A stretch of 64,000 bases of DNA, taken from contig NZ_CP050177.1 of assembly GCF_011694815.1 (NCBI RefSeq), positions 3,275,001 to 3,339,000 on the forward strand. Reading direction: 5' to 3'. Positions 1 to 64,000 of the stretch are shown piece by piece. The notes beneath the pieces were generated by a model. That model worked only from the letters and a program-made list of their open reading frames with translations, was not told the DNA's origin and did no database searches. The stretch is from Streptomyces liangshanensis. GTDB taxonomy: Bacteria > Actinomycetota > Actinomycetes > Streptomycetales > Streptomycetaceae. Positions within the stretch are counted from its first letter, which is position 1; each line of letters begins with the position of its first letter. The translations under genes were made by a program, and so were the position numbers.

Positions 1-928
1 AGGTGATGAAGGACCAGGTTTCCTTGGGGTCCCAGTTCCAGTAGCGGCCCCAGGCCTGGCCCGCCCAGATCGCGCCCGCGATGATCGTGAACGTCCAGAG
101 CGGGAAGACGGCCGCGTTGACGCGGTACGCGAACTTGTCGAGGCTCCCCGAGGCGGGCAGCCGCTCCATGACGGACGTGGCGAAGGCGCCCGGCTTGCCG
201 CCCGCGGCGAGCTTGGACTCGTACCGCTCACGGAAGAGGTAGAGCAGCGTGGCGACGGCGCCGACGTAGAACACGGCGCCGCAGAAGATCGCGGTCGAGA
301 CGTGGATCCACAGCCAGTACGAGTGGAGCGCGGGCACCAACTGGTCGCTGGCGGTGTAGAGCACGGTGACGGCGAGGCCGAGGTCCAGGAGGACCGTGGT
401 GACCAGCGGCAGCCCGAGCCAGCGGATGTTCTTCTTCAGCACGAGCAGCGTGAGGTACACCGCGACCGCGACGGTCGAGAAGGTGATGTTGAACTCGTAC
501 ATGTTGCCCCAGGGGGCGCGCTGCACGGAGAGGGCGCGGGCGATCACGCCGGCCGCCTCGACGACGAAGGCGAGGACGGTGAGCGACACGGCGATACGGC
601 CGTACAGGTCGCCCTGGGCGTCGTCGCCGGCCGCGCCGGGGCCGTCGGGCAGGTCGCGGGAGCCGGAGGCCGAGCGGGTCACGACCCGGGGCCGGTCGAG
701 GACGGCGGTGGACCCGCCCTGCGCGGACTTCACCTGGACGGCCGGGGCGGCGGCGCCCGCCTCACCGGTCAGGGCCGAAGCGGTCCTGGAGACCTTGCTC
801 CTGCTGCCGAAGAGCCACTCGGCGATGTGCGCGAAGAACGCCAGCATGTAGACGGCCATGGCCGAATAGATCAGTACGTTGCTGGTGTTCGCCAGGCTTT
901 CGTTGGTTGCTGCGGCGGCGAGACTCAC
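1..928 (-). CDS. ccsB: Cytochrome c biogenesis protein CcsB/ResC (3' part cut by window edge)
   Basis: Membrane heme-handling subunit of System II cytochrome c maturation, partner of ResB in delivering heme to apocytochrome c outside the membrane. Reading the minus strand from a GTG at 928 gives an N-terminal membrane helix, an Ala/Gly linker, further membrane segments and then WAGQAWGRYWNWDPKET near the window edge. That is the tryptophan-rich WWD heme-binding signature of the CcsA/ResC/CcmC family. The GTG overlaps the resB stop by 4 bp (GTGA), implying translational coupling. The C-terminus lies outside the window. Family assignment is firm; the symbol could equally be resC or ccsA. Confidence 0.93.
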   Translation of the reverse strand, partial: MSLAAAATNESLANTSNVLIYSAMAVYMLAFFAHIAEWLFGSRSKVSRTASALTGEAGAAAPAVQVKSAQGGSTAVLDRPRVVTRSASGSRDLPDGPGAAGDDAQGDLYGRIAVSLTVLAFVVEAAGVIARALSVQRAPWGNMYEFNITFSTVAVAVYLTLLVLKKNIRWLGLPLVTTVLLDLGLAVTVLYTASDQLVPALHSYWLWIHVSTAIFCGAVFYVGAVATLLYLFRERYESKLAAGGKPGAFATSVMERLPASGSLDKFAYRVNAAVFPLWTFTIIAGAIWAGQAWGRYWNWDPKETWSFIT

Positions 929-2736
929 TTCTCAACCCCTTCGACTTCGACGGACGCCCGGGCGGTCTTCTCGACCGTCTCTTCGGCGGGATCAGGTTCT
1001 GCGTGGGTGGGCGCGTCCGCGTGGGTGGGCGCTTCCGCGTGGAGGGTGCCGGCCAGGTCGGCCAGTTCCTCCGGGAGTCTGGCGGACTCGCTGCGGCCGA
1101 GGCCCGCCATCTCGACGACGGTGACGCCGTCGGCGCCCCGCACGGCCCGGACCCAGACCCGGCGCCGCTGGATGAAGAGGGAACCGGCCAGCCCCGCGAT
1201 GGCGGCGATCGCGCCGGTCAGCGCCCAGCCGTCACCGGGCTGGTGGGTGATCTGGAAGCTGGCCCACTCCTTGATGTCCTTCTCGAAGGTGATCGACCCG
1301 GCTCCGCCCGGGAGGACGAGCTTCTCGCCCGGCAGCAGGGTCTTCTTGAGGATGTCCCCGTTGGCGTCCTTGAAGGGCGTCATCTTCGAGGTGTTCAGCT
1401 GGTACACGTTCTGCGCCAGCCCCGAGTCGACCCCGAGACTGCCGTGGTACGCGCCCAGGTTGAGGACGGGCAGGTCGAGCGCGGGGAAACGGGAGAACAT
1501 CTGCCCGTTGCCCTTGCCCGCGAAGGTCGGCACGAAGAACGCGGCGAACCCGAGCTGGTCCCTCTTCCCGGCCTTGTCCTTGTAGCCGTTGACGACCTTG
1601 ATGGCCCCGGTGGACGTGAAGTTGCCGTCGACGGGCAGCAGCGGGACCGCGCCGCTGAAGACGACCTTGTTCGCCCGGTCCCTGACCGTCACGACCGGGG
1701 CGTACCCGTGGCCGATCAGGAAGACCTTCGAGCCGTCGACCTCCAGGGGCTCGTTGACCTTGACGACCGCCTTGTGCTCCTTGTCACGGGGGCCGGCGGT
1801 GTAGTGGATCGCGGCCTGGAAGGTGCGGGGCGTGCCGATCTGCGGCCCGCTGCGCTCGTACGTGGCGGTGAACTTGTCCAGCGTGAAGCTGAAGGGCGCG
1901 AGGCTGTCCATGTTGAACAGGGAGCCGGACCGGAAGTCGTCGTACTGGGTGAGGGTGTTGGAGAAGCCGTCGCCCTCGACGACCAGCTTGCCGCCGTCGG
2001 ACTTGAAGAGCTGGCCGGTGGCGAACGAGATCAGGAGCACGATCAGCGCGACGTGGAAGATCAGGTTGCCGGTCTCGCGGAGGTAGCCCTTCTCGGCGGC
2101 GACCGCGTCCCCGTCCGCGTACGCCCGGAAGCGGCGCCGCTTGAGGATGGACAGCGCGGCTTCCCGTACGGCTTCCGGCTCCGCCGCGGTGCGCCAGGTC
2201 GTGTACGCGGGGAGCCGGGTGAGCCGCTTGGGGGCGCGCGGCGGGCGGGCGCGCAGCTGGCCGACGAACTGCCAGGTGCGCGGGATGATGCAGCCGATGA
2301 GGGAGATGAACAGCAGGATGTAGATCGCGGAGAACCACACCGAGCTGTAGACGTGGAACAGCTGGAGCTGGTCGTAGATCGGCGAGACGGTGGTGTGCTT
2401 CGCCTTGAAGTCGGCGACCTTGAGCTCGTCGACGTTGGTCTGCGGGATCAGCGAGCCGGGGATGGCGCCGAGCGAGAGCAGGAAGAGCAGGATCAGCGCG
2501 ACGCGCATGGAGGTGAGCTGGCGCCAGAACCACCGTGCCCAGCCGAGGACGCTCAGGGTGGGGCCGGTGAGGAGGGACTCCTCGCGGGGGGCGGTGGAGA
2601 GCTGGGAGCCGGCGGCGCCGAGTTCCCGTACGTCCCGGGCGTCACGCGCCTCGGCGGACCGCTCCGATTCCGTCGTGCTGTCCGGCTCGGTGGTGCTGTC
2701 CGGCTCGGTCGTGCTGTCTGACTCTGTCGTGCTCAT
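925..2736 (-). CDS. resB: Cytochrome c biogenesis protein ResB
   Basis: 603-residue membrane protein of cytochrome c maturation System II, forming the heme-export/ligation complex with CcsB/ResC. After a low-complexity N-terminus (STTEPD-type repeats, residues about 4-25) come closely spaced membrane helices around residues 70-190, a large extracytoplasmic region, and a last helix near residue 510 followed by RRRRVWVRA. This is the ResB topology. The ATG at 2736 lies 3 nt downstream of ccdA, and the stop overlaps ccsB. The N-terminal repeat comes from three 18-bp tandem units in the DNA and is probably not conserved. The acidic/Ala-rich C-terminal tail after about residue 560 is species-specific. 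Confidence 0.93.
   Translation of the reverse strand: MSTTESDSTTEPDSTTEPDSTTESERSAEARDARDVRELGAAGSQLSTAPREESLLTGPTLSVLGWARWFWRQLTSMRVALILLFLLSLGAIPGSLIPQTNVDELKVADFKAKHTTVSPIYDQLQLFHVYSSVWFSAIYILLFISLIGCIIPRTWQFVGQLRARPPRAPKRLTRLPAYTTWRTAAEPEAVREAALSILKRRRFRAYADGDAVAAEKGYLRETGNLIFHVALIVLLISFATGQLFKSDGGKLVVEGDGFSNTLTQYDDFRSGSLFNMDSLAPFSFTLDKFTATYERSGPQIGTPRTFQAAIHYTAGPRDKEHKAVVKVNEPLEVDGSKVFLIGHGYAPVVTVRDRANKVVFSGAVPLLPVDGNFTSTGAIKVVNGYKDKAGKRDQLGFAAFFVPTFAGKGNGQMFSRFPALDLPVLNLGAYHGSLGVDSGLAQNVYQLNTSKMTPFKDANGDILKKTLLPGEKLVLPGGAGSITFEKDIKEWASFQITHQPGDGWALTGAIAAIAGLAGSLFIQRRRVWVRAVRGADGVTVVEMAGLGRSESARLPEELADLAGTLHAEAPTHADAPTHAEPDPAEETVEKTARASVEVEGVEK
2672..2725 (-). repeat. Three 18-bp tandem units in the resB N-terminus
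   Basis: Three adjacent 18-bp units begin at 2672, 2690 and 2708. They encode repeats of a DSTTEP/E hexapeptide immediately after the ResB start, so copy-number change would keep the frame. The third unit has diverged by a few bases. Confidence 0.8.
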
Positions 2737-2739
2737 GGA

Positions 2740-3504
2740 CTAGATCCCCACCGTGAAGCCGTTGGACCAACCCTGCATCTGCTGCACGACGACGTCCCAC
2801 GCGCCGGTCACCAGCAGCAGCCCGGTCGCGATCATCATGCCGCCGCCGATCCGCATCACCCACGTGTAGTGGCGCTTGATCCAGCCGAACGCGCCGAGCG
2901 CCTTGCGGAAGGCCACGGCGGCGAGGATGAACGGCAGGCCCAGTCCGAGGCAGTACGCGACGGTCAGTATGGCTCCCCGGCCCGCGGTCCCCTGCTGGAA
3001 CGCGAGGGTCTGGACCGCGCCGAGGACCGGGCCCATGCAGGGCGTCCAGCCGATCCCGAAGAGCGCGCCGAGCAGCGGGGCGCCCACGAGGCCGGACACC
3101 GGCCGCCGGTGGAAGCGGAACTCGCGCTGGGTGAGCCAGGGCATCAGGCCGAGGAAGAACGCGCCCATCAGGAGCATCAGCACGCCGAGGACCTTGGAGA
3201 GCACGTCGCGCTGGGCCTGGAGCTCCGAGCCGAAGTAGCCGAAGAGGGCGCCGCCGGAGACGAAGACCGCGCTGAACCCGACGACGAAGAGCGACGACCC
3301 GGCGACCATCCGGCCGCGTCTGGCCTCGGCCAGGTCGGTGCCGCTGATGCCGGTCACGTACGACAGGTAGCCGGGCACCAGGGGCAGGACGCACGGGGAG
3401 AAGAAGGACACCAGCCCGGCCAGGACGGCCAGCGGGAACGCGAGCAGCAGCGCTCCCGTGACGATGGTCTCGTTCGGGTCCGTCACCGCGGCGAGGTACT
3501 GCAC
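2740..3504 (-). CDS. ccdA: Cytochrome c biogenesis protein CcdA (thiol-disulfide transmembrane transporter)
   Basis: 254-residue polytopic membrane protein that moves reducing equivalents from cytoplasmic thioredoxin across the membrane to ResA. Both hallmark cysteine motifs are present: FFSPCVLPLVPGY near residues 34-46 and GWTPCMGPVLGAV near residue 150. About six hydrophobic segments follow the CcdA/DsbD-beta pattern. The gene starts 1 nt after the resA stop and ends 3 nt before resB, so resA-ccdA-resB-ccsB reads as one tight operon. The chosen ATG at 3504 gives a short cytoplasmic lead before helix 1. Confidence 0.94.
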   Translation of the reverse strand: MQYLAAVTDPNETIVTGALLLAFPLAVLAGLVSFFSPCVLPLVPGYLSYVTGISGTDLAEARRGRMVAGSSLFVVGFSAVFVSGGALFGYFGSELQAQRDVLSKVLGVLMLLMGAFFLGLMPWLTQREFRFHRRPVSGLVGAPLLGALFGIGWTPCMGPVLGAVQTLAFQQGTAGRGAILTVAYCLGLGLPFILAAVAFRKALGAFGWIKRHYTWVMRIGGGMMIATGLLLVTGAWDVVVQQMQGWSNGFTVGI

Positions 3505-3505
3505 G

Positions 3506-4126
3506 TCACTTCTCCGCGATCAGCGGGTCGATCAGCTTGCGCAACTGCTCCTCGTCGACGGCCTTGAGCGAGCGGGCCGCGATCTTCCCGTTCCGGTCGA
3601 GGACGATCGTGGAGGGGATGGCCTGGGGGTTGAGGCTGCCCTTGGGGAACCCGTACACGAGGAGCTTGCCCGCCGGGTCGTACAGGCTCGGGTAGGTGAT
3701 CCCGAAGTCCTGCTCGAACTTGACGGCCGGTTCCTTCTCCAGGTCGCGGGTGTTGATCCCGATGAAGGCGACGCCCTTGCCGGCCATCTCCTTGGAGACC
3801 TTGGCGAAGTGCGGCGCCTCGGCGAGGCACGGTCCGCACCAGGAGCCCCAGACGTTGAGGACGACCACTTTGCCCTTGTAGTCCGCGACGTCGAGCTTCT
3901 TGCCCTCCAGGGTCTCCCCGGAGAGGTCGTTGACGGACCGGCGGTCGGCCTTGGCGACGGTGGCGATGCCGCCGGTGTTCGACACGAATCCGGTCTTTCC
4001 GCCACCGCCGGACGTCCCGCCGCCCCCGCACGCGGAGAGCGTCAGCGCGCCCGCGGCGACGGCGACCGGCAGAACAGTGCGGAGTCGACGGCTCGGGCTG
4101 CTTCGAGGAGCGCGGCCAAAGTTCAT
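3506..4126 (-). CDS. resA: ResA/TlpA-like thiol-disulfide oxidoreductase lipoprotein
   Basis: 206-residue lipid-anchored thioredoxin-fold protein that reduces the CXXCH cysteines of apocytochrome c before heme attachment. The start at 4126 (MNFGRAPR) gives an Arg-rich n-region, a hydrophobic core and the lipobox LSAC; the longer frame from 4207 would bury this signal. The redox motif WGSWCGPC sits in a domain with KGKVVVLNVWG and GITYPSLYDPAG, typical of TlpA/ResA. It is the first gene of the res operon, 77 nt after the stop of the deacetylase gene on the same strand. No clear Shine-Dalgarno was seen, so the start rests mainly on the signal peptide. Confidence 0.9.
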   Translation of the reverse strand: MNFGRAPRSSPSRRLRTVLPVAVAAGALTLSACGGGGTSGGGGKTGFVSNTGGIATVAKADRRSVNDLSGETLEGKKLDVADYKGKVVVLNVWGSWCGPCLAEAPHFAKVSKEMAGKGVAFIGINTRDLEKEPAVKFEQDFGITYPSLYDPAGKLLVYGFPKGSLNPQAIPSTIVLDRNGKIAARSLKAVDEEQLRKLIDPLIAEK

Positions 4127-4203
4127 GTGAAAAGTTTCGCATGGGCGATTCGGGGGATCTTGCGCACCCCCCTCGGTGACCGCACTGCCCGTAAGGCCCG
4201 TTG

Positions 4204-5466
4204 TCAAGCCGCCTTAAAGAACGCGTTCCACCCGCCTTCGGGTGCCTGACCGACGTCCAGCGAGCAGAGCTTGGCGAGTACGGCGGGGTCCTGGACGTCG
4301 ATCCAGTCGGTGAACTGGCGGAAGGACACGAGCCGTACGTCCTTCTTGCCGGCCATCTCCTTGAACGCCTCTTCGACGGCGTCCATGTAGATCCCGCCGT
4401 TCCACTGTTCGAAGTGGTTGCCTATGAAGAACGGCGCGCGATTGGTCTTGTACGCGCGCTTGAACCCGTTGAGGTACGCGCCCTTGGCCTGTTCCCGCCA
4501 GCGCGGGTATTTCTCCGGCATGCCCTTGGTCGAATTGACCGACTGGTTGGCGAGCATGTTGTAGTCCATGGAGAGGACTTCGAAGCTGTGCCCGGGGAAC
4601 GGCACGGCCTGGAGCGGGAAGTCCCACACCCCGCCCTTTTTCTCCGGCCACCTCTGCGTACCGCCGGGCGAGCTGGCGTCGTACCGCCAGCCCAGTTTCC
4701 GCGCGGTCGGCAACAGCCTCTCCTGGCCGAGGAGGCAGGGTGTACGGCCGCCGATCAATTCCTTGCGGTAGTCGAAGGGAAGCGGGTCGAGATCGGTCCA
4801 GCCGCTGTTCGTACGCCACTCGGTGACGAAGGACACGGCCTGTTCGACCTCGCTGTGCCACTGGGCCGGGGTCCAGTGGTCCACCGTGCCGTGACCGGAA
4901 CAGAAATGCCCGTTGAAATGGGTGCCTATCTCGTGTCCTTCGAGCCAGGCGCGGCGGACGTTCTTGAGCGTTTCCTTGATGTGGTCGTCGGTGAGATAGC
5001 CGATGTCGGAGGCGCCGACGGCGTTGTTGGGCGGGCGGTAGAGGCTCTTCTTCGACTCGGGCAGCAGATAGATGCCGGAGAGGAAGAAGGTCATGGCCGC
5101 GCCGTGGTCCCGGGCGAGGTCGAGGAAGCGGGGGAAGAGGCCGTTGCCGACCTCGCCCGCGCCGTCCCAGGAGAAGACCACGAACTGCGGCGGGGTCTGG
5201 CCGGGCTCCAGCGGGACCGGCGCCGGGGGCTGGTGCGGCTGCTTTCCCGCGTCGGAGGTGGAACCGTCGCCTATGAGCCGGGGCTCTTCGGAGAGGGGCT
5301 TGGCGGAGGCCTTCCCGGTGCCCCCGCCCTTCCCGTCACCCTTGGCCGTACCACCCGCGCGGTGCGGGGCCCTCCGGTCGGGGGAGGAGCCACAACCGGC
5401 GATCCCGATCGCCGCCGCGGCTCCGACTCCCGCTCCCAGCAGTCCCCTTCGGCTGATGTCGCGCAT
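4204..5466 (-). CDS. Polysaccharide deacetylase-family lipoprotein
   Basis: 420-residue exported protein. The N-terminus combines a twin-arginine-like SRRGLLG with a lipobox (GIAGC), so it is probably a lipid-anchored, possibly Tat-exported enzyme. A Pro/Lys-rich linker precedes a NodB-like fold: FVVFSWDGAG holds the position of the catalytic/metal Asp motif, and HEIGTHFNGHF resembles the zinc-binding H-x3-H motif. The canonical TFDDG is altered to FSWDG, so the substrate may be unusual. A peptidoglycan or other surface polymer is a guess from the family. It stands between the phosphatase and res genes with gaps on both sides, suggesting its own promoter. Confidence 0.8.
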   Translation of the reverse strand: MRDISRRGLLGAGVGAAAAIGIAGCGSSPDRRAPHRAGGTAKGDGKGGGTGKASAKPLSEEPRLIGDGSTSDAGKQPHQPPAPVPLEPGQTPPQFVVFSWDGAGEVGNGLFPRFLDLARDHGAAMTFFLSGIYLLPESKKSLYRPPNNAVGASDIGYLTDDHIKETLKNVRRAWLEGHEIGTHFNGHFCSGHGTVDHWTPAQWHSEVEQAVSFVTEWRTNSGWTDLDPLPFDYRKELIGGRTPCLLGQERLLPTARKLGWRYDASSPGGTQRWPEKKGGVWDFPLQAVPFPGHSFEVLSMDYNMLANQSVNSTKGMPEKYPRWREQAKGAYLNGFKRAYKTNRAPFFIGNHFEQWNGGIYMDAVEEAFKEMAGKKDVRLVSFRQFTDWIDVQDPAVLAKLCSLDVGQAPEGGWNAFFKAA

Positions 5467-5602
5467 AAAGTCCCCATCCGCGCTCGCACGTCCCGTGAGC
5501 CGCTCAGGCAGGTTTTACAAGCGGCAACTCATGAGATGTCGTACCGAACGCGGAGGTTCCAGAACTTGTCATATTTTAGCAAAAGCAGACGCAGGACGAG
5601 TC
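5467..5602 (-). promoter_or_regulatory. AT-rich upstream region of the deacetylase lipoprotein gene
   Basis: This 136-nt gap contains an unusually AT-rich stretch (about 5563-5590) for a genome of this GC content, which is where a promoter or a terminator tail would be expected. No confident -35/-10 pair could be assigned. Confidence 0.3.
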
Positions 5603-6286
5603 CTAGGCGCCGAAGGCCTTGGACGCGCCCTTGACCGGCTTGGCGCCGGCCAGGAGGTGGGCCGGGACCAGGTCGCGGGCCGGCTCGGAGTAGCCGACCG
5701 AGACGATCCGGTCGCCCTGGAAGGTGAAGCTGGTCAGCGAGGCGAGGGTGCACTGCCTGCGGCGCGGGTCGTGCCACAGCCTGCGGCGCTCGACGAAGCT
5801 CCGGACGATCCAGATGGGCAGCTGGTGGCTGACACAGACCGCCTCGTGCCCCCGGGCCGCGTCGCGCGCCGCCGTGAGGGCGCCCATCATCCGGACGACC
5901 TGGTCGACGTACGGCTCGCCCCAGGACGGCCGGAACGGGTTGGTGAGGTACTTCCAGTTGGCGGGCTGGCGCAGCGCCCCGTCGCCGACGCCGAACGTCT
6001 TGCCCTCGAAGACATTCGCCGCCTCGATCAGCCGGTCGTCGGTGTCGAGGGTCAGGCCGTGGCTCTTGGCGACCGGGGCCGCGGTTTCCTGGGCGCGCTC
6101 CAGCGGGGACGCCACGACGTGGGTGATGTCCCGGGTGGCGAGGTGCTCGGCGACCCGGTCGGCCATCTGCCGGCCCAGCTCGGAGAGGTGGAAGCCGTCG
6201 CGGCGGCCGTAGAGCACGCCGTCAGGGTTGTGGACCTCGCCGTGCCGCATGAGGTGGACGACGGTCAGTTCGCTGCGGTCGCTCAT
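5603..6286 (-). CDS. Histidine phosphatase (phosphoglycerate mutase-like) family protein
   Basis: 227-residue cytosolic phosphatase of the RHG superfamily. The N-terminal [13 protein letters not shown] contains the phosphohistidine motif [17 protein letters not shown] the conserved Arg, and [11 protein letters not shown] the second catalytic His, so it looks catalytically intact. The ATG at 6286 overlaps the hemL stop (ATGA), so the two genes are translationally coupled. The substrate is unknown; coupling to hemL is the only contextual clue. The same frame continues upstream as an out-of-frame shadow of hemL, which I excluded. Confidence 0.88.
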
Positions 6287-7623
6287 GCGGCGTTCTCCGG
6301 ATCGGTGGCTTCGGCGGCGGCGCGGGCCGCGGCGGGCAGGGCGGCGGCGACACGCTCGATCGCGCGGTCGTCGTGGGCGGTGGACACGAACCAGGACTCG
6401 AAGGACGACGGGGGCAGGTAGACGCCGTCGGCGAGCATCGAGTGGAAGAAGGGGGTGAAGCGGAAGGACTGCTGCCGCTTGGCGGCGTCGTAGTCGTGGA
6501 TGCCGTGGCCCTCGTCGTCGGTGAAGAAGACGGAGAACATGTTGCTCGCGTTCTGCACCCGGTGGGCGACGCCCTCCTTGTTGAGCGCGTCGGCGACCAG
6601 GCCCTGGATCTCGGCGGAGACCCGGTCGACGGTGTCGTACGCCGCGTCGTCCAGCAGCCGCAGCTGCGCGAGTCCGGCGGCGGTGGCGACGGGGTTCCCG
6701 GAGAGCGTGCCCGCCTGGTAGACGGGGCCCACGGGGGCGAGGTGGCCCATGATGTCGGCGCGACCGCCGAACGCGGCGGCCGGGAAGCCGCCGCCCATGA
6801 CCTTGCCGAAGGTCATCAGGTCGGGGGCGACGCCGTCGATGCCGTACCACCCGGCCTTGGACGTACGGAACCCGGTCATCACCTCGTCGGAGATGTAGAG
6901 GGCGCCGTCGGCCGCGCAGATCTCCTTGAGCCCGGCGTTGAAGCCGGGGAGCGGCGGGACGACGCCCATGTTGCCGGGCGAGGCCTCGGTGATCACGCAG
7001 GCGATCTGCCCGGGGTGCGCGGCGAAGGCCCGGCGTACCGCTTCGAGGTCGTTGTACGGCAGGACGATCGTGTCGCCCGCCTGCGCGCCGGTGACCCCGG
7101 GGGTGTCCGGCAGCCCGAGCGTGGCGACCCCCGACCCGGCGGCGGCGAGCAGCGCGTCCACGTGCCCGTGGTAGCAGCCGGCGAACTTCACGATCTTCGC
7201 GCGCCCGGTGAAGCCGCGGGCGAGGCGGATCGCGGACATGGTGGCCTCGGTCCCCGACGACACGAGCCTGACCTGCTCGACGGGCGCGACCCGGCCGACG
7301 ATCTCCTCGGCGAGCGCGACCTCGCCCTCCCCCGGCGTACCGAAGGACGTGCCGCGGGCGACGGCGGCCTGGACCGCCTCGATGACCTCGGGGCGGGCGT
7401 GACCGAGGATCATCGGCCCCCAGGAACACACGAGGTCGACGTATTCGCGGCCGTCCGCGTCGGTCAGGTAGGGACCGGTGCCGGACACCATGAACCGGGG
7501 CGTGCCGCCCACGGCACGGAAGGCCCGGACGGGAGAATTGACGCCGCCGGGCGTCACGAGGGCCGCGCGGTCGAACAGCGTCTGCGATACCGGGGCGTCG
7601 TACGGATAAGGCGGTTGGCTCAT
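6283..7623 (-). CDS. hemL: Glutamate-1-semialdehyde 2,1-aminomutase
   Basis: 446-residue PLP enzyme that converts glutamate-1-semialdehyde (the HemA product) to 5-aminolevulinate. Visible family features are [15 protein letters not shown] near the N-terminus, [16 protein letters not shown] (cofactor phosphate region), [15 protein letters not shown], and the PLP-lysine segment [13 protein letters not shown]. The start at ATG 7623 (MSQPPYPYD) matches the usual N-terminus; the open frame to 7734 adds a non-conserved Pro/Arg-rich lead. It is separated by about 50 kb from hemA, hemC, hemD and hemB at the other end of the window. Confidence 0.96.
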
Positions 7624-8154
7624 GACCTGCGGATCCTCGTGGGAGGTGGGCGGAGGGGCCTCCCCAGCGTAGGGCAGCGCCGTGATCGGGCGGGGCCCCG
7701 GGCCGTGACGCCGGCGCCGGACACCTGGCTCCACCTGTACTCCGATTTGTCGGATTTACGCTTTGACTGCCGGGTATATCCTGCGGCTATCCGGACCACG
7801 GCGTCGCCGTGCCCCGGGTGCCCCACCTGCGGTGAGGACGGGTAGACGCCCGGATCGTGCCCAAACCGCACGAAAGCGGGGCGTCATGCGGGAAGCTCTC
7901 GCAATCCACGGTGTCAGGGGCTCGGACGTTCTTGCGGTCAGGTGTTTCGCCGCACGCGCGTGGGGGAGGTCACTGTCACGATGATCGGGTTGCGCGGCCG
8001 GGGCTGCGAGTGGTCGGGTGGAGATATGCATCGCGGTGGCGGACTGGGCGAGGGAACCGACGATCTCGGTCCGGAGCCTGCCCGGCGTGGTAAGCACCGG
8101 CGACGTGAGCGCGAGGCGCGCGAGCAGATTCCGGAAAGCAGGAGTGGTGGTCGG
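7624..8154. other. Divergent intergenic region between hemL and a conserved hypothetical gene
   Basis: About 530 bp without a convincing gene. It should hold the hemL promoter. An imperfect dyad (TCCGA, 4 nt, TCCGA complement TCGGA) lies at 7741-7754, inside a locally AT-richer stretch at 7737-7795. Small frames such as 7885-7983 (+) have no homology I recognise and were not called. The frame of the downstream gene stays open back to 7942, so part of this region could be an N-terminal extension. Confidence 0.4.
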
Positions 8155-8592
8155 GTGGGGGTGACCTACAAATATTTCGGCGCGCCCGACGGAGCCACGG
8201 CCGCCCGTGTCCCGATTTCCATGCGCCCCGAGGAATTGGGCGGCGATGAACTCGGCATGGGCGGAATGTTCTCGAAGGTCAAGCCGGAGACGATAGCCGC
8301 GATGGTCCTCACGGGCATACAGGGCATGCCCCTGAACAAGGTGCCCCCGCTGGAACTGGTCGTCCTTCACCCCGACTACGCGGTGGTGAAACTCCCCATG
8401 ACGGTCGTGGACCCGCTCCGCGACATCGGCGAGGAATCGGTGGGCGCGGCGGCTTTCATCTGGTCCACGGTCCCGGACCGCGGCGGCCCGCGCGACGCGT
8501 TCAACGTCTACCAACTACTGCACGAATGGCAGGACTTCAGCCACCGCCTCCACGAGGCGGGGCATCAGCCGTATTGCCTGGTGTGGCCCTGA
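8155..8592 (+). CDS. Conserved hypothetical protein, no recognised domain
   Basis: 145-residue soluble protein beginning VGVTYKYFGAP and containing GMGGMFSKVKPETIAAMVLTG, VVLHPDYAVVKLPM and HEWQDFSHRLHEAGHQPYCL. No signal peptide or membrane helix. I do not recognise a family function. The start is set at GTG 8155 because a GGAG lies 10 nt upstream and the protein-like sequence begins there; the frame is open back to 7942, but that stretch is Arg/Gly-rich and looks non-coding. It stands alone, divergent from hemL and convergent with the polysialyltransferase-like gene. Confidence 0.7.
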   Translation: MGVTYKYFGAPDGATAARVPISMRPEELGGDELGMGGMFSKVKPETIAAMVLTGIQGMPLNKVPPLELVVLHPDYAVVKLPMTVVDPLRDIGEESVGAAAFIWSTVPDRGGPRDAFNVYQLLHEWQDFSHRLHEAGHQPYCLVWP

Positions 8593-8701
8593 GCGGCATT
8601 CGCCGGGCCCCGGGCGCACACCAGGTCTCCCGGCCGGCCGGCGTGGTCGCCGGGCCGGCCTCGGCGTCGGTGCTCTGACGCCGTCGTCCAGGCTGTGACC
8701 C

Positions 8702-10060
8702 TCACGCCCCCGGTCGCTGGGCGCCCAGGCGGCGGCGGGTGGCGCGGACCACGCGGCGCACCGTGGGGTTGGCGCGCAGGCGTTCGGAGGGGTTGCGGGG
8801 TTCGCCGCCCGGGAGGCCGAGCGAGGTGAGCCGGCGGCGGCGGAAGTAGTGCTTGGTGTCCGGGCCGAGGTGGGCCCGCAGCCAGGCGACGGTCTCCTCG
8901 CGCAGGTCGGGGTACAGCTTCGACTGCATGCAGAAGCCCACGGCCCGTACGAGCGCGGCGAGTTCCCCTGTCGACCCCCACGCGGCGCCGGGCGCGGTGA
9001 CGTCGGGGACCAGGTGGTCGACGATGGTGAGCGGGACGCGGTTGCTGTTCTGGTACGGCGTCAGCCGGTCGAGCACCAGGCGGGTTCCGGTTCGCGCCAC
9101 GTCCACGCCGAAGTAGGCGCTCGCGGTGAGCATCGCCGTCGAGAAGCAGCCCACGACGAGGGTCGGCCGGCAGGTCTCGTACAGGGTCTCGGCCAGGAGC
9201 GGGCCGTCGAGGACGTGCAGCCGTACCCCCTTGGCCTCCGCCACCTCGTGCAGGACCCGGGAGTACCCGGCCGGGGCCGTGGGGTGGGGCTTGAAGACGA
9301 CCGAGCGGTGTCCCGCGGCGATCGCGCCCCGCAGCATGGTGACGTGGAGCTGCTCCTCCTCCTCCAGGGTCAGGATGTTGAGCGCGGCGAGGTACTGGCC
9401 GAGGAGCACCGCGGTGGGCGGGTCCGCGGCGAGCGCGGTGAGCCGCGGGTCGTCCGCGGCCTCGACGGCGATCTCCTTGAGGACGGCCACGAACGCCTCG
9501 TCGGGGACGAGTTCGGGCTGCGCGCCGGTCTCCGACAGCAGCAGCGGCCGCAGTCCGGGGATCAGGTCGAGGTGCAGGACGCGCTGGACGCGGTTGCCGA
9601 TCGAGCCCGGCAGCCGTTCGCGGGTGGGGCCGTAGCTCATCAGGCCGTCCGCGTACACGTGGACGGCGCTCTCCGCGAAGATCGTGGCGAGCGCCCGCGC
9701 CGGGCTGACCTGGATCGACTCCACCGCCAGCTCGACGGGGACGTCACCGATCCCGAGGGCGCGCCGGAACAGGCGCTGCCAGATCACGCTCTCGCTGTCG
9801 CGCGGCGCCCACGCGCCGGGGTGGTGCGGGTATATCAGCGCGTTCCAGGAGACGACCTCGTCGAAGCGCGTGAGGATGCGCTCGTACCCGTACATCTCGG
9901 AGAGCTGGAGGGCGGTCTCGGGGACCTCGGCGTTGTTGCTGACCAGCAGGATCCGGCGGGTGCCGGTACGGGGTCCGAAGAGCCCCGCGTCCAGGGCGGC
10001 GGCGAGTGTCGCGGCGCCGTAGAGGGTGGAGACCTCGAAGATCTGGGCTCGCTCGTCCAT
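8702..10060 (-). CDS. Alpha-2,8-polysialyltransferase family (POLYST) protein
   Basis: 452-residue protein resembling the bacterial polysialyltransferase-like family: FEVSTLYGAATLAAALDAG at the N-terminus, ILLVSNNAEVPE, SYGPTRERLPG, VVFKPHPTAP and VGCFSTAMLTA, the last two resembling the HP and S/T motifs of this family. It would transfer a nonulosonic acid or similar sugar to a glycan, on the cytoplasmic side; the real donor is unknown. The start ATG 10060 lies 2 nt after the GT2 gene stop, so the two are co-transcribed. The C-terminus is Arg-rich. In streptomycetes it could belong to a teichulosonic-acid-type surface polymer, which is inference. Confidence 0.78.
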   Translation of the reverse strand: MDERAQIFEVSTLYGAATLAAALDAGLFGPRTGTRRILLVSNNAEVPETALQLSEMYGYERILTRFDEVVSWNALIYPHHPGAWAPRDSESVIWQRLFRRALGIGDVPVELAVESIQVSPARALATIFAESAVHVYADGLMSYGPTRERLPGSIGNRVQRVLHLDLIPGLRPLLLSETGAQPELVPDEAFVAVLKEIAVEAADDPRLTALAADPPTAVLLGQYLAALNILTLEEEEQLHVTMLRGAIAAGHRSVVFKPHPTAPAGYSRVLHEVAEAKGVRLHVLDGPLLAETLYETCRPTLVVGCFSTAMLTASAYFGVDVARTGTRLVLDRLTPYQNSNRVPLTIVDHLVPDVTAPGAAWGSTGELAALVRAVGFCMQSKLYPDLREETVAWLRAHLGPDTKHYFRRRRLTSLGLPGGEPRNPSERLRANPTVRRVVRATRRRLGAQRPGA

Positions 10061-10062
10061 GG

Positions 10063-11031
10063 TTACGCCGCCTTCCCCGCGTCGGAGCGCAGCCGCCGGA
10101 GCACGGCGGAGCGCGGAATGTCCATTTCCGAGAGGGTGCGGGCCAGGATCGCCGGAGGCATCCGGCCGAGGGCCGCCACCGAGCTGCGCTTCAACTCCCG
10201 TGCGGTCGACGGGTCGTAGCGGTGCACGTTGGCCATGTGGAAGGCGATCATCGCGCAGTACGTCCGCACGATCTTGGGCAGGAAGCGCTCGGCCTCGCGG
10301 TCGACCAGGACGTCGTCGAGGATCGCGTCGTGCGCGGGTATGAAGTCCAGCTGGCGTCCGTCGCTGATCTGGGTCAGCGAGGTGGTGACGCCGCGCCGGT
10401 AGAAGACGCCGAGCGGACGGGTCACCGCGAAGGACTCGGCCGTCAGGTGCAGGCGCCAGACCCACTCGCGGTCCTCCGCGGTGCGCAGGCTGGTGCTGTA
10501 GCGCATGGCGCCGTTCTCGAAGAGCCTGCGGTGGTAGATCCCGGCCCACACGAAGGGGTAGTCGACCATGGTTCTCTCGTGGGCGGGCGCGATCCCGTCG
10601 CGCGGGCGCAGCACGGTGTCCCAGGCCTTGGCCGGGGGGCGCCGCACGACGCGCTCCTTCCCGGTCACCTCGATGTGGCCGATGCGGACGAAGTCGCAGC
10701 CCAGCCGCTCGATGCTCGCGACCAGCTCGTCGAGGTAGCCCCGCTCGTACCAGTCGTCACCGTCCAGGAACGTCACGTACGTCCCGTCGGAGGCGTCCAG
10801 CCCGGCGTTGCGCGCCTGCGCCACGCCCTTGTTCTTCTCCTGCCGGATCACCGTCATGCGGGGAAGCCGCTGCTTCCACTGGTCGAGGATCTCCGGTGTT
10901 CCGTCCGTCGAGCAGTCGTCGACGAGGATGAACTCGGTATCCGGCCCCGCGTTGTTGGCGAGAGAGCGCAGCATGTCGTGCGCGTATGCCTGAATATTCC
11001 GAAAGGGCACGATTACCGACAGTTTGGGCAA
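10063..11031 (-). CDS. Family 2 glycosyltransferase
   Basis: 322-residue GT-A fold enzyme. It begins MPKLSVIVPFRNIQAY, followed by the nucleotide-binding ILVDDCSTDGT, GVAQARNAGLDAS, and the DXD metal-binding motif in FLDGDDWYERG, then AEDREWVWRL, close to the usual catalytic-base segment. No membrane helix. It immediately precedes and probably co-functions with the polysialyltransferase-like protein, building a surface or secreted glycan. The donor and acceptor cannot be read from sequence. Confidence 0.88.
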   Translation of the reverse strand: MPKLSVIVPFRNIQAYAHDMLRSLANNAGPDTEFILVDDCSTDGTPEILDQWKQRLPRMTVIRQEKNKGVAQARNAGLDASDGTYVTFLDGDDWYERGYLDELVASIERLGCDFVRIGHIEVTGKERVVRRPPAKAWDTVLRPRDGIAPAHERTMVDYPFVWAGIYHRRLFENGAMRYSTSLRTAEDREWVWRLHLTAESFAVTRPLGVFYRRGVTTSLTQISDGRQLDFIPAHDAILDDVLVDREAERFLPKIVRTYCAMIAFHMANVHRYDPSTARELKRSSVAALGRMPPAILARTLSEMDIPRSAVLRRLRSDAGKAA

Positions 11032-11202
11032 CTTAGGTCCAGACGAGGTTGAGGCTACACATGGAAAACCGGCCCTCCGGCTTCCGGTGAGGAAGGAGCG
11101 CCACGTACGAGATCAACAAAGGACAAGCATCCTTCGCGAAGGTGAACGGGAGGGGTGCGTCGATCGAACTCTCGTCGTACATAGCCGGGTCCGGCCGCGC
11201 CC

Positions 11203-12342
11203 TCAGCCCAGCCAGCGGCGCAGCCGCAGCCGCTCCCACAGGAGGCTGGCCACGAAGGACAGGCCGACGGTCGCCACCGTCAGCGCGGCGAGCAGGGCCG
11301 GGGCGTGCAGCCATCCCGCGCGGGCCGTGACCAGGTGCGGGGCGAGGGCCTGGAGGAAGAACAGGTGGACGAGGTACGCGCCGAAGGCCGCGCCGCCGAG
11401 CCGGGTCAGGAGGGGCCGCAGCCGCTCGGGCACGGTGAGCCCGTTGAAGGCCATCAGCAGGGCGCCGACGAGGAGCGCCACGAAGGGGCTCGCGTACGGC
11501 GACGGGAAGTGGACGTAGTGCTCCTCGGCGACGACGGCGGCCCAGGCGCAGCCGGCGGCTGCGAGCCAGAGCAGGCGGCGCCGGCGGCCGGTCGTCACGG
11601 AGCGCGGCACGGTGAGCAGCAGCGCCCCGGCGACCGCGTACACCACCTGGTAGAGGGTGAAGGTCCAGGTGAAGGAGGGCAGTTGGAGGTCGAGGAGCTT
11701 GTTCGCGTCGGTGCGCAGGGTCGGCGCGAGCGCGAGGGCCAGCAGCGCGACGCCAGGGCCCCAGGGCCGCTTGCCCGCCCTGATGAGCACCACGGTCGAC
11801 AGGAGCAGGATCACCGGCGCGTACGTGTACAGGTACCAGAGGTGGAAGGCGGGCCGTACCGTCCCGAAGAGCGCGTCGAGCGCCAGCGACCGGGTGGGGT
11901 CGGGGTTGGTGTCCCGCACCCAGCCCCACAGCAGGTACGCGGCCGTCCACACGGCCATCGGCACCAGGATGCGCGTCAGGCGGGTGCGGACCTGGGCGCC
12001 GTCGCGGGGCGGCGCCCCCGAGAGGACCACCCAGCCGGCCATCGCGAAGAACAGGGGGACGGCGCAGCGGCTGAGCCCGTCGGCCACCACCGCCGTCCAG
12101 TAGACGGGGGAACCGCCTGCCGGGGACCGGCCCACCGCCGTCATGAGCTCCCCGGCGGCGTGGCACACGATGACGCCGACCGAGGCCAGGACGCGGATCA
12201 GGTCGATGTCGTACCGGTGTTCACGCACCCGCGGAACGGCGGGGGTGGTGACCGGCGCGGGGACGGGAGGGGTGGTCGGCAGCAGCCCTGGGTTGTGCAT
12301 CAGGGCACGATACGGTCGCGCCCGGAAACGGGGAGCCGTCAT
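11203..12342 (-). CDS. Acyltransferase family 3 (OafA/WecH-like) membrane protein
   Basis: About 379 residues with roughly ten hydrophobic segments. The N-terminal block YDIDLIRVLASVGVIVCHAAGEL contains the R and H positions typical of acyltransferase-3 proteins, which O-acylate surface sugars. Later VPLFFAMAGWVVLSG and FHLWYLYTYAPVILL also match the family. Start: ATG 12342 has a GGGGAG 11 nt upstream; a GTG at 12384 would give a GTGA overlap with the DUF916 stop and is the main alternative. Gene order suggests modification of the glycan made by the neighbouring transferases. Confidence 0.83.
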   Translation of the reverse strand: MTAPRFRARPYRALMHNPGLLPTTPPVPAPVTTPAVPRVREHRYDIDLIRVLASVGVIVCHAAGELMTAVGRSPAGGSPVYWTAVVADGLSRCAVPLFFAMAGWVVLSGAPPRDGAQVRTRLTRILVPMAVWTAAYLLWGWVRDTNPDPTRSLALDALFGTVRPAFHLWYLYTYAPVILLLSTVVLIRAGKRPWGPGVALLALALAPTLRTDANKLLDLQLPSFTWTFTLYQVVYAVAGALLLTVPRSVTTGRRRRLLWLAAAGCAWAAVVAEEHYVHFPSPYASPFVALLVGALLMAFNGLTVPERLRPLLTRLGGAAFGAYLVHLFFLQALAPHLVTARAGWLHAPALLAALTVATVGLSFVASLLWERLRLRRWLG

Positions 12343-12380
12343 CGGGTGAACATCTCCCCAACCCCGCGCGTCCCGCCGTC

Positions 12381-13460
12381 TCACGCCGTCGGGGTGTGCT
12401 GGTCCCGCAGTGCCTGGTCCACCGCTTCCCGTACGCGCGCGTCCTCGCGGGCCCTGCGGCGGGCGCGGGTGCGGCGGGACTGGCGGAACGCGACCGCGGC
12501 GAGGGCGATCAGGGCCACCGCCAGCAGCAGGAGGGGCCAGGGGACCGCCCAGGCCCGGGTGGTGGCGTGGGTCGGCTTCAGGGTGCTGGTGGAGCCCGAC
12601 TCGTCGGTGAGTACGGGGGTCAGGGTCACCGTCGCGGTCAGGCGGACCGCCGAGGGCACGTCACGCACCGGGACCTCGACCTTCCAGGTCTCGCCCGGGA
12701 GCAGTTGCGGCGGGGCGGCGATCCGTGCGGCGTCCGTACGGAACCAGCCGAACGGGCCCGCGATGGAAACCGCCTGACGGGCCGACAGGATCGCGTTGCC
12801 CGTGTTGTGGATCGTGTACGTGACGGTCGCGTCGCCCCGGGTGAAGGGGTTGGCCGGGGTGGTGTGGTCCAGGTGGAGCTTCTCGACCGCGAGTTGAGGC
12901 TTGAGCGTGCCACCGACCCTGAGCTTGACGCGGATTCCCAGGCGTCGGTCGACGTTGATGCCCTCGGCATCGTCCGGCTGCTTGAGGGAGGTGAGGATGC
13001 CGCCCACGTAGTCGCCGGGCGGGGCGTTCTCGGGAATCGAGGCCGTGAAGGGGAGTTGGGCCGACTTGCCGGGCGGGACGGTGACGGTGGCGCGGGCCGC
13101 GTGCACCCAGGCGCCGACGCCGACCGACTTCTTGTCCCGGGTCAGCAGGTCGAGTTGGCCGGTGTCCGTGGTGAACCCGTCGGCCGCGTAGACCGTGAGC
13201 GTGAGGGGGGACTTTCCGTGGTTGGCCACGACCATGGCGTCCTTGAGCTGTCCGCCCGGGTTGACGGCGTAGCTGAAGCTGGACCGGTCGTCGCCGTAGC
13301 TGTTCGCGGCCGTCCTGACCGTCCAGGTCACGTCGCCGTCGGCCGCCGTCGCGGAGCCCGCGGGCAGGACGGCGAGGACGAGCGCGGTGAGGACGAGGCC
13401 CGTGAGCAGGGCGGCGGAGGTGCGGATACGGGTCGCGGTACGGACAACGGGCGCGTGCAT
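12381..13460 (-). CDS. DUF916 / WxL-interacting-type secreted membrane-anchored protein
   Basis: 359-residue protein with a Sec signal (LVLTALVLAVLPAGSATA), an extracellular region with DUF916-like features (NPGGQLKDAMVVANHGKSPL, LTVYAADGFTTD, PPGKSAQLPFTASIPENAPPG spread over residues 50-190), an Ig-like second part, and a C-terminal helix followed by RQSRRTRARRRA as a stop-transfer. In Firmicutes this architecture binds WxL proteins and peptidoglycan; the role in actinobacteria is not established. ATG 13460 is the only start that gives a clean signal peptide. Confidence 0.8.
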   Translation of the reverse strand: MHAPVVRTATRIRTSAALLTGLVLTALVLAVLPAGSATAADGDVTWTVRTAANSYGDDRSSFSYAVNPGGQLKDAMVVANHGKSPLTLTVYAADGFTTDTGQLDLLTRDKKSVGVGAWVHAARATVTVPPGKSAQLPFTASIPENAPPGDYVGGILTSLKQPDDAEGINVDRRLGIRVKLRVGGTLKPQLAVEKLHLDHTTPANPFTRGDATVTYTIHNTGNAILSARQAVSIAGPFGWFRTDAARIAAPPQLLPGETWKVEVPVRDVPSAVRLTATVTLTPVLTDESGSTSTLKPTHATTRAWAVPWPLLLLAVALIALAAVAFRQSRRTRARRRAREDARVREAVDQALRDQHTPTA

Positions 13461-13486
13461 CGTGAGGTTCTCCAGGAACGGGAGGC

Positions 13487-13514
13487 GGGGCAGGCGCCGG
13501 AGCGCGCCTGCCCC
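13487..13514 (-). terminator. Hairpin downstream of the metallophosphoesterase gene
   Basis: An 11-bp perfect inverted repeat (arms 13487-13497 and 13504-13514, 6-nt loop) lies between the phosphoesterase stop and the DUF916 start on the same strand. GC-rich hairpins without a strong U-tract are common terminators in Streptomyces. Confidence 0.6.
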
Positions 13515-13534
13515 ACCCCTTGGAACGGGTCCGG

Positions 13535-15511
13535 TCAGCTGCTCAGCGCGGTGATCGTCAGCGTGGCCCGGTAGCCACCCTTCTCGACGCTGTCCGGGAT
13601 CTTCAGGTCGAGGTCGGCGCCCAGCCTCGCCGTACCCCGCGGGTGGCCCTGCGCCGCCGAGCCGAGGCCGCGCGCGACGGACAGGCCCTTGCCGTGGTCG
13701 TCGTACCCGGAAGCCACCGGGTCGCTGGCCTTGGCGCCGGCACCGCCGTCGAGGACCTGCGGCGTCCAACCGAGGTTCGCGCCGGAGAACGTCTTGTCGG
13801 CGTCCTTGAAGTCACTCACGCTGGCCGACACCGACCAGGGCGCGAGCGAGCGGCGGCTGTCCGAGACGAGCAGCGGGTTGATCTTGCCGGCCGCCTCGAA
13901 GTGGTCGCCGTTGCGCTCCTGCGCGGTGCCGAGGTCCACCAGGCCGTTGTAACCGTCGATCGTCCAGCCGAACTCACCGGGTGCGGCCTTCGGCACGTTG
14001 ACCTGGAGCGACTGGCTGTCGCCGTGGTACGGGTGCACGCTGACCTTGTCGACCAGCGAGCCGACGGGCTGGGCGGCGTCCGTGTTGTTGCACCAGGAGC
14101 CGCGCGTGACCGCCGAGTTCGGCGCCGCGCACGTGCCGCTGCGGACGTTCTCGACGACGAGCTTGTCGTTGCGCACCTGCACCTTGACGTAGGTGCGGAC
14201 GTGCTCCTGGTTCTGGACCGAGTTGTACCAGTAGCTGTCCGGGTTCAGCGGGTCGGCGCCGTTGCCGGCCCCGCTCGTCCCGCTGCTGTCCGGCTGCGTG
14301 ATGTCGTAGTACTTCGAGCCCGAGGCCGAGTTGCCCGTGACGTACAGGACACCGCCGGGACCGGGGTACACGTCGGCGGCGCCGGGCTTCTCGGCCGGGT
14401 CCGCCTTCTCACCGTTCTTGATCAGGTAGCTGCGGGAGTAGCTGTGGTCGTGACCCTGGAGCACCAGGTCCACGCCGAGCTTGGAGAACGTGGTCGGGAA
14501 GTCGACACGCCGCGTCTTGTTGTCGCTGTCCTTGGCGTGGTCGGCCGGCGAGTAGATCGAGTGGTGGTACGTGAGCACCTTCCACTTCGCCTCGGAACCG
14601 TGCTTGTTGATGATGTCGGTGACGTACGCGAGGTGCGCCGCGTCACCGCCGCCGCCCTGCGAGGTGGCGTAGCTGTTGCTGTTGAGGTCGATGAACAGCA
14701 CATCCTTGTAGATGTACCAGTAGTCACCGCCGGACGTGTTGGACGCCGGGTTCCCGTTGGAGTAGTACGGGGCCGAGCGGTCCGTGTTCGGCGTCGAGAA
14801 GTGCTGCTCGTACGCCTTGCCGCCGACGTCGTGGTTGCCGATGGTGGCGGCCCACGGGTAGGAGCGGAGCTTGTCGGGCGCCAGGAAGGAGTTCCACTGG
14901 GACTCGTTGTTCGCGGTCTCGACCTGGTCACCGCCCGACACCAGGAGTTCGGCGTTCGGGTTCGCCGCCGTGGCGACGTCCACGGTGTCCTGCCAGCCTG
15001 CCTGGTCCTGCGCCAGGTCGCCGGAGGAGCCGATCTGCGGGTCGCCGAAGAACAGGAAGTCGTAGTCGCCTTCGAAGTCCTGCGTCTTGAAGGAGTACGC
15101 CGCCGACCAGTTGCCCTCGGTGCCGACACGGTACGTGTACGCCGTGTCCTCCTTCAGGCTGGTGATCGTCGCGTGCCGGTTGAACCCGCCGCTGGTGGCG
15201 ATGTTCGCCGCGCCGGTCGCGTCGAAGGTGGCCGCGCCGGCGGGGAACTCGCCGTTGACGAGCTCCGCGGTCGGGGCGACCTGGAGCTTCTGCGCGGTGT
15301 CGGCGGAGGAGTACCACGTCACGGTGCGCTGGGTCTCGTTCGCGCCCACGCCGAGGATGATGCCGGAGAGCGTGGCCGGCTCGGCGGCGGCGACAGGGGA
15401 CGCCATCCCGCTGCCGAGAGCGACGGTCAAGCCCAGGACCGCCGCGGTGACCCCGGTGGCCACGCGGCGCCGCACAAGCCCGGAGGCCTGTGTCGAGGTG
15501 CTCAATTTCAT
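13535..15511 (-). CDS. Secreted metallophosphoesterase (purple acid phosphatase-like)
   Basis: 658-residue exported phosphatase. The N-terminus has a charged n-region, a hydrophobic core and an ASPVAAAEP cleavage region. An N-terminal fibronectin-III/PAP-like domain (residues about 45-145) precedes the calcineurin-like core with FFGDPQIG (D157), SGGDQVE (D195), IGNHDVGG (N226/H227), a TYHHS motif and GHDHSYSR: the full dinuclear metal set. A beta-rich C-terminal domain follows. It probably releases phosphate from extracellular esters. The neighbouring hupE-like gene and phosphatase context suggest phosphate regulation, but I see only a weak PHO-like spacing upstream (15578-15617). Confidence 0.9.
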   Translation of the reverse strand: MKLSTSTQASGLVRRRVATGVTAAVLGLTVALGSGMASPVAAAEPATLSGIILGVGANETQRTVTWYSSADTAQKLQVAPTAELVNGEFPAGAATFDATGAANIATSGGFNRHATITSLKEDTAYTYRVGTEGNWSAAYSFKTQDFEGDYDFLFFGDPQIGSSGDLAQDQAGWQDTVDVATAANPNAELLVSGGDQVETANNESQWNSFLAPDKLRSYPWAATIGNHDVGGKAYEQHFSTPNTDRSAPYYSNGNPASNTSGGDYWYIYKDVLFIDLNSNSYATSQGGGGDAAHLAYVTDIINKHGSEAKWKVLTYHHSIYSPADHAKDSDNKTRRVDFPTTFSKLGVDLVLQGHDHSYSRSYLIKNGEKADPAEKPGAADVYPGPGGVLYVTGNSASGSKYYDITQPDSSGTSGAGNGADPLNPDSYWYNSVQNQEHVRTYVKVQVRNDKLVVENVRSGTCAAPNSAVTRGSWCNNTDAAQPVGSLVDKVSVHPYHGDSQSLQVNVPKAAPGEFGWTIDGYNGLVDLGTAQERNGDHFEAAGKINPLLVSDSRRSLAPWSVSASVSDFKDADKTFSGANLGWTPQVLDGGAGAKASDPVASGYDDHGKGLSVARGLGSAAQGHPRGTARLGADLDLKIPDSVEKGGYRATLTITALSS

Positions 15512-15727
15512 CGGTTATGTGTTCCTTTATGTGCACGGGGGGGTGCATGTAATGACGTTGTTAAGGTCGCCGCACCGGATGAACCGGCCGAGAATGGGAT
15601 GGTGGAATTGGCTGAACTTCGCCGCTCGTCCGCACAGTTCCCTGACAGCCCACTGCCAGCCCACTGCCAGCTCCCGGCCGGCTCGCTGCCGGTTCCGGCC
15701 GTACGGGAACCCCGCCCCGCCCAGGCC

Positions 15728-16936
15728 TCAGACCCCCAACACCCGCTCCACGCACCAGATCAGGCCCATCGCGGACACCCCCGCCGAGACCGCCCCGGTC
15801 ACCCACAGCCCCGCCCTCGGCGCCCGGTGGCGCAGCAGGGTCAGCAGGGGGAAGACGGCGGCGATGAGGGTCAGCTGGACGACCTCGATGCCGACGTTGA
15901 ACACCAGCAGCGACCACAGCAGCGTCCACGACCACGCCTCGTCGATGCCCAGCGCGCCCGCGAACCCCAGCCCGTGCACCAGGCCGAAGCAGAACACCAC
16001 CCCCAGGCGGGTCCACCCCGCCCGGTCCAGGCTGAAGTGACCGCGCCCCTCCGTCTCCAGGTCGGCGGCGTGCCCGCCCTGCCGCCAGATCCGCCACAGG
16101 TACCAGCCCGCGACCACGGCGATCGACAGCGCGATGACGGGCTCCACGACCCGCGCGGGCACGTCGACCAGACCGAGCGCGGCGAGCAGGAACGTCACCG
16201 AGTGCGCCAGGGTGAAACTGGTCGCCGCGAGCACGATCTCCCGCAGCCGCCGCGACCCGGCGATGAGCGCCAGCAGGAACAGGATGTGGTCGATGCCGGT
16301 CAGCAGGTGCTCGGCGCCGAGGCGGAAGAACTCCCAGAACCGCTCGTACCAGGCCTGCGCCGTCGAGAAGGACGGGTGCGCGGCGTCGAGCGCGGCGCTG
16401 CCCGAGCGGCCGTCGAGGTCGTACGTGACGATCGTCTTCGTCCCGGTGACGTACGACTCGGAGTCGGGGAACAGCCCGGCACGCACCTCGTGCGCGTCGC
16501 CCCGCTCCTGGCAGGTCCAGTCGAGCAGCAGATCGGTGTACGGCGCGCCCTCGTGCCGGCTCATCGTGAAGGGCCCGACCCGGCTCGGCGTGCACGCGTG
16601 GCCCGCCGAGGTGACGGAGAAGCGCCGGGTGACGTACGCGACCGCCGACTTCGCGTGGGCGTTGAGCGCCGCGGCCTGTGCGGCGGTGTCACCGGCGTCG
16701 AACGCCGCCGTGCCCGTACGGAAGAGGGAGTCGTCGTGCTCGAAGTCGGCGGTGGAGACGACGAAGAGGTCGTACTCGAGCTTGAGCGTCGTGCGTATGT
16801 GACCGTCGTCGCCCGCGGCGACACCGACGTACACGGTCGACGAGAAGCCGTGGGCGGAGGCCGGTTGAGCCGTGCCCAGGAATGCGATCAGCGCCGCGGT
16901 GATCCCGATGATGGTGCGGCGCACCCGTCGTGACAT
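15728..16936 (-). CDS. HupE/UreJ family membrane protein
   Basis: 402-residue protein with a signal peptide ending ASAHGFSSTVYV, an extracytoplasmic beta-rich domain of about 200 residues, then a C-terminal membrane part with HLLTGIDHILFLLALI, SFTLAHSVTFLLAALG and GLVHGLGFAGALG. These His-containing helices are the HupE/UreJ signature. HupE/UreJ proteins are linked to metal (nickel/cobalt) handling, but secreted-domain versions such as this are of unknown function. It lies upstream of the metallophosphoesterase on the same strand. A candidate PHO box precedes it. Confidence 0.85.
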   Translation of the reverse strand: MSRRVRRTIIGITAALIAFLGTAQPASAHGFSSTVYVGVAAGDDGHIRTTLKLEYDLFVVSTADFEHDDSLFRTGTAAFDAGDTAAQAAALNAHAKSAVAYVTRRFSVTSAGHACTPSRVGPFTMSRHEGAPYTDLLLDWTCQERGDAHEVRAGLFPDSESYVTGTKTIVTYDLDGRSGSAALDAAHPSFSTAQAWYERFWEFFRLGAEHLLTGIDHILFLLALIAGSRRLREIVLAATSFTLAHSVTFLLAALGLVDVPARVVEPVIALSIAVVAGWYLWRIWRQGGHAADLETEGRGHFSLDRAGWTRLGVVFCFGLVHGLGFAGALGIDEAWSWTLLWSLLVFNVGIEVVQLTLIAAVFPLLTLLRHRAPRAGLWVTGAVSAGVSAMGLIWCVERVLGV

Positions 16937-16975
16937 GTGACTCCTTCAGGTTGCGTGTGCACGCTCCATGCCGGG

Positions 16976-17004
16976 GGTGAACACGAACCGGCCCGTCGGC
17001 GAAC
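16976..17004 (-). promoter_or_regulatory. Candidate PHO box (PhoP direct repeats) upstream of the hupE-like gene
   Basis: On the minus strand GTTCGCC (rc of 16998-17004) and GTTCACC (rc of 16976-16982) lie exactly 22 bp apart, that is two 11-bp PhoP repeat units; the middle unit is degenerate. The site is 40-70 bp upstream of the ATG at 16936. PhoP of Streptomyces binds GTTCACC-type 11-bp direct repeats. The phosphatase downstream makes this plausible. Confidence 0.5.
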
Positions 17005-17108
17005 CGTGGAAAAACATGCGTGAGAACGACACCTGGGGAGGAAGGGGACAGCGATTCGGACCGCAGGATGGAGGCGCACCATCCGCCACCACTCGGAGGA
17101 CGATCCCC

Positions 17109-17786
17109 TTGCGCCCCCACCTTCGGGCCCTTGCCGCCGGCCTGGCGGCGACCGCCGCGACCGCCGTACTGGCCACCGGATGCGACTCCGGGGACAGTTG
17201 GTCGCGGCCGCACCCCGCACCCACGGCCCTCGGGACGCTCGGCCGGGACTTCGTCGCCGCGCCGCCCGCCCCGGAGGCGACCGTCACTCCGCGGCCCGGC
17301 TCGTGGAACGGCGTCCACCCCTCGAAGCACTACCGGGTGGTGCTGCTCACCACGGGGGACGACCGGCCGACCAAGGCCCTGGTGAAGGCGGTTCAGGAGT
17401 GGGCCGGGGACGAGGACGCCGACCTCAGGACCGTGGTCGCCGACCACCCGTCCGACTACATACCGAGCATCACCCGGGCCATGGACCTGGCCCCGGACCT
17501 GATCGTCAGCGCGGGCAACGGCCTCGTCGACCCCCTCGCGACGGTCACCGCCAACCACCTGTCACAGAAGTTCCTCGTCGTCGGCGCGGAGCTGGCCGAA
17601 CCGACCGGCAACGTCACGGCCGTCGACTGGTCGGGGGCGTCGTTCCGCGGCGAGGGGCTGGGGGCGTCCTCGACGTACGACCCCGCCTCGTTCACCGCGG
17701 CGCGCTGCGCGGCGGCGATCCGGGCGGGGGTCGCGGCGGTGCTCAACGACCTGACGGGGATCGTGATCTGGCTGGACGAGCACTGA
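17109..17786 (+). CDS. BMP-type periplasmic-binding-like lipoprotein
   Basis: 225-residue lipoprotein starting at TTG 17109, supported by GGAGG 8 nt upstream and the immediate signal peptide (RALAAGLAATAATAVLATGC lipobox). The mature part resembles the first lobe of BMP/PBP1-type sugar- or nucleoside-binding proteins (YRVVLLTTGDD, LAPDLIVSAGNGLVDPLA, FLVVGAEL). It is shorter than full BMP proteins (about 340 residues), so it may keep only part of the fold. No transporter genes are adjacent. The ligand is unknown. Confidence 0.7.
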   Translation: MRPHLRALAAGLAATAATAVLATGCDSGDSWSRPHPAPTALGTLGRDFVAAPPAPEATVTPRPGSWNGVHPSKHYRVVLLTTGDDRPTKALVKAVQEWAGDEDADLRTVVADHPSDYIPSITRAMDLAPDLIVSAGNGLVDPLATVTANHLSQKFLVVGAELAEPTGNVTAVDWSGASFRGEGLGASSTYDPASFTAARCAAAIRAGVAAVLNDLTGIVIWLDEH

Positions 17787-17846
17787 CGAGCGCGCACGGC
17801 ACTCACGAACGCTGACGAGCACCGAGGCGCGGGCCGCGCGGAGGCG

Positions 17847-18422
17847 TCAGCCCCGCTCTCCCGCGGCCGGGCCCCGCGCCCCGAACACCGGCGGCTCCAG
17901 CAGGTCCAGCGCCTCCTCCCAGCGGAAGGCGTCCTCCGCCCCGCTCGCCCCGGCGGGATGCGGCGCGGGCCCGCCGACCAGCACCCCCATCCCCCGCAGC
18001 CGGTCCAGGCTCCGGGCGTACGCCGGGTGGGCGGCCAGATCCGCGTTCAGGTACGGCAGTACGGCCGTCGGCACGCCCGCCCCGTACGCCTCGCACAACG
18101 TGCCCAGCGCCAGCGTGTCCGCGACGCCCGCTGCCCACTTGTTGACCGTGTTGAACGTGGCCGGCGCCACCGCGATCGCGTCCGGCGGCGGCAGCGGGCG
18201 CGGTTCGCCCGGACGCCGCCACGCCGAGCGCACCGGGAAACCGGTCCGCGCCACGACCGCGTCCGCGTCGAGGAAGCCGAGCCCCTGCGGGCTCGCGATC
18301 ACCCCGACCGCCCAGCCGCGCGCGTGCGCGGCGCCGATCAACGTACCCACCCCGCCCGCGACGCCCGCCGCGCAGACGACGACGTACAGGAACGGCTTGG
18401 GCTTTCCGGACCGAACAGTCAT
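17847..18422 (-). CDS. Flavoprotein (HFCD/phosphopantothenoylcysteine decarboxylase-like)
   Basis: 191-residue Rossmann-type flavoprotein: YVVVCAAGVAGGVGTLIGAAH at the N-terminus, then DAIAVAPATFNTVNKWAAGVADTLALGTL, the FMN-binding and catalytic-type segment of HFCD proteins (PPC decarboxylase, EpiD). It lacks the DFP synthetase half. ATG 18422 is preferred over TTG 18425 because GGAG lies 7 nt upstream of it. The gene sits 19 nt after the mannosyltransferase gene. The substrate is unknown. Confidence 0.85.
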   Translation of the reverse strand: MTVRSGKPKPFLYVVVCAAGVAGGVGTLIGAAHARGWAVGVIASPQGLGFLDADAVVARTGFPVRSAWRRPGEPRPLPPPDAIAVAPATFNTVNKWAAGVADTLALGTLCEAYGAGVPTAVLPYLNADLAAHPAYARSLDRLRGMGVLVGGPAPHPAGASGAEDAFRWEEALDLLEPPVFGARGPAAGERG

Positions 18423-18441
18423 CAACGCTCCGAAGTGTCGG

Positions 18442-19635
18442 TCATGGCGGGCCCGAGCCGTTCAGCCAGAAGGCACCGTACGCCGCCGCGACCACCGTCA
18501 TCAGGGTCAGCGTGAGGTACGTGACCCTCGGGCGCGAGCGCGCCAGGACCACCGCCAACGGCAGGAGCAGCGGGAAGGCGGGCAGCAGGAGGCGGGGCTT
18601 GGAACCGAAGTAGCCCGACGCCCCCACCGCCAGGAGCGTGACCACCGCGCTGTAGACGAGGAGCGCGGGCGGCTGGAGCTGGCGGGCGCCGATCCAGTGT
18701 GGCCAGGCGGCCAGCAGCAGAAGGGCCAGCAGGATCACGGCGGCGAGCGCGGCCGACGGGGTGCCGGTGAGGCCGTCCGCCAGGAAGCGCGCGAACGCCA
18801 GGCCGCCGTCGAACCCGTTCCCCCACCCCGCCTGCACGTCCAGGTAGCCGAAGAGGCCGCCCTGCCGGGTGCCCACCCAGAGGATGTACCCCACCGCCCC
18901 CAGCGGCGCGAGCACGCAGCCCGCGAGGATCCGCCAGGCGGGCGGCGCGGTCGGCCGGTCGGTCCGCCTCGCCTCTCTCGCGCCGAGTGCCGCCGTGACG
19001 ATCAGCGCCGCGCTCACCGCGAGACCCACCGGGCGGGTCAGCCCGGCGAGGCACGCGAGCGAACCCGCCACGATCCAGCGGCCGGTGAGCACCGCGTACA
19101 GCCCCCACGCGGCGAGCGCCACGAACAGCGACTCGCTGTACGCCATGGACTGGACGACGCCGACGGGCAGCGCCGCCCACAGGCCGACCAGGACCACCCC
19201 GGTCCCGCGGTCGTAGCAGTGCGCGGCGACCGCGAAGAGGCCCCAGGCCGCGGCGACCGACGCCAGGGCGCTGATCAGCAGGCCCGCGTCGGCCGGGCTG
19301 ACGAACAGGACCGCGGAGAGGGCCTTCTCCAGCCAGGGGTAGAGGGGGAAGAAGGCCATGCTCGACAGGTCGCGGCCGTCCGGCGCGTGCAGGGTGTAGC
19401 CGTACCCGAGGTCGGCGACCCGTACGTACCAGAGGGAGTCCCAGCGCCGCGAGAGGAGTTCGTGGGCGCTGTGGCCGGCGAGTCGGGACCAGACGACGAG
19501 GGTCACGAGGCAGAGGGCGCGGATCGCCACGAACAGCGCGAGCGCGGGGGCCGCGAGGCGTGCGGCGGAGCGGATCCGCAGGAGCGGGGGGTCGCTGAGG
19601 TCGTCGCTCGGCGGTCGGACGGAGGTCAGCGGCAC
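18442..19635 (-). CDS. PIG-V-like mannosyltransferase, integral membrane
   Basis: 397-residue polytopic membrane protein with about ten hydrophobic segments. RRWDSLWYVRVADLGYGY, SMAFFPLYPWLE, QSMAYSESLFVALAAWGLY and GLTRPVGLAV follow the pattern of PIG-V/GPI-mannosyltransferase II-like GT-C enzymes: an early loop with RWD, FFPLYP and the S-E-S loop. It probably uses a polyprenyl-phosphate mannose donor on the outer face. The acceptor (lipoglycan or protein) is not known. It is upstream of the flavoprotein on the same strand. Confidence 0.82.
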   Translation of the reverse strand: MPLTSVRPPSDDLSDPPLLRIRSAARLAAPALALFVAIRALCLVTLVVWSRLAGHSAHELLSRRWDSLWYVRVADLGYGYTLHAPDGRDLSSMAFFPLYPWLEKALSAVLFVSPADAGLLISALASVAAAWGLFAVAAHCYDRGTGVVLVGLWAALPVGVVQSMAYSESLFVALAAWGLYAVLTGRWIVAGSLACLAGLTRPVGLAVSAALIVTAALGAREARRTDRPTAPPAWRILAGCVLAPLGAVGYILWVGTRQGGLFGYLDVQAGWGNGFDGGLAFARFLADGLTGTPSAALAAVILLALLLLAAWPHWIGARQLQPPALLVYSAVVTLLAVGASGYFGSKPRLLLPAFPLLLPLAVVLARSRPRVTYLTLTLMTVVAAAYGAFWLNGSGPP

Positions 19636-19693
19636 GGCGCCATTCTCCCGGAGCAGGGGAGCGGGGGTCCGGGCGGGGCGTGGGCCGGGGTGG

Positions 19694-20575
19694 TCAGAGC
19701 CGCGGCTCGGCCCGCTCCAGGACGTCCACCAGGTCCCCCAGGGCGAGCTTGCCGGGCCGCAGCACCGCGTACTTGGTGCCGAACGCGACCCCGCCCACCG
19801 TGGCCCGCCGGTACAGCGCGAGCGTCCGCAGCGGCTCGGGCCCGGCGCGTTCGCCGGTCGGCTGGTCGACCAGGGTGACCGCGCACCGGATGGCGAGCTT
19901 GGTGAACCCCAGCTCGGTGTCCCCTATGCCCAGCCGCCGGAACCCGTCCTCGTGGTGCGGGGCGCCGGCGCCGCCCGTGCCGGCCCCGGCTCCCTGCTCG
20001 TCGTCGATGACGATGTTCGGGCGGAAGCGGGACATGGCGAGCGGGGCTCCGCCCGCTTCCGCGACGCGCGCGTTGAGCGCGGCGAGCGACGCGCGGGACA
20101 GCAGGTGTACGGCCCCGCTGTCGGCGAAGCCGCAGGTCCCGGGGGTGAGCCCGTCGGTCGCCCGGGTGTGGTCGGGCGGGACGCGCACGAGGCGGCTGGG
20201 CGCGCCCAGCACGTGGGTGAGCCAGCGGGCGGCCGACTCGCCCTGGTCGACGGCGCGGTAGGGCGTTCCGAACATCTCGACGTCCACGGTCGGGGACGTA
20301 CGGTCCACGTCGACGCACAGGTCGTCCACGGGCGGGATCCCGGCGCCCTCCGCGTCCCGTACCGCGAGCGTCAGTTGATCGCCGTTCGCGCCGATCCCCG
20401 GCCGGATCAGGGCCAGGCGCGGGTCGCGGCGCTGGCTGCGGAACACCCCGTCCCCGTCGACCACCATGAAGCTGCGGTCGTGGGCGAGGCCCGCCTCGGT
20501 CATCAGCGCCTCGGTCAGGTCCACACCGGCGCATCCCTTGACGGGATAGGTCGTCAACTCCACCACTCGGGCCAC
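19694..20575 (-). CDS. MOSC domain-containing protein
   Basis: 293-residue protein: an N-terminal MOSC beta-barrel (VELTTYPVKGCAGVDLTEA, HDRSFMVVD) and a C-terminal MOSC domain (SRFRPNIVID, LGFTKLAIRCAVTLVDQPTG) carrying the conserved cysteine. This is the class of proteins related to mARC/YcbX, which bind molybdenum cofactor and reduce N-hydroxylated substrates or act in sulfur carriage. A Gly/Ala-rich insert near residue 200 is probably a loop. No molybdenum genes are nearby. Confidence 0.88.
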   Translation of the reverse strand: MARVVELTTYPVKGCAGVDLTEALMTEAGLAHDRSFMVVDGDGVFRSQRRDPRLALIRPGIGANGDQLTLAVRDAEGAGIPPVDDLCVDVDRTSPTVDVEMFGTPYRAVDQGESAARWLTHVLGAPSRLVRVPPDHTRATDGLTPGTCGFADSGAVHLLSRASLAALNARVAEAGGAPLAMSRFRPNIVIDDEQGAGAGTGGAGAPHHEDGFRRLGIGDTELGFTKLAIRCAVTLVDQPTGERAGPEPLRTLALYRRATVGGVAFGTKYAVLRPGKLALGDLVDVLERAEPRL

Positions 20576-20599
20576 CGGAACAGGCTAGGCCATCGACGG

Positions 20600-20635
20600 C
20601 CGCGGGCCCCGGGAATCGTTCCCCGGGGCCCGCGG
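20600..20635 (-). terminator. Strong hairpin terminator downstream of the alkaline phosphatase gene
   Basis: A perfect 14-bp GC inverted repeat (20600-20613 with 20622-20635) and an 8-nt loop lie 50 nt past the alkaline phosphatase stop and 25 nt before the MOSC gene start on the same strand, insulating the two. Confidence 0.8.
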
Positions 20636-20685
20636 TCACACTGCCTCGCCCGTACGTGAGCGGTGCGGCGTACGCCAGCTGTACG

Positions 20686-21978
20686 TCAGCGGCGCGGCGC
20701 CAGCACCTCACGCAGCACGTCGTGCACGTACGTGTTCGGGTGCTTGCCCGAGAAGCGGTCCGAGAGCGGGCCGCTCGCCGTCACCGGCACGTCCACGCTG
20801 GTGTGGCCCGACGTCGTCCAGTCGATGGTGAACGTACGGTCGCTGCCGCGGATGCTGAACGGGCCGTCCTCGGCGGAGATCGCGTCGCCGGACTCGTCGG
20901 TGGCGTCGTTCTCCTCGACCGAGAGACCGCCGGTCTCGTGGTCGCCGGTCACGACGAGCAGGGTGTCGGGGTGCGTCGCCACGTAGGCGCGGGCGACCGC
21001 GACGGCCTTCTCCAGCTGCTGCACGGACTGGAGGACGCGGGCGCCGTTGTTGGCGTGCGCGAACTCGTCGGTGCCCTCCTCCTCGACCATGAGGAAGAAG
21101 CCCTTCTTGTTCTTGTCCAGGCTGCCCAGCGCCTTGCTGGTCATGGTGCCGAGGTCCACGACCGGGCTGTAGACGTCGCCCTGGCCCTCGGGGCGCTGCT
21201 GGAACAGCTCCTCGTTGGCGAACAGGCCGAGGATCTTGCCGTTCTTGGCCTTCTCCAGCTCCTTCGCGCTGGTGACGTACGAGTAGCCGGCCTTCTTGGC
21301 CTTCTGGATCAGGTTGCCCTTGGTGCCCTTGCTCGCCTCGGACGTGTCCTCGGCGGGCTTGTCCTGGAAGGCGCCCGGCGTGCCGGCGGGGAGCCACCAG
21401 TCCTCGCCGCCGCCGAGGATGACGTCGGGCTTGCTGACGTCGAGGTACTGGCGGGCGATCTCGTCCTGCTTCGAACGGTCGGCGGAGTTGGCGAAGAACG
21501 CCGCCGGCGACGCGTCGGTGACCTGGGCGGTGGTGACCAGGCCGGTGGCCTTGCCGGCCGCCTTGGCCTGCTGGCCGAGGGTCGCCAGCGGGTTGCCGTC
21601 CACGTCGACGCTGATCGCGCCGTTGTACGTCTTCTCGCCCGTGGCCCACGCGGTGGCCGCCGCGGCGGAGTCCGTCACCACGGCCTTCGGGTCGCGCGGG
21701 GTGGTGGTGAGCTGGCCGGACGCGGTGAGGCGGTCCATGGCCAACTGGCCTTCCAGGCCGGCGAGGTGCAGGCGCCCCGCCTCGCGCATCGAGGCGCCCA
21801 TGCCGTCACCGTTGATGAAGATGACGTTCTTCGCGGTCGGCGTCTTCGCCTTCGCCGCGGACTGCGGAGCGGCGGCCGACGCCCCCAGCGTCGGGTTGAG
21901 CACCATCGTCGCCACGGCGGCGGTCACGGCCGCGGCGACGGGCGCGGCCCATCGCGTACCAAGCACGCGTGTGTTCAC
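20686..21978 (-). CDS. phoA: Secreted alkaline phosphatase, PhoA type
   Basis: 430-residue exported phosphomonoesterase. The signal peptide (residues 1-36) is followed by NVIFINGDGMGAS (metal Asp58), VVTDSAAAATAWATG with nucleophile Ser104 next to Asp103, MVEEEGTDEFAHANN, LLVVTGDHETGGLS and TTSGHTSVDVPV, the complete PhoA zinc/magnesium set. The GTG at 21978 has GAGGAG 5-6 nt upstream. It hydrolyses extracellular phosphate esters. Such enzymes are normally PhoP-regulated, but I see no good GTTCACC repeat in the 200 bp upstream. It lies downstream of cobN on the same strand, 203 bp from the cobN stop. Confidence 0.93.
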   Translation of the reverse strand: MNTRVLGTRWAAPVAAAVTAAVATMVLNPTLGASAAAPQSAAKAKTPTAKNVIFINGDGMGASMREAGRLHLAGLEGQLAMDRLTASGQLTTTPRDPKAVVTDSAAAATAWATGEKTYNGAISVDVDGNPLATLGQQAKAAGKATGLVTTAQVTDASPAAFFANSADRSKQDEIARQYLDVSKPDVILGGGEDWWLPAGTPGAFQDKPAEDTSEASKGTKGNLIQKAKKAGYSYVTSAKELEKAKNGKILGLFANEELFQQRPEGQGDVYSPVVDLGTMTSKALGSLDKNKKGFFLMVEEEGTDEFAHANNGARVLQSVQQLEKAVAVARAYVATHPDTLLVVTGDHETGGLSVEENDATDESGDAISAEDGPFSIRGSDRTFTIDWTTSGHTSVDVPVTASGPLSDRFSGKHPNTYVHDVLREVLAPRR

Positions 21979-22180
21979 AACAGCTCCTCAGGAATCGCAC
22001 AGCTTTCGCCGAGGAAGCTAAGCGGACGGACCGTCTCCGCAGTGACGGGTAGGTGGCGGCGGGGGAAACACGGGGCGGACGACGCCTGGTCCGTACAGCT
22101 ACCCGGCCCGCCCGCCCCGCACTTACGTCCCGTACCGGCACACGTCGGCACACAAGGCGCCCGCCGGCGCCCGCCGGCGC

Positions 22181-25100
22181 TCAGTCCTCGGCGCCGTTGT
22201 CCTCCAGGTCGCCCTCGGTCTCCAGGAACACCTGCCGCAGCGCGTCCAGCACCGCCGGGTCGGGCTTCTCCCACATCCCGCGCGACTCGGCCTCCAGCAG
22301 CCGTTCGGCGATCCCGTGCAGCGCCCAGGGGTTGGCCTCCTGGAGGAACCGCCGGTTCTCCGGGTCCAGGACGTACGTCTCCGTCAGCTTGTCGTACATC
22401 CAGTCGGCGACCACGCCGGTCGTCGCGTCGTACCCGAAGAGGTAGTCGACGGTCGCGGCCAGCTCGAACGCGCCCTTGTAGCCGTGGCGCCGCATCGCCT
22501 CGATCCAGCGGGGGTTGACGACCCGGGCGCGGAAGACGCGCGAGGTCTCCTCCAGCAGCGTGCGGGTGCGGACCGTCTCGGGGCGGGTCGAGTCGCCGAT
22601 GTACGCCTCCGGGGCGGTGCCCCGGAGCGCGCGCACGGTGGCCACCATCCCGCCGTGGTACTGGAAGTAGTCGTCGGAGTCCGCGATGTCGTGCTCGCGG
22701 GTGTCGGTGTTCTTCGCGGCCACCGCGATGCGCTTGTACGCGGTCTCCATCTCGCCGCGCGCCGGGCGGCCGTCGAGGTCGCGGCCGTACGCGTACCCGC
22801 CCCAGACCGTGTAGACCTCGGCGAGGTCCGCGTCCGTGCGCCAGTCGCGGCTGTCGATGAGCTGGAGGATGCCCGCCCCGTACGTACCGGGCCGGGAGCC
22901 GAAGATACGGGTGGTGGCGCGCCGTTCGTCGCCGTGCTCGGCCAGGTCGGCCTGGGCGTGGGCGCGGATGAAGTTGACGTCGGCGGGCTCGTCCAGCGAG
23001 GCGGCGAGGCGGACCGCGTCGTCCAGCAGCCCGATGGCGTGCGGGAAGGCGTCGCGGAAGAAGCCGCTGATGCGCAGGGTGACGTCGACGCGGGGGCGGC
23101 CCAGCTCGGCGGCGGGTATCGCCTCGATGCCCGTGACGCGCCGGGACGCGTCGTCCCAGACGGGCCGGACGCCGAGCAGCGCGAGCGCCTCCGCGATGTC
23201 GTCGCCCGAGGTGCGCATCGCGCTCGTACCCCACAGGGAGAGGCCGACGGAGGTGGGCCACTCGCCGTTGTCCGCGCGGTACCGCTCCAGGAGGGAGTCG
23301 GCGAGGGCCTGGCCGGTCTCCCAGGCGAGGCGGGAGGGGACGGCCTTGGGGTCGACGGAGTAGAAGTTGCGGCCGGTCGGCAGGACGTTGACCAGGCCGC
23401 GCAGCGGGGACCCGGAGGGTCCCGCCGGGACGAACCCGCCGCTCAGGGCGTGCAGGACGTGGTCGATCTCGTCGGTGGTGCCGGCCAGGCGCGGGACGAC
23501 CTCGCGGGCGGCGAAGCCGAGGATGTCCGCGACCGCCGGGTCGTGCCCGGCGGCGATACGGGGCGCGGCGGCCGGGTCCCAGTCGGCGTCCTCCATCGCC
23601 TGCACCAGGGCGCGGGCCCGCTCCTCGGCCTCGTCGGCGGTGGTGCGGGTGGCGGCGGACTCGTCCAGGCCGAGGGCCTCGCGCAGGCCGGGGAGCGACG
23701 ACGTGCCGCCCCAGATCTGGCGGGCGCGCAGGATGGCCAGGACCAGGTTGACGCGCGCGGGTCCGGTGGGCGCGCCGCCGAGGACGTGCAGGCCGTCGCG
23801 GATCTGCGCGTCCTTGATCTCGCAGAGCCAGCCGTCGAGATGGAGGATGAACTCGTCGAAGCCCTCGTCCTCGGGGCGGTCCGCCACCCCCAGGTCGTGG
23901 TCGAGCTTGGCCGCCTGGATCAGCGTCCAGATCTGGGCGCGGATCGCGGGCAGCTTGGCCGGGTCCATGGCGGCGATCGACGCGTGCTCGTCCAGGAGCT
24001 GTTCGAGGCGCGCGATGTCCCCGTACGACTCGGCGCGCGCCATCGGCGGCACCAGGTGGTCCACGAGGGTGGCGTGGACGCGGCGCTTGGCCTGCGTGCC
24101 CTCGCCGGGGTCGTTGACGAGGAAGGGGTAGATCAGCGGGAGGTCGCCGAGGGCCGCGTCGGGCGCGCAGGAGGCGGACAGCCCCGCGTTCTTCCCGGGC
24201 AGCCATTCCAGGTTGCCGTGCTTGCCGAGGTGGATCATGGCGTCGGCGCCGAACCCGCCGTCCTCCTGGGACGCCTGGATCCACCGGTAGGCGGCCAGGT
24301 AGTGGTGCGAGGGCGGCAGGTCGGGGTCGTGGTAGATCGCGATGGGATTCTCGCCGAAGCCGCGCGGCGGCTGGATGAGGATGAGCAGGTTCCCGCGCCG
24401 CAGGGCGGCGAGGACGATGTCGCCGTCGGGGTCGCCGCCGTGGCCGACACGGCTCTTGTCGAGGAACATCGCGCCGGGCGCCGGGCCCCAGTGCCGCTCG
24501 ACCGCTTCCCGCAGGTCGGCGGGGAGCTGCCCGAACCAGCGCCGGTAGTCGGCCGCGGGTATCCGGACCGGGTTGCGGGCCAACTGCTCGTCGGTGAGCC
24601 ACTCCTGGTCGTGGCCGCCGGCCTCGATGAGGGCGTAGATCAGCTCGTCGCCGTCGCCGGACTCCAGCCCGGGCACCTCCTCGTCGCCGAAGTCGTACCC
24701 GTCGTCCCGCAGCTCGCGCAGGAGGGCGACGGCGCTGGCGGGGGTGTCGAGCCCGACCGCGTTCCCGATCCGGGAGTGCTTTGTCGGGTAGGCGGAGAGC
24801 ACCAGGGCGAGGCGCTTGTCCTGGTTCAGGATGTAGCGCAGGCGCCCGTGCCGGACGGCGATCCCGGCGACGCGCGCCGACCGCTCGGGGTCCGCGACGT
24901 ACGACGGGAGGCCGTCCTCGTCGATCTCCTTGAACGAGAACGGGACCGTGATGAGCCGGCCGTCGAACTCCGGCACCGCGACCTGCGACGCCGCGTCCAG
25001 CGGCGACAGCCCCTCGTCGTTCTCCTCCCAGGCGGCGCGGCTGCTGGTGAGGCAGAGGGCCTGGAGGATCGGCACGTCGAGCGCGGCGAGCGCGCCCGCG

Positions 25101-25822
25101 TCCCACGACTCGTCGTCCCCGCCCGCCGAGGCCTCGGCGGGCCGGGTGCCGCCGGCGGCCAGCACGGTGGTGATGATGGCGTCCATGCCGCTCAGCGCCT
25201 GGAGCAACTCGGGCTCGGGGGCGCGCAGGGAGGCGACGAAGATCGGCACGGCCCGGCCGCCCGCCTCCTCGACGGCCTCGCTGAGGGTGTCGATGAACGC
25301 GGTGTTGCCGCTGAGGTGGTGGGCGCGGTAGTAGAGCACGCCGATCCGCGGCCGCTGCCCGAGGGCGTCCAGCGTCTCCACCCGGCGGTGGACCCGGCCC
25401 CAGGTCGGCGCGGGCTCGGGCGGCTCGAAGCCGTGCCCGGTCAGCAGGACCGTGTCGGAGAGGAACCGCGCCAGCTGGTCGAGGTTGGCGGGACCACCGT
25501 GGGCCAGATACGCGTGCGCCTCGGCGGCTATCCCGATGGGGACGGTCGACGCCTCCATCAGCTGTGCGTCGGGGGCCTGTTCGCCGGTGAGCACGACGAG
25601 GGGCCGGCCGTGGGCGAGGAGGAGGTCGATCCCCTCCTGCCAGGCGCGCAGCCCGCCGAGGAGCCGAACGACGACGAGGTCGGCGCCGTCGAGGAGCGCG
25701 GGCAGGTCGTCCAGCGCGAGCCGGGCCGGATTCGCGTACCGGTACGGGACCGGGCCGGCGGCCGCGTTGGCGGCGCGGGCGCTGAGCAGGTCGGTGTCGG
25801 AGGTCGACAGGAGCAGGATCAT
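22181..25822 (-). CDS. cobN: Cobaltochelatase subunit CobN
   Basis: 1213-residue large subunit of the aerobic ATP-dependent cobaltochelatase, which inserts Co(II) into hydrogenobyrinate a,c-diamide with CobS and CobT. Family blocks include VPIFVASLRAPEPELL, IHLGKHGNLEWLPGKNAGLS, YPFLVNDPGEGTQAKRR, GRNFYSVDPKAVPSRLAWE and WGTSAMRTSGDDIAEALALLG. The length matches CobN. The start at ATG 25822 follows GAGGAAGG. A cobalamin riboswitch lies in the leader. CobS/CobT-type partners are not in this window. It is divergent from cobG. Confidence 0.96.
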   Translation of the reverse strand: MILLLSTSDTDLLSARAANAAAGPVPYRYANPARLALDDLPALLDGADLVVVRLLGGLRAWQEGIDLLLAHGRPLVVLTGEQAPDAQLMEASTVPIGIAAEAHAYLAHGGPANLDQLARFLSDTVLLTGHGFEPPEPAPTWGRVHRRVETLDALGQRPRIGVLYYRAHHLSGNTAFIDTLSEAVEEAGGRAVPIFVASLRAPEPELLQALSGMDAIITTVLAAGGTRPAEASAGGDDESWDAGALAALDVPILQALCLTSSRAAWEENDEGLSPLDAASQVAVPEFDGRLITVPFSFKEIDEDGLPSYVADPERSARVAGIAVRHGRLRYILNQDKRLALVLSAYPTKHSRIGNAVGLDTPASAVALLRELRDDGYDFGDEEVPGLESGDGDELIYALIEAGGHDQEWLTDEQLARNPVRIPAADYRRWFGQLPADLREAVERHWGPAPGAMFLDKSRVGHGGDPDGDIVLAALRRGNLLILIQPPRGFGENPIAIYHDPDLPPSHHYLAAYRWIQASQEDGGFGADAMIHLGKHGNLEWLPGKNAGLSASCAPDAALGDLPLIYPFLVNDPGEGTQAKRRVHATLVDHLVPPMARAESYGDIARLEQLLDEHASIAAMDPAKLPAIRAQIWTLIQAAKLDHDLGVADRPEDEGFDEFILHLDGWLCEIKDAQIRDGLHVLGGAPTGPARVNLVLAILRARQIWGGTSSLPGLREALGLDESAATRTTADEAEERARALVQAMEDADWDPAAAPRIAAGHDPAVADILGFAAREVVPRLAGTTDEIDHVLHALSGGFVPAGPSGSPLRGLVNVLPTGRNFYSVDPKAVPSRLAWETGQALADSLLERYRADNGEWPTSVGLSLWGTSAMRTSGDDIAEALALLGVRPVWDDASRRVTGIEAIPAAELGRPRVDVTLRISGFFRDAFPHAIGLLDDAVRLAASLDEPADVNFIRAHAQADLAEHGDERRATTRIFGSRPGTYGAGILQLIDSRDWRTDADLAEVYTVWGGYAYGRDLDGRPARGEMETAYKRIAVAAKNTDTREHDIADSDDYFQYHGGMVATVRALRGTAPEAYIGDSTRPETVRTRTLLEETSRVFRARVVNPRWIEAMRRHGYKGAFELAATVDYLFGYDATTGVVADWMYDKLTETYVLDPENRRFLQEANPWALHGIAERLLEAESRGMWEKPDPAVLDALRQVFLETEGDLEDNGAED

Positions 25823-25867
25823 GCGGCGTCTGGCCTTCCTCGGGGTCCGCGCCCCGGGCGGTGGGAG

Positions 25868-25993
25868 GACGGCGGGAGTTCCTGACTCACCCGGCTGCTG
25901 CCGGGCTCACAGTGGCGGGACCGCGCCGGATTCGCACCGGGCTTCCTCCCCTGACGCCGTCGCTGACGGTGGCGGACCTGGCGGGCCGCCGTC
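25868..25993 (-). ncRNA. Adenosylcobalamin (B12) riboswitch
   Basis: The minus-strand leader of cobN has the B12 aptamer core: GGAAGCCCGGTGCGAATCC, then GCGCGGTCCCGCCACTGTGA, and a 3' B12-box-like AGTCAGGAACTCCCGCC. A perfect 8-bp P1 forms between 25986-25993 and 25868-25875. After it a CGGGG/CCCCG hairpin (about 25845-25860) could act as expression platform close to the RBS. Binding of adenosylcobalamin would reduce cobN expression. Confidence 0.92.
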
Positions 25994-26009
25994 TGCATAC
26001 GTCTGCATA
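25990..26009 (-). repeat. Perfect 10-bp tandem repeat at the 5' edge of the B12 riboswitch
   Basis: TATGCAGACG occurs twice head to tail on the minus strand (26000-26009 and 25990-25999), overlapping the first bases of P1. It could be promoter -10 material or a protein operator; a chance duplication is also possible. Confidence 0.7.
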
Positions 26010-26124
26010 GTAGGTGGTGCAGGTCACGGGCGGGGAGGGCGCCTGAGCGAGCACCCGGGCGGCCGGGCGCCGACGGACCCCGCGCTCGGGGCCGGCCCCC
26101 GGGCACGTGGGTATGCTCGCCGCC

Positions 26125-27681
26125 ATGCCGCCCACCTCGCCAACACCCGTGAACCGGGACGAAGCTCCCGTGCGGGAGCGCGGTGACGCCTGCCCGGGCG
26201 CGCTCCGGCTGCACGCCGCCGACGACGGCCGGCTGGCCCGTCTGCGCCTGCCCGCAGGGGTGCTGACGCACCACCAGGCGGGGGTCCTGGAGGCCGCGGC
26301 GGAGCGCCTGGGCGACGGGCATCTGGACATCACCTCGCGGGGCAACGTCCAGCTGCGGGGGCTGGGCGAGAGCTGTGGCGGGCAGCTCGCGCGGATGCTG
26401 TACGACGCCGGACTGCTGCCGTCCGAGGCGCACGAGCGGATACGGAACATCGTCGCCTCGCCGCTGGCCGGGCTGGACGGCCGTGACCGTGACCGCGACC
26501 TGGACCGGGCTCGATCGTCTGCGCACTCTGTGCAGTTGTGGTCGAAGGAACTGGACGAGCTGCTGTGCGCGAGCGCGGCCGCGACAGCCCTCTCCGGGCG
26601 CTTTCTCTTCGCGCTGGACGACGGCCGGGGCGATGTGGCCGCCTTGGGTGCGGATGTGACCTTGCTCGCACAACGCTACGACACCGCCACCCTGCTCATC
26701 CAGACAAATCCGTCAGGTTGGCGAGTGCCCGCCACCGACGCGGCCCGCGCCGCGCTGGTGGCGGCGGAGGCGTTCCTCACCGTCGCGGCGGCCGGCGGCT
26801 CGGGCGCCTGGCGCGTACGGGAACTGCCCGCCGGCCACGGCCTGGACGCGGCGGTGACCGCGCGGCTCGCGGAGGCCGGGATTCCGGCGGACCGCGTCCC
26901 GGCGCCCGACCACATCCCGGCGGACCGCGTCCCGGCACCCGACCACATCCCGGCGGCGGACCAGCAGCCCGGGCCGGCGGCCGGCCCCCCGGCCCTGGGA
27001 GCGGTCCGCTCCCCCGACGGGACGGTGGCCCTCTCCGTCCAGGCCCCGCTGGGCCGCCTGAGCGTGGCCCAGTGGCGGCTGCTCCGTACAGCGGCGGCAG
27101 CGGCGGCGGCGACGGCGGCGGCGGGAGGCAGCGAAACCGGAACGGCGTACGGCACCCTCCGCGTCACCCCCTGGCGCGGCGTGGTCGTGCCCGGCCTCGC
27201 CCCGGACACCGCCGGCGACCTGCTCGACCGCCTCCGTACCGCCGGACTGATCACCACCCCCGACTCCCCCTGGCACGGCGTCGGCGCCTGCACCGGCCGC
27301 CCCGGCTGCGCCAAGTCCCTCTCCGACGTACGGACGGACGCGACCCAAGTGGCCCAAGGGGCCCAGGTGGCCCAGGTGGCCCGGGCAACCCACGCCCCGC
27401 CCCCGCCACCCCCCGGACAGCGCGACCCCGGACCGCACCACCCCCACCTGCCCGTCCACTGGTCCGGCTGCGCCCGCCGCTGCGGCCACCCCCAAGGCAC
27501 CTCCTGGGTGGACGCCGTCGCGACGGGCGAGGGCACCTACGACGTCACCGTCCGCACCGCCCACCAAGACCCCCGTACGACCGCGACACCCCAAGCCGTA
27601 CGGGCGGCAGGACCCGCGGCAGGACAAGACCTCGCCGGCGCCGTCGCGGCGGCACGGACGACCCCCACCATGACGAGATGA
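26125..27681 (+). CDS. cobG: Precorrin-3B synthase (CobG), nitrite/sulfite reductase-like
   Basis: About 518 residues. The oxygen-dependent enzyme CobG converts precorrin-3A to precorrin-3B with a [4Fe-4S] cluster. The ferredoxin-like half-domain [17 protein letters not shown] is clear. The cluster/siroheme-type cysteines are C389-x5-C395 ([11 protein letters not shown]) and C449-x3-C453 ([12 protein letters not shown]). Unusual are a 33-bp tandem repeat ([11 protein letters not shown] twice) in the middle and a Pro/His/QVAQ-rich insert between the cysteine pairs. ATG 26125 is chosen; ATG 26113 and GTG 26107 are alternatives. The stop overlaps cobH (ATGA). Confidence 0.88.
26881..26946 (+). 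repeat. 33-bp tandem duplication inside cobG
   Basis: Two copies (26881-26913 and 26914-26946) differ at two bases and encode [11 protein letters not shown] twice. It is in frame and lies in a linker, so it extends the protein without shifting the frame. Confidence 0.85.
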
Positions 27682-28328
27682 GCGAGACCCCAGTGTCCAC
27701 AGCGTTCGACTACGAGAAGGACGGCCCGGCGATATACCGCCAGTCCTTCGCCATGATCCGCGCCGAGGCGGACCTCACCGGGCTGCCCGCCGACGTCTCC
27801 CAGGTCGCGGTCCGGATGATCCACGCCTGCGGGATGGTCGACCTCGTGCGCGACCTCGCCTTCACCCCCGGTGTGGTGGCCCGCGCCCGCGAGGCGCTGC
27901 GCGCGGGCGCGCCGATCCTGTGCGACGTCGCCATGGTCGCCAGCGGCGTCACCCGGAAGCGGCTGCCCGCGGACAACGAGGTCGTCTGCACCCTGTCCGA
28001 CCCGTCCGTGCCCGGCCTTGCGGCCGAGTTGGGGACCACCCGCAGCGCCGCCGCGCTGGAGCTGTGGCGGGACCGCATGGAGGGCGCGGTGGTGGCCGTC
28101 GGCAACGCCCCGACCGCGCTCTTCCGGCTGCTGGAGATGATCGAGGAGGGCGCGCCGCGCCCGGCCGCCGTCATCGGCGTGCCGGTCGGCTTCGTCGGCG
28201 CGGCCGAGTCCAAGGACGCGCTGGCCGCCCATCCCTCCGGGCTGGAACACCTGGTCGTACGGGGCCGGCGCGGCGGCAGTGCGATAGCGGCGGCGGCCGT
28301 CAACGCGATCGCGAGCGAGGAAGAGTAG
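27678..28328 (+). CDS. cobH: Precorrin-8X methylmutase
   Basis: 216-residue enzyme that moves the C11 methyl to C12, giving hydrogenobyrinic acid. [38 protein letters not shown] (catalytic His), [37 protein letters not shown] and [14 protein letters not shown] are the family blocks, and length is normal. It is translationally coupled to cobG by ATGA, and its TAG stop shares one base with the GTG of cobIJ. Confidence 0.96.
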
Positions 28329-29899
28329 TGAGCGAGAACAGCGCCCCCGGCACGCCCGCCACCGGCAGCCCCGCCGGCAGCCCCGCCGGCAGCCCCGCGA
28401 GCGGCATCACCGGCCGCCTCTACGGAGTCGGCCTGGGCCCCGGCGACCCCTCCCTGATGACCGTACGAGCCGTGCGGATCATCGCCGAGGCCGACGTGAT
28501 CGCCTACCACAGCGCCCGCCACGGCCGGTCCATCGCGCGGTCCATCGCGGCCGAGCACCTGCGCCCCGACCACATCGAGGAACCGCTGGTCTACCCGGTC
28601 ACCACCGGCACCACCGACCACCCCGGCGGCTACCAGGGCGCCATGGACGACTTCTACGCGGAGTCCGCCGCCCGCCTGGCCGTCCACCTGGACGCCGGGC
28701 GGACCGTCGCGGTCCTCGCCGAGGGCGACCCGCTCTTCTACGGCTCGTACATGCACATGCACAAGCGGCTGGCCCACCGGTATCCCACGGAGGTCGTCCC
28801 CGGCGTCACCTCGGTCAGCGCCGCCGCGGCCCGCCTCGGCACTCCGCTGGTCGAGGGCGAGGAGGTGCTGACGATCCTGCCGGGCACCCTCCCGGAGGAG
28901 GAGCTGACCGCCCGCCTCGCCTCCGCCGACTCCGCCGTCGTGATGAAGCTCGGGCGGACCTTCCCGACCGTGCGGCGGGCCGTCGAACGCTCGGGCCGGC
29001 TGGCGGACGCCCGGTACGTCGAGCGCGCCACGATGCCCGGCGAACGCACCGGCGCCCTCGCCGACATCGACCCGGAGTCCGTGCCGTACTTCTCGGTGGC
29101 CGTGCTGCCGAGCCGCGTCGACGCGGCCCCCGCGCCCGCCGCCCGCGGCGAGGTCGTGGTGGTCGGGACGGGCCCGGCGGGGCCGCTGTGGCTGACGCCG
29201 GAGGCGCGCGGGGAACTGGCCGCCGCCCAGGATCTCGTGGGCTACACCACGTACCTGGACCGCGTTCCGGTACGGCCGGGGCAGCGCCGCCACCCCTCCG
29301 ACAACAAGGTGGAGTCCGAACGGGCCGAGTTCGCCCTCGACCTGGCGCGGCGCGGCCGCCGCGTGGCGGTGGTGTCGTCGGGCGACCCCGGGGTCTTCGC
29401 GATGGCCACGGCCGTACTGGAAGTGGCGTCCAAGGACCCGTACCGGGAGGTGCCCGTACGGGTGCTGCCGGGCCTGACGGCCGCCAACGCCGCCGCGTCC
29501 CGCGCGGGCGCCCCGCTGGGCCACGACTACGCCGTGATCTCCCTCTCCGACCGGCTCAAGCCGTGGGAGGTGATCGCGGAGCGGCTGCACGCGGCCGCGG
29601 CGGCCGACCTGGTGCTGGCGCTCTACAACCCCGGCTCGCGCAGCCGCACCTGGCAGGTCGGCAAGGCGCGCGAGCTGCTGTTGGAGCACCGCGCCCCGGA
29701 CACGCCGGTCGTCCTGGGACGCGATGTCGGCGGCCCCGAGGAGAGCGTGCGGATCGTACGCCTGGCCGACCTCGACCCGGCGCAGGTCGACATGCGGACG
29801 ATCCTGCTGATCGGCTCGACGCAGACGGTGACGGTACGTCGTGGCGAGGGCGACGGCGAACAGATCGTATGGACGCCACGAAGGTACCCGGAGGCCTGA
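28328..29899 (+). CDS. cobIJ: Fused precorrin-2 C20-methyltransferase / precorrin-3B C17-methyltransferase (CobI-CobJ)
   Basis: 523 residues carrying two SAM-dependent tetrapyrrole methylase domains. The N-terminal CobI half (residues about 25-260) starts RLYGVGLGPGDPSLMTVRA and has VLAEGDPLFYGSYMHM and VVPGVTSVSAAAA. The C-terminal CobJ half (about 270-515) has VVVVGTGPAGPLWLTPEA, VVSSGDPGVFAMA, VLPGLTAANAAASRAGAPLGHD and YNPGSRSRTWQ. The fusion is known in actinomycetes. Start GTG 28328 overlaps the cobH TAG. The first 25 residues contain three GSPA repeats and are not conserved. Confidence 0.95.
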   Translation: MSENSAPGTPATGSPAGSPAGSPASGITGRLYGVGLGPGDPSLMTVRAVRIIAEADVIAYHSARHGRSIARSIAAEHLRPDHIEEPLVYPVTTGTTDHPGGYQGAMDDFYAESAARLAVHLDAGRTVAVLAEGDPLFYGSYMHMHKRLAHRYPTEVVPGVTSVSAAAARLGTPLVEGEEVLTILPGTLPEEELTARLASADSAVVMKLGRTFPTVRRAVERSGRLADARYVERATMPGERTGALADIDPESVPYFSVAVLPSRVDAAPAPAARGEVVVVGTGPAGPLWLTPEARGELAAAQDLVGYTTYLDRVPVRPGQRRHPSDNKVESERAEFALDLARRGRRVAVVSSGDPGVFAMATAVLEVASKDPYREVPVRVLPGLTAANAAASRAGAPLGHDYAVISLSDRLKPWEVIAERLHAAAAADLVLALYNPGSRSRTWQVGKARELLLEHRAPDTPVVLGRDVGGPEESVRIVRLADLDPAQVDMRTILLIGSTQTVTVRRGEGDGEQIVWTPRRYPEA

Positions 29900-30000
29900 G
29901 AGGCCGGGCCCGGCAGGCACGTCAGAGAGCCCGAGCGCCGGCTTGACCCGTAGTCACGCCGGAAAGCCCGCCAGGCGACCTGAGCGCGCCAGCCGGGCCG

Positions 30001-30816
30001 TCACGTGTGGACGTCCAGCCACGCCAGCGCCTCCGCGGGCGTGGCCGCCTCGGCCACCCCCTCCGGGACCGCCGGTCGGCGGACCACCACCACCGGGAGG
30101 CCGGCCTCGCGGGCGGCGGTGAGTTTGGGCGCGGTGGCCTCGCCGCCGCTGTCCTTCGTGACGACGGCGTCGATCGCGTACCGCCGGAGCACCTCGCGCT
30201 CGCCGTCGAGGGTGAACGGGCCGCGGTCCAGCAGGGTTTCCATGCGGGCGGGGTACGGCGGTTCCGGCGCGTCCACGGACCTGACCAGGAACCACGTCCC
30301 GTCGCCCCGCCCCGCGAACGCCGACAGGTCCGTCCGCCCCGTGGTGAGGAAGACGCGGCGCGCGCCCAGCGTGGTGAGCGCGTCCGCCGCCTCCTCCAGC
30401 GAGCCGACGCCGTGCCAGTCGTCCCCGTCCACGGAGGTCCAGGGGGGCCGCCGCAGGGCCAGCAGCGGTACGTGCGCGGAGGCGGCGGCGCGGGCCGCGT
30501 TGAAGCTGATCGTGCCGGCGAACGGATGCGTGGCGTCGACCAGCGCGGTCACCCGGTGCGCGCGCAACCAGTCGGCCAGCCCCTCGGGGCCACCGAACCC
30601 GCCGATCCGCACCTCGCCCGGCGGCAGCACCGGCCGCGCGACCCGGCCGGCTAGGGACGTGGTGACCCGCGTGCCGCCGCCGGGCCGGGCGGCGAGGGCC
30701 TCGGCGAGGCGGCGGGCTTCGGTGGTCCCGCCGAGGATCAGGAGGTGCGGCGGAGACGGTACGGGGCGTCCCGCGCCCGGCCCCGGTCCCGGGGGCGGTC
30801 CGGTGGGTGGCCTCAT
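30001..30816 (-). CDS. cobK: Precorrin-6A reductase
   Basis: 271-residue NADPH-dependent enzyme that reduces precorrin-6A. HLLILGGTTEARRLAEAL, VDATHPFAGTISFNAARAA, LRRPPWTSVDGDDWH, RRVFLTTGRTDLSAFAG and VVTKDSGGEATAPKLTAAREAGLPVVV (in separate blocks) are typical of CobK/CbiJ. ATG 30816 overlaps the stop of the FAD monooxygenase gene (ATGA), so the two are coupled. The first 20 residues are Pro/Gly-rich; a later start is possible. It is convergent with cobIJ. Confidence 0.93.
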   Translation of the reverse strand: MRPPTGPPPGPGPGAGRPVPSPPHLLILGGTTEARRLAEALAARPGGGTRVTTSLAGRVARPVLPPGEVRIGGFGGPEGLADWLRAHRVTALVDATHPFAGTISFNAARAAASAHVPLLALRRPPWTSVDGDDWHGVGSLEEAADALTTLGARRVFLTTGRTDLSAFAGRGDGTWFLVRSVDAPEPPYPARMETLLDRGPFTLDGEREVLRRYAIDAVVTKDSGGEATAPKLTAAREAGLPVVVVRRPAVPEGVAEAATPAEALAWLDVHT

Positions 30817-31952
30817 GCCTCGGCGTGCAGCGGGGCGTGGTTGGCCTTGAAGAGGCGCTCGCCGGCGACCCGGAGGGTGAGGTTCCGGAGCGGGGTGGGC
30901 AGGTTGCGGGCCTTGTCGCGGCGCTGGTTCTGGCTGAGCACCCAGCGCACGCGCTCGGCCCGCCGCGCCTGGTAGGCGGCCAGGACGGCCGCGAAGTCCG
31001 TACCGTCCGCCCCCTCCCCCGTACCCGCCCGCGCCGCCGCCTCGCCCAGCAGCTCCGCCAGGACGAGCACGTCCTCCAGCGCCATCGCCCCGCCCTGCGC
31101 CATGCTCGGCGAGCACGCGTGGGCCGCGTCGCCGACGAGCACCGCGTGGGGCCGCACCCAGTCCGTGTCGTCGATCTCCGACAGGGCCGCGAAGTACGCG
31201 TCGGCGCCCTGCTCCAGCAGGTACGGGACGGGCCCGGCGAAGTCGGCGAACAGCGCGCGCCAGTCACCCTCGGGGGCGACCGGCTCCGCGCTGTTGACGT
31301 CGGCGTAGCAGTAAAGGAGGCCGCCGCCCAGCGGGACGGTCAGGAACGTACGGCCCCCGCTTCCCAGCCGCGCCGTCCAGTCGGTGATCGGCGGGGCGGC
31401 CGGGTCCTCGCGCGCGACGAACCGCCAGCAGATCTGCCCCAGGAAGCGCGGCTCTGCCCCCTGGAACGCGGTGGCGCGCACCGCGGAACCGACCCCGTCC
31501 GCGCCCACGACCACGTCGTACGTCTCCGACGAACCGTCGGCGAAGGTGACCGTACCGCCGTCGTCCACGGACGCCACCCCCTTCCCCAGCCGCACCGAGG
31601 AGCCGCCGACCGCGGCGCGCAGGAGGTCGTGCAGGTCGGCGCGGCTGATGGCCAGGCAGCCGCCGACGTCGCCCCAGATGGCGCTGACGGGGAAGTCGGC
31701 CAGGGCGCGGCCCCGGTGGTCGAGCATCCGCTGCCGGGTGATCGGGTGGGCGCGGCGGGCCAGTTCCGTACCGAGTCCCAGGCGCTCCAGGGCGCGTACG
31801 GCGTTGGCCGGGAGGTACAGGCCGGCGCCGGTCGTCCGCCAGTCGGGGTCGCGTTCGACCACGTCGGCGTCGAGGCCTTGGTCGCGCAGGGCGCGGGCGA
31901 GGGCGAGGCCGGCGATCCCGGCGCCGACGACAAGTGTGCGGGGCTGCTTCAT
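30813..31952 (-). CDS. FAD-dependent monooxygenase
   Basis: 379-residue group A flavoprotein monooxygenase: TLVVGAGIAGLALARAL (GxGxxG for FAD), YDVVVGADGVGSAVRA (DG motif) and VLVGDAAHACSPSMAQGGAMALED (GD motif). It resembles 6-hydroxynicotinate/salicylate hydroxylase-type enzymes. It sits inside the cobalamin run, coupled to cobK by an ATGA overlap and 61 nt after cobM, so a role in the pathway or in a corrin by-product is possible but unproven. Start: ATG 31952 has AAGGA 7 nt upstream; the GTG at 31958 would place that motif too close. Confidence 0.85.
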   Translation of the reverse strand: MKQPRTLVVGAGIAGLALARALRDQGLDADVVERDPDWRTTGAGLYLPANAVRALERLGLGTELARRAHPITRQRMLDHRGRALADFPVSAIWGDVGGCLAISRADLHDLLRAAVGGSSVRLGKGVASVDDGGTVTFADGSSETYDVVVGADGVGSAVRATAFQGAEPRFLGQICWRFVAREDPAAPPITDWTARLGSGGRTFLTVPLGGGLLYCYADVNSAEPVAPEGDWRALFADFAGPVPYLLEQGADAYFAALSEIDDTDWVRPHAVLVGDAAHACSPSMAQGGAMALEDVLVLAELLGEAAARAGTGEGADGTDFAAVLAAYQARRAERVRWVLSQNQRRDKARNLPTPLRNLTLRVAGERLFKANHAPLHAEA

Positions 31953-32013
31953 GACCACATCCTTAGGAGGAGCTCTTCCTCACCAGGCACACGGGGTGCG
32001 CGGGCGACCGGGT

Positions 32014-32823
32014 TCACCCACGACGCCCGGAGTCGTCGCCGTGCCCGTCCCCATCCCGGTGCCCGTCCCCGTGCCCGTCGTCGTCCCGGTCCCGTGCCGC
32101 CGAGTACAGGTGGCTGTCGCGGAACGTCTCCGCCGCCAGCGTCCGGCCCACCAGGATCACGGCGGTCCTGACGACCCCCGCCGCCTTCACCTGGCCGGCG
32201 ATGTCGGCGAGGGTGCCGCGCAGGACCAGTTCGTCCGGCCGGCTGGCCATCGCGACCACGGCCGCCGGGCAGTCCGCCCCGTAGTGGGGCAGCAGTTCGT
32301 CCACGACGCGGTCGACGTACCGGGCGGCCAGGTGCAGCACCAGGAGCGCCCCGCTGCGTCCCAGGGTGGCCAGGTCCTCGCCCTCGGGCATCGGGGTGGC
32401 CCGCTGGGCGACGCGCGTGAGGATCACCGTCTGGCCGACCGTCGGCACGGTCAGCTCGCGCTTGAGCGCGGCGGCGGCCGCCGCGAACGCCGGGACGCCG
32501 GGCACCACCTCGTACGGCACGCCCGCCGCGTCCAGGCGCCGCATCTGTTCGGCGACCGCGCTGAAGACCGACGGGTCCCCGGAGTGCAGCCGGGCGACGT
32601 CGTGGCCCTCCGCGTGCGCGCGCACGAGTTCGGCCGTGATGCCGTCGAGGTCCATGCGGGCCGTGTCGACGAGGCGCGCGTCCGGCGGGCACGAGGCGAG
32701 CAGTTCGCGCGGGACGAGACTGCCCGCGTACAGGCACACCCGGCACTCCGCGAGGCGGCGGGCGCCGCGCACCGTGATCAGGTCGGCGGCGCCGGGCCCG
32801 GCGCCGATGAAGTACACGGTCAA
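32014..32823 (-). CDS. cobM: Precorrin-4 C11-methyltransferase
   Basis: 269-residue SAM-dependent methylase acting on precorrin-4. It begins at TTG 32823, which overlaps the cobL stop (TTGA) with GGAGAAG upstream. Blocks: VYFIGAGPGAADLITVRGA, CLYAGSLVPRELL, RLHSGDPSVFSAVAEQMRRL, VVPGVPAFAAAAAALKRELTVP (in parts), ILTRVAQRATPMPEGE. Odd: the last 25 residues are a His/Asp/Gly repeat (HGDGHRDGDGHGDD) encoded by short DNA repeats. It could bind metal or be meaningless low complexity. Confidence 0.94.
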   Translation of the reverse strand: MTVYFIGAGPGAADLITVRGARRLAECRVCLYAGSLVPRELLASCPPDARLVDTARMDLDGITAELVRAHAEGHDVARLHSGDPSVFSAVAEQMRRLDAAGVPYEVVPGVPAFAAAAAALKRELTVPTVGQTVILTRVAQRATPMPEGEDLATLGRSGALLVLHLAARYVDRVVDELLPHYGADCPAAVVAMASRPDELVLRGTLADIAGQVKAAGVVRTAVILVGRTLAAETFRDSHLYSAARDRDDDGHGDGHRDGDGHGDDSGRRG

Positions 32824-34145
32824 CGTTCTTCTCCCCACACGACGGATTCGGCGGACGCCGGTGATGCGGCGGACGCGGCGGGCGGCTCCCCGCGCCCGTC
32901 CTTGGTGACGGCCCACTGCGTGACCGGCATCGCCTGCCGCCAGCCCGTGAACCCTCCCACCGGCACGGCGTGCGCCACCGCCAGCCGGACCAGCTCGCCG
33001 CCGAAGCGCCCGTACCACCGCGCGAGCAGCGCCTCGGACTCCAGCGTCACGGTGTTCGCGACCAGCCGCCCGCCCACCGGGAGCGCGGCCCAGCAGGCGT
33101 CGAGCAGCCCCGGCGCGGTGAGGCCGCCGCCGACGAACACCGCGTCGGGCACCGGCAGTCCCGCGAGCGCGGCGGGCGCGGCGCCGGTCACGACGTCCAG
33201 GTCCGGCACGCCGAGCGCGCGCGCGTTGCGGCCGATGCGCTCGGCCCGTACCGGGTCACGTTCCACGGACACCGCCCGGCAGGAACGGTTCGTCCGCATC
33301 CACTCGACGGCGATCGACCCCGACCCGCCGCCGACATCCCACAGAAGCTCGCCGGGCGCGGGCGCCAGCGCGCCGAGGGTGGCGGCGCGGACATGCCGTT
33401 TGGTGAGCTGGCCGTCGTGTTCGTACACATGATCAGGAAGGCCTGGTACGGCTCCGACACGCGGCGTGCCCGCGTCCCTCAGGCACTCCACCGCGACGAC
33501 GTTGAGCGGGTCGCCGGCCGGCCGCGCCCAGTCGTGCGCGGTGCCGGCGGTGTGGCGTTCCCGGTCGCCGCCGAGTTGTTCGAGGACGTGCATCCGGCTG
33601 GACCCGTACCCGCGGTCGCGGAGCAGCGCGGCGATCTCGGCGGGGGTGGCGGCGCCCGCGCTGAGGACCAGGATCCGGCGGCCGTCGTGGAGCGCGGCCG
33701 CCAGGCGCGCGGCGGGGCGGCCGACGAGGGTGACGACCTCGGTGTCCTCCACGGGCCAGCCGAGGCGGGCGCACGCGTACGACACCGACGAGGGGTGGGG
33801 CAGGATCCGCAGGGCCGCCGCCCCGGCCTCCTGGGAGAGGGCGCGGCCGATGCCGTAGAACATCGGGTCGCCGCTGGCCAGCACGGAGATCCGGCGTCCC
33901 GCGTGTGCGGCGAGCAGCCGGGGGACGGCGGGCCGCAGGGGCGAGGGCCAGGCCACCCGCTCGCCGGCGCACTCCTCGGGGAGGAGGTCCAACTGCCGGG
34001 GCCCGCCGATGAGTACGTCGGCGTCGCGCAGCGCGTCCTTGGACACGGCGGACAGCCCGTGCCAGCCGTCGGCGCCGATCCCGACCACGCACACGGGCGG
34101 CGCGGAGGGCTCCTGCGGCGTGGACGCGGGGGCTGCGGGGCTCAC
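32820..34145 (-). CDS. cobL: Precorrin-6Y C5,15-methyltransferase (decarboxylating), CbiE-CbiT fusion
   Basis: 441-residue bifunctional enzyme. The N-terminal CbiE-like methylase (VCVVGIGADGWHGLS, ADVLIGGPRQLDLLP, VLASGDPMFYGIG, ILPHPSSVSYACARLGWP) is followed by a CbiT-like Rossmann methylase (LLWDVGGGSGSIAVEWMRTN, DAVFVGGGLTAPGLLDACW). Together they methylate C5 and C15 and decarboxylate the C12 acetate. Start GTG 34145 has GAGGTG 5 nt upstream; the longer ATG frame to 34253 is low complexity. The stop is coupled to cobM. Just upstream lies the poly-C tract. Confidence 0.94.
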   Translation of the reverse strand: MSPAAPASTPQEPSAPPVCVVGIGADGWHGLSAVSKDALRDADVLIGGPRQLDLLPEECAGERVAWPSPLRPAVPRLLAAHAGRRISVLASGDPMFYGIGRALSQEAGAAALRILPHPSSVSYACARLGWPVEDTEVVTLVGRPAARLAAALHDGRRILVLSAGAATPAEIAALLRDRGYGSSRMHVLEQLGGDRERHTAGTAHDWARPAGDPLNVVAVECLRDAGTPRVGAVPGLPDHVYEHDGQLTKRHVRAATLGALAPAPGELLWDVGGGSGSIAVEWMRTNRSCRAVSVERDPVRAERIGRNARALGVPDLDVVTGAAPAALAGLPVPDAVFVGGGLTAPGLLDACWAALPVGGRLVANTVTLESEALLARWYGRFGGELVRLAVAHAVPVGGFTGWRQAMPVTQWAVTKDGRGEPPAASAASPASAESVVWGEER

Positions 34146-34257
34146 TACGGCACCTCTGAGCTGGGGGAAAGACCGAACTGGCACTCTAGCGAAGCGCCCC
34201 TCGGGGGCCACGGGCACCCTGCGCGGAGCACGGCGGGGGCACTGCGGGGGCACGGCG

Positions 34258-34292
<35 letters not shown>

Positions 34293-34360
34293 CCGCCGGT
34301 GCGGGCGTCACGCGCGGGCCGTGCTGAACTGGGGCGACCCCAGGAAGAAGGCAGAGCCGT

Positions 34361-35032
34361 ATGACCACCACCCGGGTACTGCTGATCGCACCGGCCCTGA
34401 GCACGGCACTGCGCGAGGCCCGCTTCGGCGAGGCCGAGGAAGCACCGCACGACCAGGACCCCACGGCCACCGGCACCGGCACCGGCACCGGCACCGGCGG
34501 GCTGGACCCGGTCGGCCTTCGTCAGGCCGAAGCGGTCCGCGAACCCTTCCCCCGCCCGTCGCGACTCCACATCTCCCCCACCCGCCGCTGCCACGCCACC
34601 GCCCGCGCCCTCGGTCTCACCACAGCCCCCGCCCCGGCCCCCGCCCCCTGCGCGATGGGCCGCTGGCAGGGCCGCACCCTGGACGACGTGGCCGCGGCGG
34701 AGCCGGAGTCGGTGGCGGCCTGGCTCTCGGACCCGGCCGCGGCCCCGCACGGCGGGGAGTCCCTGCTGACCCTGCTGACCCGCGTGGGCGACTGGCTGGA
34801 CGCCCTCCCGGACGCGCCGTCGGGAAGCCCAACGCAGGACCCACACCGCAGCGGTCGCGTCCTCGCCGTGGCCGAACCGGACGTCGTCCGCGCCGCCGTC
34901 ACCCACGCCCTCGGCGCACCCCCCGAGGCGTTCTGGCGGATCGACGTACGCCCCCTGTCCCTCGTCGAACTGAGCGGACGCGGCAGCCGCTGGAACCTGC
35001 TCGGCGGCCGCCCCCTGCACACCGAGACCTGA
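34361..35032 (+). CDS. Histidine phosphatase-family protein lacking catalytic residues (probable pseudoenzyme)
   Basis: 223 residues whose overall order matches RHG phosphatases (CobC-like): N-terminal strand, a conserved SPTRRCHATARAL Arg block, GRWQGRTLDDV, GGESLLTLLTRVGDWL, and a late VLAVAEPDVVRAAVTHALG. The first RHG motif is replaced by LLIAPALSTALREARFG, and the usual VSHGG motif reads VAEPD, so both catalytic histidines appear to be absent. It may be a binding or regulatory paralogue rather than an enzyme. A hexanucleotide ACCGGC repeat near 34470-34500 encodes a TG-repeat loop. It is divergent from cobL. Confidence 0.75.
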   Translation: MTTTRVLLIAPALSTALREARFGEAEEAPHDQDPTATGTGTGTGTGGLDPVGLRQAEAVREPFPRPSRLHISPTRRCHATARALGLTTAPAPAPAPCAMGRWQGRTLDDVAAAEPESVAAWLSDPAAAPHGGESLLTLLTRVGDWLDALPDAPSGSPTQDPHRSGRVLAVAEPDVVRAAVTHALGAPPEAFWRIDVRPLSLVELSGRGSRWNLLGGRPLHTET

Positions 35033-35110
35033 TGGAACCGGCCCCTGACAGAAATGGCCCTGACCTGCACCGGAACCCCGTTGTCAGACCCGGGTCCTAC
35101 AGTGCGGAAC

Positions 35111-35653
35111 ATGGACATCGAAGCATCGCCGGTACGGATCGCGCCCTGGTCGGAGGACGACCTCACGCTCCTCCACGCCGCGAACGCGCCGGAGTTGATG
35201 CGCCATCTCGGCGGCCCGGAGACCGACGAGGCGGTCGCCAAGCGGCACGCGCGCTACGTGGCGCTGAGCGCGGAGTCCATGGACAAGGGCCGGATGTTCC
35301 GCGTCGAGCTGATCCCGACGGGGGAGGCGGTCGGCACGATCGGCTTCTGGGAGCGGACCTGGCAGGGCGAGCAGGTGTACGAGACGGGCTGGGCGATCCT
35401 GCCCCCGTTCCAGGGCCGCGGCCTGGCGTCCGCCGCGACCAGGGCGGTGGTGGAGGCGGCGCGGGCCCGGAAGAGCCACCGCCACCTGCACGCGTTCCCG
35501 TCCGTGGACAACCCGGCGTCGAACGGCGTCTGCCGCAAGGCGGGCTTCCTCCTCCGGGGCGAGTGCGCCCTGGAGTACCCGGTGGGCCACGCCCCCATGC
35601 GCTGCAACGACTGGCGCCTGGACCTGGAGGCGCCCGGCATACCGTCGTCGTAG
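35111..35653 (+). CDS. GNAT family N-acetyltransferase
   Basis: 180-residue acetyl-CoA-dependent acyltransferase. VRIAPWSEDDLTLLHAANAPELM opens the fold, then GTIGFWERTWQGEQVYETGWAILPPFQGRGLASAATRAVVE in blocks gives the acetyl-CoA pyrophosphate loop Q-G-R-G-L-A; SNGVCRKAGF matches the RimJ/RimL-type C-terminal motif. ATG 35111 is used; the frame open to 35054 adds 19 non-conserved residues. The substrate is unknown. Confidence 0.88.
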   Translation: MDIEASPVRIAPWSEDDLTLLHAANAPELMRHLGGPETDEAVAKRHARYVALSAESMDKGRMFRVELIPTGEAVGTIGFWERTWQGEQVYETGWAILPPFQGRGLASAATRAVVEAARARKSHRHLHAFPSVDNPASNGVCRKAGFLLRGECALEYPVGHAPMRCNDWRLDLEAPGIPSS

Positions 35654-35783
35654 GAAGCGGAATCGAGGCGTCCGGGTGGCCGTGGCCGCTTTCCGGGGCC
35701 GTCCGCGTGGGGGCACCCGTACCCCTTACCCGTACGACCGCAATTGCCTGGCCCGATCACCGGCCCGATGACATCCTGACGGC

Positions 35784-36521
35784 GTGAACGGACCCGAGAT
35801 CCAGCTCAGCGTCGCCCCTGAACTGCACGTGTTTGTCGCGTCCGCCCGGCGCGAGGGCGCCGTGGGCCTCGTCACCGACGGGGCGTCCACGCTGGGACAC
35901 GTCGTCGAATCGCTCGGCATCCCGCTCACCGAGGCGGGCCCCGCGCTGGTCGACGGCCGGCCGGTGCCCTTCTCCCACATCCCCGCCGAGGGCGAGAGCG
36001 TGGAGGTACGGGGCGTGGCCCGGCCGCAGCGGGTGCCGGGCGCGCCCCTGCGGTTCCTGCTGGACGTCCACCTCGGCACCCTCGCCCGCCGGCTCCGGCT
36101 GCTCGGGATCGACGCGGCGTACGAGAGCGAGGACATCGGGGACCCGGCCCTGGCCACGCGCTCCGCCACCGAGCGGCGGGTGATGCTCTCGCGGGACCGC
36201 GGGCTGCTGCGGCGGCGCGAGATCTGGGCCGGGGCGTACATCTACAGCGACCGGCCCGACGACCAACTCCGCGACGTCCTGGAGCGCTTCGCGCCCACGC
36301 TCACGCCGTGGACGCGCTGCACCGCCTGCAACGGCGTGCTCGGCCCGGCCGACAAGGACGCCGTGCGGGAAGTGCTGGAGCGCGGCACGGAGCGTACGTA
36401 CGACGTGTTCGCCCAGTGCGCGTCGTGCGAGCGCGTGTACTGGCGGGGCGCGCACCACACCCGGCTGGCGGCGATCGTCGAGGAGGCGGTCCGCGAGTTC
36501 GGTCACCACGCGGCGGCCTGA
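35784..36521 (+). CDS. Mut7-C RNase domain protein with N-terminal ubiquitin-like domain
   Basis: 245 residues. An N-terminal Mut7-C ubiquitin-like domain (residues about 1-85, ending VEVRGVARPQ) is followed by a Mut7-C PIN-like RNase domain: RFLLDVHLGTLARRLRLLGIDA, TERRVMLSRDRGLLRRR and a zinc-ribbon pair CTACNG / CASCERVYW. The conserved acidic residue in LLDVHLG is present. It is predicted to cleave RNA; targets are unknown. Start GTG 35784. Confidence 0.9.
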   Translation: MNGPEIQLSVAPELHVFVASARREGAVGLVTDGASTLGHVVESLGIPLTEAGPALVDGRPVPFSHIPAEGESVEVRGVARPQRVPGAPLRFLLDVHLGTLARRLRLLGIDAAYESEDIGDPALATRSATERRVMLSRDRGLLRRREIWAGAYIYSDRPDDQLRDVLERFAPTLTPWTRCTACNGVLGPADKDAVREVLERGTERTYDVFAQCASCERVYWRGAHHTRLAAIVEEAVREFGHHAAA

Positions 36522-36596
36522 CCGGGGGCGCCGCACGGCGAACGGCCGGCGTAGGGCGAACAACGGTCCGCGTACGGCGAACAGTCCGCGTACGCG

Positions 36597-37178
36597 TCAG
36601 AAGACGTACGGATCCCCGGTCGCCGGTGCCAGCACGCGGTGGCGGTTGTTCTCCGGGTTACGGTCGCTCGCGCCGCCGTTCCACGCCGTGTCGACGTCCA
36701 CGACCACCTCGGCCGGCGTACCGAGCGTCCTGAGGTCGAGCGCGACGCCCCGCGCCCGTCCGCCCGCGCGCAGTTCGCCCGTACGGCACAGCACGGTCCT
36801 GTCCCCGCCCCACAGACAGGCGGGCGGCACCTCCTGGCCGGGCGCCAGCGGCACCGAGAAGTCCAGCCGCACCGTCGCGTCCGGCAGCCCCGACGGGCCG
36901 TGGTTCTCGGACCCGACCCAGACGTGCAACTGCCCGTCCCTCAACACCACCTGCCCGTGATGGGCCAGGTCGGCCTCGGGCGCGATCGGCGCGGGCGCGG
37001 CGGCCCCCGCCGTACCCGGCGCACCGGTCCCCGCCGTACGCGTACCCGTACCGGCACCCGTGTCCGTACCCGTACCCATATCAGGAGCCGGCGCGACCGC
37101 CGTACCGGAACCCGCACCCATCACCACCGCCGTGACGGCGGACACGACCACCAGGAGCGACCTACGCATGACACTCAT
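36597..37178 (-). CDS. Secreted hypothetical protein with TG-repeat linker
   Basis: 193 residues: signal peptide (RRSLLVVVSAVTAVVMGAGSG), a low-complexity GTGTDTGAGTGTRTAGTG linker made by GTACCC/GTACCG hexamer-like DNA repeats (about 37020-37085), then a beta-rich domain with HHGQVVLRDGQLHVWVGSENHG, VRLDFSVPLAPGQ and DRNPENNRHRV, suggestive of an Ig-like or repeat-domain fold. No function recognised. Start ATG 37178; ATG 37169 is equally possible. It is convergent with the Mut7-C gene. Confidence 0.7.
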   Translation of the reverse strand: MSVMRRSLLVVVSAVTAVVMGAGSGTAVAPAPDMGTGTDTGAGTGTRTAGTGAPGTAGAAAPAPIAPEADLAHHGQVVLRDGQLHVWVGSENHGPSGLPDATVRLDFSVPLAPGQEVPPACLWGGDRTVLCRTGELRAGGRARGVALDLRTLGTPAEVVVDVDTAWNGGASDRNPENNRHRVLAPATGDPYVF

Positions 37179-37369
37179 GGCGCGAACATAATCATCATCA
37201 CACCGCGATCCTGACCAACCGTCAGCCCGGCGCGCCCCCGGTCACCCGCGTGGCAGGCCGCCCCGCCCCACCGCGACCGCGGTCCCGCCCTGCCCCACCG
37301 CCCCCGGGAGGGCGCCCGGGGCCCGCCTATCCTGGGGTCCTGTCGCTCACACGCACGAAGGGTTACGCC

Positions 37370-38146
37370 ATGACCGCCCCGGAGACCACCCGCACCGCCG
37401 TCATCACCGGAGCGAGCAGCGGCATCGGCGCCGCCACCGCGCGGCAGCTCGCCGCCGCCGGGTACCACGTGGTCGTCACGGCCCGCCGCAAGGACCGGAT
37501 CGAGGCCCTCGCCGAGGAGCTCACCGCCGCCGGGCACCGCGCCACGGCCCACGCCCTGGACGTCACCGACCGCGCCGCCGTCGACGCCTTCGCCGCGGAC
37601 CTCACCGCCCGGGGCCCGGTCGACGTACTCGTCAACAACGCCGGGGGCGCCCTCGGCGCCGACCCCGTGGCCACCGGCGACCCGGCGGAGTGGCGCCAGA
37701 TGTTCGAGACGAACGTCCTCGGCACCCTCCACGTGACCCAGGCCCTCCTGCCCGCCCTCACCGCGACCGGCGACGGCACGGTGGTCGTCCTCTCCTCCAC
37801 CGCCGGCCTCGCCACGTACGAGGGCGGCGCGGGCTACGTCGCCGCCAAGCACGGCGCGCACGTCCTCGCCGAGACACTCCGCCTGGAGATCGTCGGCACC
37901 CCGGTCCGGGTCATCGAGATCGCGCCGGGCATGGTCAGGACCGAGGGCTTCGCCACGACCCGCTTCCACGGCGACGAGGAAAGGGCGGCCAAGGTGTACG
38001 AGGGGGTCGCGGAACCCCTCACGGCGGACGACGTGGCCGACACGATCACCTGGGCCGTCACCCGCCCCAGCCACGTCAACATCGACCTCCTGGTGGTCCG
38101 CCCCCGCGCCCAGGCATCGAACCAGAAGGTCCACCGCGAACTGTGA
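37370..38146 (+). CDS. Short-chain dehydrogenase/reductase (classical SDR)
   Basis: 258-residue NAD(P)-dependent oxidoreductase: AVITGASSGIGAATARQLA (TGxxxGIG), DVLVNNAGGALG, VVLSSTAGLATYEGGAGYVAAKHGAH with catalytic Ser and YxxxK, and APGMVRTEGF. It resembles YdfG-like SDRs acting on 3-hydroxy acids. ATG 37370 has GAAGGG upstream. No neighbouring gene suggests a pathway. It is convergent with rtcB. Confidence 0.92.
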   Translation: MTAPETTRTAVITGASSGIGAATARQLAAAGYHVVVTARRKDRIEALAEELTAAGHRATAHALDVTDRAAVDAFAADLTARGPVDVLVNNAGGALGADPVATGDPAEWRQMFETNVLGTLHVTQALLPALTATGDGTVVVLSSTAGLATYEGGAGYVAAKHGAHVLAETLRLEIVGTPVRVIEIAPGMVRTEGFATTRFHGDEERAAKVYEGVAEPLTADDVADTITWAVTRPSHVNIDLLVVRPRAQASNQKVHREL

Positions 38147-38229
38147 CGCAGGCGGGAAGCGACGGGAGCGGCGGCGGGGCACGTCCAGGACCGCCCGCGC
38201 GAACGGGTCGCGGCCCCGGCCGCACCCGC

Positions 38230-39423
38230 TCACCCCTTGACGCAGATGACCTGCTTCAACTTCGCGACGACCTCGACCAGGTCGCGCTGCTGCTCGATGA
38301 CCTGCTCGATCGGCTTGTACGCCGAAGGGATCTCGTCCACCACACCGGAATCCTTGCGGCATTCCACGCCCCGCGTCTGGTCCTCCAGATCCCGGGTCGT
38401 GAATCGGCGCTTCGCCGCGTTCCGGCTCATCCGCCGGCCCGCGCCGTGCGACGCCGAATTGAACGCCTTCTCGTTCCCCAGCCCCTTCACGATGTACGAG
38501 CCGGTCCCCATCGACCCCGGAATGATGCCGAAGTCGCCGCTTCCCGCCCGGATCGCGCCCTTCCGCGTCACCAGAAGGTCCATTCCGTCGTAGCGCTCCT
38601 CGGACACGTAGTTGTGGTGGCAGGAAATGACCTCGCCGAAGGTCACGTTCGCCTTCCTGAATTCACGGCGTATCACGTCCTGCGAGAGCGACATCATGAT
38701 CGCCCGGTTGTACTTCGCGTACTCCTGGGCCCAGAACAGATCGTTCCGGTACGCCGCCATCTGCGGCGTGTCGGCGATGAAGACCGCCAGGTCGCGGTCG
38801 ACCAGGCCCTGGTTGTGCGGGAGCTGGTGGGCCTGTCCGATGTGATGGTCCGCCAGCTCCTTGCCGATGTTGCGGGAGCCCGAGTGCAACATGATCCAGA
38901 CCGAATCGGACGTATCGATGCAAAGTTCCCAGAAGTGATTCCCCGCGCCCAGCGTCCCCATCTGCCTCACCGCCCGTTCCTGACGGAACTTGACCGCTTC
39001 CGCGATCCCCTCGAACCGGTCCCAGAACGCGTCGAACCGCGCCGCCGGGAATCCGTCCAGCCCGCCCGGGTCCACCGCGTCGTCGTGCATCCCGCGGCCC
39101 ACCGGGATCGCCTGCTCGATCTTGCCGCGCAGCCGCGAGAGGTCGCCCGGCAGGTCGTTCGCCGTGAGGGACGTCTTCACCGCCGACATGCCGCAGCCGA
39201 TGTCCACGCCCACCGCCGCCGGGCACACCGCGCCCTGCATCGCGATCACCGAACCGACCGTCGCGCCCTTGCCGTAGTGCACGTCCGGCATCACGGCCAG
39301 GCCCCTGATCCAGGGCAGCGTCGCGACGTTCCGCAACTGCTGCATCGCGACGTCCTCGACGCTCGTCGGGTCCGCCCACATGCGGATCGGGACGTTCTCG
39401 CCCGGTACCTCTACGTACGACAT
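38230..39423 (-). CDS. rtcB: RNA-splicing ligase RtcB
   Basis: 397-residue GTP/Mn-dependent RNA ligase joining 2',3'-cyclic phosphate or 3'-phosphate ends to 5'-OH ends. VGVDIGCGMSAV, GAGNHFWEL, MLHSGSRNIGKELADHH, SCHHNYVSEE and NSASHGAGRRMSR (the guanylated His) are all present. The start ATG 39423 has GAGGAATT 2-5 nt upstream, and the longer frame to 39534 is unlike RtcB. No archease (RtcB cofactor) or rtcA is next to it. It is probably RNA repair rather than tRNA splicing. Confidence 0.96.
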   Translation of the reverse strand: MSYVEVPGENVPIRMWADPTSVEDVAMQQLRNVATLPWIRGLAVMPDVHYGKGATVGSVIAMQGAVCPAAVGVDIGCGMSAVKTSLTANDLPGDLSRLRGKIEQAIPVGRGMHDDAVDPGGLDGFPAARFDAFWDRFEGIAEAVKFRQERAVRQMGTLGAGNHFWELCIDTSDSVWIMLHSGSRNIGKELADHHIGQAHQLPHNQGLVDRDLAVFIADTPQMAAYRNDLFWAQEYAKYNRAIMMSLSQDVIRREFRKANVTFGEVISCHHNYVSEERYDGMDLLVTRKGAIRAGSGDFGIIPGSMGTGSYIVKGLGNEKAFNSASHGAGRRMSRNAAKRRFTTRDLEDQTRGVECRKDSGVVDEIPSAYKPIEQVIEQQRDLVEVVAKLKQVICVKG

Positions 39424-39738
39424 AATTCCTCGATCCCCCGAAAAGTCAGAAAGCGCAAAAACCGGAACCGCGGCAGTCAAAAGACCCACCCGACCAGCAT
39501 CGACGGCGGCGCGTGCGATACACATTGTGTCCATCGACCGTCAGGCGGCGGCAAACTGTTTTCGTACGGCTCCCGCGCGCGACCACGTGCGGGAACCCGC
39601 GCGGGACGCCCGGGCAGAACAGCAGACCAGCAGACCAGCGGGACACCCGCCCAGCACCCGCCCCACAGCAAGCACCCCCTTCACAGCACCTCGTGCGGCA
39701 GCTCGTGCAGCACCTCGTACAGAACGGAGCCCGGGACC
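39424..39738. other. Divergent intergenic region between rtcB and a DUF3558 lipoprotein gene
   Basis: About 315 bp. On the rtcB side (39424-39570) it is locally AT-richer and includes a minus-strand TTGACT that might be a -35 for rtcB, but no fitting -10 at normal spacing. The other half has short repeats such as CAGCAGACCAGCAGACCAGC (39618-39640 region). No gene seen. Confidence 0.4.
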
Positions 39739-40608
39739 GTGCAGCGAAACGCGCGAAAGGCGTACGTACCCGGCCTGGTGGCGCTCCTCGTGGCGGTGGC
39801 CGCCGGCTGTACCGGCGCCGGGGACGGCGGCGGTTCCCCGACCGACCCCAAGCCGGGCGGCTCCACCCCAATCGCCTCGCCGGGCAAGTACCGCACGCTC
39901 CGCGAGCCCTGCGGGTCCGTGTCGCGCGCCACGCTCCAGGACCTGCTGCCCACCACGCCGGGCCTCGCCGAGGAGCAGTTGGAGAAGATCTACCGCGGCA
40001 CGTCCGCCGTGACGTACGACACGGACCGCCGCGTCGGGTGCAGTTGGAAGGCCGACTCCCCGGACGCCTCCCACCAGCTGGTCATCGACGTCGAGCGGGT
40101 GGTGTCGTACGACCCCGCCGTGAGCGACGACGACCGCGCGCAGGAGGTCTACTCGCGCAAGGAGGAGGCGGCGGAGCTGCCCGCTCCCGGCGGCACGGGC
40201 TCCCCGTCCCCGGAGGGGTCCTCCTCGGGCGGCGCCTCGCCGTCCGCGGGGTCGACCGCCTCCGGCGCGACCACCCAGACGGTCTCCCCGTCGGCCACCA
40301 CCACGCCCACCGCCGGCTCCACCGGCCCGTCCGGGACCCCGGGCGCGCCCGACGCGACCACCGAGGGACTGGAACCGCGGGTCCTGGACGGTCTCGGCGA
40401 CGCGGCGTTCCTCGACGACGTCGTCGCCCGCTCCGGGGCGGCCGCGCGGAACCGTACCGTCAGCGTGGTGTTCCGCACATCGAACGTCATCGTGACCGTC
40501 CAGTACACCGAGCAGCCGGCCCGCCCCACCGACGTCCCCGACAGCGCGCAACTCCAGGAAAAGGCACGTGGCCTGGCCCGGAGGCTGGCCGACCAGATGA
40601 ACGAGTAG
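39739..40608 (+). CDS. DUF3558 domain-containing lipoprotein
   Basis: 289-residue lipoprotein from GTG 39739 (GGAG 9 nt upstream) with the signal VPGLVALLVAVAAGC. After a Pro/Gly linker, PCGSVSRATLQDLLP and GCSWKADSP follow the DUF3558 cysteine pattern. A long Ser/Pro/Thr-rich insert (residues about 150-215) splits the domain, which resumes with EGLEPRVLDGLGDAAFLDD and NVIVTVQYTEQP. Function of DUF3558 is unknown. It is a paralogue of the next gene. Confidence 0.8.
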   Translation: MQRNARKAYVPGLVALLVAVAAGCTGAGDGGGSPTDPKPGGSTPIASPGKYRTLREPCGSVSRATLQDLLPTTPGLAEEQLEKIYRGTSAVTYDTDRRVGCSWKADSPDASHQLVIDVERVVSYDPAVSDDDRAQEVYSRKEEAAELPAPGGTGSPSPEGSSSGGASPSAGSTASGATTQTVSPSATTTPTAGSTGPSGTPGAPDATTEGLEPRVLDGLGDAAFLDDVVARSGAAARNRTVSVVFRTSNVIVTVQYTEQPARPTDVPDSAQLQEKARGLARRLADQMNE

Positions 40609-40701
40609 CGGGTCCCGGGGCCGCCGGCCGGGCCGCGCGGGTGACGGATGTCCTCCCGGTGCGGGGGCCACGGACACGGCGCGGCGGTTAACGTGGCCGA
40701 T

Positions 40702-40795
40702 CGGACCGTACGACCGGCGGACCGTACGACCGACCGACGGTCCGTACGGACCGTACGGAACGCACGACCGACCGACGGACCACCCGACCGACCCT
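40702..40795 (+). repeat. Iterated CGTACGG / CGACCGACCGACGG repeats upstream of the second DUF3558 gene
   Basis: GGACCGTACGACCG occurs at 40703-40716 and 40719-40732, and ACGACCGACCGACGG at 40726-40740 and again near 40764-40778, separated by two CGTACGG copies. The block ends about 30 bp before the start codon. It may be a regulatory array or simple-sequence drift. Confidence 0.65.
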
Positions 40796-40823
40796 GGCCG
40801 CCCCAAGGAACACTGAAGGAACC

Positions 40824-41624
40824 ATGCGCCGATCAGCCTCGCGACTCACCCGCATACTCGCCTGCGCCGCCGTCCCGGTGATGCTCGTCGTCGCCGGCTG
40901 CTCGTCCGGCTCCGACGACAAGAGCGACGCGGACACCTCCAGCGCCCCCGCGCCGAAGGCGTCCGCCACGGTCGCGCCGGCGAAGTACAGCACCCTGCCG
41001 GACTCGTGCGACACGATCAGCCGCGCCACGGTCGACTCGCTGGTGCCGAAGGCGAAGGTCAAGAGCGGTACGGCGGGCAAGTCGAGCGACATCGCGGCGC
41101 GGAGCAGCTGCTCCTGGAACGGCCTGGAGGACAAGGGCGTCAAGGGGTCGCAGTACCGCTGGCTGGACGTCTCCCTGATGCGGTACGACTCCGACGTCAC
41201 GCTCGGCACGGGTGACAAGCGCGCCGCCGCGCAGTTCACCAAGGAGGTCGCGGCGTCGTCGTCCACGGACGGTGCCGAGTCGGTCAAGGCGGCCCCGTCG
41301 ACCGATGTCGGCGACCAGGCGACGGTGATCACGTACACGCTGAAGAAGACGGGCGTGAACTTCGGGTACGTCACGGTCGTGGCGCGCACGGAGAACGTCG
41401 TCATCACGCTCACGTACAACGGCGCGGGCTACGCGGGCGCGAAGTCCCCGGGCAGCGCGGACCTGACGAAGGACGCGGTGTCGGCGGCCCAGGGTGTGGT
41501 GACGGAGGTCGCCACGGCGGGTACGGGGCAGTCGTCGGACTCCGGTTCCGCGGATGGCGGTTCGCCGTCGGAGAAGTCCTCCCCCTCGGGCAAGTCCTCC
41601 CCGTCGGCGAGCGCGAAGTCCTGA
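40824..41624 (+). CDS. DUF3558 domain-containing lipoprotein
   Basis: 266-residue lipoprotein: signal with VPVMLVVAGC lipobox, Ser/Ala linker, then LPDSCDTISRATVDSLVP and RSSCSWNGLED (DUF3558 cysteines), YVTVVARTENVVITLTYNG near the end, and a Ser/Lys-rich tail. It is similar in order to the preceding lipoprotein, so the pair probably arose by tandem duplication. Start ATG 40824 with GAAGGA about 5 nt upstream. Function unknown. Confidence 0.82.
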   Translation: MRRSASRLTRILACAAVPVMLVVAGCSSGSDDKSDADTSSAPAPKASATVAPAKYSTLPDSCDTISRATVDSLVPKAKVKSGTAGKSSDIAARSSCSWNGLEDKGVKGSQYRWLDVSLMRYDSDVTLGTGDKRAAAQFTKEVAASSSTDGAESVKAAPSTDVGDQATVITYTLKKTGVNFGYVTVVARTENVVITLTYNGAGYAGAKSPGSADLTKDAVSAAQGVVTEVATAGTGQSSDSGSADGGSPSEKSSPSGKSSPSASAKS

Positions 41625-41858
41625 GGCGGCGCGCCGCCTAAAACGGTTTGACATCGTTTCGCGGTCGCTCCGCGCCGTTATCTCCCCATTTCCGTGGAGC
41701 CCGGCCCTTACCGGACGGCCAGGCTCCACGCCACGCGCCACGCCGTCCGCACACATGTGCCAGGCTGTGCCCCGCCAGACGTCGAAGTCCCCGCGCGGTC
41801 CGTGTGACCGCCGCCGGGGGCGGCAAGCCACGGGGCCGAGTTCGGGAGGGGATCGCGG

Positions 41859-43454
41859 GTGGCCGCGATGCAGCTGACACGCACGCACCGGATACTCATC
41901 GGGGTGGTCGTCGCCGGAGCGGTCGTCATCGCCGCGATCGGTTTCGCGGGGTCGTACGCCGCCGTGCGCGAACTCGCCGAGGAGAAGGGCTTCGGGAAGT
42001 TCTCGCTGGTCTTCCCGATCGGCATCGACGCGGGCATCTGCGTCCTGCTCTCGCTCGACCTGCTCCTCACGTGGATCCGCATCCCCTTCCCGCTGCTGCG
42101 CCAGGCGGCCTGGATCCTGACCGCGGCCACCATCGCCTTCAACGGCGCCGCGGCCTGGCCCGACCCGCTGGGTGTCGGGATGCACGCGGTGATCCCGCTG
42201 CTGTTCATCGTCGCCGTCGAGGCGGCGCGGCACGCGGTCGGCCGGATCGCCGACATCACGGCCGACAAGCACATGGAGGGCGTGCGGCTGACCCGCTGGC
42301 TGCTTTCCCCCATACCGACGTTCATGCTGTGGCGCCGGATGAAGCTGTGGGAGCTGCGTTCGTACGAGCAGGTCATCAAGCTCGAACAGGACCGGCTCAT
42401 CTACCAGTCGCGTCTCCAGGCGCGGTTCGGCCGCGGGTGGAAGCGCAAGGCGCCGATCGAGTCGCTGATGCCGCTGCGGCTGGCGAAGTACGGTGTGCCG
42501 CTCGCGGACACCGCGCCGGCGGGCCTGGCGGCGGCCGGGATCGAGCCGATGCTGCTGCCGCCCGCGCCCCGGCCGGCGGAACTCCCGCAGGGGCAGGGCG
42601 AGCCGGCCGCGGACGTGGTGCAGGCCGGACCGCCGCAGGCGCAACTCCCGCCCCAGGCACAGCTGCCCGGCCAGGCGCAGCTTCCGGGTCAGGTCCAGGC
42701 CCAACCCCAGCCCCAGCCCCAACCCCAGACGCAGCAGCAGACCCAGCCTCAGGCCCCGCTCCAGCCGCAGGCCCAACTCCCGAACCAGGCGCAGGGCCAG
42801 ACCCCGCCGCAGGTCCAGGCCCAGGCCCAGCAGCAGCCCCACCCGCAACACCCCCAGCAGCCCCAGCAGCAGCCGCAGCACCCCCAGCAAGCCAACCCCC
42901 AGGAGCCGCAAGGCCCGCAGGAGCACCCCGAGGCCATCGCCGCCCAGGCGGAGCAGGCCGAGCAGGCGGCCGCCCCGGTCAGCCCGTGGTTCGCGGCGCC
43001 GCTGGTCCCGGACGGCCCGTACGAGGGGTCGTACAACCCGGCGTACGCGGACGAGCCCGAGTCCCCCCAGGTGATGATCCCGTCGGGTCCCGGCCGCAGC
43101 CGCCCGCTCGGCGGCGTACCGGGCCAACCGCTCGGCTCCGGCGCCCCGTTCGTACCGGACCCGGCCACGGACGACCTGCCCGACGCGATGGTCCAGGAGC
43201 AGCACGAGGAGCAGCCCGCTCCCACCCTGCCCGAGGGCATGTCCCGCGAGGAGGCGTACTTCGCGGCCTTCCGGCGGTACGTCAGGGAGAACGAGCACAT
43301 GCCCAACCCCAGGCAGTTCTCGCTCTACTTGATGGACCTGTACGGGGTCCAGGGGCGCAACGGCGGCCCGCTCAACGAGGGTTCGCTGAAGAAGTACCTG
43401 AACGAGTTCCCGCACCGCTACGAGGAAGAGTTCGACGCGGAGCACATCGCCTGA
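41859..43454 (+). CDS. DUF2637 (SpdB-like) membrane protein with long Pro/Gln-rich linker
   Basis: 531 residues. The N-terminus carries four membrane helices in the DUF2637 arrangement (THRILIGVVVAGAVVIAAIGF, FPIGIDAGICVLLSLDLLLTW, AWILTAATIAFNGAAAWPDP, HAVIPLLFIVAVEAARHAVG). DUF2637 includes SpdB spread proteins of Streptomyces conjugative plasmids and chromosomal relatives. Residues about 245-365 are dominated by PQ repeats. A conserved-looking C-terminal domain follows (YFAAFRRYVRENEHMPNPRQFS, NEGSLKKYLNEFPHRY), resembling a small helical DNA- or protein-binding module. Start GTG 41859 with GGGAGGGG upstream. No other plasmid-transfer gene is near. Confidence 0.82.
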   Translation: MAAMQLTRTHRILIGVVVAGAVVIAAIGFAGSYAAVRELAEEKGFGKFSLVFPIGIDAGICVLLSLDLLLTWIRIPFPLLRQAAWILTAATIAFNGAAAWPDPLGVGMHAVIPLLFIVAVEAARHAVGRIADITADKHMEGVRLTRWLLSPIPTFMLWRRMKLWELRSYEQVIKLEQDRLIYQSRLQARFGRGWKRKAPIESLMPLRLAKYGVPLADTAPAGLAAAGIEPMLLPPAPRPAELPQGQGEPAADVVQAGPPQAQLPPQAQLPGQAQLPGQVQAQPQPQPQPQTQQQTQPQAPLQPQAQLPNQAQGQTPPQVQAQAQQQPHPQHPQQPQQQPQHPQQANPQEPQGPQEHPEAIAAQAEQAEQAAAPVSPWFAAPLVPDGPYEGSYNPAYADEPESPQVMIPSGPGRSRPLGGVPGQPLGSGAPFVPDPATDDLPDAMVQEQHEEQPAPTLPEGMSREEAYFAAFRRYVRENEHMPNPRQFSLYLMDLYGVQGRNGGPLNEGSLKKYLNEFPHRYEEEFDAEHIA

Positions 43455-43490
43455 CCCGCCGTCGTGCGGCAGCCCGATGAGCGAAAAGAA

Positions 43491-43533
43491 GGGGGCCCTG
43501 CCCGGCGGATCGCATCCGCCGGGCAGGGCCCCC
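43491..43533. terminator. Bidirectional terminator between convergent DUF2637 gene and lysS
   Basis: A perfect 20-bp inverted repeat (43491-43510 with 43514-43533) with a CGC loop. It lies between two convergent stops, flanked by AAAAGAA on the left and CTCCCC on the right, so it can serve both transcripts. Confidence 0.9.
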
Positions 43534-43545
43534 TCCCCACGCGCC

Positions 43546-45303
43546 TCAGGCGCCGAGCAGCCTCCGCACCCGGTCCGCCCCCACCGCGAGCAGCAGCGTG
43601 GGCAGCCGCGGCCCGGTGTCGCGCCCGACCAGCAGCCGGTACAGCAGCGCGAAGAACGTGCGCTGCGCGACCTTCAGCTCCGGCGTCGGCTTCGCGTCGG
43701 CCTCCAGGCCCGCGAGGACCTTCGGCACGCCGTACACGAGGGTTGTCAGCCCGTCCAGCGACCAGTGGCTGTCCAGCCCGGCCAGCAGCAGCCGCAGCGA
43801 CTCGGCGGACTGCTCGTCCAGCGAGCCCAGCAGCTCCTTGTCCGGCTCGTCGCGCACGACGGTCCGCGCCTCGGCCGGCACCTGGGTGGTGATCCAGTTC
43901 TCCGCGCGGTCCAGCCGGGGCCGTACCTCGTCCAGCGAGGCCAGCGGCCGGTCCGGGTCCAGCTCGCTGAGGATCCGGACGGTCTGCTCCTCGGCGCCCG
44001 CCGTGATGTCCACGACGGAGGCGAGGGTGCGGTACGGCAGCGGCCTCGCCGTCCTCGGCAGCTCCCCGGCCGCCGTGCCCGTGGCGCGCCCGTACGCGGC
44101 GGCGTCGGCGGGCAGCACGGAACCGTCGGCGACCTTGCGCTCCAGGGCGTCCCACTCGTCGTACAGCCGCTGGATCTCCTGGTCGAAGGCGATCTTGAAG
44201 GACTGGTTGGGGCGGCGGCGCGCGTACAGCCAGCGCAGCAGCGGGGCCTCCATGATCTTCAGGGCGTCGGCCGGGGTCGGCACCCCGCCCTTGCTGGACG
44301 ACATCTTCGCCATCCCCGAGATGCCCACGAAGGCGTACATCGGGCCGATCGGCTGGACGCCGTCGAAGATCTCGCGCACGATCTGGCCGCCGACGACGAA
44401 GGACGAGCCGGGCGAGGAGTGGTCGACGCCCGAGGGTTCGAAGATCACGCCCTCGTACGCCCAGCGCATCGGCCAGTCGACCTTCCAGACGAGCTTGCCG
44501 CGGTTGAACTCGCTGAGCAGGACCGTCTCGGAGAAGCCGCACGCGGTGCAGGTGTACGTCAGCTCGGTCGTGTCGTCGTCGTAGGCGGTGACGGTGGTCA
44601 GGTCCTTGCCGCAGCCGCCGCAGTACGGCTTGTACGGGAAGTAGCCGGCGGACCCGCCGCTGCCGTCGTCCTCCTCCGCCGCGCCGGAGCCCTCGGCGGC
44701 CTCCAGCTCGCCGTCCTCGGGCTTCTTCTGCTGCTGCTTGGCGGAAGTCTTCGCGGTCCCGTCCCCGGCCGCCTTGTCCTTCGTCCGGTACCGGCCGAGG
44801 ATCGCGTCGATGTCGGCGCGGTGCCGCATCGCGTGCAGGATCTGGTCGCGGTACGTCCCGGCCGTGTACTGCTCGGTCTGGCTGATCCCGTCGTACTCGA
44901 TGCCCAGCTCGGCGAGCGAGCCGATCAGGGCGGCCTTGAAGTGCTCGGCCCAGTTCGGGTACTCGGAACCGGCGGGGGCGGGCACCGAGGTCAGCGGCCT
45001 GCCGATGTGCTCGGCCCAGGACGCGTCGATGCCCGGGACGCCGTTCGGCACCTTGCGGTAGCGGTCGTAGTCGTCCCAGGAGATCAGGTGCCTGACCTCG
45101 TACCCCCGGCGGCGGATCTCGTCCGCGACCAGGTGCGGGGTCATGACCTCGCGGAGATTGCCCAGGTGGACGGGGCCCGAGGGGGAGATTCCGGACGCGA
45201 CGACGACGGGTTTCCCAGGCGCACGCCGCTCCGACTCGGCGATGACGTCGTCCGCGAAACGGGAGACCCAGTCGGCCTCGGTGCTCTGAGCCACGATCGG
45301 CAC
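43546..45303 (-). CDS. lysS: Lysyl-tRNA synthetase, class I
   Basis: 585-residue class I LysRS, the archaeal/spirochaete type also found in actinomycetes. [21 protein letters not shown] holds the HIGH-type motif and [13 protein letters not shown] the KMSKS motif. [11 protein letters not shown] and [10 protein letters not shown] form a zinc-binding insert, preceded by a Lys/Glu/Gly-rich low-complexity segment. GTG 45303 is chosen because the conserved protein begins [18 protein letters not shown] 45327 would add eight residues. It is divergent from argS. Confidence 0.93.
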
Positions 45304-45439
45304 GTCCTTCTTTCGGCTACGCCCCATAAAAACCGGCGACGGCCATTGTCCCAGGTCCCCGCGACAGAGCGAAAACCGATTGATCGCCCATGGGATACTT
45401 GGGACGACTCCCCGTACCCGACAGGAACGGCTCCCCGCC

Positions 45440-47197
45440 ATGGCCCCGGTCACTTCCCTCGCCTCGACCGTCGATCAGCGCATCGCGGACGCTCTCTCGG
45501 CAGCTCTGCCGGAGGCCGGCTCCGCCGATCCGCTGCTGCGTCGAAGCGACCGGGCGGACTTCCAGGCCAACGGCATCCTGGCGCTCGCGAAGAAGCTCAA
45601 GGGCAACCCGCGGGAGCTGGCGGGCCAGGTCGTCGCCGCGCTCGCGGACAACGACGTGATCAAGGAGATCGAGGTCTCCGGCCCCGGCTTCCTCAACATC
45701 ACGCTCACCGACCGGGCGATCGTCGGGACGCTGGCCGCGCGGGCCGCCGACGACCGGCTCGGCGTGCCCTTCGCGGCCCACCCGGGCACGACGGTGATCG
45801 ACTACGCGCAGCCGAACGTGGCCAAGGAGATGCACGTCGGCCACCTCAGGTCGGCCGTGATCGGCGCCGCGATGGTGGAGATCCTGGAGTTCACCGGCGA
45901 GAAGGTGGTCCGGCGCCATCACATCGGCGACTGGGGCACCCAGTTCGGCATGCTCATCCAGTACTTGACCGAGCACCCGCACGAACTGGACCACCAGGGC
46001 GGTGACATCGACGGCGAGACGGCGATGTCGAACCTGAACCGGCTCTACAAGGCGTCCCGGGCGCTCTTCGACTCCGACGAGGAGTTCAAGGCCCGGTCCC
46101 GGGACCGGGTGGTGGCGCTCCAGGCCGGTGACAAGGAGACGCTCGCCCTCTGGCAGAAGTTCGTGGACGAGTCGAAGATCTACTTCTACTCGGTCTTCGA
46201 CAAGCTCGACATGGAGATCCACGACCCCGACGTCGTGGGCGAGTCGGGCTACAACGACATGCTGGAGGAGACCTGCCGGATCCTGGAGGAGACCGGGGTC
46301 GCGGTCCGCTCCGAGGGCGCGCTGTGCGTGTTCTTCGACGACGTGCTGGGCCCGGACGGCAACCAGGTCCCGCTGATCGTCAAGAAGTCGAACGGCGGGT
46401 ACGGGTACGCCGCCACGGACCTCTCGGCGATCCGGGACCGGGTGGGCCGGCTGGACGCGACGACCCTGCTGTACGTGGTCGACGCCCGGCAGGCGCTGCA
46501 CTTCAGGATGGTCTTCGAGACCGCGCGGCGGGCCGGCTGGCTGGGCGAGGGCACGAAGGCCGTCCAGCTCGCGTTCGGCACGGTGCTCGGCAAGGACGGC
46601 AAGCCGTTCAAGACGCGTGAGGGCGAGACCGTACGGCTGGAGGACCTGCTCGACGAGGCCGTCGAGCGGGCGACCGCGGTGGTACGGGAGAAGGCGCGCG
46701 ACCTGACGGAGCAGGAGATCGCCGAGCGGGGCGGGCAGGTGGGCATCGGCGCGGTGAAGTACGCGGACCTGTCCACGTCGGCCGTCCGGGACTACAAGTT
46801 CGACCTCGACCAGATGGTCTCGCTCAACGGCGACACCTCCGTGTACATCCAGTACGCGTACGCTCGGATCCAGTCGATCGTCCGCAAGGCCGGGGATGTC
46901 CGCCCCGCCCCGCACGCGGAGGTCGAACTGGCCCCGGCGGAGCGGGCGTTGGGACTGCACCTGGACCGGTTCGGCGAGGCACTCGCCGAGGTGGCGGCCG
47001 CCTACGAGCCGCACAAGCTCGCCGCGTACCTCTACCAACTGGCCTCGCTGTTCACGACGTTCTACGACCAGTGCCCGGTCCTCAAGGCGGAGTCGCCGGC
47101 CCTGGTGGAGAACCGCCTGTTCCTCTGCGACCTCACGGCCCGGACCCTGAAGCAGGGCCTGGCCCTGCTCGGCATCCGGTCGCCCGAGCGTCTTTGA
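45440..47197 (+). CDS. argS: Arginyl-tRNA synthetase
   Basis: 585-residue class I ArgRS. The N-terminal Add-1 domain (residues 1-110) is followed by [21 protein letters not shown] with the HIGH-type [64 protein letters not shown] in the KMSKS position, and the C-terminal tRNA-binding region with [19 protein letters not shown] 45440 is the usual start. Its last codons and stop are duplicated in tandem (see repeat 47183-47218). Confidence 0.96.
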
Positions 47198-47218
47198 GAA
47201 CCCGAGCGTCTTTGAGAA
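47183..47218 (+). repeat. 18-bp tandem duplication copying the argS C-terminus and stop
   Basis: CCCGAGCGTCTTTGAGAA is present twice without a mismatch (47183-47200, 47201-47218). The first copy contains the argS stop TGA (47195-47197). The period is a multiple of three, so the second copy carries the same stop in frame. Confidence 0.95.
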
Positions 47219-47229
47219 GTCACCCGGAC

Positions 47230-47253
47230 GGGGTGCCCGGGACCGGGCACCCC
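47230..47253 (+). terminator. Hairpin downstream of argS
   Basis: A 10-bp perfect GC stem (47230-47239 with 47244-47253) and a GGAC loop, 33 nt past the argS stop. No U-tract. Confidence 0.65.
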
Positions 47254-47342
47254 GGACAGCCGGCCGCAATATCCTGGTCGGTACGCGCGTTGGCGAACAG
47301 GGGACGCACCACGACGGTGTGACGCCGAGGCTGGGGGCCGAA

Positions 47343-48101
47343 GTGACCACGGTGACCGTGCAGTTGCCCGACCCGGGAGCGCCGCGCCCGGACGATCCCC
47401 CGCCGCGCCCGAGGCTGCTGCACCTGGGCCCGGGCCAGAGCGCGGACTTCGGCCGCGGAGCGCCGCGCGACCCGGTGGCCGTACCGCTGCGGGACCCCGG
47501 GGTGTCGCGCAGGGCCGGGCTGATCACGGCGGCGGAGGACTACTGGCGGCTGTCCAACTTCAGCCGTACGAGCACGTATGTCGTGGAGAACCTGGAAGGC
47601 GCCGGGGAGTACGTGAAGGTCCCGCCGGGGCGGCTCGGCGCCCCCGTACCGTTCGAGTTCTCCCGGGTGGTCCTGCCGTCGGCGGCGGGCTCCGCGCACT
47701 TCAAGGTCTTCGCGCCGCAGCACACGTATCTGACCGGTGAACCGGGGCCCGACCAGGGCGAGCCCACGACCAGCCCGTTCTCCCTCGACCCGACGTCCAA
47801 GTACTTCCTGGTGCTGCTGGCGCTGTGCGAGCCCCGGCTGCGTTCGCCGTCGAGCGCGGCCGTGCCCGGGGTCGGGGACGTGGTCGAACGGCTGCGCCCG
47901 CTGGAGTCGTGCCGGGACCTCACGCGGTCGGCGGCCAACTACCACATCGACTATCTCGCGTCGGCGAAACTGCGCCTGCGCGACGGCGGCGGGGACGCGG
48001 AGCCGGGCGGGAAGCGGGAGGCCCTGGTGGCGTTCGCGGTCCGCTTCGACCTCGTCCGCGAGGAGCACCTCGGCCTGCTTCCCCCACGGAGCAGGCACTG
48101 A
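47343..48101 (+). CDS. FHA-like domain protein
   Basis: 252-residue cytosolic protein. GQSADFGRGAPRD, DPGVSRRAGLITAAEDYWRLSNFSRTSTYVVENL (in blocks) match the FHA pattern: GR, the S-R-x-A/H loop and the N-x-S strand that reads phosphothreonine. The second half has no recognised domain. GTG 47343 is preferred (G-rich SD 5 nt upstream); GTG 47319 adds eight residues. The kinase gene follows 40 nt later, so this protein is a likely phospho-partner of that kinase. Confidence 0.75.
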   Translation: MTTVTVQLPDPGAPRPDDPPPRPRLLHLGPGQSADFGRGAPRDPVAVPLRDPGVSRRAGLITAAEDYWRLSNFSRTSTYVVENLEGAGEYVKVPPGRLGAPVPFEFSRVVLPSAAGSAHFKVFAPQHTYLTGEPGPDQGEPTTSPFSLDPTSKYFLVLLALCEPRLRSPSSAAVPGVGDVVERLRPLESCRDLTRSAANYHIDYLASAKLRLRDGGGDAEPGGKREALVAFAVRFDLVREEHLGLLPPRSRH

Positions 48102-48124
48102 CCGGGACGAAGCAGGCACTGACC
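48090..48124 (+). repeat. Direct repeat copying the end and stop of the FHA-like gene
   Basis: AGCAGGCACTGACC occurs at 48090-48103 and 48111-48124, period 21 bp. The first copy contains the stop TGA (48099-48101); the second repeats S-R-H-stop in the same frame, just before the kinase gene. Confidence 0.9.
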
Positions 48125-48141
48125 CGAAAGGCCCCACGCGA

Positions 48142-49761
48142 ATGGATCAGCGCACAAGACCGCCGCTCGACCTGCCCGCGGGATACCGCGTCGGCGACTG
48201 GACCCTGACCGGGCTGATCGGGTCCGGCGGGTGGGGCAGCGTGTACGGCGCGCGGCGCACGGACGACAGCCCGTCGGACGGTCCGGCGGACCACCCGGCC
48301 GGCGACCGTCCCGCAGCCGTGAAGTTCCTCCGTACCGACGTGCTGACCCCCGGCCAGCGGACCTCGATGGACGAGCTGATCCACCGGGAGATCCGGTTCA
48401 GCCAGGAGGCCGACCACCCGCATCTGGTACGGACCCACGCGGCGATCACGGTCAGCGACCCGGACGGCGCGGGCGGCCCCGGTCTCGACGGGGCGATCGC
48501 CCTGGTGATGGACCGGGCCGACCGCAGCCTCCAGGACGTGTTCACGGCCGCGGAGCCCGGCACCCCGCTGCCGGACGCCCCGGCCGTCCTGCGCGGCGTC
48601 GCGTCCGGGCTCGCCCACATGCACGGCGGCGGCTGGGTGCACGGCGACCTCAAGCCGGCCAACATCCTGCTGACGGACCGCGGGAACGTATGGCTCGCCG
48701 ACTTCGGCCTCACGGCCGAACTGGACGGCACCCACGCCTACATGCCGCCGCTGGGCTCGCTCGACCACGTACCGCCGGAGTGGTGGACGGAGCGGACCGG
48801 CGAGCGCGGCACGCTCGTCCGGCCGACGGCGGACCTCTGGGCGTTCGGCGTCCTCGCCCACCAGGTCTTCACCAGCGGACTGCACCCGTTCGTCGGCGGT
48901 ACGGCCAGGGCCCGCGCGCTGGCCGCCCAGGCGTACGCGTCGGGGGCGGCGCCGCTGCGGCTGGACGAGCGGGTGCCCGAGCGGTGGCGGGAGCTGATCA
49001 CCGAGTGCCTGGCGCCCGACCACGCGGCGCGGGCCGCGCTGACGGCGGAGGGGCTCGCCGCGCGGGTGGAGGCGCTGTGCGCGGTCCCGCGGCCGGGGCG
49101 GCTGCGGCGCCCGGCGGTGCTGCTGGCGGCGGCCGTGGCGCTGGTGACGGCGGTGGCGGCCGGGGTGGTCATGGCCGGGGACGACACGGACGAGTCGGGC
49201 GGTCCCGGCGCCTCGGTGAGCGGGGCGGGAGCGGGGGCGACGGCGTCCGAGGCGGCGTCGACCGGGGACGCGGCGCCGGGCGGCCCCGCCGACGCGCTGC
49301 CCGGCGCCATCCCGGCGGACTCCGACGTCCCGGCCGGGCTGCGGGGCATCATCACGCAGGCCGCGCAGCGGTGCACGCAGGAGAACATCACGCCCGCGCT
49401 GATCGCCGCGATGATCAAGGCGGAGAGCGGCTTCGACCCGGCGGCGGAACACCCCTCCTCCGACGAGTACGGCATCGCCATGTGGACCCCGACGGTCTTC
49501 AACGCGTGGGCGGTGGACGGGGACCGGGACGGCGACAAGGACTACATGTCACCGCCGGACGCGATCCCCAGCATGGCCGTGTACGTGTGCTGGCTGGGCC
49601 AGCGCTTCACGGCGGAGGGGCTGACGAAGAACATGCCGGCCCTCGTGGCGGCCGGGTACCGGACGAGCGACAAGGCGGTCGTCGACGCCCGGGGCGTACC
49701 TCCGCGCGTACAACCGCATGTGGACGAGGTCCTGCGGTACTTGGCGGAGTACACGAGGTGA
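48142..49761 (+). CDS. Ser/Thr protein kinase fused to an extracellular lytic-transglycosylase-like domain
   Basis: 539 residues. The kinase domain (residues about 15-305) has LIGSGGWGSVYGA (P-loop), AAVKFL with Lys61, WVHGDLKPANILL with catalytic Asp169 (HGD instead of HRD), and ADFGLTAE with Asp187. One membrane helix (about 320-345, AVLLAAAVALVTAVAAGVVMAG region) leads to a Gly/Ala linker and a lysozyme-like C-terminal domain: LIAAMIKAESGFDPAAEH with likely catalytic Glu428, EYGIAMWTPTVF and SMAVYVCWLGQRF, as in SLT-type transglycosylases. So a cytosolic kinase is joined to an outer-face peptidoglycan-binding or cleaving domain. ATG 48142. Confidence 0.88.
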   Translation: MDQRTRPPLDLPAGYRVGDWTLTGLIGSGGWGSVYGARRTDDSPSDGPADHPAGDRPAAVKFLRTDVLTPGQRTSMDELIHREIRFSQEADHPHLVRTHAAITVSDPDGAGGPGLDGAIALVMDRADRSLQDVFTAAEPGTPLPDAPAVLRGVASGLAHMHGGGWVHGDLKPANILLTDRGNVWLADFGLTAELDGTHAYMPPLGSLDHVPPEWWTERTGERGTLVRPTADLWAFGVLAHQVFTSGLHPFVGGTARARALAAQAYASGAAPLRLDERVPERWRELITECLAPDHAARAALTAEGLAARVEALCAVPRPGRLRRPAVLLAAAVALVTAVAAGVVMAGDDTDESGGPGASVSGAGAGATASEAASTGDAAPGGPADALPGAIPADSDVPAGLRGIITQAAQRCTQENITPALIAAMIKAESGFDPAAEHPSSDEYGIAMWTPTVFNAWAVDGDRDGDKDYMSPPDAIPSMAVYVCWLGQRFTAEGLTKNMPALVAAGYRTSDKAVVDARGVPPRVQPHVDEVLRYLAEYTR

Positions 49762-49937
49762 CCACCGCCCGCCGCCGGTCCTGACATCTGTCAGGACCCC
49801 CGCCGGGCCGGTCCCCCTACCGTTCGGGGCAGCACCACGGGCAGCCGCGCCGCCCGTCGGGCCGTGCCGTGGACGGGGGTCTCGGCACGGCCCGCCGCCC
49901 GCTCGGCCCCGCACGCGCCATCCGAGGGGGAGATCAC

Positions 49938-51107
49938 GTGCCCGTACGACGACACGGCAGACTCGCTTCTGTCCTGACGTGCCTGGCGGCGGCCGCCGCC
50001 CTGCTGACCCTGACGGGAACCCCGTCCGCCACCGCCGCCCCACCCGTACCCCAGGCACCGCCGACGGCCGCCGCCGCCGCCGTCGCCGTACCGCCCGGCG
50101 TCACCGCGGGGATCGCGGTCTTCGACCGGCAGACCAACACCTTCACCGAACAGCAGGGCGCCACGGCCCGGTTCCGCTCGGCGTCCGTCGTCAAGATCCT
50201 GCTGGCCCTGGACCACGTCTGGGACCTCGGCCCCGCGTACCAGCTCCCGGCGGCCGACCGGGCACGGCTGGACACCATGCTGCGCAGCAGTGACGACGAC
50301 GCGGCCAACTACTACTGGGAGCGCAACGGTTCCGGGGCGATCATCGACCGGATGGTCTCCCGGCTGGGCCTGGCCGACACGGCGCGCCCGCCGGCGGCCT
50401 ACCCCGGCTTCTGGGGGTACACCGCCCTGTCGGCCAACGACACGGTGCGGATCTACCGGTACGTGCTCGACGCGCCCGCGCCCCTCCGGGAGCTGATCAT
50501 GGGCAACCTGCGGCAGTCGACCCGGTGCGCCTCGGACGACTTCGACCAGCACTTCGGGATCCCGGGCTCGTTCGCGCGTCCTTGGGCGGTGAAGCAGGGC
50601 TGGTCGGGCTTCGCGTCGGGCGGCTGCGGTACGGCTCCGGCGCCCGCGGCGGCCCGGGGCGTCGCGGCGCCCGCGGGCGCGGCGGCCGTCGACCTGGCCC
50701 GGCCCGCCCTCCACACCACCGGCACGGTCGGTACGAACGACCGCACCGTCGTCGCCGTGTACACGCTGCACCCGGAGGGCACCCCGTACGGCAAGGCGTA
50801 CACCGACGTGAACCGGCTGACGCGCTCCCTGGACGTCCCGGGCGCCGTCCGCCCGTCGGGCACCTGGTTCACCACGTGGGGGACGGGCGTCAGCGTCCGC
50901 CCGGGCGCGGCGGCCGGGGGCACCAAGGTGACCTCGCTGCCGCCGGGGGTGGAGGTGCTGGTGGACTGCCAGAAGGAGGGCCAGGTGGTGAACGTGCCGC
51001 CGTACACGAACCAGTGGTGGGCCCATCTCCCGCAGTACGGCGGCTACATGACGAACATCTACCTCAACTCACCCGGCAACGAACTGCCGGGCGTGCCCGT
51101 CTGCTGA
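49938..51107 (+). CDS. Secreted serine hydrolase (class A beta-lactamase-like)
   Basis: 389-residue exported protein. GTG 49938 follows GGGGGAGAT. A signal peptide (LTCLAAAAALLTLTGTPSATAA) precedes a beta-lactamase/transpeptidase-like domain: RSASVVKILLALDHVW supplies the SxxK motif, RSSDDDAANYYWERNG the SDN-like motif and WAVKQGWSGF the KTG position (here KQG). The C-terminus (WFTTWGTGVSVRPGA, VEVLVDCQKEGQVV, NQWWAHLPQYGGYMTNIY) looks like an SH3-type wall-binding domain. KQG and SDD suggest it may not hydrolyse beta-lactams. Its last 49 bp overlap the convergent DUF4328 gene. Confidence 0.84.
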   Translation: MPVRRHGRLASVLTCLAAAAALLTLTGTPSATAAPPVPQAPPTAAAAAVAVPPGVTAGIAVFDRQTNTFTEQQGATARFRSASVVKILLALDHVWDLGPAYQLPAADRARLDTMLRSSDDDAANYYWERNGSGAIIDRMVSRLGLADTARPPAAYPGFWGYTALSANDTVRIYRYVLDAPAPLRELIMGNLRQSTRCASDDFDQHFGIPGSFARPWAVKQGWSGFASGGCGTAPAPAAARGVAAPAGAAAVDLARPALHTTGTVGTNDRTVVAVYTLHPEGTPYGKAYTDVNRLTRSLDVPGAVRPSGTWFTTWGTGVSVRPGAAAGGTKVTSLPPGVEVLVDCQKEGQVVNVPPYTNQWWAHLPQYGGYMTNIYLNSPGNELPGVPVC

Positions 51108-51802
51108 CCACCGGCGGGCAGCGCGGGGCCGTTCACCTTCTCGTTCTGGCGCGCGGTGATCCTGCGGACCACCAGGATCGCCGCGACCGCCGCGACGATG
51201 TCGAGGACGTCGGACGACATCAGGACGACGAGCGCCTGCTGGATGGCGGCGCCGTCCTCCGCGTCCTCGTACAGCCGGGACGCGAGGTTCCCGTAGGCCC
51301 GGCTGACGAGCCAGAGCGCCCACCAGAGGTTGATCAGGCCGCTGGAGGCGCGCCTGGCGAGCGCGAGGTGGGGTTCCGGCGCGCTGGCGGTCCAGATGTC
51401 GAGGGCGACGCGGCGCGGGTACCAGAGGCTCAGGATGGGCACGATCCAGCCCCACACGGCCCAGCTGGGCCCCTTGCTGTGCGCGTCGGGGGCGAAGGTC
51501 TGCGCGTTGCCGCGCACCCGGTGGAACCAGATGACGAACACGACGGCGCAGGCCACGAGCGTCAGGATCTGCATCACACCGGTCACGCCGTAGAGGCTCT
51601 CGGCACGCTCGTACGAGTCGTCCGGCGCCTCGTCGTAGCTGCCCGACAGCAGGGACCCCCACGCGGAGTGCAGGTCGAATCCGACGACCAGCGAGAACAG
51701 GTCGGCCGCGATGACCACTCCGAGCATCACGACGACGGCTTGCGAGAGGCCGTTGGGCGAGCGCAGCGGGCCCGTTCCCGGCAGCACGGGATTGATGGAC
51801 AT
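51059..51802 (-). CDS. DUF4328 domain membrane protein
   Basis: 247 residues with about five membrane helices (AVVVMLGVVIAADLFSLVVGF, VMQILTLVACAVVFVIWFHRV, WAVWGWIVPILSLWYPRRV, LINLWWALWLVSRAYGNLA, LDIVAAVAAILVVRRI), the DUF4328 pattern with WFHRVR, GWxVP and WYPRR. Function unknown. ATG 51802 is chosen; the open frame to 51892 adds a non-conserved lead. The C-terminal 16 codons overlap the 3' end of the serine hydrolase gene on the other strand. Confidence 0.85.
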   Translation of the reverse strand: MSINPVLPGTGPLRSPNGLSQAVVVMLGVVIAADLFSLVVGFDLHSAWGSLLSGSYDEAPDDSYERAESLYGVTGVMQILTLVACAVVFVIWFHRVRGNAQTFAPDAHSKGPSWAVWGWIVPILSLWYPRRVALDIWTASAPEPHLALARRASSGLINLWWALWLVSRAYGNLASRLYEDAEDGAAIQQALVVLMSSDVLDIVAAVAAILVVRRITARQNEKVNGPALPAGGQQTGTPGSSLPGELR

Positions 51803-52132
51803 GAAAGTGGACCCCCCACAGGAAAAAGCCACCGACCGGCGGCCACCGCCGGAACATACGTGGGGTGACCACCAGCTGTCCACGGAGATCATCGAGCCGG
51901 GCGGCCGCGTGACGCACCCTCCCGGACGGGTCGCCGAGCAGCCGCACCGCCGACGCGGGTCTCAGCCGGGGTCGCCCGCGGCCCGGTACCGCACTTCGTC
52001 GTGAGAGTCCCGGCCGAAGCGCTCGACCAGCTCGTCCGTCGACTCCGGGTCGTCCCCCTACCCCGCCGCGACCCCCACGGGCCATGTCCCCATCCTGGCG
52101 GACATGGCCCGTCCACGAGGTTGGCATCACCC
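51803..52132. other. Gene-free region between the DUF4328 gene and the octamer array
   Basis: About 330 bp with no convincing gene on either strand. It must hold the DUF4328 promoter. A CCATGTCCC...GACATGGCC pair near 52082-52108 forms a small dyad; its role is unknown. Confidence 0.4.
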
Positions 52133-52318
52133 CGACACCACTCGGCGCCACCTGGTGCCACCCGGCGCCATTCCAGGTCCCCCAGCCCCCGCCGAACACG
52201 CTTGGCGCCACTCCCGCCAGGGCGGCGCCATCACGTTTCCGCAGGTCAGAGCCGCCCCAGCGACCCCCTCCGGGCAAGTGCCGCCAGACTGGTTGCGCGT
52301 GGCGCCACTTTGATGCCA
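52133..52318. promoter_or_regulatory. Array of TGGCGCCA-type octamers upstream of the RHH gene
   Basis: Octamers close to the palindrome TGGCGCCA lie at 52143, 52153, 52163, 52203, 52223 and 52300, with weaker ones at 52133 and 52311. Starts of the first main group are exactly 10 bp apart, and 52203 and 52223 keep the same 10-bp phase. The box at 52300-52307 sits between a possible -35 (TTGCGC, 52293) and -10 (CATGAT, 52317). Tandem 8-bp palindromes are how MetJ-type ribbon-helix-helix repressors bind, and the next gene encodes an RHH protein. Confidence 0.7.
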
Positions 52319-52328
52319 TGATGACGTC

Positions 52329-52847
52329 ATGGACCTCACCCCGTATGTCGACTCCCTCCGCCGCGAACTCGCGGTGGCCGCCGAAGCCGGTGGCGACGAC
52401 GCTCGTGCGTTGGCCGATCGGCTCACCGCTCCGCTGGAGTCGGCGGCCCGGCTGACCATGCTCAACGTGCTCTCCGCCGCGACGGACGAGATCACCCGCG
52501 ACCTCGCGCCCGGTTCGGTCGACGTACGGCTGCGCGGGGTCGACCCCGACTTCGTGGTGACACGGCCGCCCGCCGAGACCGCCGCCCCGGCCGAGCCGGC
52601 CGCACCCGTGGAGCCGCTCAAGGCGCACGCGCCCGCCGACGGCGACGAGGGGGGCACCGCCCGCGTCAACCTGCGCCTGCCCGCGCCCCTCAAGGCCCGC
52701 GCCGAGGAGGCCGCGAACCGCGAGGGCCTGTCGGTCAACGCGTGGCTGGTACGGGCGGTGTCGGCCGCGGTCGACGGCGGCGCCCGGCCCCGTACCCCGC
52801 AGAAGCCCCAGACCGTCGGACAGAGCATCACGGGCTGGGTCCGCTGA
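52329..52847 (+). CDS. Ribbon-helix-helix (HicB/Arc-type) regulator-like protein
   Basis: 172 residues. The N-terminal helical part (VDSLRRELAVAAEAGGDDARALADRL, LTMLNVLSAATDEITRDL in blocks) has no recognised fold; an Ala/Pro linker follows. Residues about 117-155 (ARVNLRLPAPLKARAEEAANREG, LSVNAWLVRAVSAAV) form a typical RHH DNA-binding domain like that of HicB-family antitoxins. No HicA-type toxin gene is adjacent. The ATG 52329 lacks an SD and lies a few bases past a possible -10, so the mRNA may be leaderless. It probably binds the octamer array and controls itself and the exporter genes (inference). Confidence 0.8.
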   Translation: MDLTPYVDSLRRELAVAAEAGGDDARALADRLTAPLESAARLTMLNVLSAATDEITRDLAPGSVDVRLRGVDPDFVVTRPPAETAAPAEPAAPVEPLKAHAPADGDEGGTARVNLRLPAPLKARAEEAANREGLSVNAWLVRAVSAAVDGGARPRTPQKPQTVGQSITGWVR

Positions 52848-52964
52848 CGGTCCGCCAACGGCCGCCGACGACACCCGCACCCCACGCCCCGTACCACTCC
52901 CTCACCCACCCATCACGTCCCCACCAGCGGGGACGCACCCCAGCCCCAAGAGGACGGGACCACC

Positions 52965-53810
52965 ATGCCTTCTTTCAGCACCCCCCTGCCGATCTCCGTG
53001 ACCGCCCGCGTGGACGCCGGATCCATCCAGTTCACCGCCACCGACCGCACCGACACCGTGGTGACCGTGGCCCCCCGCGACCCGAAGAAGGACCAGGACG
53101 TACGGACCGCCGAGCAGACCGAGGTCACGTACACGAGCGGAGTCCTGACCATCAGGACGCCCAAGCAGCGCTACCTCCTCGGCCGCACCGGCACCGTCGA
53201 CGTGAGCGTCGACCTCCCCGCGGAGTCCGCCGTCGACATGACCGGCTCCTGGGCGCAGGTGCTCGGCGAGGGCCGGCTCGGCGAGGTGCGGGTGAAGACG
53301 TCGTCCGGCGACGTCCGCCTCGACACCACCGGCCCGCTCCACCTCACCGCCTCCCACGGCTCGATCACCGTCGAGCGGGTCGAGGGCCCGGCGGAGATCA
53401 CCACCAGCTCCGGCAGCATGCGCGTCGGTACGGTCGCGGGCGCCGCCGTCCTGAAGAACTCGCACGGCACCACCACCGTCGGCACCGCCACCGGCGACCT
53501 GCGCGTCAGCGGCTCCAACGGCGACATCATGATCGAGCACGCCGAGGACTCCGTCACCGCCACCACGGCCCACGGCACCCTGCGCGTGGCCGAAGTGGTG
53601 CGCGGCACGGTCCAGTTGGAGACCGCCTACGGGGCCATCGAGGTCGGCATCCGCGAGGGTACGGCCGCCTGGCTCGACGTCAGCGCGGCCTCGGGCCAGG
53701 TACGCAACACGCTCACCCCGTCCGACGCCCCCGAGCAGAGCGAGGACAAGGTCGAGGTCCGCGCCCGTACCCGCTACGGCAACATCGACATCCGCCGCGC
53801 CAGGGCCTGA
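52965..53810 (+). CDS. DUF4097 beta-strand repeat protein
   Basis: 281 residues with no signal peptide and a run of short beta repeats: VRVKTSSGDVRLDTTG, LHLTASHGSITVERVEG, ITTSSGSMRVGTVAG, VLKNSHGTTTVGTATG, LRVSGSNGDIMIEHAED, VTATTAHGTLRVAEV. This is the DUF4097 beta-helix-like fold (related to adhesin-like and LiaX proteins). Start ATG 52965 has AAGAGGA upstream. It is followed by the ABC exporter genes and preceded by the RHH gene, all co-directional. Function unknown. Confidence 0.85.
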   Translation: MPSFSTPLPISVTARVDAGSIQFTATDRTDTVVTVAPRDPKKDQDVRTAEQTEVTYTSGVLTIRTPKQRYLLGRTGTVDVSVDLPAESAVDMTGSWAQVLGEGRLGEVRVKTSSGDVRLDTTGPLHLTASHGSITVERVEGPAEITTSSGSMRVGTVAGAAVLKNSHGTTTVGTATGDLRVSGSNGDIMIEHAEDSVTATTAHGTLRVAEVVRGTVQLETAYGAIEVGIREGTAAWLDVSAASGQVRNTLTPSDAPEQSEDKVEVRARTRYGNIDIRRARA

Positions 53811-53876
53811 CCGTCCCGCACTCCACTCCGCATTCCCGCCCCCTCCATCCACTGAGCCTTCGATCGGGAGGACCCC

Positions 53877-54926
53877 ATGCCTGAATCTGTCATGCCCATG
53901 CCCACCCCTGCCGCCGCAGGGACCGACCGCGCCGGCCACCCGTCCCCCGCCGCCATCTCCACCCTCGGCCTGCGCAAGTCGTACGGCGACAAGACCGTCC
54001 TCGACGGCATCGATCTCCGTATCCCCGCCGGGTCCGTCTTCGCCTTGCTCGGGCCGAACGGCGCCGGCAAGACGACCGTCGTGAAGATCCTGTCCACCCT
54101 CATCGGCGCCGACGGCGGACAGGCCCAGGTCGCGGGCCACGACATCGCCACCGCACCGGACAAGGTCCGTGCCGCGATCGGCGTCACCGGCCAGTTCTCC
54201 GCCATCGACGGCCTGATCACCGGCGAGGAGAACATGCTCCTCATGGCGGACCTGCACCACCTCCCCCGGCACGAGGGGCGGCGGGTCGCCGCCGGACTCC
54301 TCGACCGGTTCGACCTCACCGAGGCGGCGAAGAAGCCCGCCTCGACCTACTCCGGCGGCATGAAGCGCCGCCTCGACATCGCCATGACCCTCGTCGGCGG
54401 CCCGCGCATCATCTTCCTCGACGAGCCCACCACCGGCCTCGACCCCCGCAGCCGTCACACCATGTGGGGCATCATCCGCGAGCTGGTCTCCGACGGCGTC
54501 ACCGTCTTCCTCACCACCCAGTACCTGGACGAGGCCGACGAACTCGCGGACCGGATCGCGGTGTTGAACGACGGCAGGATCGCCGCCGAGGGCAGCGCCG
54601 ACGAGTTGAAGCGGCTCGTCCCCGGAGGACACGTACAACTCCGCTTCTCCGACCCGTCCGCCCACCGCGCCGCCGCCACCGCCCTGGACGGCGTCACCCG
54701 GGACGACGAGGCGCTCACGCTCCAGATCCCCCACGACGGCAGCCAGCGGGCCCTGCGCTCGGTCCTCGACCGGCTGGACGCGGCCGGCGTCGAGGCGGAC
54801 CAACTCACCGTCCACACCCCCGACCTCGACGACGTCTTCTTCGCCCTGACCACCCCGACCACCCCCGCCGCCCCCCACGCCGCCACCGGCTCCCCCGCCG
54901 CCACCACCCAGGAGACATCCCGATGA
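53877..54926 (+). CDS. ABC exporter ATP-binding protein, DrrA type
   Basis: 349-residue ATPase: STLGLRKSYGDKTVLDGIDL, Walker A GPNGAGKTT, signature YSGGMKRRLDIA, Walker B RIIFLDEPTTGLDPRSR, and the H-loop-equivalent TTQYLDEADELADRIAVL typical of daunorubicin-resistance DrrA proteins (Q-Y rather than H). The C-terminal extension (TLQIPHDGSQRALRSVLDRL, LDDVFFALT) is also DrrA-like. ATG 53877 has GGGAGGA 5 nt upstream. The stop overlaps the permease ATG (ATGA). The substrate is unknown; export of a lipid or drug is likely by family. Confidence 0.94.
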   Translation: MPESVMPMPTPAAAGTDRAGHPSPAAISTLGLRKSYGDKTVLDGIDLRIPAGSVFALLGPNGAGKTTVVKILSTLIGADGGQAQVAGHDIATAPDKVRAAIGVTGQFSAIDGLITGEENMLLMADLHHLPRHEGRRVAAGLLDRFDLTEAAKKPASTYSGGMKRRLDIAMTLVGGPRIIFLDEPTTGLDPRSRHTMWGIIRELVSDGVTVFLTTQYLDEADELADRIAVLNDGRIAAEGSADELKRLVPGGHVQLRFSDPSAHRAAATALDGVTRDDEALTLQIPHDGSQRALRSVLDRLDAAGVEADQLTVHTPDLDDVFFALTTPTTPAAPHAATGSPAATTQETSR

Positions 54927-55714
54927 GCGCCCTCGCCCTCGCCGTACGCGACTCGACCACGATGCTGCGCCGCAACCTCCTGCACGTGCGCCGCTACCCG
55001 TCCCTGACCCTGAACCTGCTGCTCACCCCGGTCGTTCTGCTGCTGCTCTTCGTCTACGTCTTCGGCGACGTGATGAGCGCCGGCATCGGGGGCGGCGGCG
55101 CCGACCGCTCCGCGTACCTCGCCTACCTCTTCCCCGGCATCCTGATGCTGACGATCGGCGGCACCACGATCGGCAGCGCGGTGTCCGTCTCGATGGACAT
55201 GACCGAGGGCATCATCGCCCGCTTCCGCACGATGGCGATCCACCGCGGCTCGGTGCTCATCGGGCACGTCGTGGGAAGTGTGATCCAGTGTGTGATGAGC
55301 GTGGTCCTCGTAGGGGCCGTCGCGGTGGCGATCGGCTTCCGGTCCACGGACGCCACCGCCGTCGAATGGCTCCTGGCGATCGGCCTGTTGACGCTCGTCT
55401 CGCTGGCGCTGACCTGGATTGCGGTCGGGATGGGCCTGTCCAGCCCCACCGTGGAGGCGGCCAGCAACAACGCCATGCCGCTGATGATCCTGCCGCTGCT
55501 CTCCAGCGCGTTCGTCCCGCTCGACTCGATGCCGGGCTGGTTCCGCCCGATCGCCGAGTACCAGCCCTTCACCCCGGCCATCGAGACCCTGCGCGGCCTC
55601 CTGCTCGGCACGGAGATCGGCCACAACGGCTGGCTGGCCGTGGCCTGGTGCCTGGCCCTCGCCGCCCTCGGCTACATCTGGTCGACGTCGCTCTTCAACC
55701 GCGACCCGAAGTAA
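54923..55714 (+). CDS. ABC exporter permease, ABC-2/DrrB type
   Basis: 263-residue permease with six membrane segments: LTLNLLLTPVVLLLLFVYVFG, AYLFPGILMLTIGGTTIGSA, VIQCVMSVVLVGAVAVAIGF, LLTLVSLALTWIAVGMGL and others. MDMTEGIIARFRTMAIHRGSVL is the coupling-helix segment of DrrB-like proteins, and FNRDPK ends it. It pairs with the upstream ATPase by an ATGA overlap. The stop region is duplicated downstream. Confidence 0.93.
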   Translation: MSALALAVRDSTTMLRRNLLHVRRYPSLTLNLLLTPVVLLLLFVYVFGDVMSAGIGGGGADRSAYLAYLFPGILMLTIGGTTIGSAVSVSMDMTEGIIARFRTMAIHRGSVLIGHVVGSVIQCVMSVVLVGAVAVAIGFRSTDATAVEWLLAIGLLTLVSLALTWIAVGMGLSSPTVEAASNNAMPLMILPLLSSAFVPLDSMPGWFRPIAEYQPFTPAIETLRGLLLGTEIGHNGWLAVAWCLALAALGYIWSTSLFNRDPK

Positions 55715-55742
55715 CCGCGGCCCGAAGTAGCCCCGGCCCGAA
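55705..55742 (+). repeat. Direct repeats across the permease stop codon
   Basis: CCCGAAGTA occurs at 55705-55713 (containing the first two bases of the stop TAA) and 55721-55729, period 16 bp, followed by further CCCCGGCCCGAA copies at 55731 and about 55761. Confidence 0.75.
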
Positions 55743-55813
55743 CAACCTCCACACGAATAGCCCCGGCCCGAAGCGATCCCGCCCCCCGGCGATCGCCCCC
55801 CGCACCGCCCGAC

Positions 55814-55852
55814 GGGCGGCGTACCCCGACCCCGTGTCGGCGTACGCCGCCC
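55814..55852. terminator. Bidirectional hairpin between the permease gene and hemB
   Basis: GGGCGGCGTAC (55814-55824) pairs perfectly with 55842-55852, and the intervening bases can form an inner CCGAC/GTCGG stem. It lies between convergent stops. Confidence 0.75.
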
Positions 55853-55871
55853 GCCGCCCGTTCCGCGCGAC

Positions 55872-56873
55872 TCAGCGCGCGGCCCGCAGCTTCTGCGCGA
55901 CCTCCGTCGCCCAGTACGTCAGGATCGTCGACGCCCCCGCGCGCTTGATGCCCGTCAGGGTCTCCATGATCGCCGCGTCCCGGTCGATCCAGCCCCGCTC
56001 GGCCGCCGCCTCGACCATCGCGTACTCACCGGAGATCTGGTACGCCGAGACCGGCACGGCCACCTCGGCCGCGATCGCCGCCAGGATGTCCAGGTAGGGC
56101 CCGGCCGGCTTGACCATGACGATGTCGGCGCCCTCCTCCAGGTCCAACGCCAACTCCCGCAGCGCCTCACGGGCGTTGGCCGGGTCCTGCTGGTACGTCT
56201 TGCGGTCGCCCTTGAGCGACGACCCGACGGCCTCCCGGAACGGGCCGTAGAACGCCGACGAATACTTCGCGGTGTACGCGAGGATCGACACGTCCTCCCT
56301 GCCGATCGTGTCCAGCGCGTCCCGTACGACACCGACCTGACCGTCCATCATGCCGCTGGCCCCCACCATGTGGGCGCCGGCGTCCGCCTGGACCTGGGCC
56401 ATCTCCGCGTACCGCTCCAGCGTCGCGTCGTTGTCGACCCGGCCCTCCGCGTCCAGCACCCCGCAGTGGCCGTGGTCCGTGTACTCGTCGAGGCACAGGT
56501 CCGACATGACGACCAACTCGTCCCCGACCTCGTCCCGCACCGCGCGCAGCGCGATCTGGAGGATCCCGGCCGGGTCGGTGCCCGCCGTCCCCACCGCGTC
56601 CTTCTTCGCGTCGTCGGGCACGCCGAACAGCATGATCCCGGAGACCCCGGCCTCCACCGCCTCCACCGCCGCCTTCCGCAGGGTGTCCAGCGAGTGCTGC
56701 ACGACCCCCGGCATGGCGGCCAGCGGCACCGGCTCACTGGCCCCCTCCCGTACGAACGCGGGAAGGATCAGGTCCGCCGGGTGCAGCCGCGTCTCGGCGA
56801 CCATCCGCCGCACCGCCGGGCTGACCCGCAGCCGCCGAGGGCGCGCGCCGGGGAAGGATCCGTACACAGTCAT
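55872..56873 (-). CDS. hemB: Delta-aminolevulinic acid dehydratase (porphobilinogen synthase)
   Basis: 333-residue enzyme joining two 5-aminolevulinates to porphobilinogen. The metal loop reads [14 protein letters not shown] with Cys127 and Cys137 but Asp129 in place of the middle zinc cysteine, so it belongs to the Mg/K-type or mixed metal class. Schiff-base lysines lie in [15 protein letters not shown] and [13 protein letters not shown]-terminal [18 protein letters not shown] is standard. It lies 110 nt after the hemD-fusion stop, on the same strand as rex-hemACD. Confidence 0.96.
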
Positions 56874-56983
56874 CGTCCATCGCCTCTTGCTTGTTCAGTT
56901 CTGATGTCGTCCGGGATGTCGTCCGGTACGACCACGGTCCCGGCCGCCCCCGGACAGCGGGACAGCCGGGACCGTGACCCCAC

Positions 56984-58642
56984 CTACGTCGTACGCCGCC
57001 TGCGGCTGCCCGGGCGCCGTTCGCTCGGCCGGGTGACCGGGTCGCCGGCCTCCTTCGCCGCCTCACGGCGCTGCGTGCCGAACGCGGCGAGCGCCTCGGC
57101 CAGCTTGTGCACCGACGGCTCGGGCGAGAGGACGTCGACCCGCAGGCCGTGCTCCTCGGCGGTCTTCGCCGTGGCGGGGCCGATACACGCGATCACCGTC
57201 ACGTTGTGCGGCTTGCCCGCGATCCCGACCAGGTTCCGCACCGTGGACGACGACGTGAACAGCACGGCGTCGAAGCCGCCGCCCTTGATCGCCTCCCGGG
57301 TGTCGGCAGGCGGCGGCGAGGCGCGCACGGTGCGGTACGCCGTGACGTCGTCCACCTCCCAGCCCAGCTCGATCAGCCCGGCCACCAGGGTCTCGGTGGC
57401 GATGTCGGCACGCGGCAGGAAGACGCGGTCGATCGGGTCGAACACCGGGTCGTAGGGCGGCCAGTCCTCCAGCAGGCCGGCGGCGGACTGCTCGCCGGAC
57501 GGCACGAGGTCGGGCTTCACCCCGAACTCGACGAGGGAGGCGGCCGTCTGGTCGCCCACCGCGGCGACCTTGATCCCGGCGAAGGCGCGGGCGTCGAGCC
57601 CGTACTCCTCGAACTTCTCCCGCACCGCCTTCACCGCGTTGACCGACGTGAAGGCGATCCACTCGTAGCGCCCGGTGACCAGGCCCTTGACCGCGCGCTC
57701 CATCTGCTGGGGCGTACGCGGCGGTTCGACCGCGATGGTCGGGACCTCGTGCGGGACCGCGCCGTACGACCTGAGCTGGTCGGACAGCGAGGCGGACTGC
57801 TCCTTGGTCCGCGGGACGAGGACCTTCCAGCCGAACAGGGCCTTGGACTCGAACCAGGCGAGCTGGTCGCGCTGGGCGGCCGAACTGCGCTCGCCGACGA
57901 CGGCTATGACGGACTGGTGCCCGTCCGGGGACGGCAGCACCTTCGCCTGCTTGAGGGTCTGCGCGATGGTGCCGAGCGTGGCGGTCCAGGTGCGCTGCCG
58001 GGTGGTCGTACCGGCGACGGTGACGGTCATCGGGGTGTCCGGCTTGCGGCCGGCCGCGACCATCTCGCCGGCGGCGGCGCCCACCGACTCCAGGGTGGTG
58101 GACACGACGACCGTGGCGTCGCTGGCGCCGATCTCCGTCCAGCACCGCTCGCTGGCGGTCCTGGCGTCGACCATGCGGACGTCCGTGCCCTGCGCGTCCC
58201 GCAACGGCACCCCGGCATAGGCCGGGACGCCGACCGCGGCCGCGACACCGGGCACGACCTCGAAGGCGATGCCCGCGGCGGCGCACGCGAGCATCTCGGC
58301 GCCCGCGCCACCGTCCAGGCCCGGGTCACCGGTCACCGCACGGACCACCCGCTTGCCGCCGCGCGCGGCCTCCATGACAAGATTGGCCGCATCCCGGATC
58401 GCGGGGATCCCGGCGGCTGTTGACGCCTCGTCGACGACCGTCAGTGCCGGTGTGCTCACCCCCGCCCTGGCATGGGCGCGTACTACTTCGAGCACATCAG
58501 GCTCGGCGATCAGTACATCCGCCCCCGCGAGCGCCTCGACGGCGCGAAGTGTCAGCAGACCCGGATCTCCGGGTCCGGCACCGAGGAAGGTGACGTGCCC
58601 CGATGCGGAGTAGGCCGTTAGGTCATAGGTGGTGGGGCTCAA
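56984..58642 (-). CDS. hemD: Fused uroporphyrinogen-III C-methyltransferase / uroporphyrinogen-III synthase
   Basis: 552 residues. The N-terminal SAM-dependent methylase (residues about 12-245: VTFLGAGPGDPGLLTLRAVEAL, VVPGVAAAVGVPAYAGVPL, PDTPMTVTVAGTT) resembles CobA/SUMT. The C-terminal HemD domain (about 270-520: WKVLVPRTKEQSASLSDQL, YEWIAFTSVNAVKAV, GFDAVLFTSSSTVRNLV, CIGPATAKTAEEHGLRVD) closes the tetrapyrrole ring. Start is TTG 58642, with GGGGGAG 6 nt upstream and a TTGA overlap with the hemC stop; the frame further upstream is a shadow of hemC. The fusion can commit carbon both to heme and to precorrin-2. Confidence 0.93.
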   Translation of the reverse strand: MSPTTYDLTAYSASGHVTFLGAGPGDPGLLTLRAVEALAGADVLIAEPDVLEVVRAHARAGVSTPALTVVDEASTAAGIPAIRDAANLVMEAARGGKRVVRAVTGDPGLDGGAGAEMLACAAAGIAFEVVPGVAAAVGVPAYAGVPLRDAQGTDVRMVDARTASERCWTEIGASDATVVVSTTLESVGAAAGEMVAAGRKPDTPMTVTVAGTTTRQRTWTATLGTIAQTLKQAKVLPSPDGHQSVIAVVGERSSAAQRDQLAWFESKALFGWKVLVPRTKEQSASLSDQLRSYGAVPHEVPTIAVEPPRTPQQMERAVKGLVTGRYEWIAFTSVNAVKAVREKFEEYGLDARAFAGIKVAAVGDQTAASLVEFGVKPDLVPSGEQSAAGLLEDWPPYDPVFDPIDRVFLPRADIATETLVAGLIELGWEVDDVTAYRTVRASPPPADTREAIKGGGFDAVLFTSSSTVRNLVGIAGKPHNVTVIACIGPATAKTAEEHGLRVDVLSPEPSVHKLAEALAAFGTQRREAAKEAGDPVTRPSERRPGSRRRRTT

Positions 58643-59649
58643 GGTCGCTCCCCCATAAGACCGGCCGCACCCTTGGCAAGCATGTCGGACGCGAGTTCGC
58701 GACCGAGCGCGATGGCATCCCCGTGCGATGTGGGTACGGGACCGGTGGTGGACAGCTGCACCAACGTCGAGCCGTCGGTCGTGCCGACGACGCCGCGCAG
58801 GCGCATTTCGTTGACAACCTGCTCCTCGGCCAGCAGGTCGGCCAGGGCACCCACAGGTGCGCTGCAACCGGCCTCCAGGGCGGCGAGCAGGGATCGCTCG
58901 GCGGTCACGGCGACCCGCGACCGCGGATCGTCGAGCCCGGCGAGCACAGCGGCGAGGTCCACGTTGACCGCGGCGCACTCCACTGCCAGGGCCCCCTGAC
59001 CGGGGGCGGGCAGCACGGTGTCGACCGACAGGAACTCGGTCACCTCACCGATCCTGCCGATCCGGTGGAGCCCCGCGGCGGCGAGCACGACGGCGTCGAA
59101 CTCCCCGCTGCGGACGTGTTCGAGGCGGGTGTCGATGTTCCCGCGGATCGGCGCCGTCCTTATGGACAGGCCGTGGTTGCGCGCGTACGCGTTGAGCTGC
59201 GCCGCCCGCCGCGGCGACCCCGTACCGACCCGGGCGTCCGGGGGCAGTTGGTCGAGCCGCAGTCCGTCCCGCGCGACCAGGACGTCCCTCGGATCCTCCC
59301 GGACCGGCACGGCGGCCAGCGTGAGGTCGTCGGGCTGCCCGGTCGGCAGGTCCTTGAGGGAGTGCACGGCGAAGTCGACCTCGCCGCGCAGCAGCGCGTC
59401 CCGCAGCGCGGTGACGAAGACGCCCGTGCCGCCGATCTGCGCGAGGTTCTCCCGCGAGGTGTCGCCGTACGTGGTGATCTCCACCAGCTCGACCGGTCGC
59501 CCGGTCAACTCCGTCACGGCCCGGGCGACTTGCCCGGACTGCGCCAGGGCGAGCTTGCTGCGTCGGGTACCCAGCCTCAGCGGCCGTCCGGGCCCGGGGG
59601 CCTTGTCGGGCCGCAGAGGCCTCTCGGGCCTCAGTGCCTTCTCGGTCAT
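58639..59649 (-). CDS. hemC: Porphobilinogen deaminase (hydroxymethylbilane synthase)
   Basis: 336-residue enzyme polymerising four porphobilinogens. LRLGTRRSKLALAQSG, DFAVHSLKDLPT (catalytic Asp), GTGSPRRAAQL, IRGNIDTRL and EAGCSAPVGA with Cys262 carrying the dipyrromethane cofactor are all present. The N-terminus holds a PERPLRPDKAPGPGRPLR lead. It is coupled by 4-bp overlaps to hemA (ATGA) and the hemD fusion (TTGA). Confidence 0.97.
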   Translation of the reverse strand: MTEKALRPERPLRPDKAPGPGRPLRLGTRRSKLALAQSGQVARAVTELTGRPVELVEITTYGDTSRENLAQIGGTGVFVTALRDALLRGEVDFAVHSLKDLPTGQPDDLTLAAVPVREDPRDVLVARDGLRLDQLPPDARVGTGSPRRAAQLNAYARNHGLSIRTAPIRGNIDTRLEHVRSGEFDAVVLAAAGLHRIGRIGEVTEFLSVDTVLPAPGQGALAVECAAVNVDLAAVLAGLDDPRSRVAVTAERSLLAALEAGCSAPVGALADLLAEEQVVNEMRLRGVVGTTDGSTLVQLSTTGPVPTSHGDAIALGRELASDMLAKGAAGLMGERP

Positions 59650-61001
59650 ACTCGCCCTCTGCCTACACCGTCGGTGTCATTCAGGTCGGCCCGGCTGACG
59701 GCGGCGACCGTCTGCGGGTCGAGGTCGAAGAGTTCACGCAGCGCGTCCGCGTATCCGGCGCCGCCGGGCTCGCTCGCCAGCTGCTTGACCCGCACGGTGG
59801 GCGCGTGCAGGAGTTTGTCGACGACACGGCGCACCGTACGCGTGATCTCGGCGCGCTGCTTCTCGTCCAGGTCGGGGAGCCTGCCTTCGAGGCGGGCCAC
59901 TTCGGTGCTGACCACGTCCGCGGCCATGGCGCGCAGGGCGACCACGGTCGGAGTGATGTGCGCGGCGCGCTGAGCGGCGCCGAAGGCGGCCACCTCGTCG
60001 GAGACGATCGTGCGCACCAGTTCGACGTCGGCGGCCATGGGGGCGTCGGCGGAGGCCTCGGCGAGCGACTCGATGTCCACGAACCGGATGCCGCCGAGGC
60101 GGTGCGCGCCGGCGTCGATGTCACGGGGCATGGCGAGGTCGAGCAGGGCCAGGGGTGCGGTACGGCCGGTCAGGGCGGCCTCGACGGTGTCGGCGGCGAG
60201 GACCAGGCCCGTCGCGCCCGTACAGGACACGGCGATGTCGGCACGTGTCAGTTCGCCGGGGACGGCGCCCATGGTCACGGCCCTGGCGCGGACGCCGGTG
60301 CCGCCGGGCTCGGTGAGGATCTGGGCGAGCCGCTCGGCGCGGGGCGCGGTGCGGTTGGCGATGACGATCTCCTCGACGCCGGCCCGCGCGAGGGTGGCGG
60401 CGGCGAGCGAGGACATCGAGCCGGCGCCGATCACCAGGGCCCGCTTGTCCTTGGCCCAGGCCTCGACGGCCGCGCCGGCGGCGAGCTGTTCGAGCCCGAA
60501 GGTGACCAGGGACTGTCCGGCCCGGTCGATGCCGGTCTCGCTGTGGGCGCGCTTGCCGACCCGCAGGGCCTGCTGGAACAGGTCGTTGAGCAGCCGGCCC
60601 GCGGTGTGCAGCTCCTGCCCGAGGGCCAGCGCGTCCTTGATCTGCCCGAGGATCTGTCCCTCGCCGACGACCATGGAGTCCAGGCCGCAGGCCACCGAGA
60701 AGAGGTGGTGGACGGCCCGGTCCTCGTAGTGCACGTAGAGGTAGGGGGTGAGCTCGTCGAGCCCGACACCGCTGTGCTGCGCGAGCAAGGTGGACAGCTC
60801 GGCGACCCCGGCGTGGAACTTGTCGACGTCGGCGTACAGCTCGATGCGGTTGCAGGTGGCGAGGACGGCCGCCTCGGTGGCGGGCTCCGCGGCGAGCGAG
60901 TCCTGCAACAGCTTGATCTGCGAGTCGGTGGAGAGCGACGCGCGCTCCAGCACGCTCACCGGCGCGCTGCGGTGGCTCAGTCCGACGACGAGGAGACTCA
61001 T
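59646..61001 (-). CDS. hemA: Glutamyl-tRNA reductase
   Basis: 451-residue NADPH enzyme that starts the C5 heme pathway. VVGLSHRSAPVSVLERAS, VLATCNRIELYADVD with the nucleophilic Cys, YEDRAVHHLFSVACGLDSMVVGE, RALVIGAGSMSSLAAATLA (NADPH site) and the C-terminal dimerisation helix are clear. The unusual extra LKLDP-type tails seen in some actinomycetes are short here. ATG 61001 overlaps the rex stop. Its product is used by HemL, encoded at 6283-7623. Confidence 0.96.
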   Translation of the reverse strand: MSLLVVGLSHRSAPVSVLERASLSTDSQIKLLQDSLAAEPATEAAVLATCNRIELYADVDKFHAGVAELSTLLAQHSGVGLDELTPYLYVHYEDRAVHHLFSVACGLDSMVVGEGQILGQIKDALALGQELHTAGRLLNDLFQQALRVGKRAHSETGIDRAGQSLVTFGLEQLAAGAAVEAWAKDKRALVIGAGSMSSLAAATLARAGVEEIVIANRTAPRAERLAQILTEPGGTGVRARAVTMGAVPGELTRADIAVSCTGATGLVLAADTVEAALTGRTAPLALLDLAMPRDIDAGAHRLGGIRFVDIESLAEASADAPMAADVELVRTIVSDEVAAFGAAQRAAHITPTVVALRAMAADVVSTEVARLEGRLPDLDEKQRAEITRTVRRVVDKLLHAPTVRVKQLASEPGGAGYADALRELFDLDPQTVAAVSRADLNDTDGVGRGRV

Positions 61002-61795
61002 GCGGGCATCACCGCCGGTACGTCCCCCTCGGGTCCCTTCCTGCCGGCGGCGCCCGGCGGGGCGGTGTCCCGGGGGGCGTCGGCGGGCAGCGCGCGCTCG
61101 CCGGCCGGCAGGGCGGCCTCGGCCGCGGCTTCCTCGCCGGCCTTGCGCTGCTCGTGGAAGGCGAGGATCTGGAGCTCGATGGAGAGGTCGACCTTGCGGA
61201 CGTCCACGCCGTCCGGCACGGACAGCACCGTCGGCGCGAAGTTGAGGATCGAGGTCACCCCGGCGGCGACGAGCCGCTCGCAGACCTGCTGGGCGGCGCC
61301 CGCGGGGGTCGCGATGACCCCGATCGAGACACCGTTGTCGCTGATGATCTTCTCCAGCTCGTCCGTGTGCTGGACGGGGATCCCGGCGACCGGCTTCCCG
61401 GCCATCTCAGGGTCCGCGTCTATCAGCGCGGCGACCCGGAACCCGCGGGACGCGAACCCGCCGTAGTTGGCGAGCGCGGCGCCGAGGTTACCGATTCCGA
61501 CGATCACGACCGGCCAGTCCTGCGTCAGGCCCAGCTCGCGGGAGATCTGGTAGACGAGGTACTCGACGTCGTAGCCCACCCCCCGCGTCCCGTACGAACC
61601 GAGGTAGGAGAAGTCCTTGCGCAGCTTCGCGGAGTTGACCCCGGCCGCGGTCGCCAGTTCCTCGGAGGAGACAGTGGGTACGGACCGCTCGGACAGAGCG
61701 GTCAGAGCCCGCAGATACAGGGGAAGCCGGGCGACGGTGGCCTCGGGGATTCCTCGGCTACGGGTCGCCGGTCGGTGAGTTCGGCCAGTTGCCAC
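60998..61795 (-). CDS. rex: Redox-sensing transcriptional repressor Rex
   Basis: 265-residue NADH/NAD-responsive repressor. The winged-helix N-terminus (IPEATVARLPLYLRALTAL, TVSSEELATAAGVNSAKLRKDFSYLG, GTRGVGYDV) is followed by a Rossmann domain (VVIVGIGNLGAALANYGGF, VAALIDADPEMAGKPV, IGVIATPAGAAQQVCERLV) and the C-terminal swapped helix. An Ala/Pro-rich tail follows. Start GTG 61795 has AGGAG 5 nt upstream. In S. coelicolor Rex controls cydABCD, nuo and its own rex-hemACD operon. The gene is coupled to hemA, and a matching operator lies upstream. Confidence 0.96.
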   Translation of the reverse strand: MATGRTHRPATRSRGIPEATVARLPLYLRALTALSERSVPTVSSEELATAAGVNSAKLRKDFSYLGSYGTRGVGYDVEYLVYQISRELGLTQDWPVVIVGIGNLGAALANYGGFASRGFRVAALIDADPEMAGKPVAGIPVQHTDELEKIISDNGVSIGVIATPAGAAQQVCERLVAAGVTSILNFAPTVLSVPDGVDVRKVDLSIELQILAFHEQRKAGEEAAAEAALPAGERALPADAPRDTAPPGAAGRKGPEGDVPAVMPA

Positions 61796-61869
61796 GGTGC
61801 TCCTGCGGGATGAGCGAGGCTGTAGGCGGCCGTATGTCCCAGGACCGCCCCGTCGAATGCAGGCTATGT

Positions 61870-61891
61870 CTTTGTGAACGCGTGCACAAAG
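61870..61891. promoter_or_regulatory. Rex operator (ROP) upstream of rex-hemACD
   Basis: CTTTGTGAACGCGTGCACAAAG is a 22-bp near-perfect palindrome. Its core TTGTGAACGCGTGCACAA (61872-61889) fits the Rex consensus TTGTGAAN4TTCACAA with one mismatch. It lies 77 bp upstream of the rex start, consistent with the known autoregulated rex promoter of Streptomyces. Confidence 0.9.
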
Positions 61892-62089
61892 ATGGTGTCC
61901 GCTTTGTCCGAGCAAAGTGACCGGGGTCACGCACCCCGATCCCGTCACCCCGGGACCGCCGGCCACGTCAGCCTGATGCACACACGAAGGGGGCAAAACC
62001 GCACACACTCCTCACGACATACGCCCCCGAGACCGCTTCGGCCGATGAAATGCCCGGCAAAGCGCCCATGATGTTAACCGCCTTTCCGT

Positions 62090-62365
62090 TCAGTTCCCCA
62101 GTTCACGACGGAGCCGGCCCTCGTCCACCCGCCAGAACGTGTGCTGCTCGCCGTCGACCAGGACCACCGGGATCTGCTCCCAGTACGCGCGGTGCAGCGC
62201 CTCGTCCTGAGTGATGTCCTTCTCCTCCCACGCCGCCCCCGTCTCGGCACACACCGACGCGATCACCGCCCGGGCGTCGTCGCACAGATGACACCCCGGC
62301 TTCGACACGAGCGTGACCACCCGCTCCGCCGCCTTCTTCTTCGTACGCCGCAGCAAAGGACTCAT
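62090..62365 (-). CDS. Glutaredoxin-like (DUF836) protein
   Basis: 91-residue thioredoxin-fold protein: VVTLVSKPGCHLCDDARAVIASV with a CxxC, WEEKDITQDEALHRAYWEQIPVVLVDG with the cis-Pro region, and WRVDEGRLRREL at the end. It is a cytosolic thiol-disulfide or mycothiol-linked redox protein by family. ATG 62365 is chosen with GGAG about 9 nt upstream; the longer frame is antisense to the HAD gene. It is divergent from the HAD hydrolase gene. Confidence 0.9.
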   Translation of the reverse strand: MSPLLRRTKKKAAERVVTLVSKPGCHLCDDARAVIASVCAETGAAWEEKDITQDEALHRAYWEQIPVVLVDGEQHTFWRVDEGRLRRELGN

Positions 62366-62515
62366 GAGGCCATTCTCCGCCCGCGCCGCGCCTCCCGGTG
62401 CCGGACGTCCACAGGCCGCCCCTGGTTGCCCGATTAACAGACCGGTCGTGGAGAGTTCACCCCACGGCATCCCGGCCCGTCGGGAAGCACCGAACAGAAT
62501 CGCTATGCTCACGGC

Positions 62516-63466
62516 ATGGCCGCACTGGGATGGCTCACCCCCCGTAGGCGCTCCGCGACAGCCCGGAGCGTCCTGGCGGGCGAGGCCGCAGCCGAGGCAG
62601 GACTGAAGTCCACGCAGGAATCTCAGGACGCGCTCGCCGCCGGCACCACCACCGCCGACGACGCCGACCGCGCCCCCGACTTCCCCGTCTTCGGCGACGC
62701 CCGCGCCGCCGCCTTCTTCGACCTCGACAACACCGTCATGCAGGGCGCCGCGATCTTCCACTTCGGCCGCGGCCTCTACAAGCGCAAGTTCTTCCAGCGC
62801 CGCGAACTCGCCCGGTTCGCCTGGCAGCAGGCGTGGTTCCGGCTGGCCGGCGTCGAGGACCCCGAGCACATGCAGGACGCCCGCGACAGCGCGCTGTCCA
62901 TCGTCAAGGGCCACCGCGTCGCCGAGCTGATGTCCATCGGCGAGGAGATCTACGACGAATACATGGCCGACCGCATCTGGCCCGGCACCCGCGCCCTCGC
63001 CCAGGCCCACCTCGACGCGGGACAGCAGGTCTGGCTGGTGACGGCCGCGCCCGTCGAGACCGCCACGATCATCGCCCGCAGGCTCGGCCTCACCGGCGCC
63101 CTCGGCACCGTCGCCGAGTCCGTGGGCGGCGTCTACACCGGCAAGCTCGTCGGGGAACCCCTCCACGGCCCCGCGAAGGCCGAGGCCGTCCGCGCCCTCG
63201 CCGCCGCCGAGGGCTTCGAGCTGGACCGCTGCGCCGCGTACAGCGACTCGCACAACGACATCCCGATGCTCTCGCTCGTGGGGCACCCGTACGCGATCAA
63301 CCCCGACGCCAAGCTGCGCAAGCACGCCCGCCGGCTCGACTGGCGGCTGCGCGACTACCGGACCGGCCGCAAGGCGGCCAAGGTCGGCATCCCGGCGGCC
63401 GCCGGCGTGGGCGCCCTGGCGGGCGGCACGGCCGCCGCCGTCGCCCTGCACCGCCGCCGCCGCTGA
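62516..63466 (+). CDS. HAD-IB family hydrolase
   Basis: 316-residue phosphatase-like protein of the SerB/HAD-IB group: AAFFDLDNTVMQGAA (DxDxT), QVWLVTAAPVETATIIARRL (motif II), the Lys in HGPAKAEAV and AYSDSHNDIPMLSLVG (motif IV). A non-conserved N-terminal 55 residues and a C-terminal helix (GIPAAAGVGALAGGTAAAVAL) followed by HRRRR suggest membrane association. Such proteins lie near bldN in many streptomycetes. Substrate unknown. ATG 62516. Confidence 0.92.
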   Translation: MAALGWLTPRRRSATARSVLAGEAAAEAGLKSTQESQDALAAGTTTADDADRAPDFPVFGDARAAAFFDLDNTVMQGAAIFHFGRGLYKRKFFQRRELARFAWQQAWFRLAGVEDPEHMQDARDSALSIVKGHRVAELMSIGEEIYDEYMADRIWPGTRALAQAHLDAGQQVWLVTAAPVETATIIARRLGLTGALGTVAESVGGVYTGKLVGEPLHGPAKAEAVRALAAAEGFELDRCAAYSDSHNDIPMLSLVGHPYAINPDAKLRKHARRLDWRLRDYRTGRKAAKVGIPAAAGVGALAGGTAAAVALHRRRR

Positions 63467-63492
63467 CCTCTCCCGCGACGACGACCTCCACC

Positions 63493-63519
63493 ACACCCCG
63501 GGCGGCCCGCCCGGGGTGT
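63493..63519 (+). terminator. Hairpin downstream of the HAD hydrolase gene
   Basis: ACACCCCGGGCGG (63493-63505) pairs with CCGCCCGGGGTGT (63507-63519). The perfect 13-nt arms would close as a 12-bp stem, followed by TTTCG. It lies 27 nt past the stop. Confidence 0.8.
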
Positions 63520-63823
63520 TTCGCGATCCCGGCGTTCTACCCGGGCGCTCCTCCCCGTAGTCACCGTGACGACATCCCGCCACAACCCATCACCGCATCA
63601 CGCAGATCTTGACCAAATCCGATCAGCAAATGGTCACGATGTGCTACTTGATCCGCCGCTTAGCCGCTACAGAAGCGACGTAATCGATGATTTGAGCAAC
63701 TGGGTGTAGCGCTGCCTGTACGAAGCGTTATTCTCCTCAGACGCATACCGGACCCCACCCGTCACCACGGCGAGTGAACGGTCCCGCACTGCACGTGATG
63801 GAAGCTCTGCCTCTGGGAGTCCC
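63520..63823. other. Upstream regulatory region of the bldN-like gene
   Basis: About 300 bp that is AT-richer than the rest of the window (63600-63740). It includes a dyad TGACCA (63610-63615) ... TGGTCA (63631-63636) and a second TCAC-n8-GTGA dyad near 63760-63776. Both may be operators of the developmental gene; the second does not fit the BldD spacing. A small minus frame (63667-63909) was not accepted as a gene. Confidence 0.45.
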
Positions 63824-64000
63824 GTGTACCCACACGTCGGGGTTGACGCCTCGGGCCTGGCTACGCTGCGCGCAACGGTCCTCGACCATTTGCGCGGCTT
63901 CGTCCCCACCGCGTACGCCGTCCCCGCCTTCGCCGCAGCGGCCCCTGCCGTGAGCGGCCCTATCGGACCTTGTTATGCCCTGGCGAGCGGCGGTGCGGCG
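63824..64000 (+). CDS. bldN: BldN-type ECF sigma factor, N-terminal part (cut by window edge)
   Basis: Fifty-nine codons from GTG 63824, preceded by GGGAG 4 nt upstream: VYPHVGVDASGLATLRATVL, then DHLRGFVPTAYAVPAFAAAA. This closely resembles the N-terminal pro-sequence of Streptomyces BldN, the developmental sigma factor whose N-terminus is proteolytically removed. The sigma domains lie beyond the window, so identity rests on the pro-sequence and on the neighbourhood (rex, hemACD and a HAD gene upstream, as in S. coelicolor). Not confirmed by any sigma motif here. Confidence 0.75.
   Translation, partial: MYPHVGVDASGLATLRATVLDHLRGFVPTAYAVPAFAAAAPAVSGPIGPCYALASGGAA

Follow-up and report, generated by a model that had tools for sequence, protein, structure and literature searches.

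A putative self-repressing ribbon-helix-helix regulator of a Toastrack/exporter module, with an octamer operator that probably overlies a leaderless promoter

MetJ, a ribbon-helix-helix (RHH) protein that regulates its own gene, reads 8-bp palindromic boxes that abut one another in arrays, with S-adenosylmethionine as co-repressor. In Arc, three residues of the strand read the bases and the half-sites lie about 11 bp apart. HicB is characterized by an N-terminal domain that is RNase-H-like.

The omega regulator recognizes NATCACN heptads, for which cooperative binding by polymerisation is suggested in passages of PMC4803016 that also name HicB as an exception to N-terminal DNA binding. An actinobacterial Toastrack-ABC operon with an RHH factor in place of the GntR-type regulator is mentioned in one sentence of PMC11237479, and the lunaemycin cluster table (PMC9866976, Table 1) enters lun1 and lun2 as unknown. 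Among the best matches in open-licence PMC text, none was recognised as dealing with the operator of the regulator described below.

Here, we report the analysis of an octamer array and of the RHH gene that follows it in a 64-kb stretch of DNA, hereafter the window, meaning the whole stretch analysed. From sequence comparisons, we hold it highly probable that the product of the gene at 52329 is a self-repressing RHH regulator of a Toastrack/exporter module, with its operator woven into a leaderless promoter.

The regulator and its octamer array

The regulator gene and the part of it that encodes the putative DNA-binding domain are as follows.

52329..52847, plus strand: RHH regulator gene, 172 aa (Pfam, AlphaFold model)
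52656..52778, plus strand: RHH domain, residues 110-150 (Foldseek, alignment), with R112, N114 and R116 as predicted base-reading residues

The original prediction had placed an RHH domain at the C-terminus, and the Pfam HicB model PF05534 indeed matches there, over residues 113-143 only (22.1 bits, cut-off 21). The AlphaFold model (mean pLDDT 82.7) features an N-terminal helix-helix-hairpin domain (helices 4-20 and 23-59, hairpin 63-78), a linker and the C-terminal RHH (helices 119-132 and 136-148), whose strand (R112-R116) precedes the two helices in sequence but is not formed in this monomer model. Foldseek relates the RHH part to Arc, NikA and CopG with probabilities of 0.84-0.97, all at E > 0.8, the best match being Arc 1bdv (probability 0.97, E 0.87); for the N-terminal domain, none of the best 50 of 61 matches was informative, and a sequence search returned no solved structure at E ≤ 1. 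R112 and R116 are invariant in the 109 rows of the model alignment, which holds 109 of 113 selected proteins. The C-terminal tail (residues 164-172, window 52818-52844) is conserved after a variable linker, G169 and W170 recurring in 90% or more of the 109 rows; it is modelled with low confidence and is a possible partner-binding motif.

The family is large: of 7998 candidates scored, 7812 proteins pass E ≤ 1e-3. In a listing of 120 homologues, its members go by the names HicB family antitoxin, hypothetical protein, Histidine kinase and TmcL, at least 35 bearing a HicB or toxin-antitoxin name and at least 3 that of 'Histidine kinase'.

The boxes (given without strand) and the putative promoter elements upstream of the gene are listed below.

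52122..52129: distal box TGGCATCA, full TGRYRYCA match
52133..52140: weak distal box CGACACCA, from the sequence, on an 11/10-bp grid
52143..52150: distal box CGGCGCCA, from the sequence and pattern scan
52153..52160: distal box TGGTGCCA, from the sequence and pattern scan
52163..52170: distal box CGGCGCCA, from the sequence and pattern scan
52203..52210: distal box TGGCGCCA, from the pattern scan
52223..52230: distal box CGGCGCCA, from the pattern scan
52293..52298, plus strand: putative -35 element TTGCGC, from column conservation in 80 named loci
52300..52307: core box O1 TGGCGCCA, slot -29 or -30, occupied in 152/187 homologues (119 + 33)
52311..52318: core box O2 TGATGCCA, slot -18 or -19, occupied in 151/187 homologues (134 + 17)
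52317..52322, plus strand: putative -10 element CATGAT, from column conservation in 80 named loci
52322..52329: core box O3 TGACGTCA, slot -7, occupied in 114/187 homologues, its last base being the start-codon A

The window contains eight TGRYRYCA octamers, six of which fall within 52122-52329, a 208-bp segment ending at the regulator start codon. With up to one mismatch allowed, the whole window holds 34 octamers and is thus poorer in them than its shuffled versions (mean 54.7; at least 34 in 100/100 shuffles), so that the clustering of the octamers, and not their number, is non-random. The eight octamer coordinates of the original prediction all hold in the sequence and in a pattern scan: the exact TGGCGCCA stands at 52203 and 52300, versions with one mismatch at 52143, 52153, 52163 and 52223, and weaker copies at 52133 and 52311. 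Two full TGRYRYCA boxes, at 52122 and 52322, had been overlooked, as had a one-mismatch box, TGCCGCCA, at 52279; the box at 52322 shares its final A with the ATG that starts at 52329. The phasing that had been claimed for the upstream boxes exists in the form of a grid of 11- and 10-bp steps (52122, 52133, 52143, 52153, 52163, 52203 and 52223), but a second, separate 11-bp grid (52300, 52311 and 52322), which begins 77 bp from 52223, has to be added to it.

A scan of the 7.7-Mb genome to which the window belongs for the pair pattern TGRYRYCA-N2-3-TGRYRYCA gave three positions: two belong to the regulator promoter, and one to an inverted repeat at another place. This second site of the genome (7403235, in L034) was rejected as a target; inspection by eye shows two octamer-like words in an inverted repeat (L034:2720-2770) that precedes a MerR-like ORF by about 28 nt and may be a hairpin or the operator of this ORF. 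Also by eye, a 13-bp inverted repeat (ACGGGCCATGTCC / GGACATGGCCCGT, 52077-52112) with a 10-nt loop and without a T run is found just upstream of the distal array. The intergenic region that carries the array is shared with a divergent DUF4328 gene (51059-51892).

The promoter elements emerged from the 80 named loci, which are the best 80 of at least 360 relatives found and come partly from the same genomes as the set of 187 homologues. Column frequencies were first taken from the 71 of these 80 loci with box 2 at -18, a selection that fixes A-11 and constrains C-12 by construction, and were repeated on all 80: the -35 columns are T-36 in 78 loci, T-35 in 78, G-34 in 76 and C-33 in 76, and the -10 columns, with no selection on the box, are A-11 in 78, A-8 in 76 and T-7 in 78. 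The order across these loci is TTGC, box 1 at -29, box 2 at -18, a CATNAT-type hexamer at -12..-7 and box 3 ending on +1. In the window, this layout reads TTGCGC-18 bp-CATGAT-6 nt-ATG, the CATGAT starting with the CA that closes O2, running through a 3-nt spacer and ending with the T that opens O3. No Shine-Dalgarno sequence is visible before the gene, as originally noted, the CATGAT ending 6 nt ahead of the ATG, and a scan of 52000-53000 returned no consensus sigma-70 promoter or terminator. The layout looks like a leaderless promoter overlaid by its operator, with slots -29, -18 and -7 all inside the putative promoter. The box at 52300, originally singled out as the one that would block a promoter, does belong to this core, but the most conserved operator is the O1-O2-O3 triple, of which the two other members had been missed or called weak.

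Conservation of the operator and its association with residue 114

A protein search found the regulator gene in 85 of 150 related genomes, its own genome included, and an alignment-based search found it in 139 of 394 genomes of the class, representing 53 of 137 genera; the closest named homologues among the matches listed are from Streptomyces. A set of 187 distinct homologues was obtained from 191 profile matches by removal of identical copies, L031-L033 and L035 having been left out beforehand; one of the 187 is a chimera (second copy in L072).

The original prediction called for a check of octamer conservation upstream of orthologues and, once run, this check went in its favour: a core box is present in 185/187 homologues, the exceptions being L193 and the first copy in L072, and in 80/80 named loci, 78 of which have at least two boxes. 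The 187 genes carry 490 boxes in the -60..+1 region vs a shuffle mean of 12.7; 177 have at least two and 106 at least three, while dinucleotide shuffles gave on average 12.5 genes with at least one box and 0.27 with at least two. Box positions peak at -29 (119), -30 (33), -18 (134), -19 (17) and -7 (114), and 201 adjacent pairs lie 11 bp apart within -40..+1. Upstream of -38, the commonest spacing becomes 10 bp (45/194). The distal region (-240..-61), considered in 186 genes, contains 246 boxes vs 10.5 in shuffles, with 127 of the 157 pair distances of up to 45 bp in the 10/11-bp classes. Box density per 61 nt is 0.028 in the genes' own coding DNA vs 2.62 in the core. An RTTLR subgroup (L146, L168, L171, L172, L180 and the Tsukamurella plasmid copy, L292) has asymmetric, non-palindromic boxes, TGACACCA/TGGTGTCA, suggesting a different half-site reading.

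Among the well-filled columns of the protein alignment, the best predictor of box base 3 is residue 114 (R2 0.79), followed by residue 13 (0.55). Asn at this position, the centre of the predicted DNA-reading strand, goes with TGG..CCA boxes, and Ser or Thr with TGA..TCA: at base 3, the mean G fraction reaches 0.84 in the 107 Asn genes, vs 0.30 in the 26 Ser genes and 0.20 in the 53 Thr genes; the fraction falls below 0.5 in no Asn gene and exceeds it in 3 of the 79 Ser/Thr genes. The background GC, nearly equal in the three groups (0.677, 0.673 and 0.666, respectively), does not explain the association. In G093 and again in G096, two copies of the gene coexist, one with Asn and TGG boxes, the other with Ser and TGA boxes (L075/L086 and L081/L085); as both genomes are of one genus, the two pairs may represent a single event. 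This covariation lends support to the original proposal that the RHH protein reads the array. A tree of 133 of the 187 proteins, built with residue 114 masked after an 85% identity cut and removal of the chimera and of proteins shorter than 140 aa, shows three changes for residue 114 and five for the box class, and yields from one (supported branches) to three (all branches) independent pairs, too few for the phylogenetic pair test to be decisive, so that shared ancestry remains compatible with the residue/base association.

Gene neighbourhood and operator sites elsewhere

The regulator gene is followed in the window by three genes on the same strand.

52965..53810, plus strand: DUF4097 (Toastrack) protein gene (Pfam PF13349, 53 bits)
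53877..54926, plus strand: DrrA-type ABC ATPase gene (NCBIfam TIGR01188, 315.3 bits, cut-off 312.45)
54923..55714, plus strand: ABC-2 type permease gene (Pfam PF01061, 87.3 bits), overlapping the ATPase stop

The absence of a HicA toxin gene, already pointed out in the original prediction, extends to all the neighbours scanned, namely these three genes and, on the other side, the DUF4328 gene. A DUF4097 homologue lies within 700 nt downstream of the regulator in 106 of the 112 loci with enough sequence, and is missing nearby in the other six. ABC ATPase and permease homologues are found in 38 of 59 loci with long flanks. Among the 20/59 loci that lack the ABC ATPase, MMPL genes occur in L058 and L060, a GtrA-like gene (GtrA match below the Pfam cut-off) followed by an MMPL gene in L053, and a P450 gene directly after the regulator in L059. 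In the distant lineage of L095 (downstream segment 863-3678), the regulator and a DUF4097-like partner adjoin, by eye, pseudouridine-synthase-like, ribosomal L17-like and RNA-polymerase-alpha-like genes.

A search with the regulator returned 43 plasmid records and, at E ≤ 1e-5, no homologue in phage records. Streptomyces lunaelactis plasmid pSLUN1 (L290:3906-10096) carries the regulator, DUF4097, P450, ferredoxin, GtrA and MMPL genes in one block, the last two on the opposite strand; this module opens the lunaemycin cluster. Other named plasmids display the orders RHH-DUF4097-P450-ferredoxin, with MMPL on the opposite strand, and RHH-DUF4097-ABC-permease-P450-ferredoxin, and a Tsukamurella plasmid has RHH-DUF4097-ABC-permease.

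A 30-bp operator profile was built from 34 of 71 distinct in-register operators, chosen by hand and hence a picked sample. At E ≤ 0.01 it matched 65 of the 150 relatives, namely 64 of the 85 gene-positive genomes (60 at the regulator and four only elsewhere, G042, G060, G105 and G124) and one of the 65 gene-negative ones (G137, E 0.005). At E ≤ 0.005, in a draw of 150 genus genomes that overlaps the first and shares genomes with it, the profile matched 72/90 gene-positive genomes (in 70 of these no more than 170 bp from the regulator start) vs 0/60 gene-negative ones. In both draws the contrast is to some extent circular, because operators lie at the gene and served to build the profile; it mainly shows that the array has no other widespread use. 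In the 48 kb of pSLUN1 that were read, the profile matches at lun1 only, with boxes at -29 and -18 of this gene; lun1 may thus control export or self-resistance in the lunaemycin cluster.

Away from the regulator gene, the profile marks nine sites, six of which lie before P450 (G035 and G060), MMPL (G042, G068 and G515) or GtrA-like (G015) genes, three kinds of genes that elsewhere occur next to the regulator or downstream of it. Pfam matches bear out the two P450 and the three MMPL assignments. The G015 ORF, without a Pfam match at E ≤ 0.001, was placed by similarity: its identity is 67% with the gene found in the operon of L053 and 58% with the protein annotated as GtrA on pSLUN1. The G035 site has the start codon of the P450 gene on box 3, an arrangement identical to that of the regulator gene; it is weak (E 0.007) and no stronger than those of G105, G124 and G137 (E 0.005-0.009), which were not counted as targets, their adjoining genes being by eye not of the module. 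Together with the conserved gene order, the remote operators before module genes support the control of exporter genes that had originally been predicted.

A proposed switch, rival explanations and known systems

In the mechanism that we favour, the RHH repressor made from 52329 would bind its own operator, each TGRYRYCA octamer being the site of one dimer. Three dimers sitting on O1, O2 and O3 at intervals of 11 bp, or one helical turn, would mask the start point of the leaderless promoter together with its -10 element and the -35/-10 spacer and so shut it, and dimers on the 10-bp-phased distal boxes would extend or strengthen the complex. Residue 114 of the protein would set base 3 of the box. 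The putative operon combines the regulator and the Toastrack protein with an exporter, DrrAB-like ABC in the window and MMPL elsewhere, with or without P450, ferredoxin and GtrA-like genes; because it encodes an exporter, relief of repression would switch on export, the signal likely entering through the N-terminal domain or the Toastrack protein.

The evidence on the array leaves some room for an activator. The protein could bind the array and mainly activate, or both repress and activate, the distal boxes recruiting polymerase and the core boxes trimming the level: the distal arrays described above exceed the needs of promoter occlusion, and AmrZ, as described in the abstract of PMC3325190, offers the precedent of an RHH protein that both activates and represses. 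However, conservation is highest for the boxes in the -35/-10 spacer and on the start point, positions where a dimer, once bound, should keep polymerase out, and the distal boxes are less regular in the position histogram; we regard an activator as unlikely. That another conserved actinobacterial DNA-binding protein reads the octamers, the RHH gene being merely its target, appears very unlikely. Palindromic octamers suit many dimeric regulators, which speaks for such a reader, no tool result doing so; yet, among the columns tested, residue 114 follows the box base most closely, Asn and Ser copies in the same genome have different boxes, and the profile is absent at E ≤ 0.005 from 60/60 gene-negative genus genomes.

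Two further readings carry even less weight. An orphan or degraded HicB-type antitoxin, with the boxes as an ordinary toxin-antitoxin operator, would account for the Pfam match just above the cut-off and for the names borne by homologues, but a DUF4097 homologue rather than HicA is the neighbour in 106/112 loci, and both the confinement of the match to residues 113-143 and the helix-helix-hairpin N-terminal model, with no HicB among the structures listed, make this quite improbable. The octamers might finally be methylation or restriction marks, or repeats with no regulatory role, since GGCGCC or GACGTC, palindromes of the restriction type, occur within them; this finds no backing in any tool result, and the fixed slots relative to the start codon, the 10/11-bp phasing, the covariation with a protein residue and the under-representation of the one-mismatch octamer across the window leave it next to no probability.

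Under self-repression by the RHH protein, the octamer row is very probably the docking site of the gene's own protein, a switch kept before exporter-type genes in many actinobacteria, and a family often labelled as antitoxin very probably serves to repress exporter operons locally. With a reliable operator, targets could be traced in sequence data, also within antibiotic clusters whose tables enter the module as unknown (lun1 and lun2), the residue-base rule provides a one-residue test of RHH recognition, and the overlap of promoter and operator would constitute a compact design for tightly shut leaderless genes. More tentatively, and with doubts that outweigh our confidence, a class-wide actinobacterial family can be imagined in which the RHH repressor would sense its signal jointly with a cytoplasmic Toastrack protein: this partner or the exported compound would engage the new N-terminal domain and lift the repressor from the operator in its leaderless promoter, turning on exporter/P450 modules, including self-resistance in antibiotic clusters, with Asn = TGG..CCA and Ser/Thr = TGA..TCA as its code.

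The locus resembles MetJ in its arrays of 8-bp palindromic boxes, its predicted RHH reader and its putative autoregulation, but its boxes are 10-11 bp apart from centre to centre, with gaps of 2-3 bp, whereas those of MetJ abut. No MetJ model of Pfam or NCBIfam matches the regulator at E < 0.1, and no methionine genes are among the neighbours scanned. The original label 'MetJ-like' hence applies loosely, to the predicted dimers on repeated short sites, and fails on spacing and model matches. With Arc and CopG, the regulator shares the RHH fold; its R-x-N-x-R strand pattern resembles the three base-reading residues of Arc, to which it is also closer in spacing than to MetJ. It differs from both in that the RHH is C-terminal, behind an 80-residue domain without an informative structural match, and in its three core boxes and seven distal ones (in the window), each box being a predicted palindromic site for one dimer. 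The omega regulator of omega-epsilon-zeta is likewise an RHH reader of short repeated promoter sites, from which the present system departs by its octamers, their spacing and its exporter operons, in which no toxin gene was seen.

The likeness to HicB lies in the Pfam model that matches the RHH stretch; HicB membership was rejected in view of the lack of an adjacent HicA, the different modelled N-terminal domain, the different neighbourhood and the absence of a HicB structure from the best 50 of 61 Foldseek matches. The Toastrack/ABC operon of PMC11237479 also includes an RHH factor, and the passages drawn on here describe no operator, binding site, autoregulation or recognition residue. The lunaemycin genes lun1-lun6 (PMC9866976) form the same module in one block, with the difference that the table passage describes no regulation. 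By the features tested, the regulator is a member of neither MetJ nor HicB, and its action is probably of the general type known from Arc, MetJ and omega.
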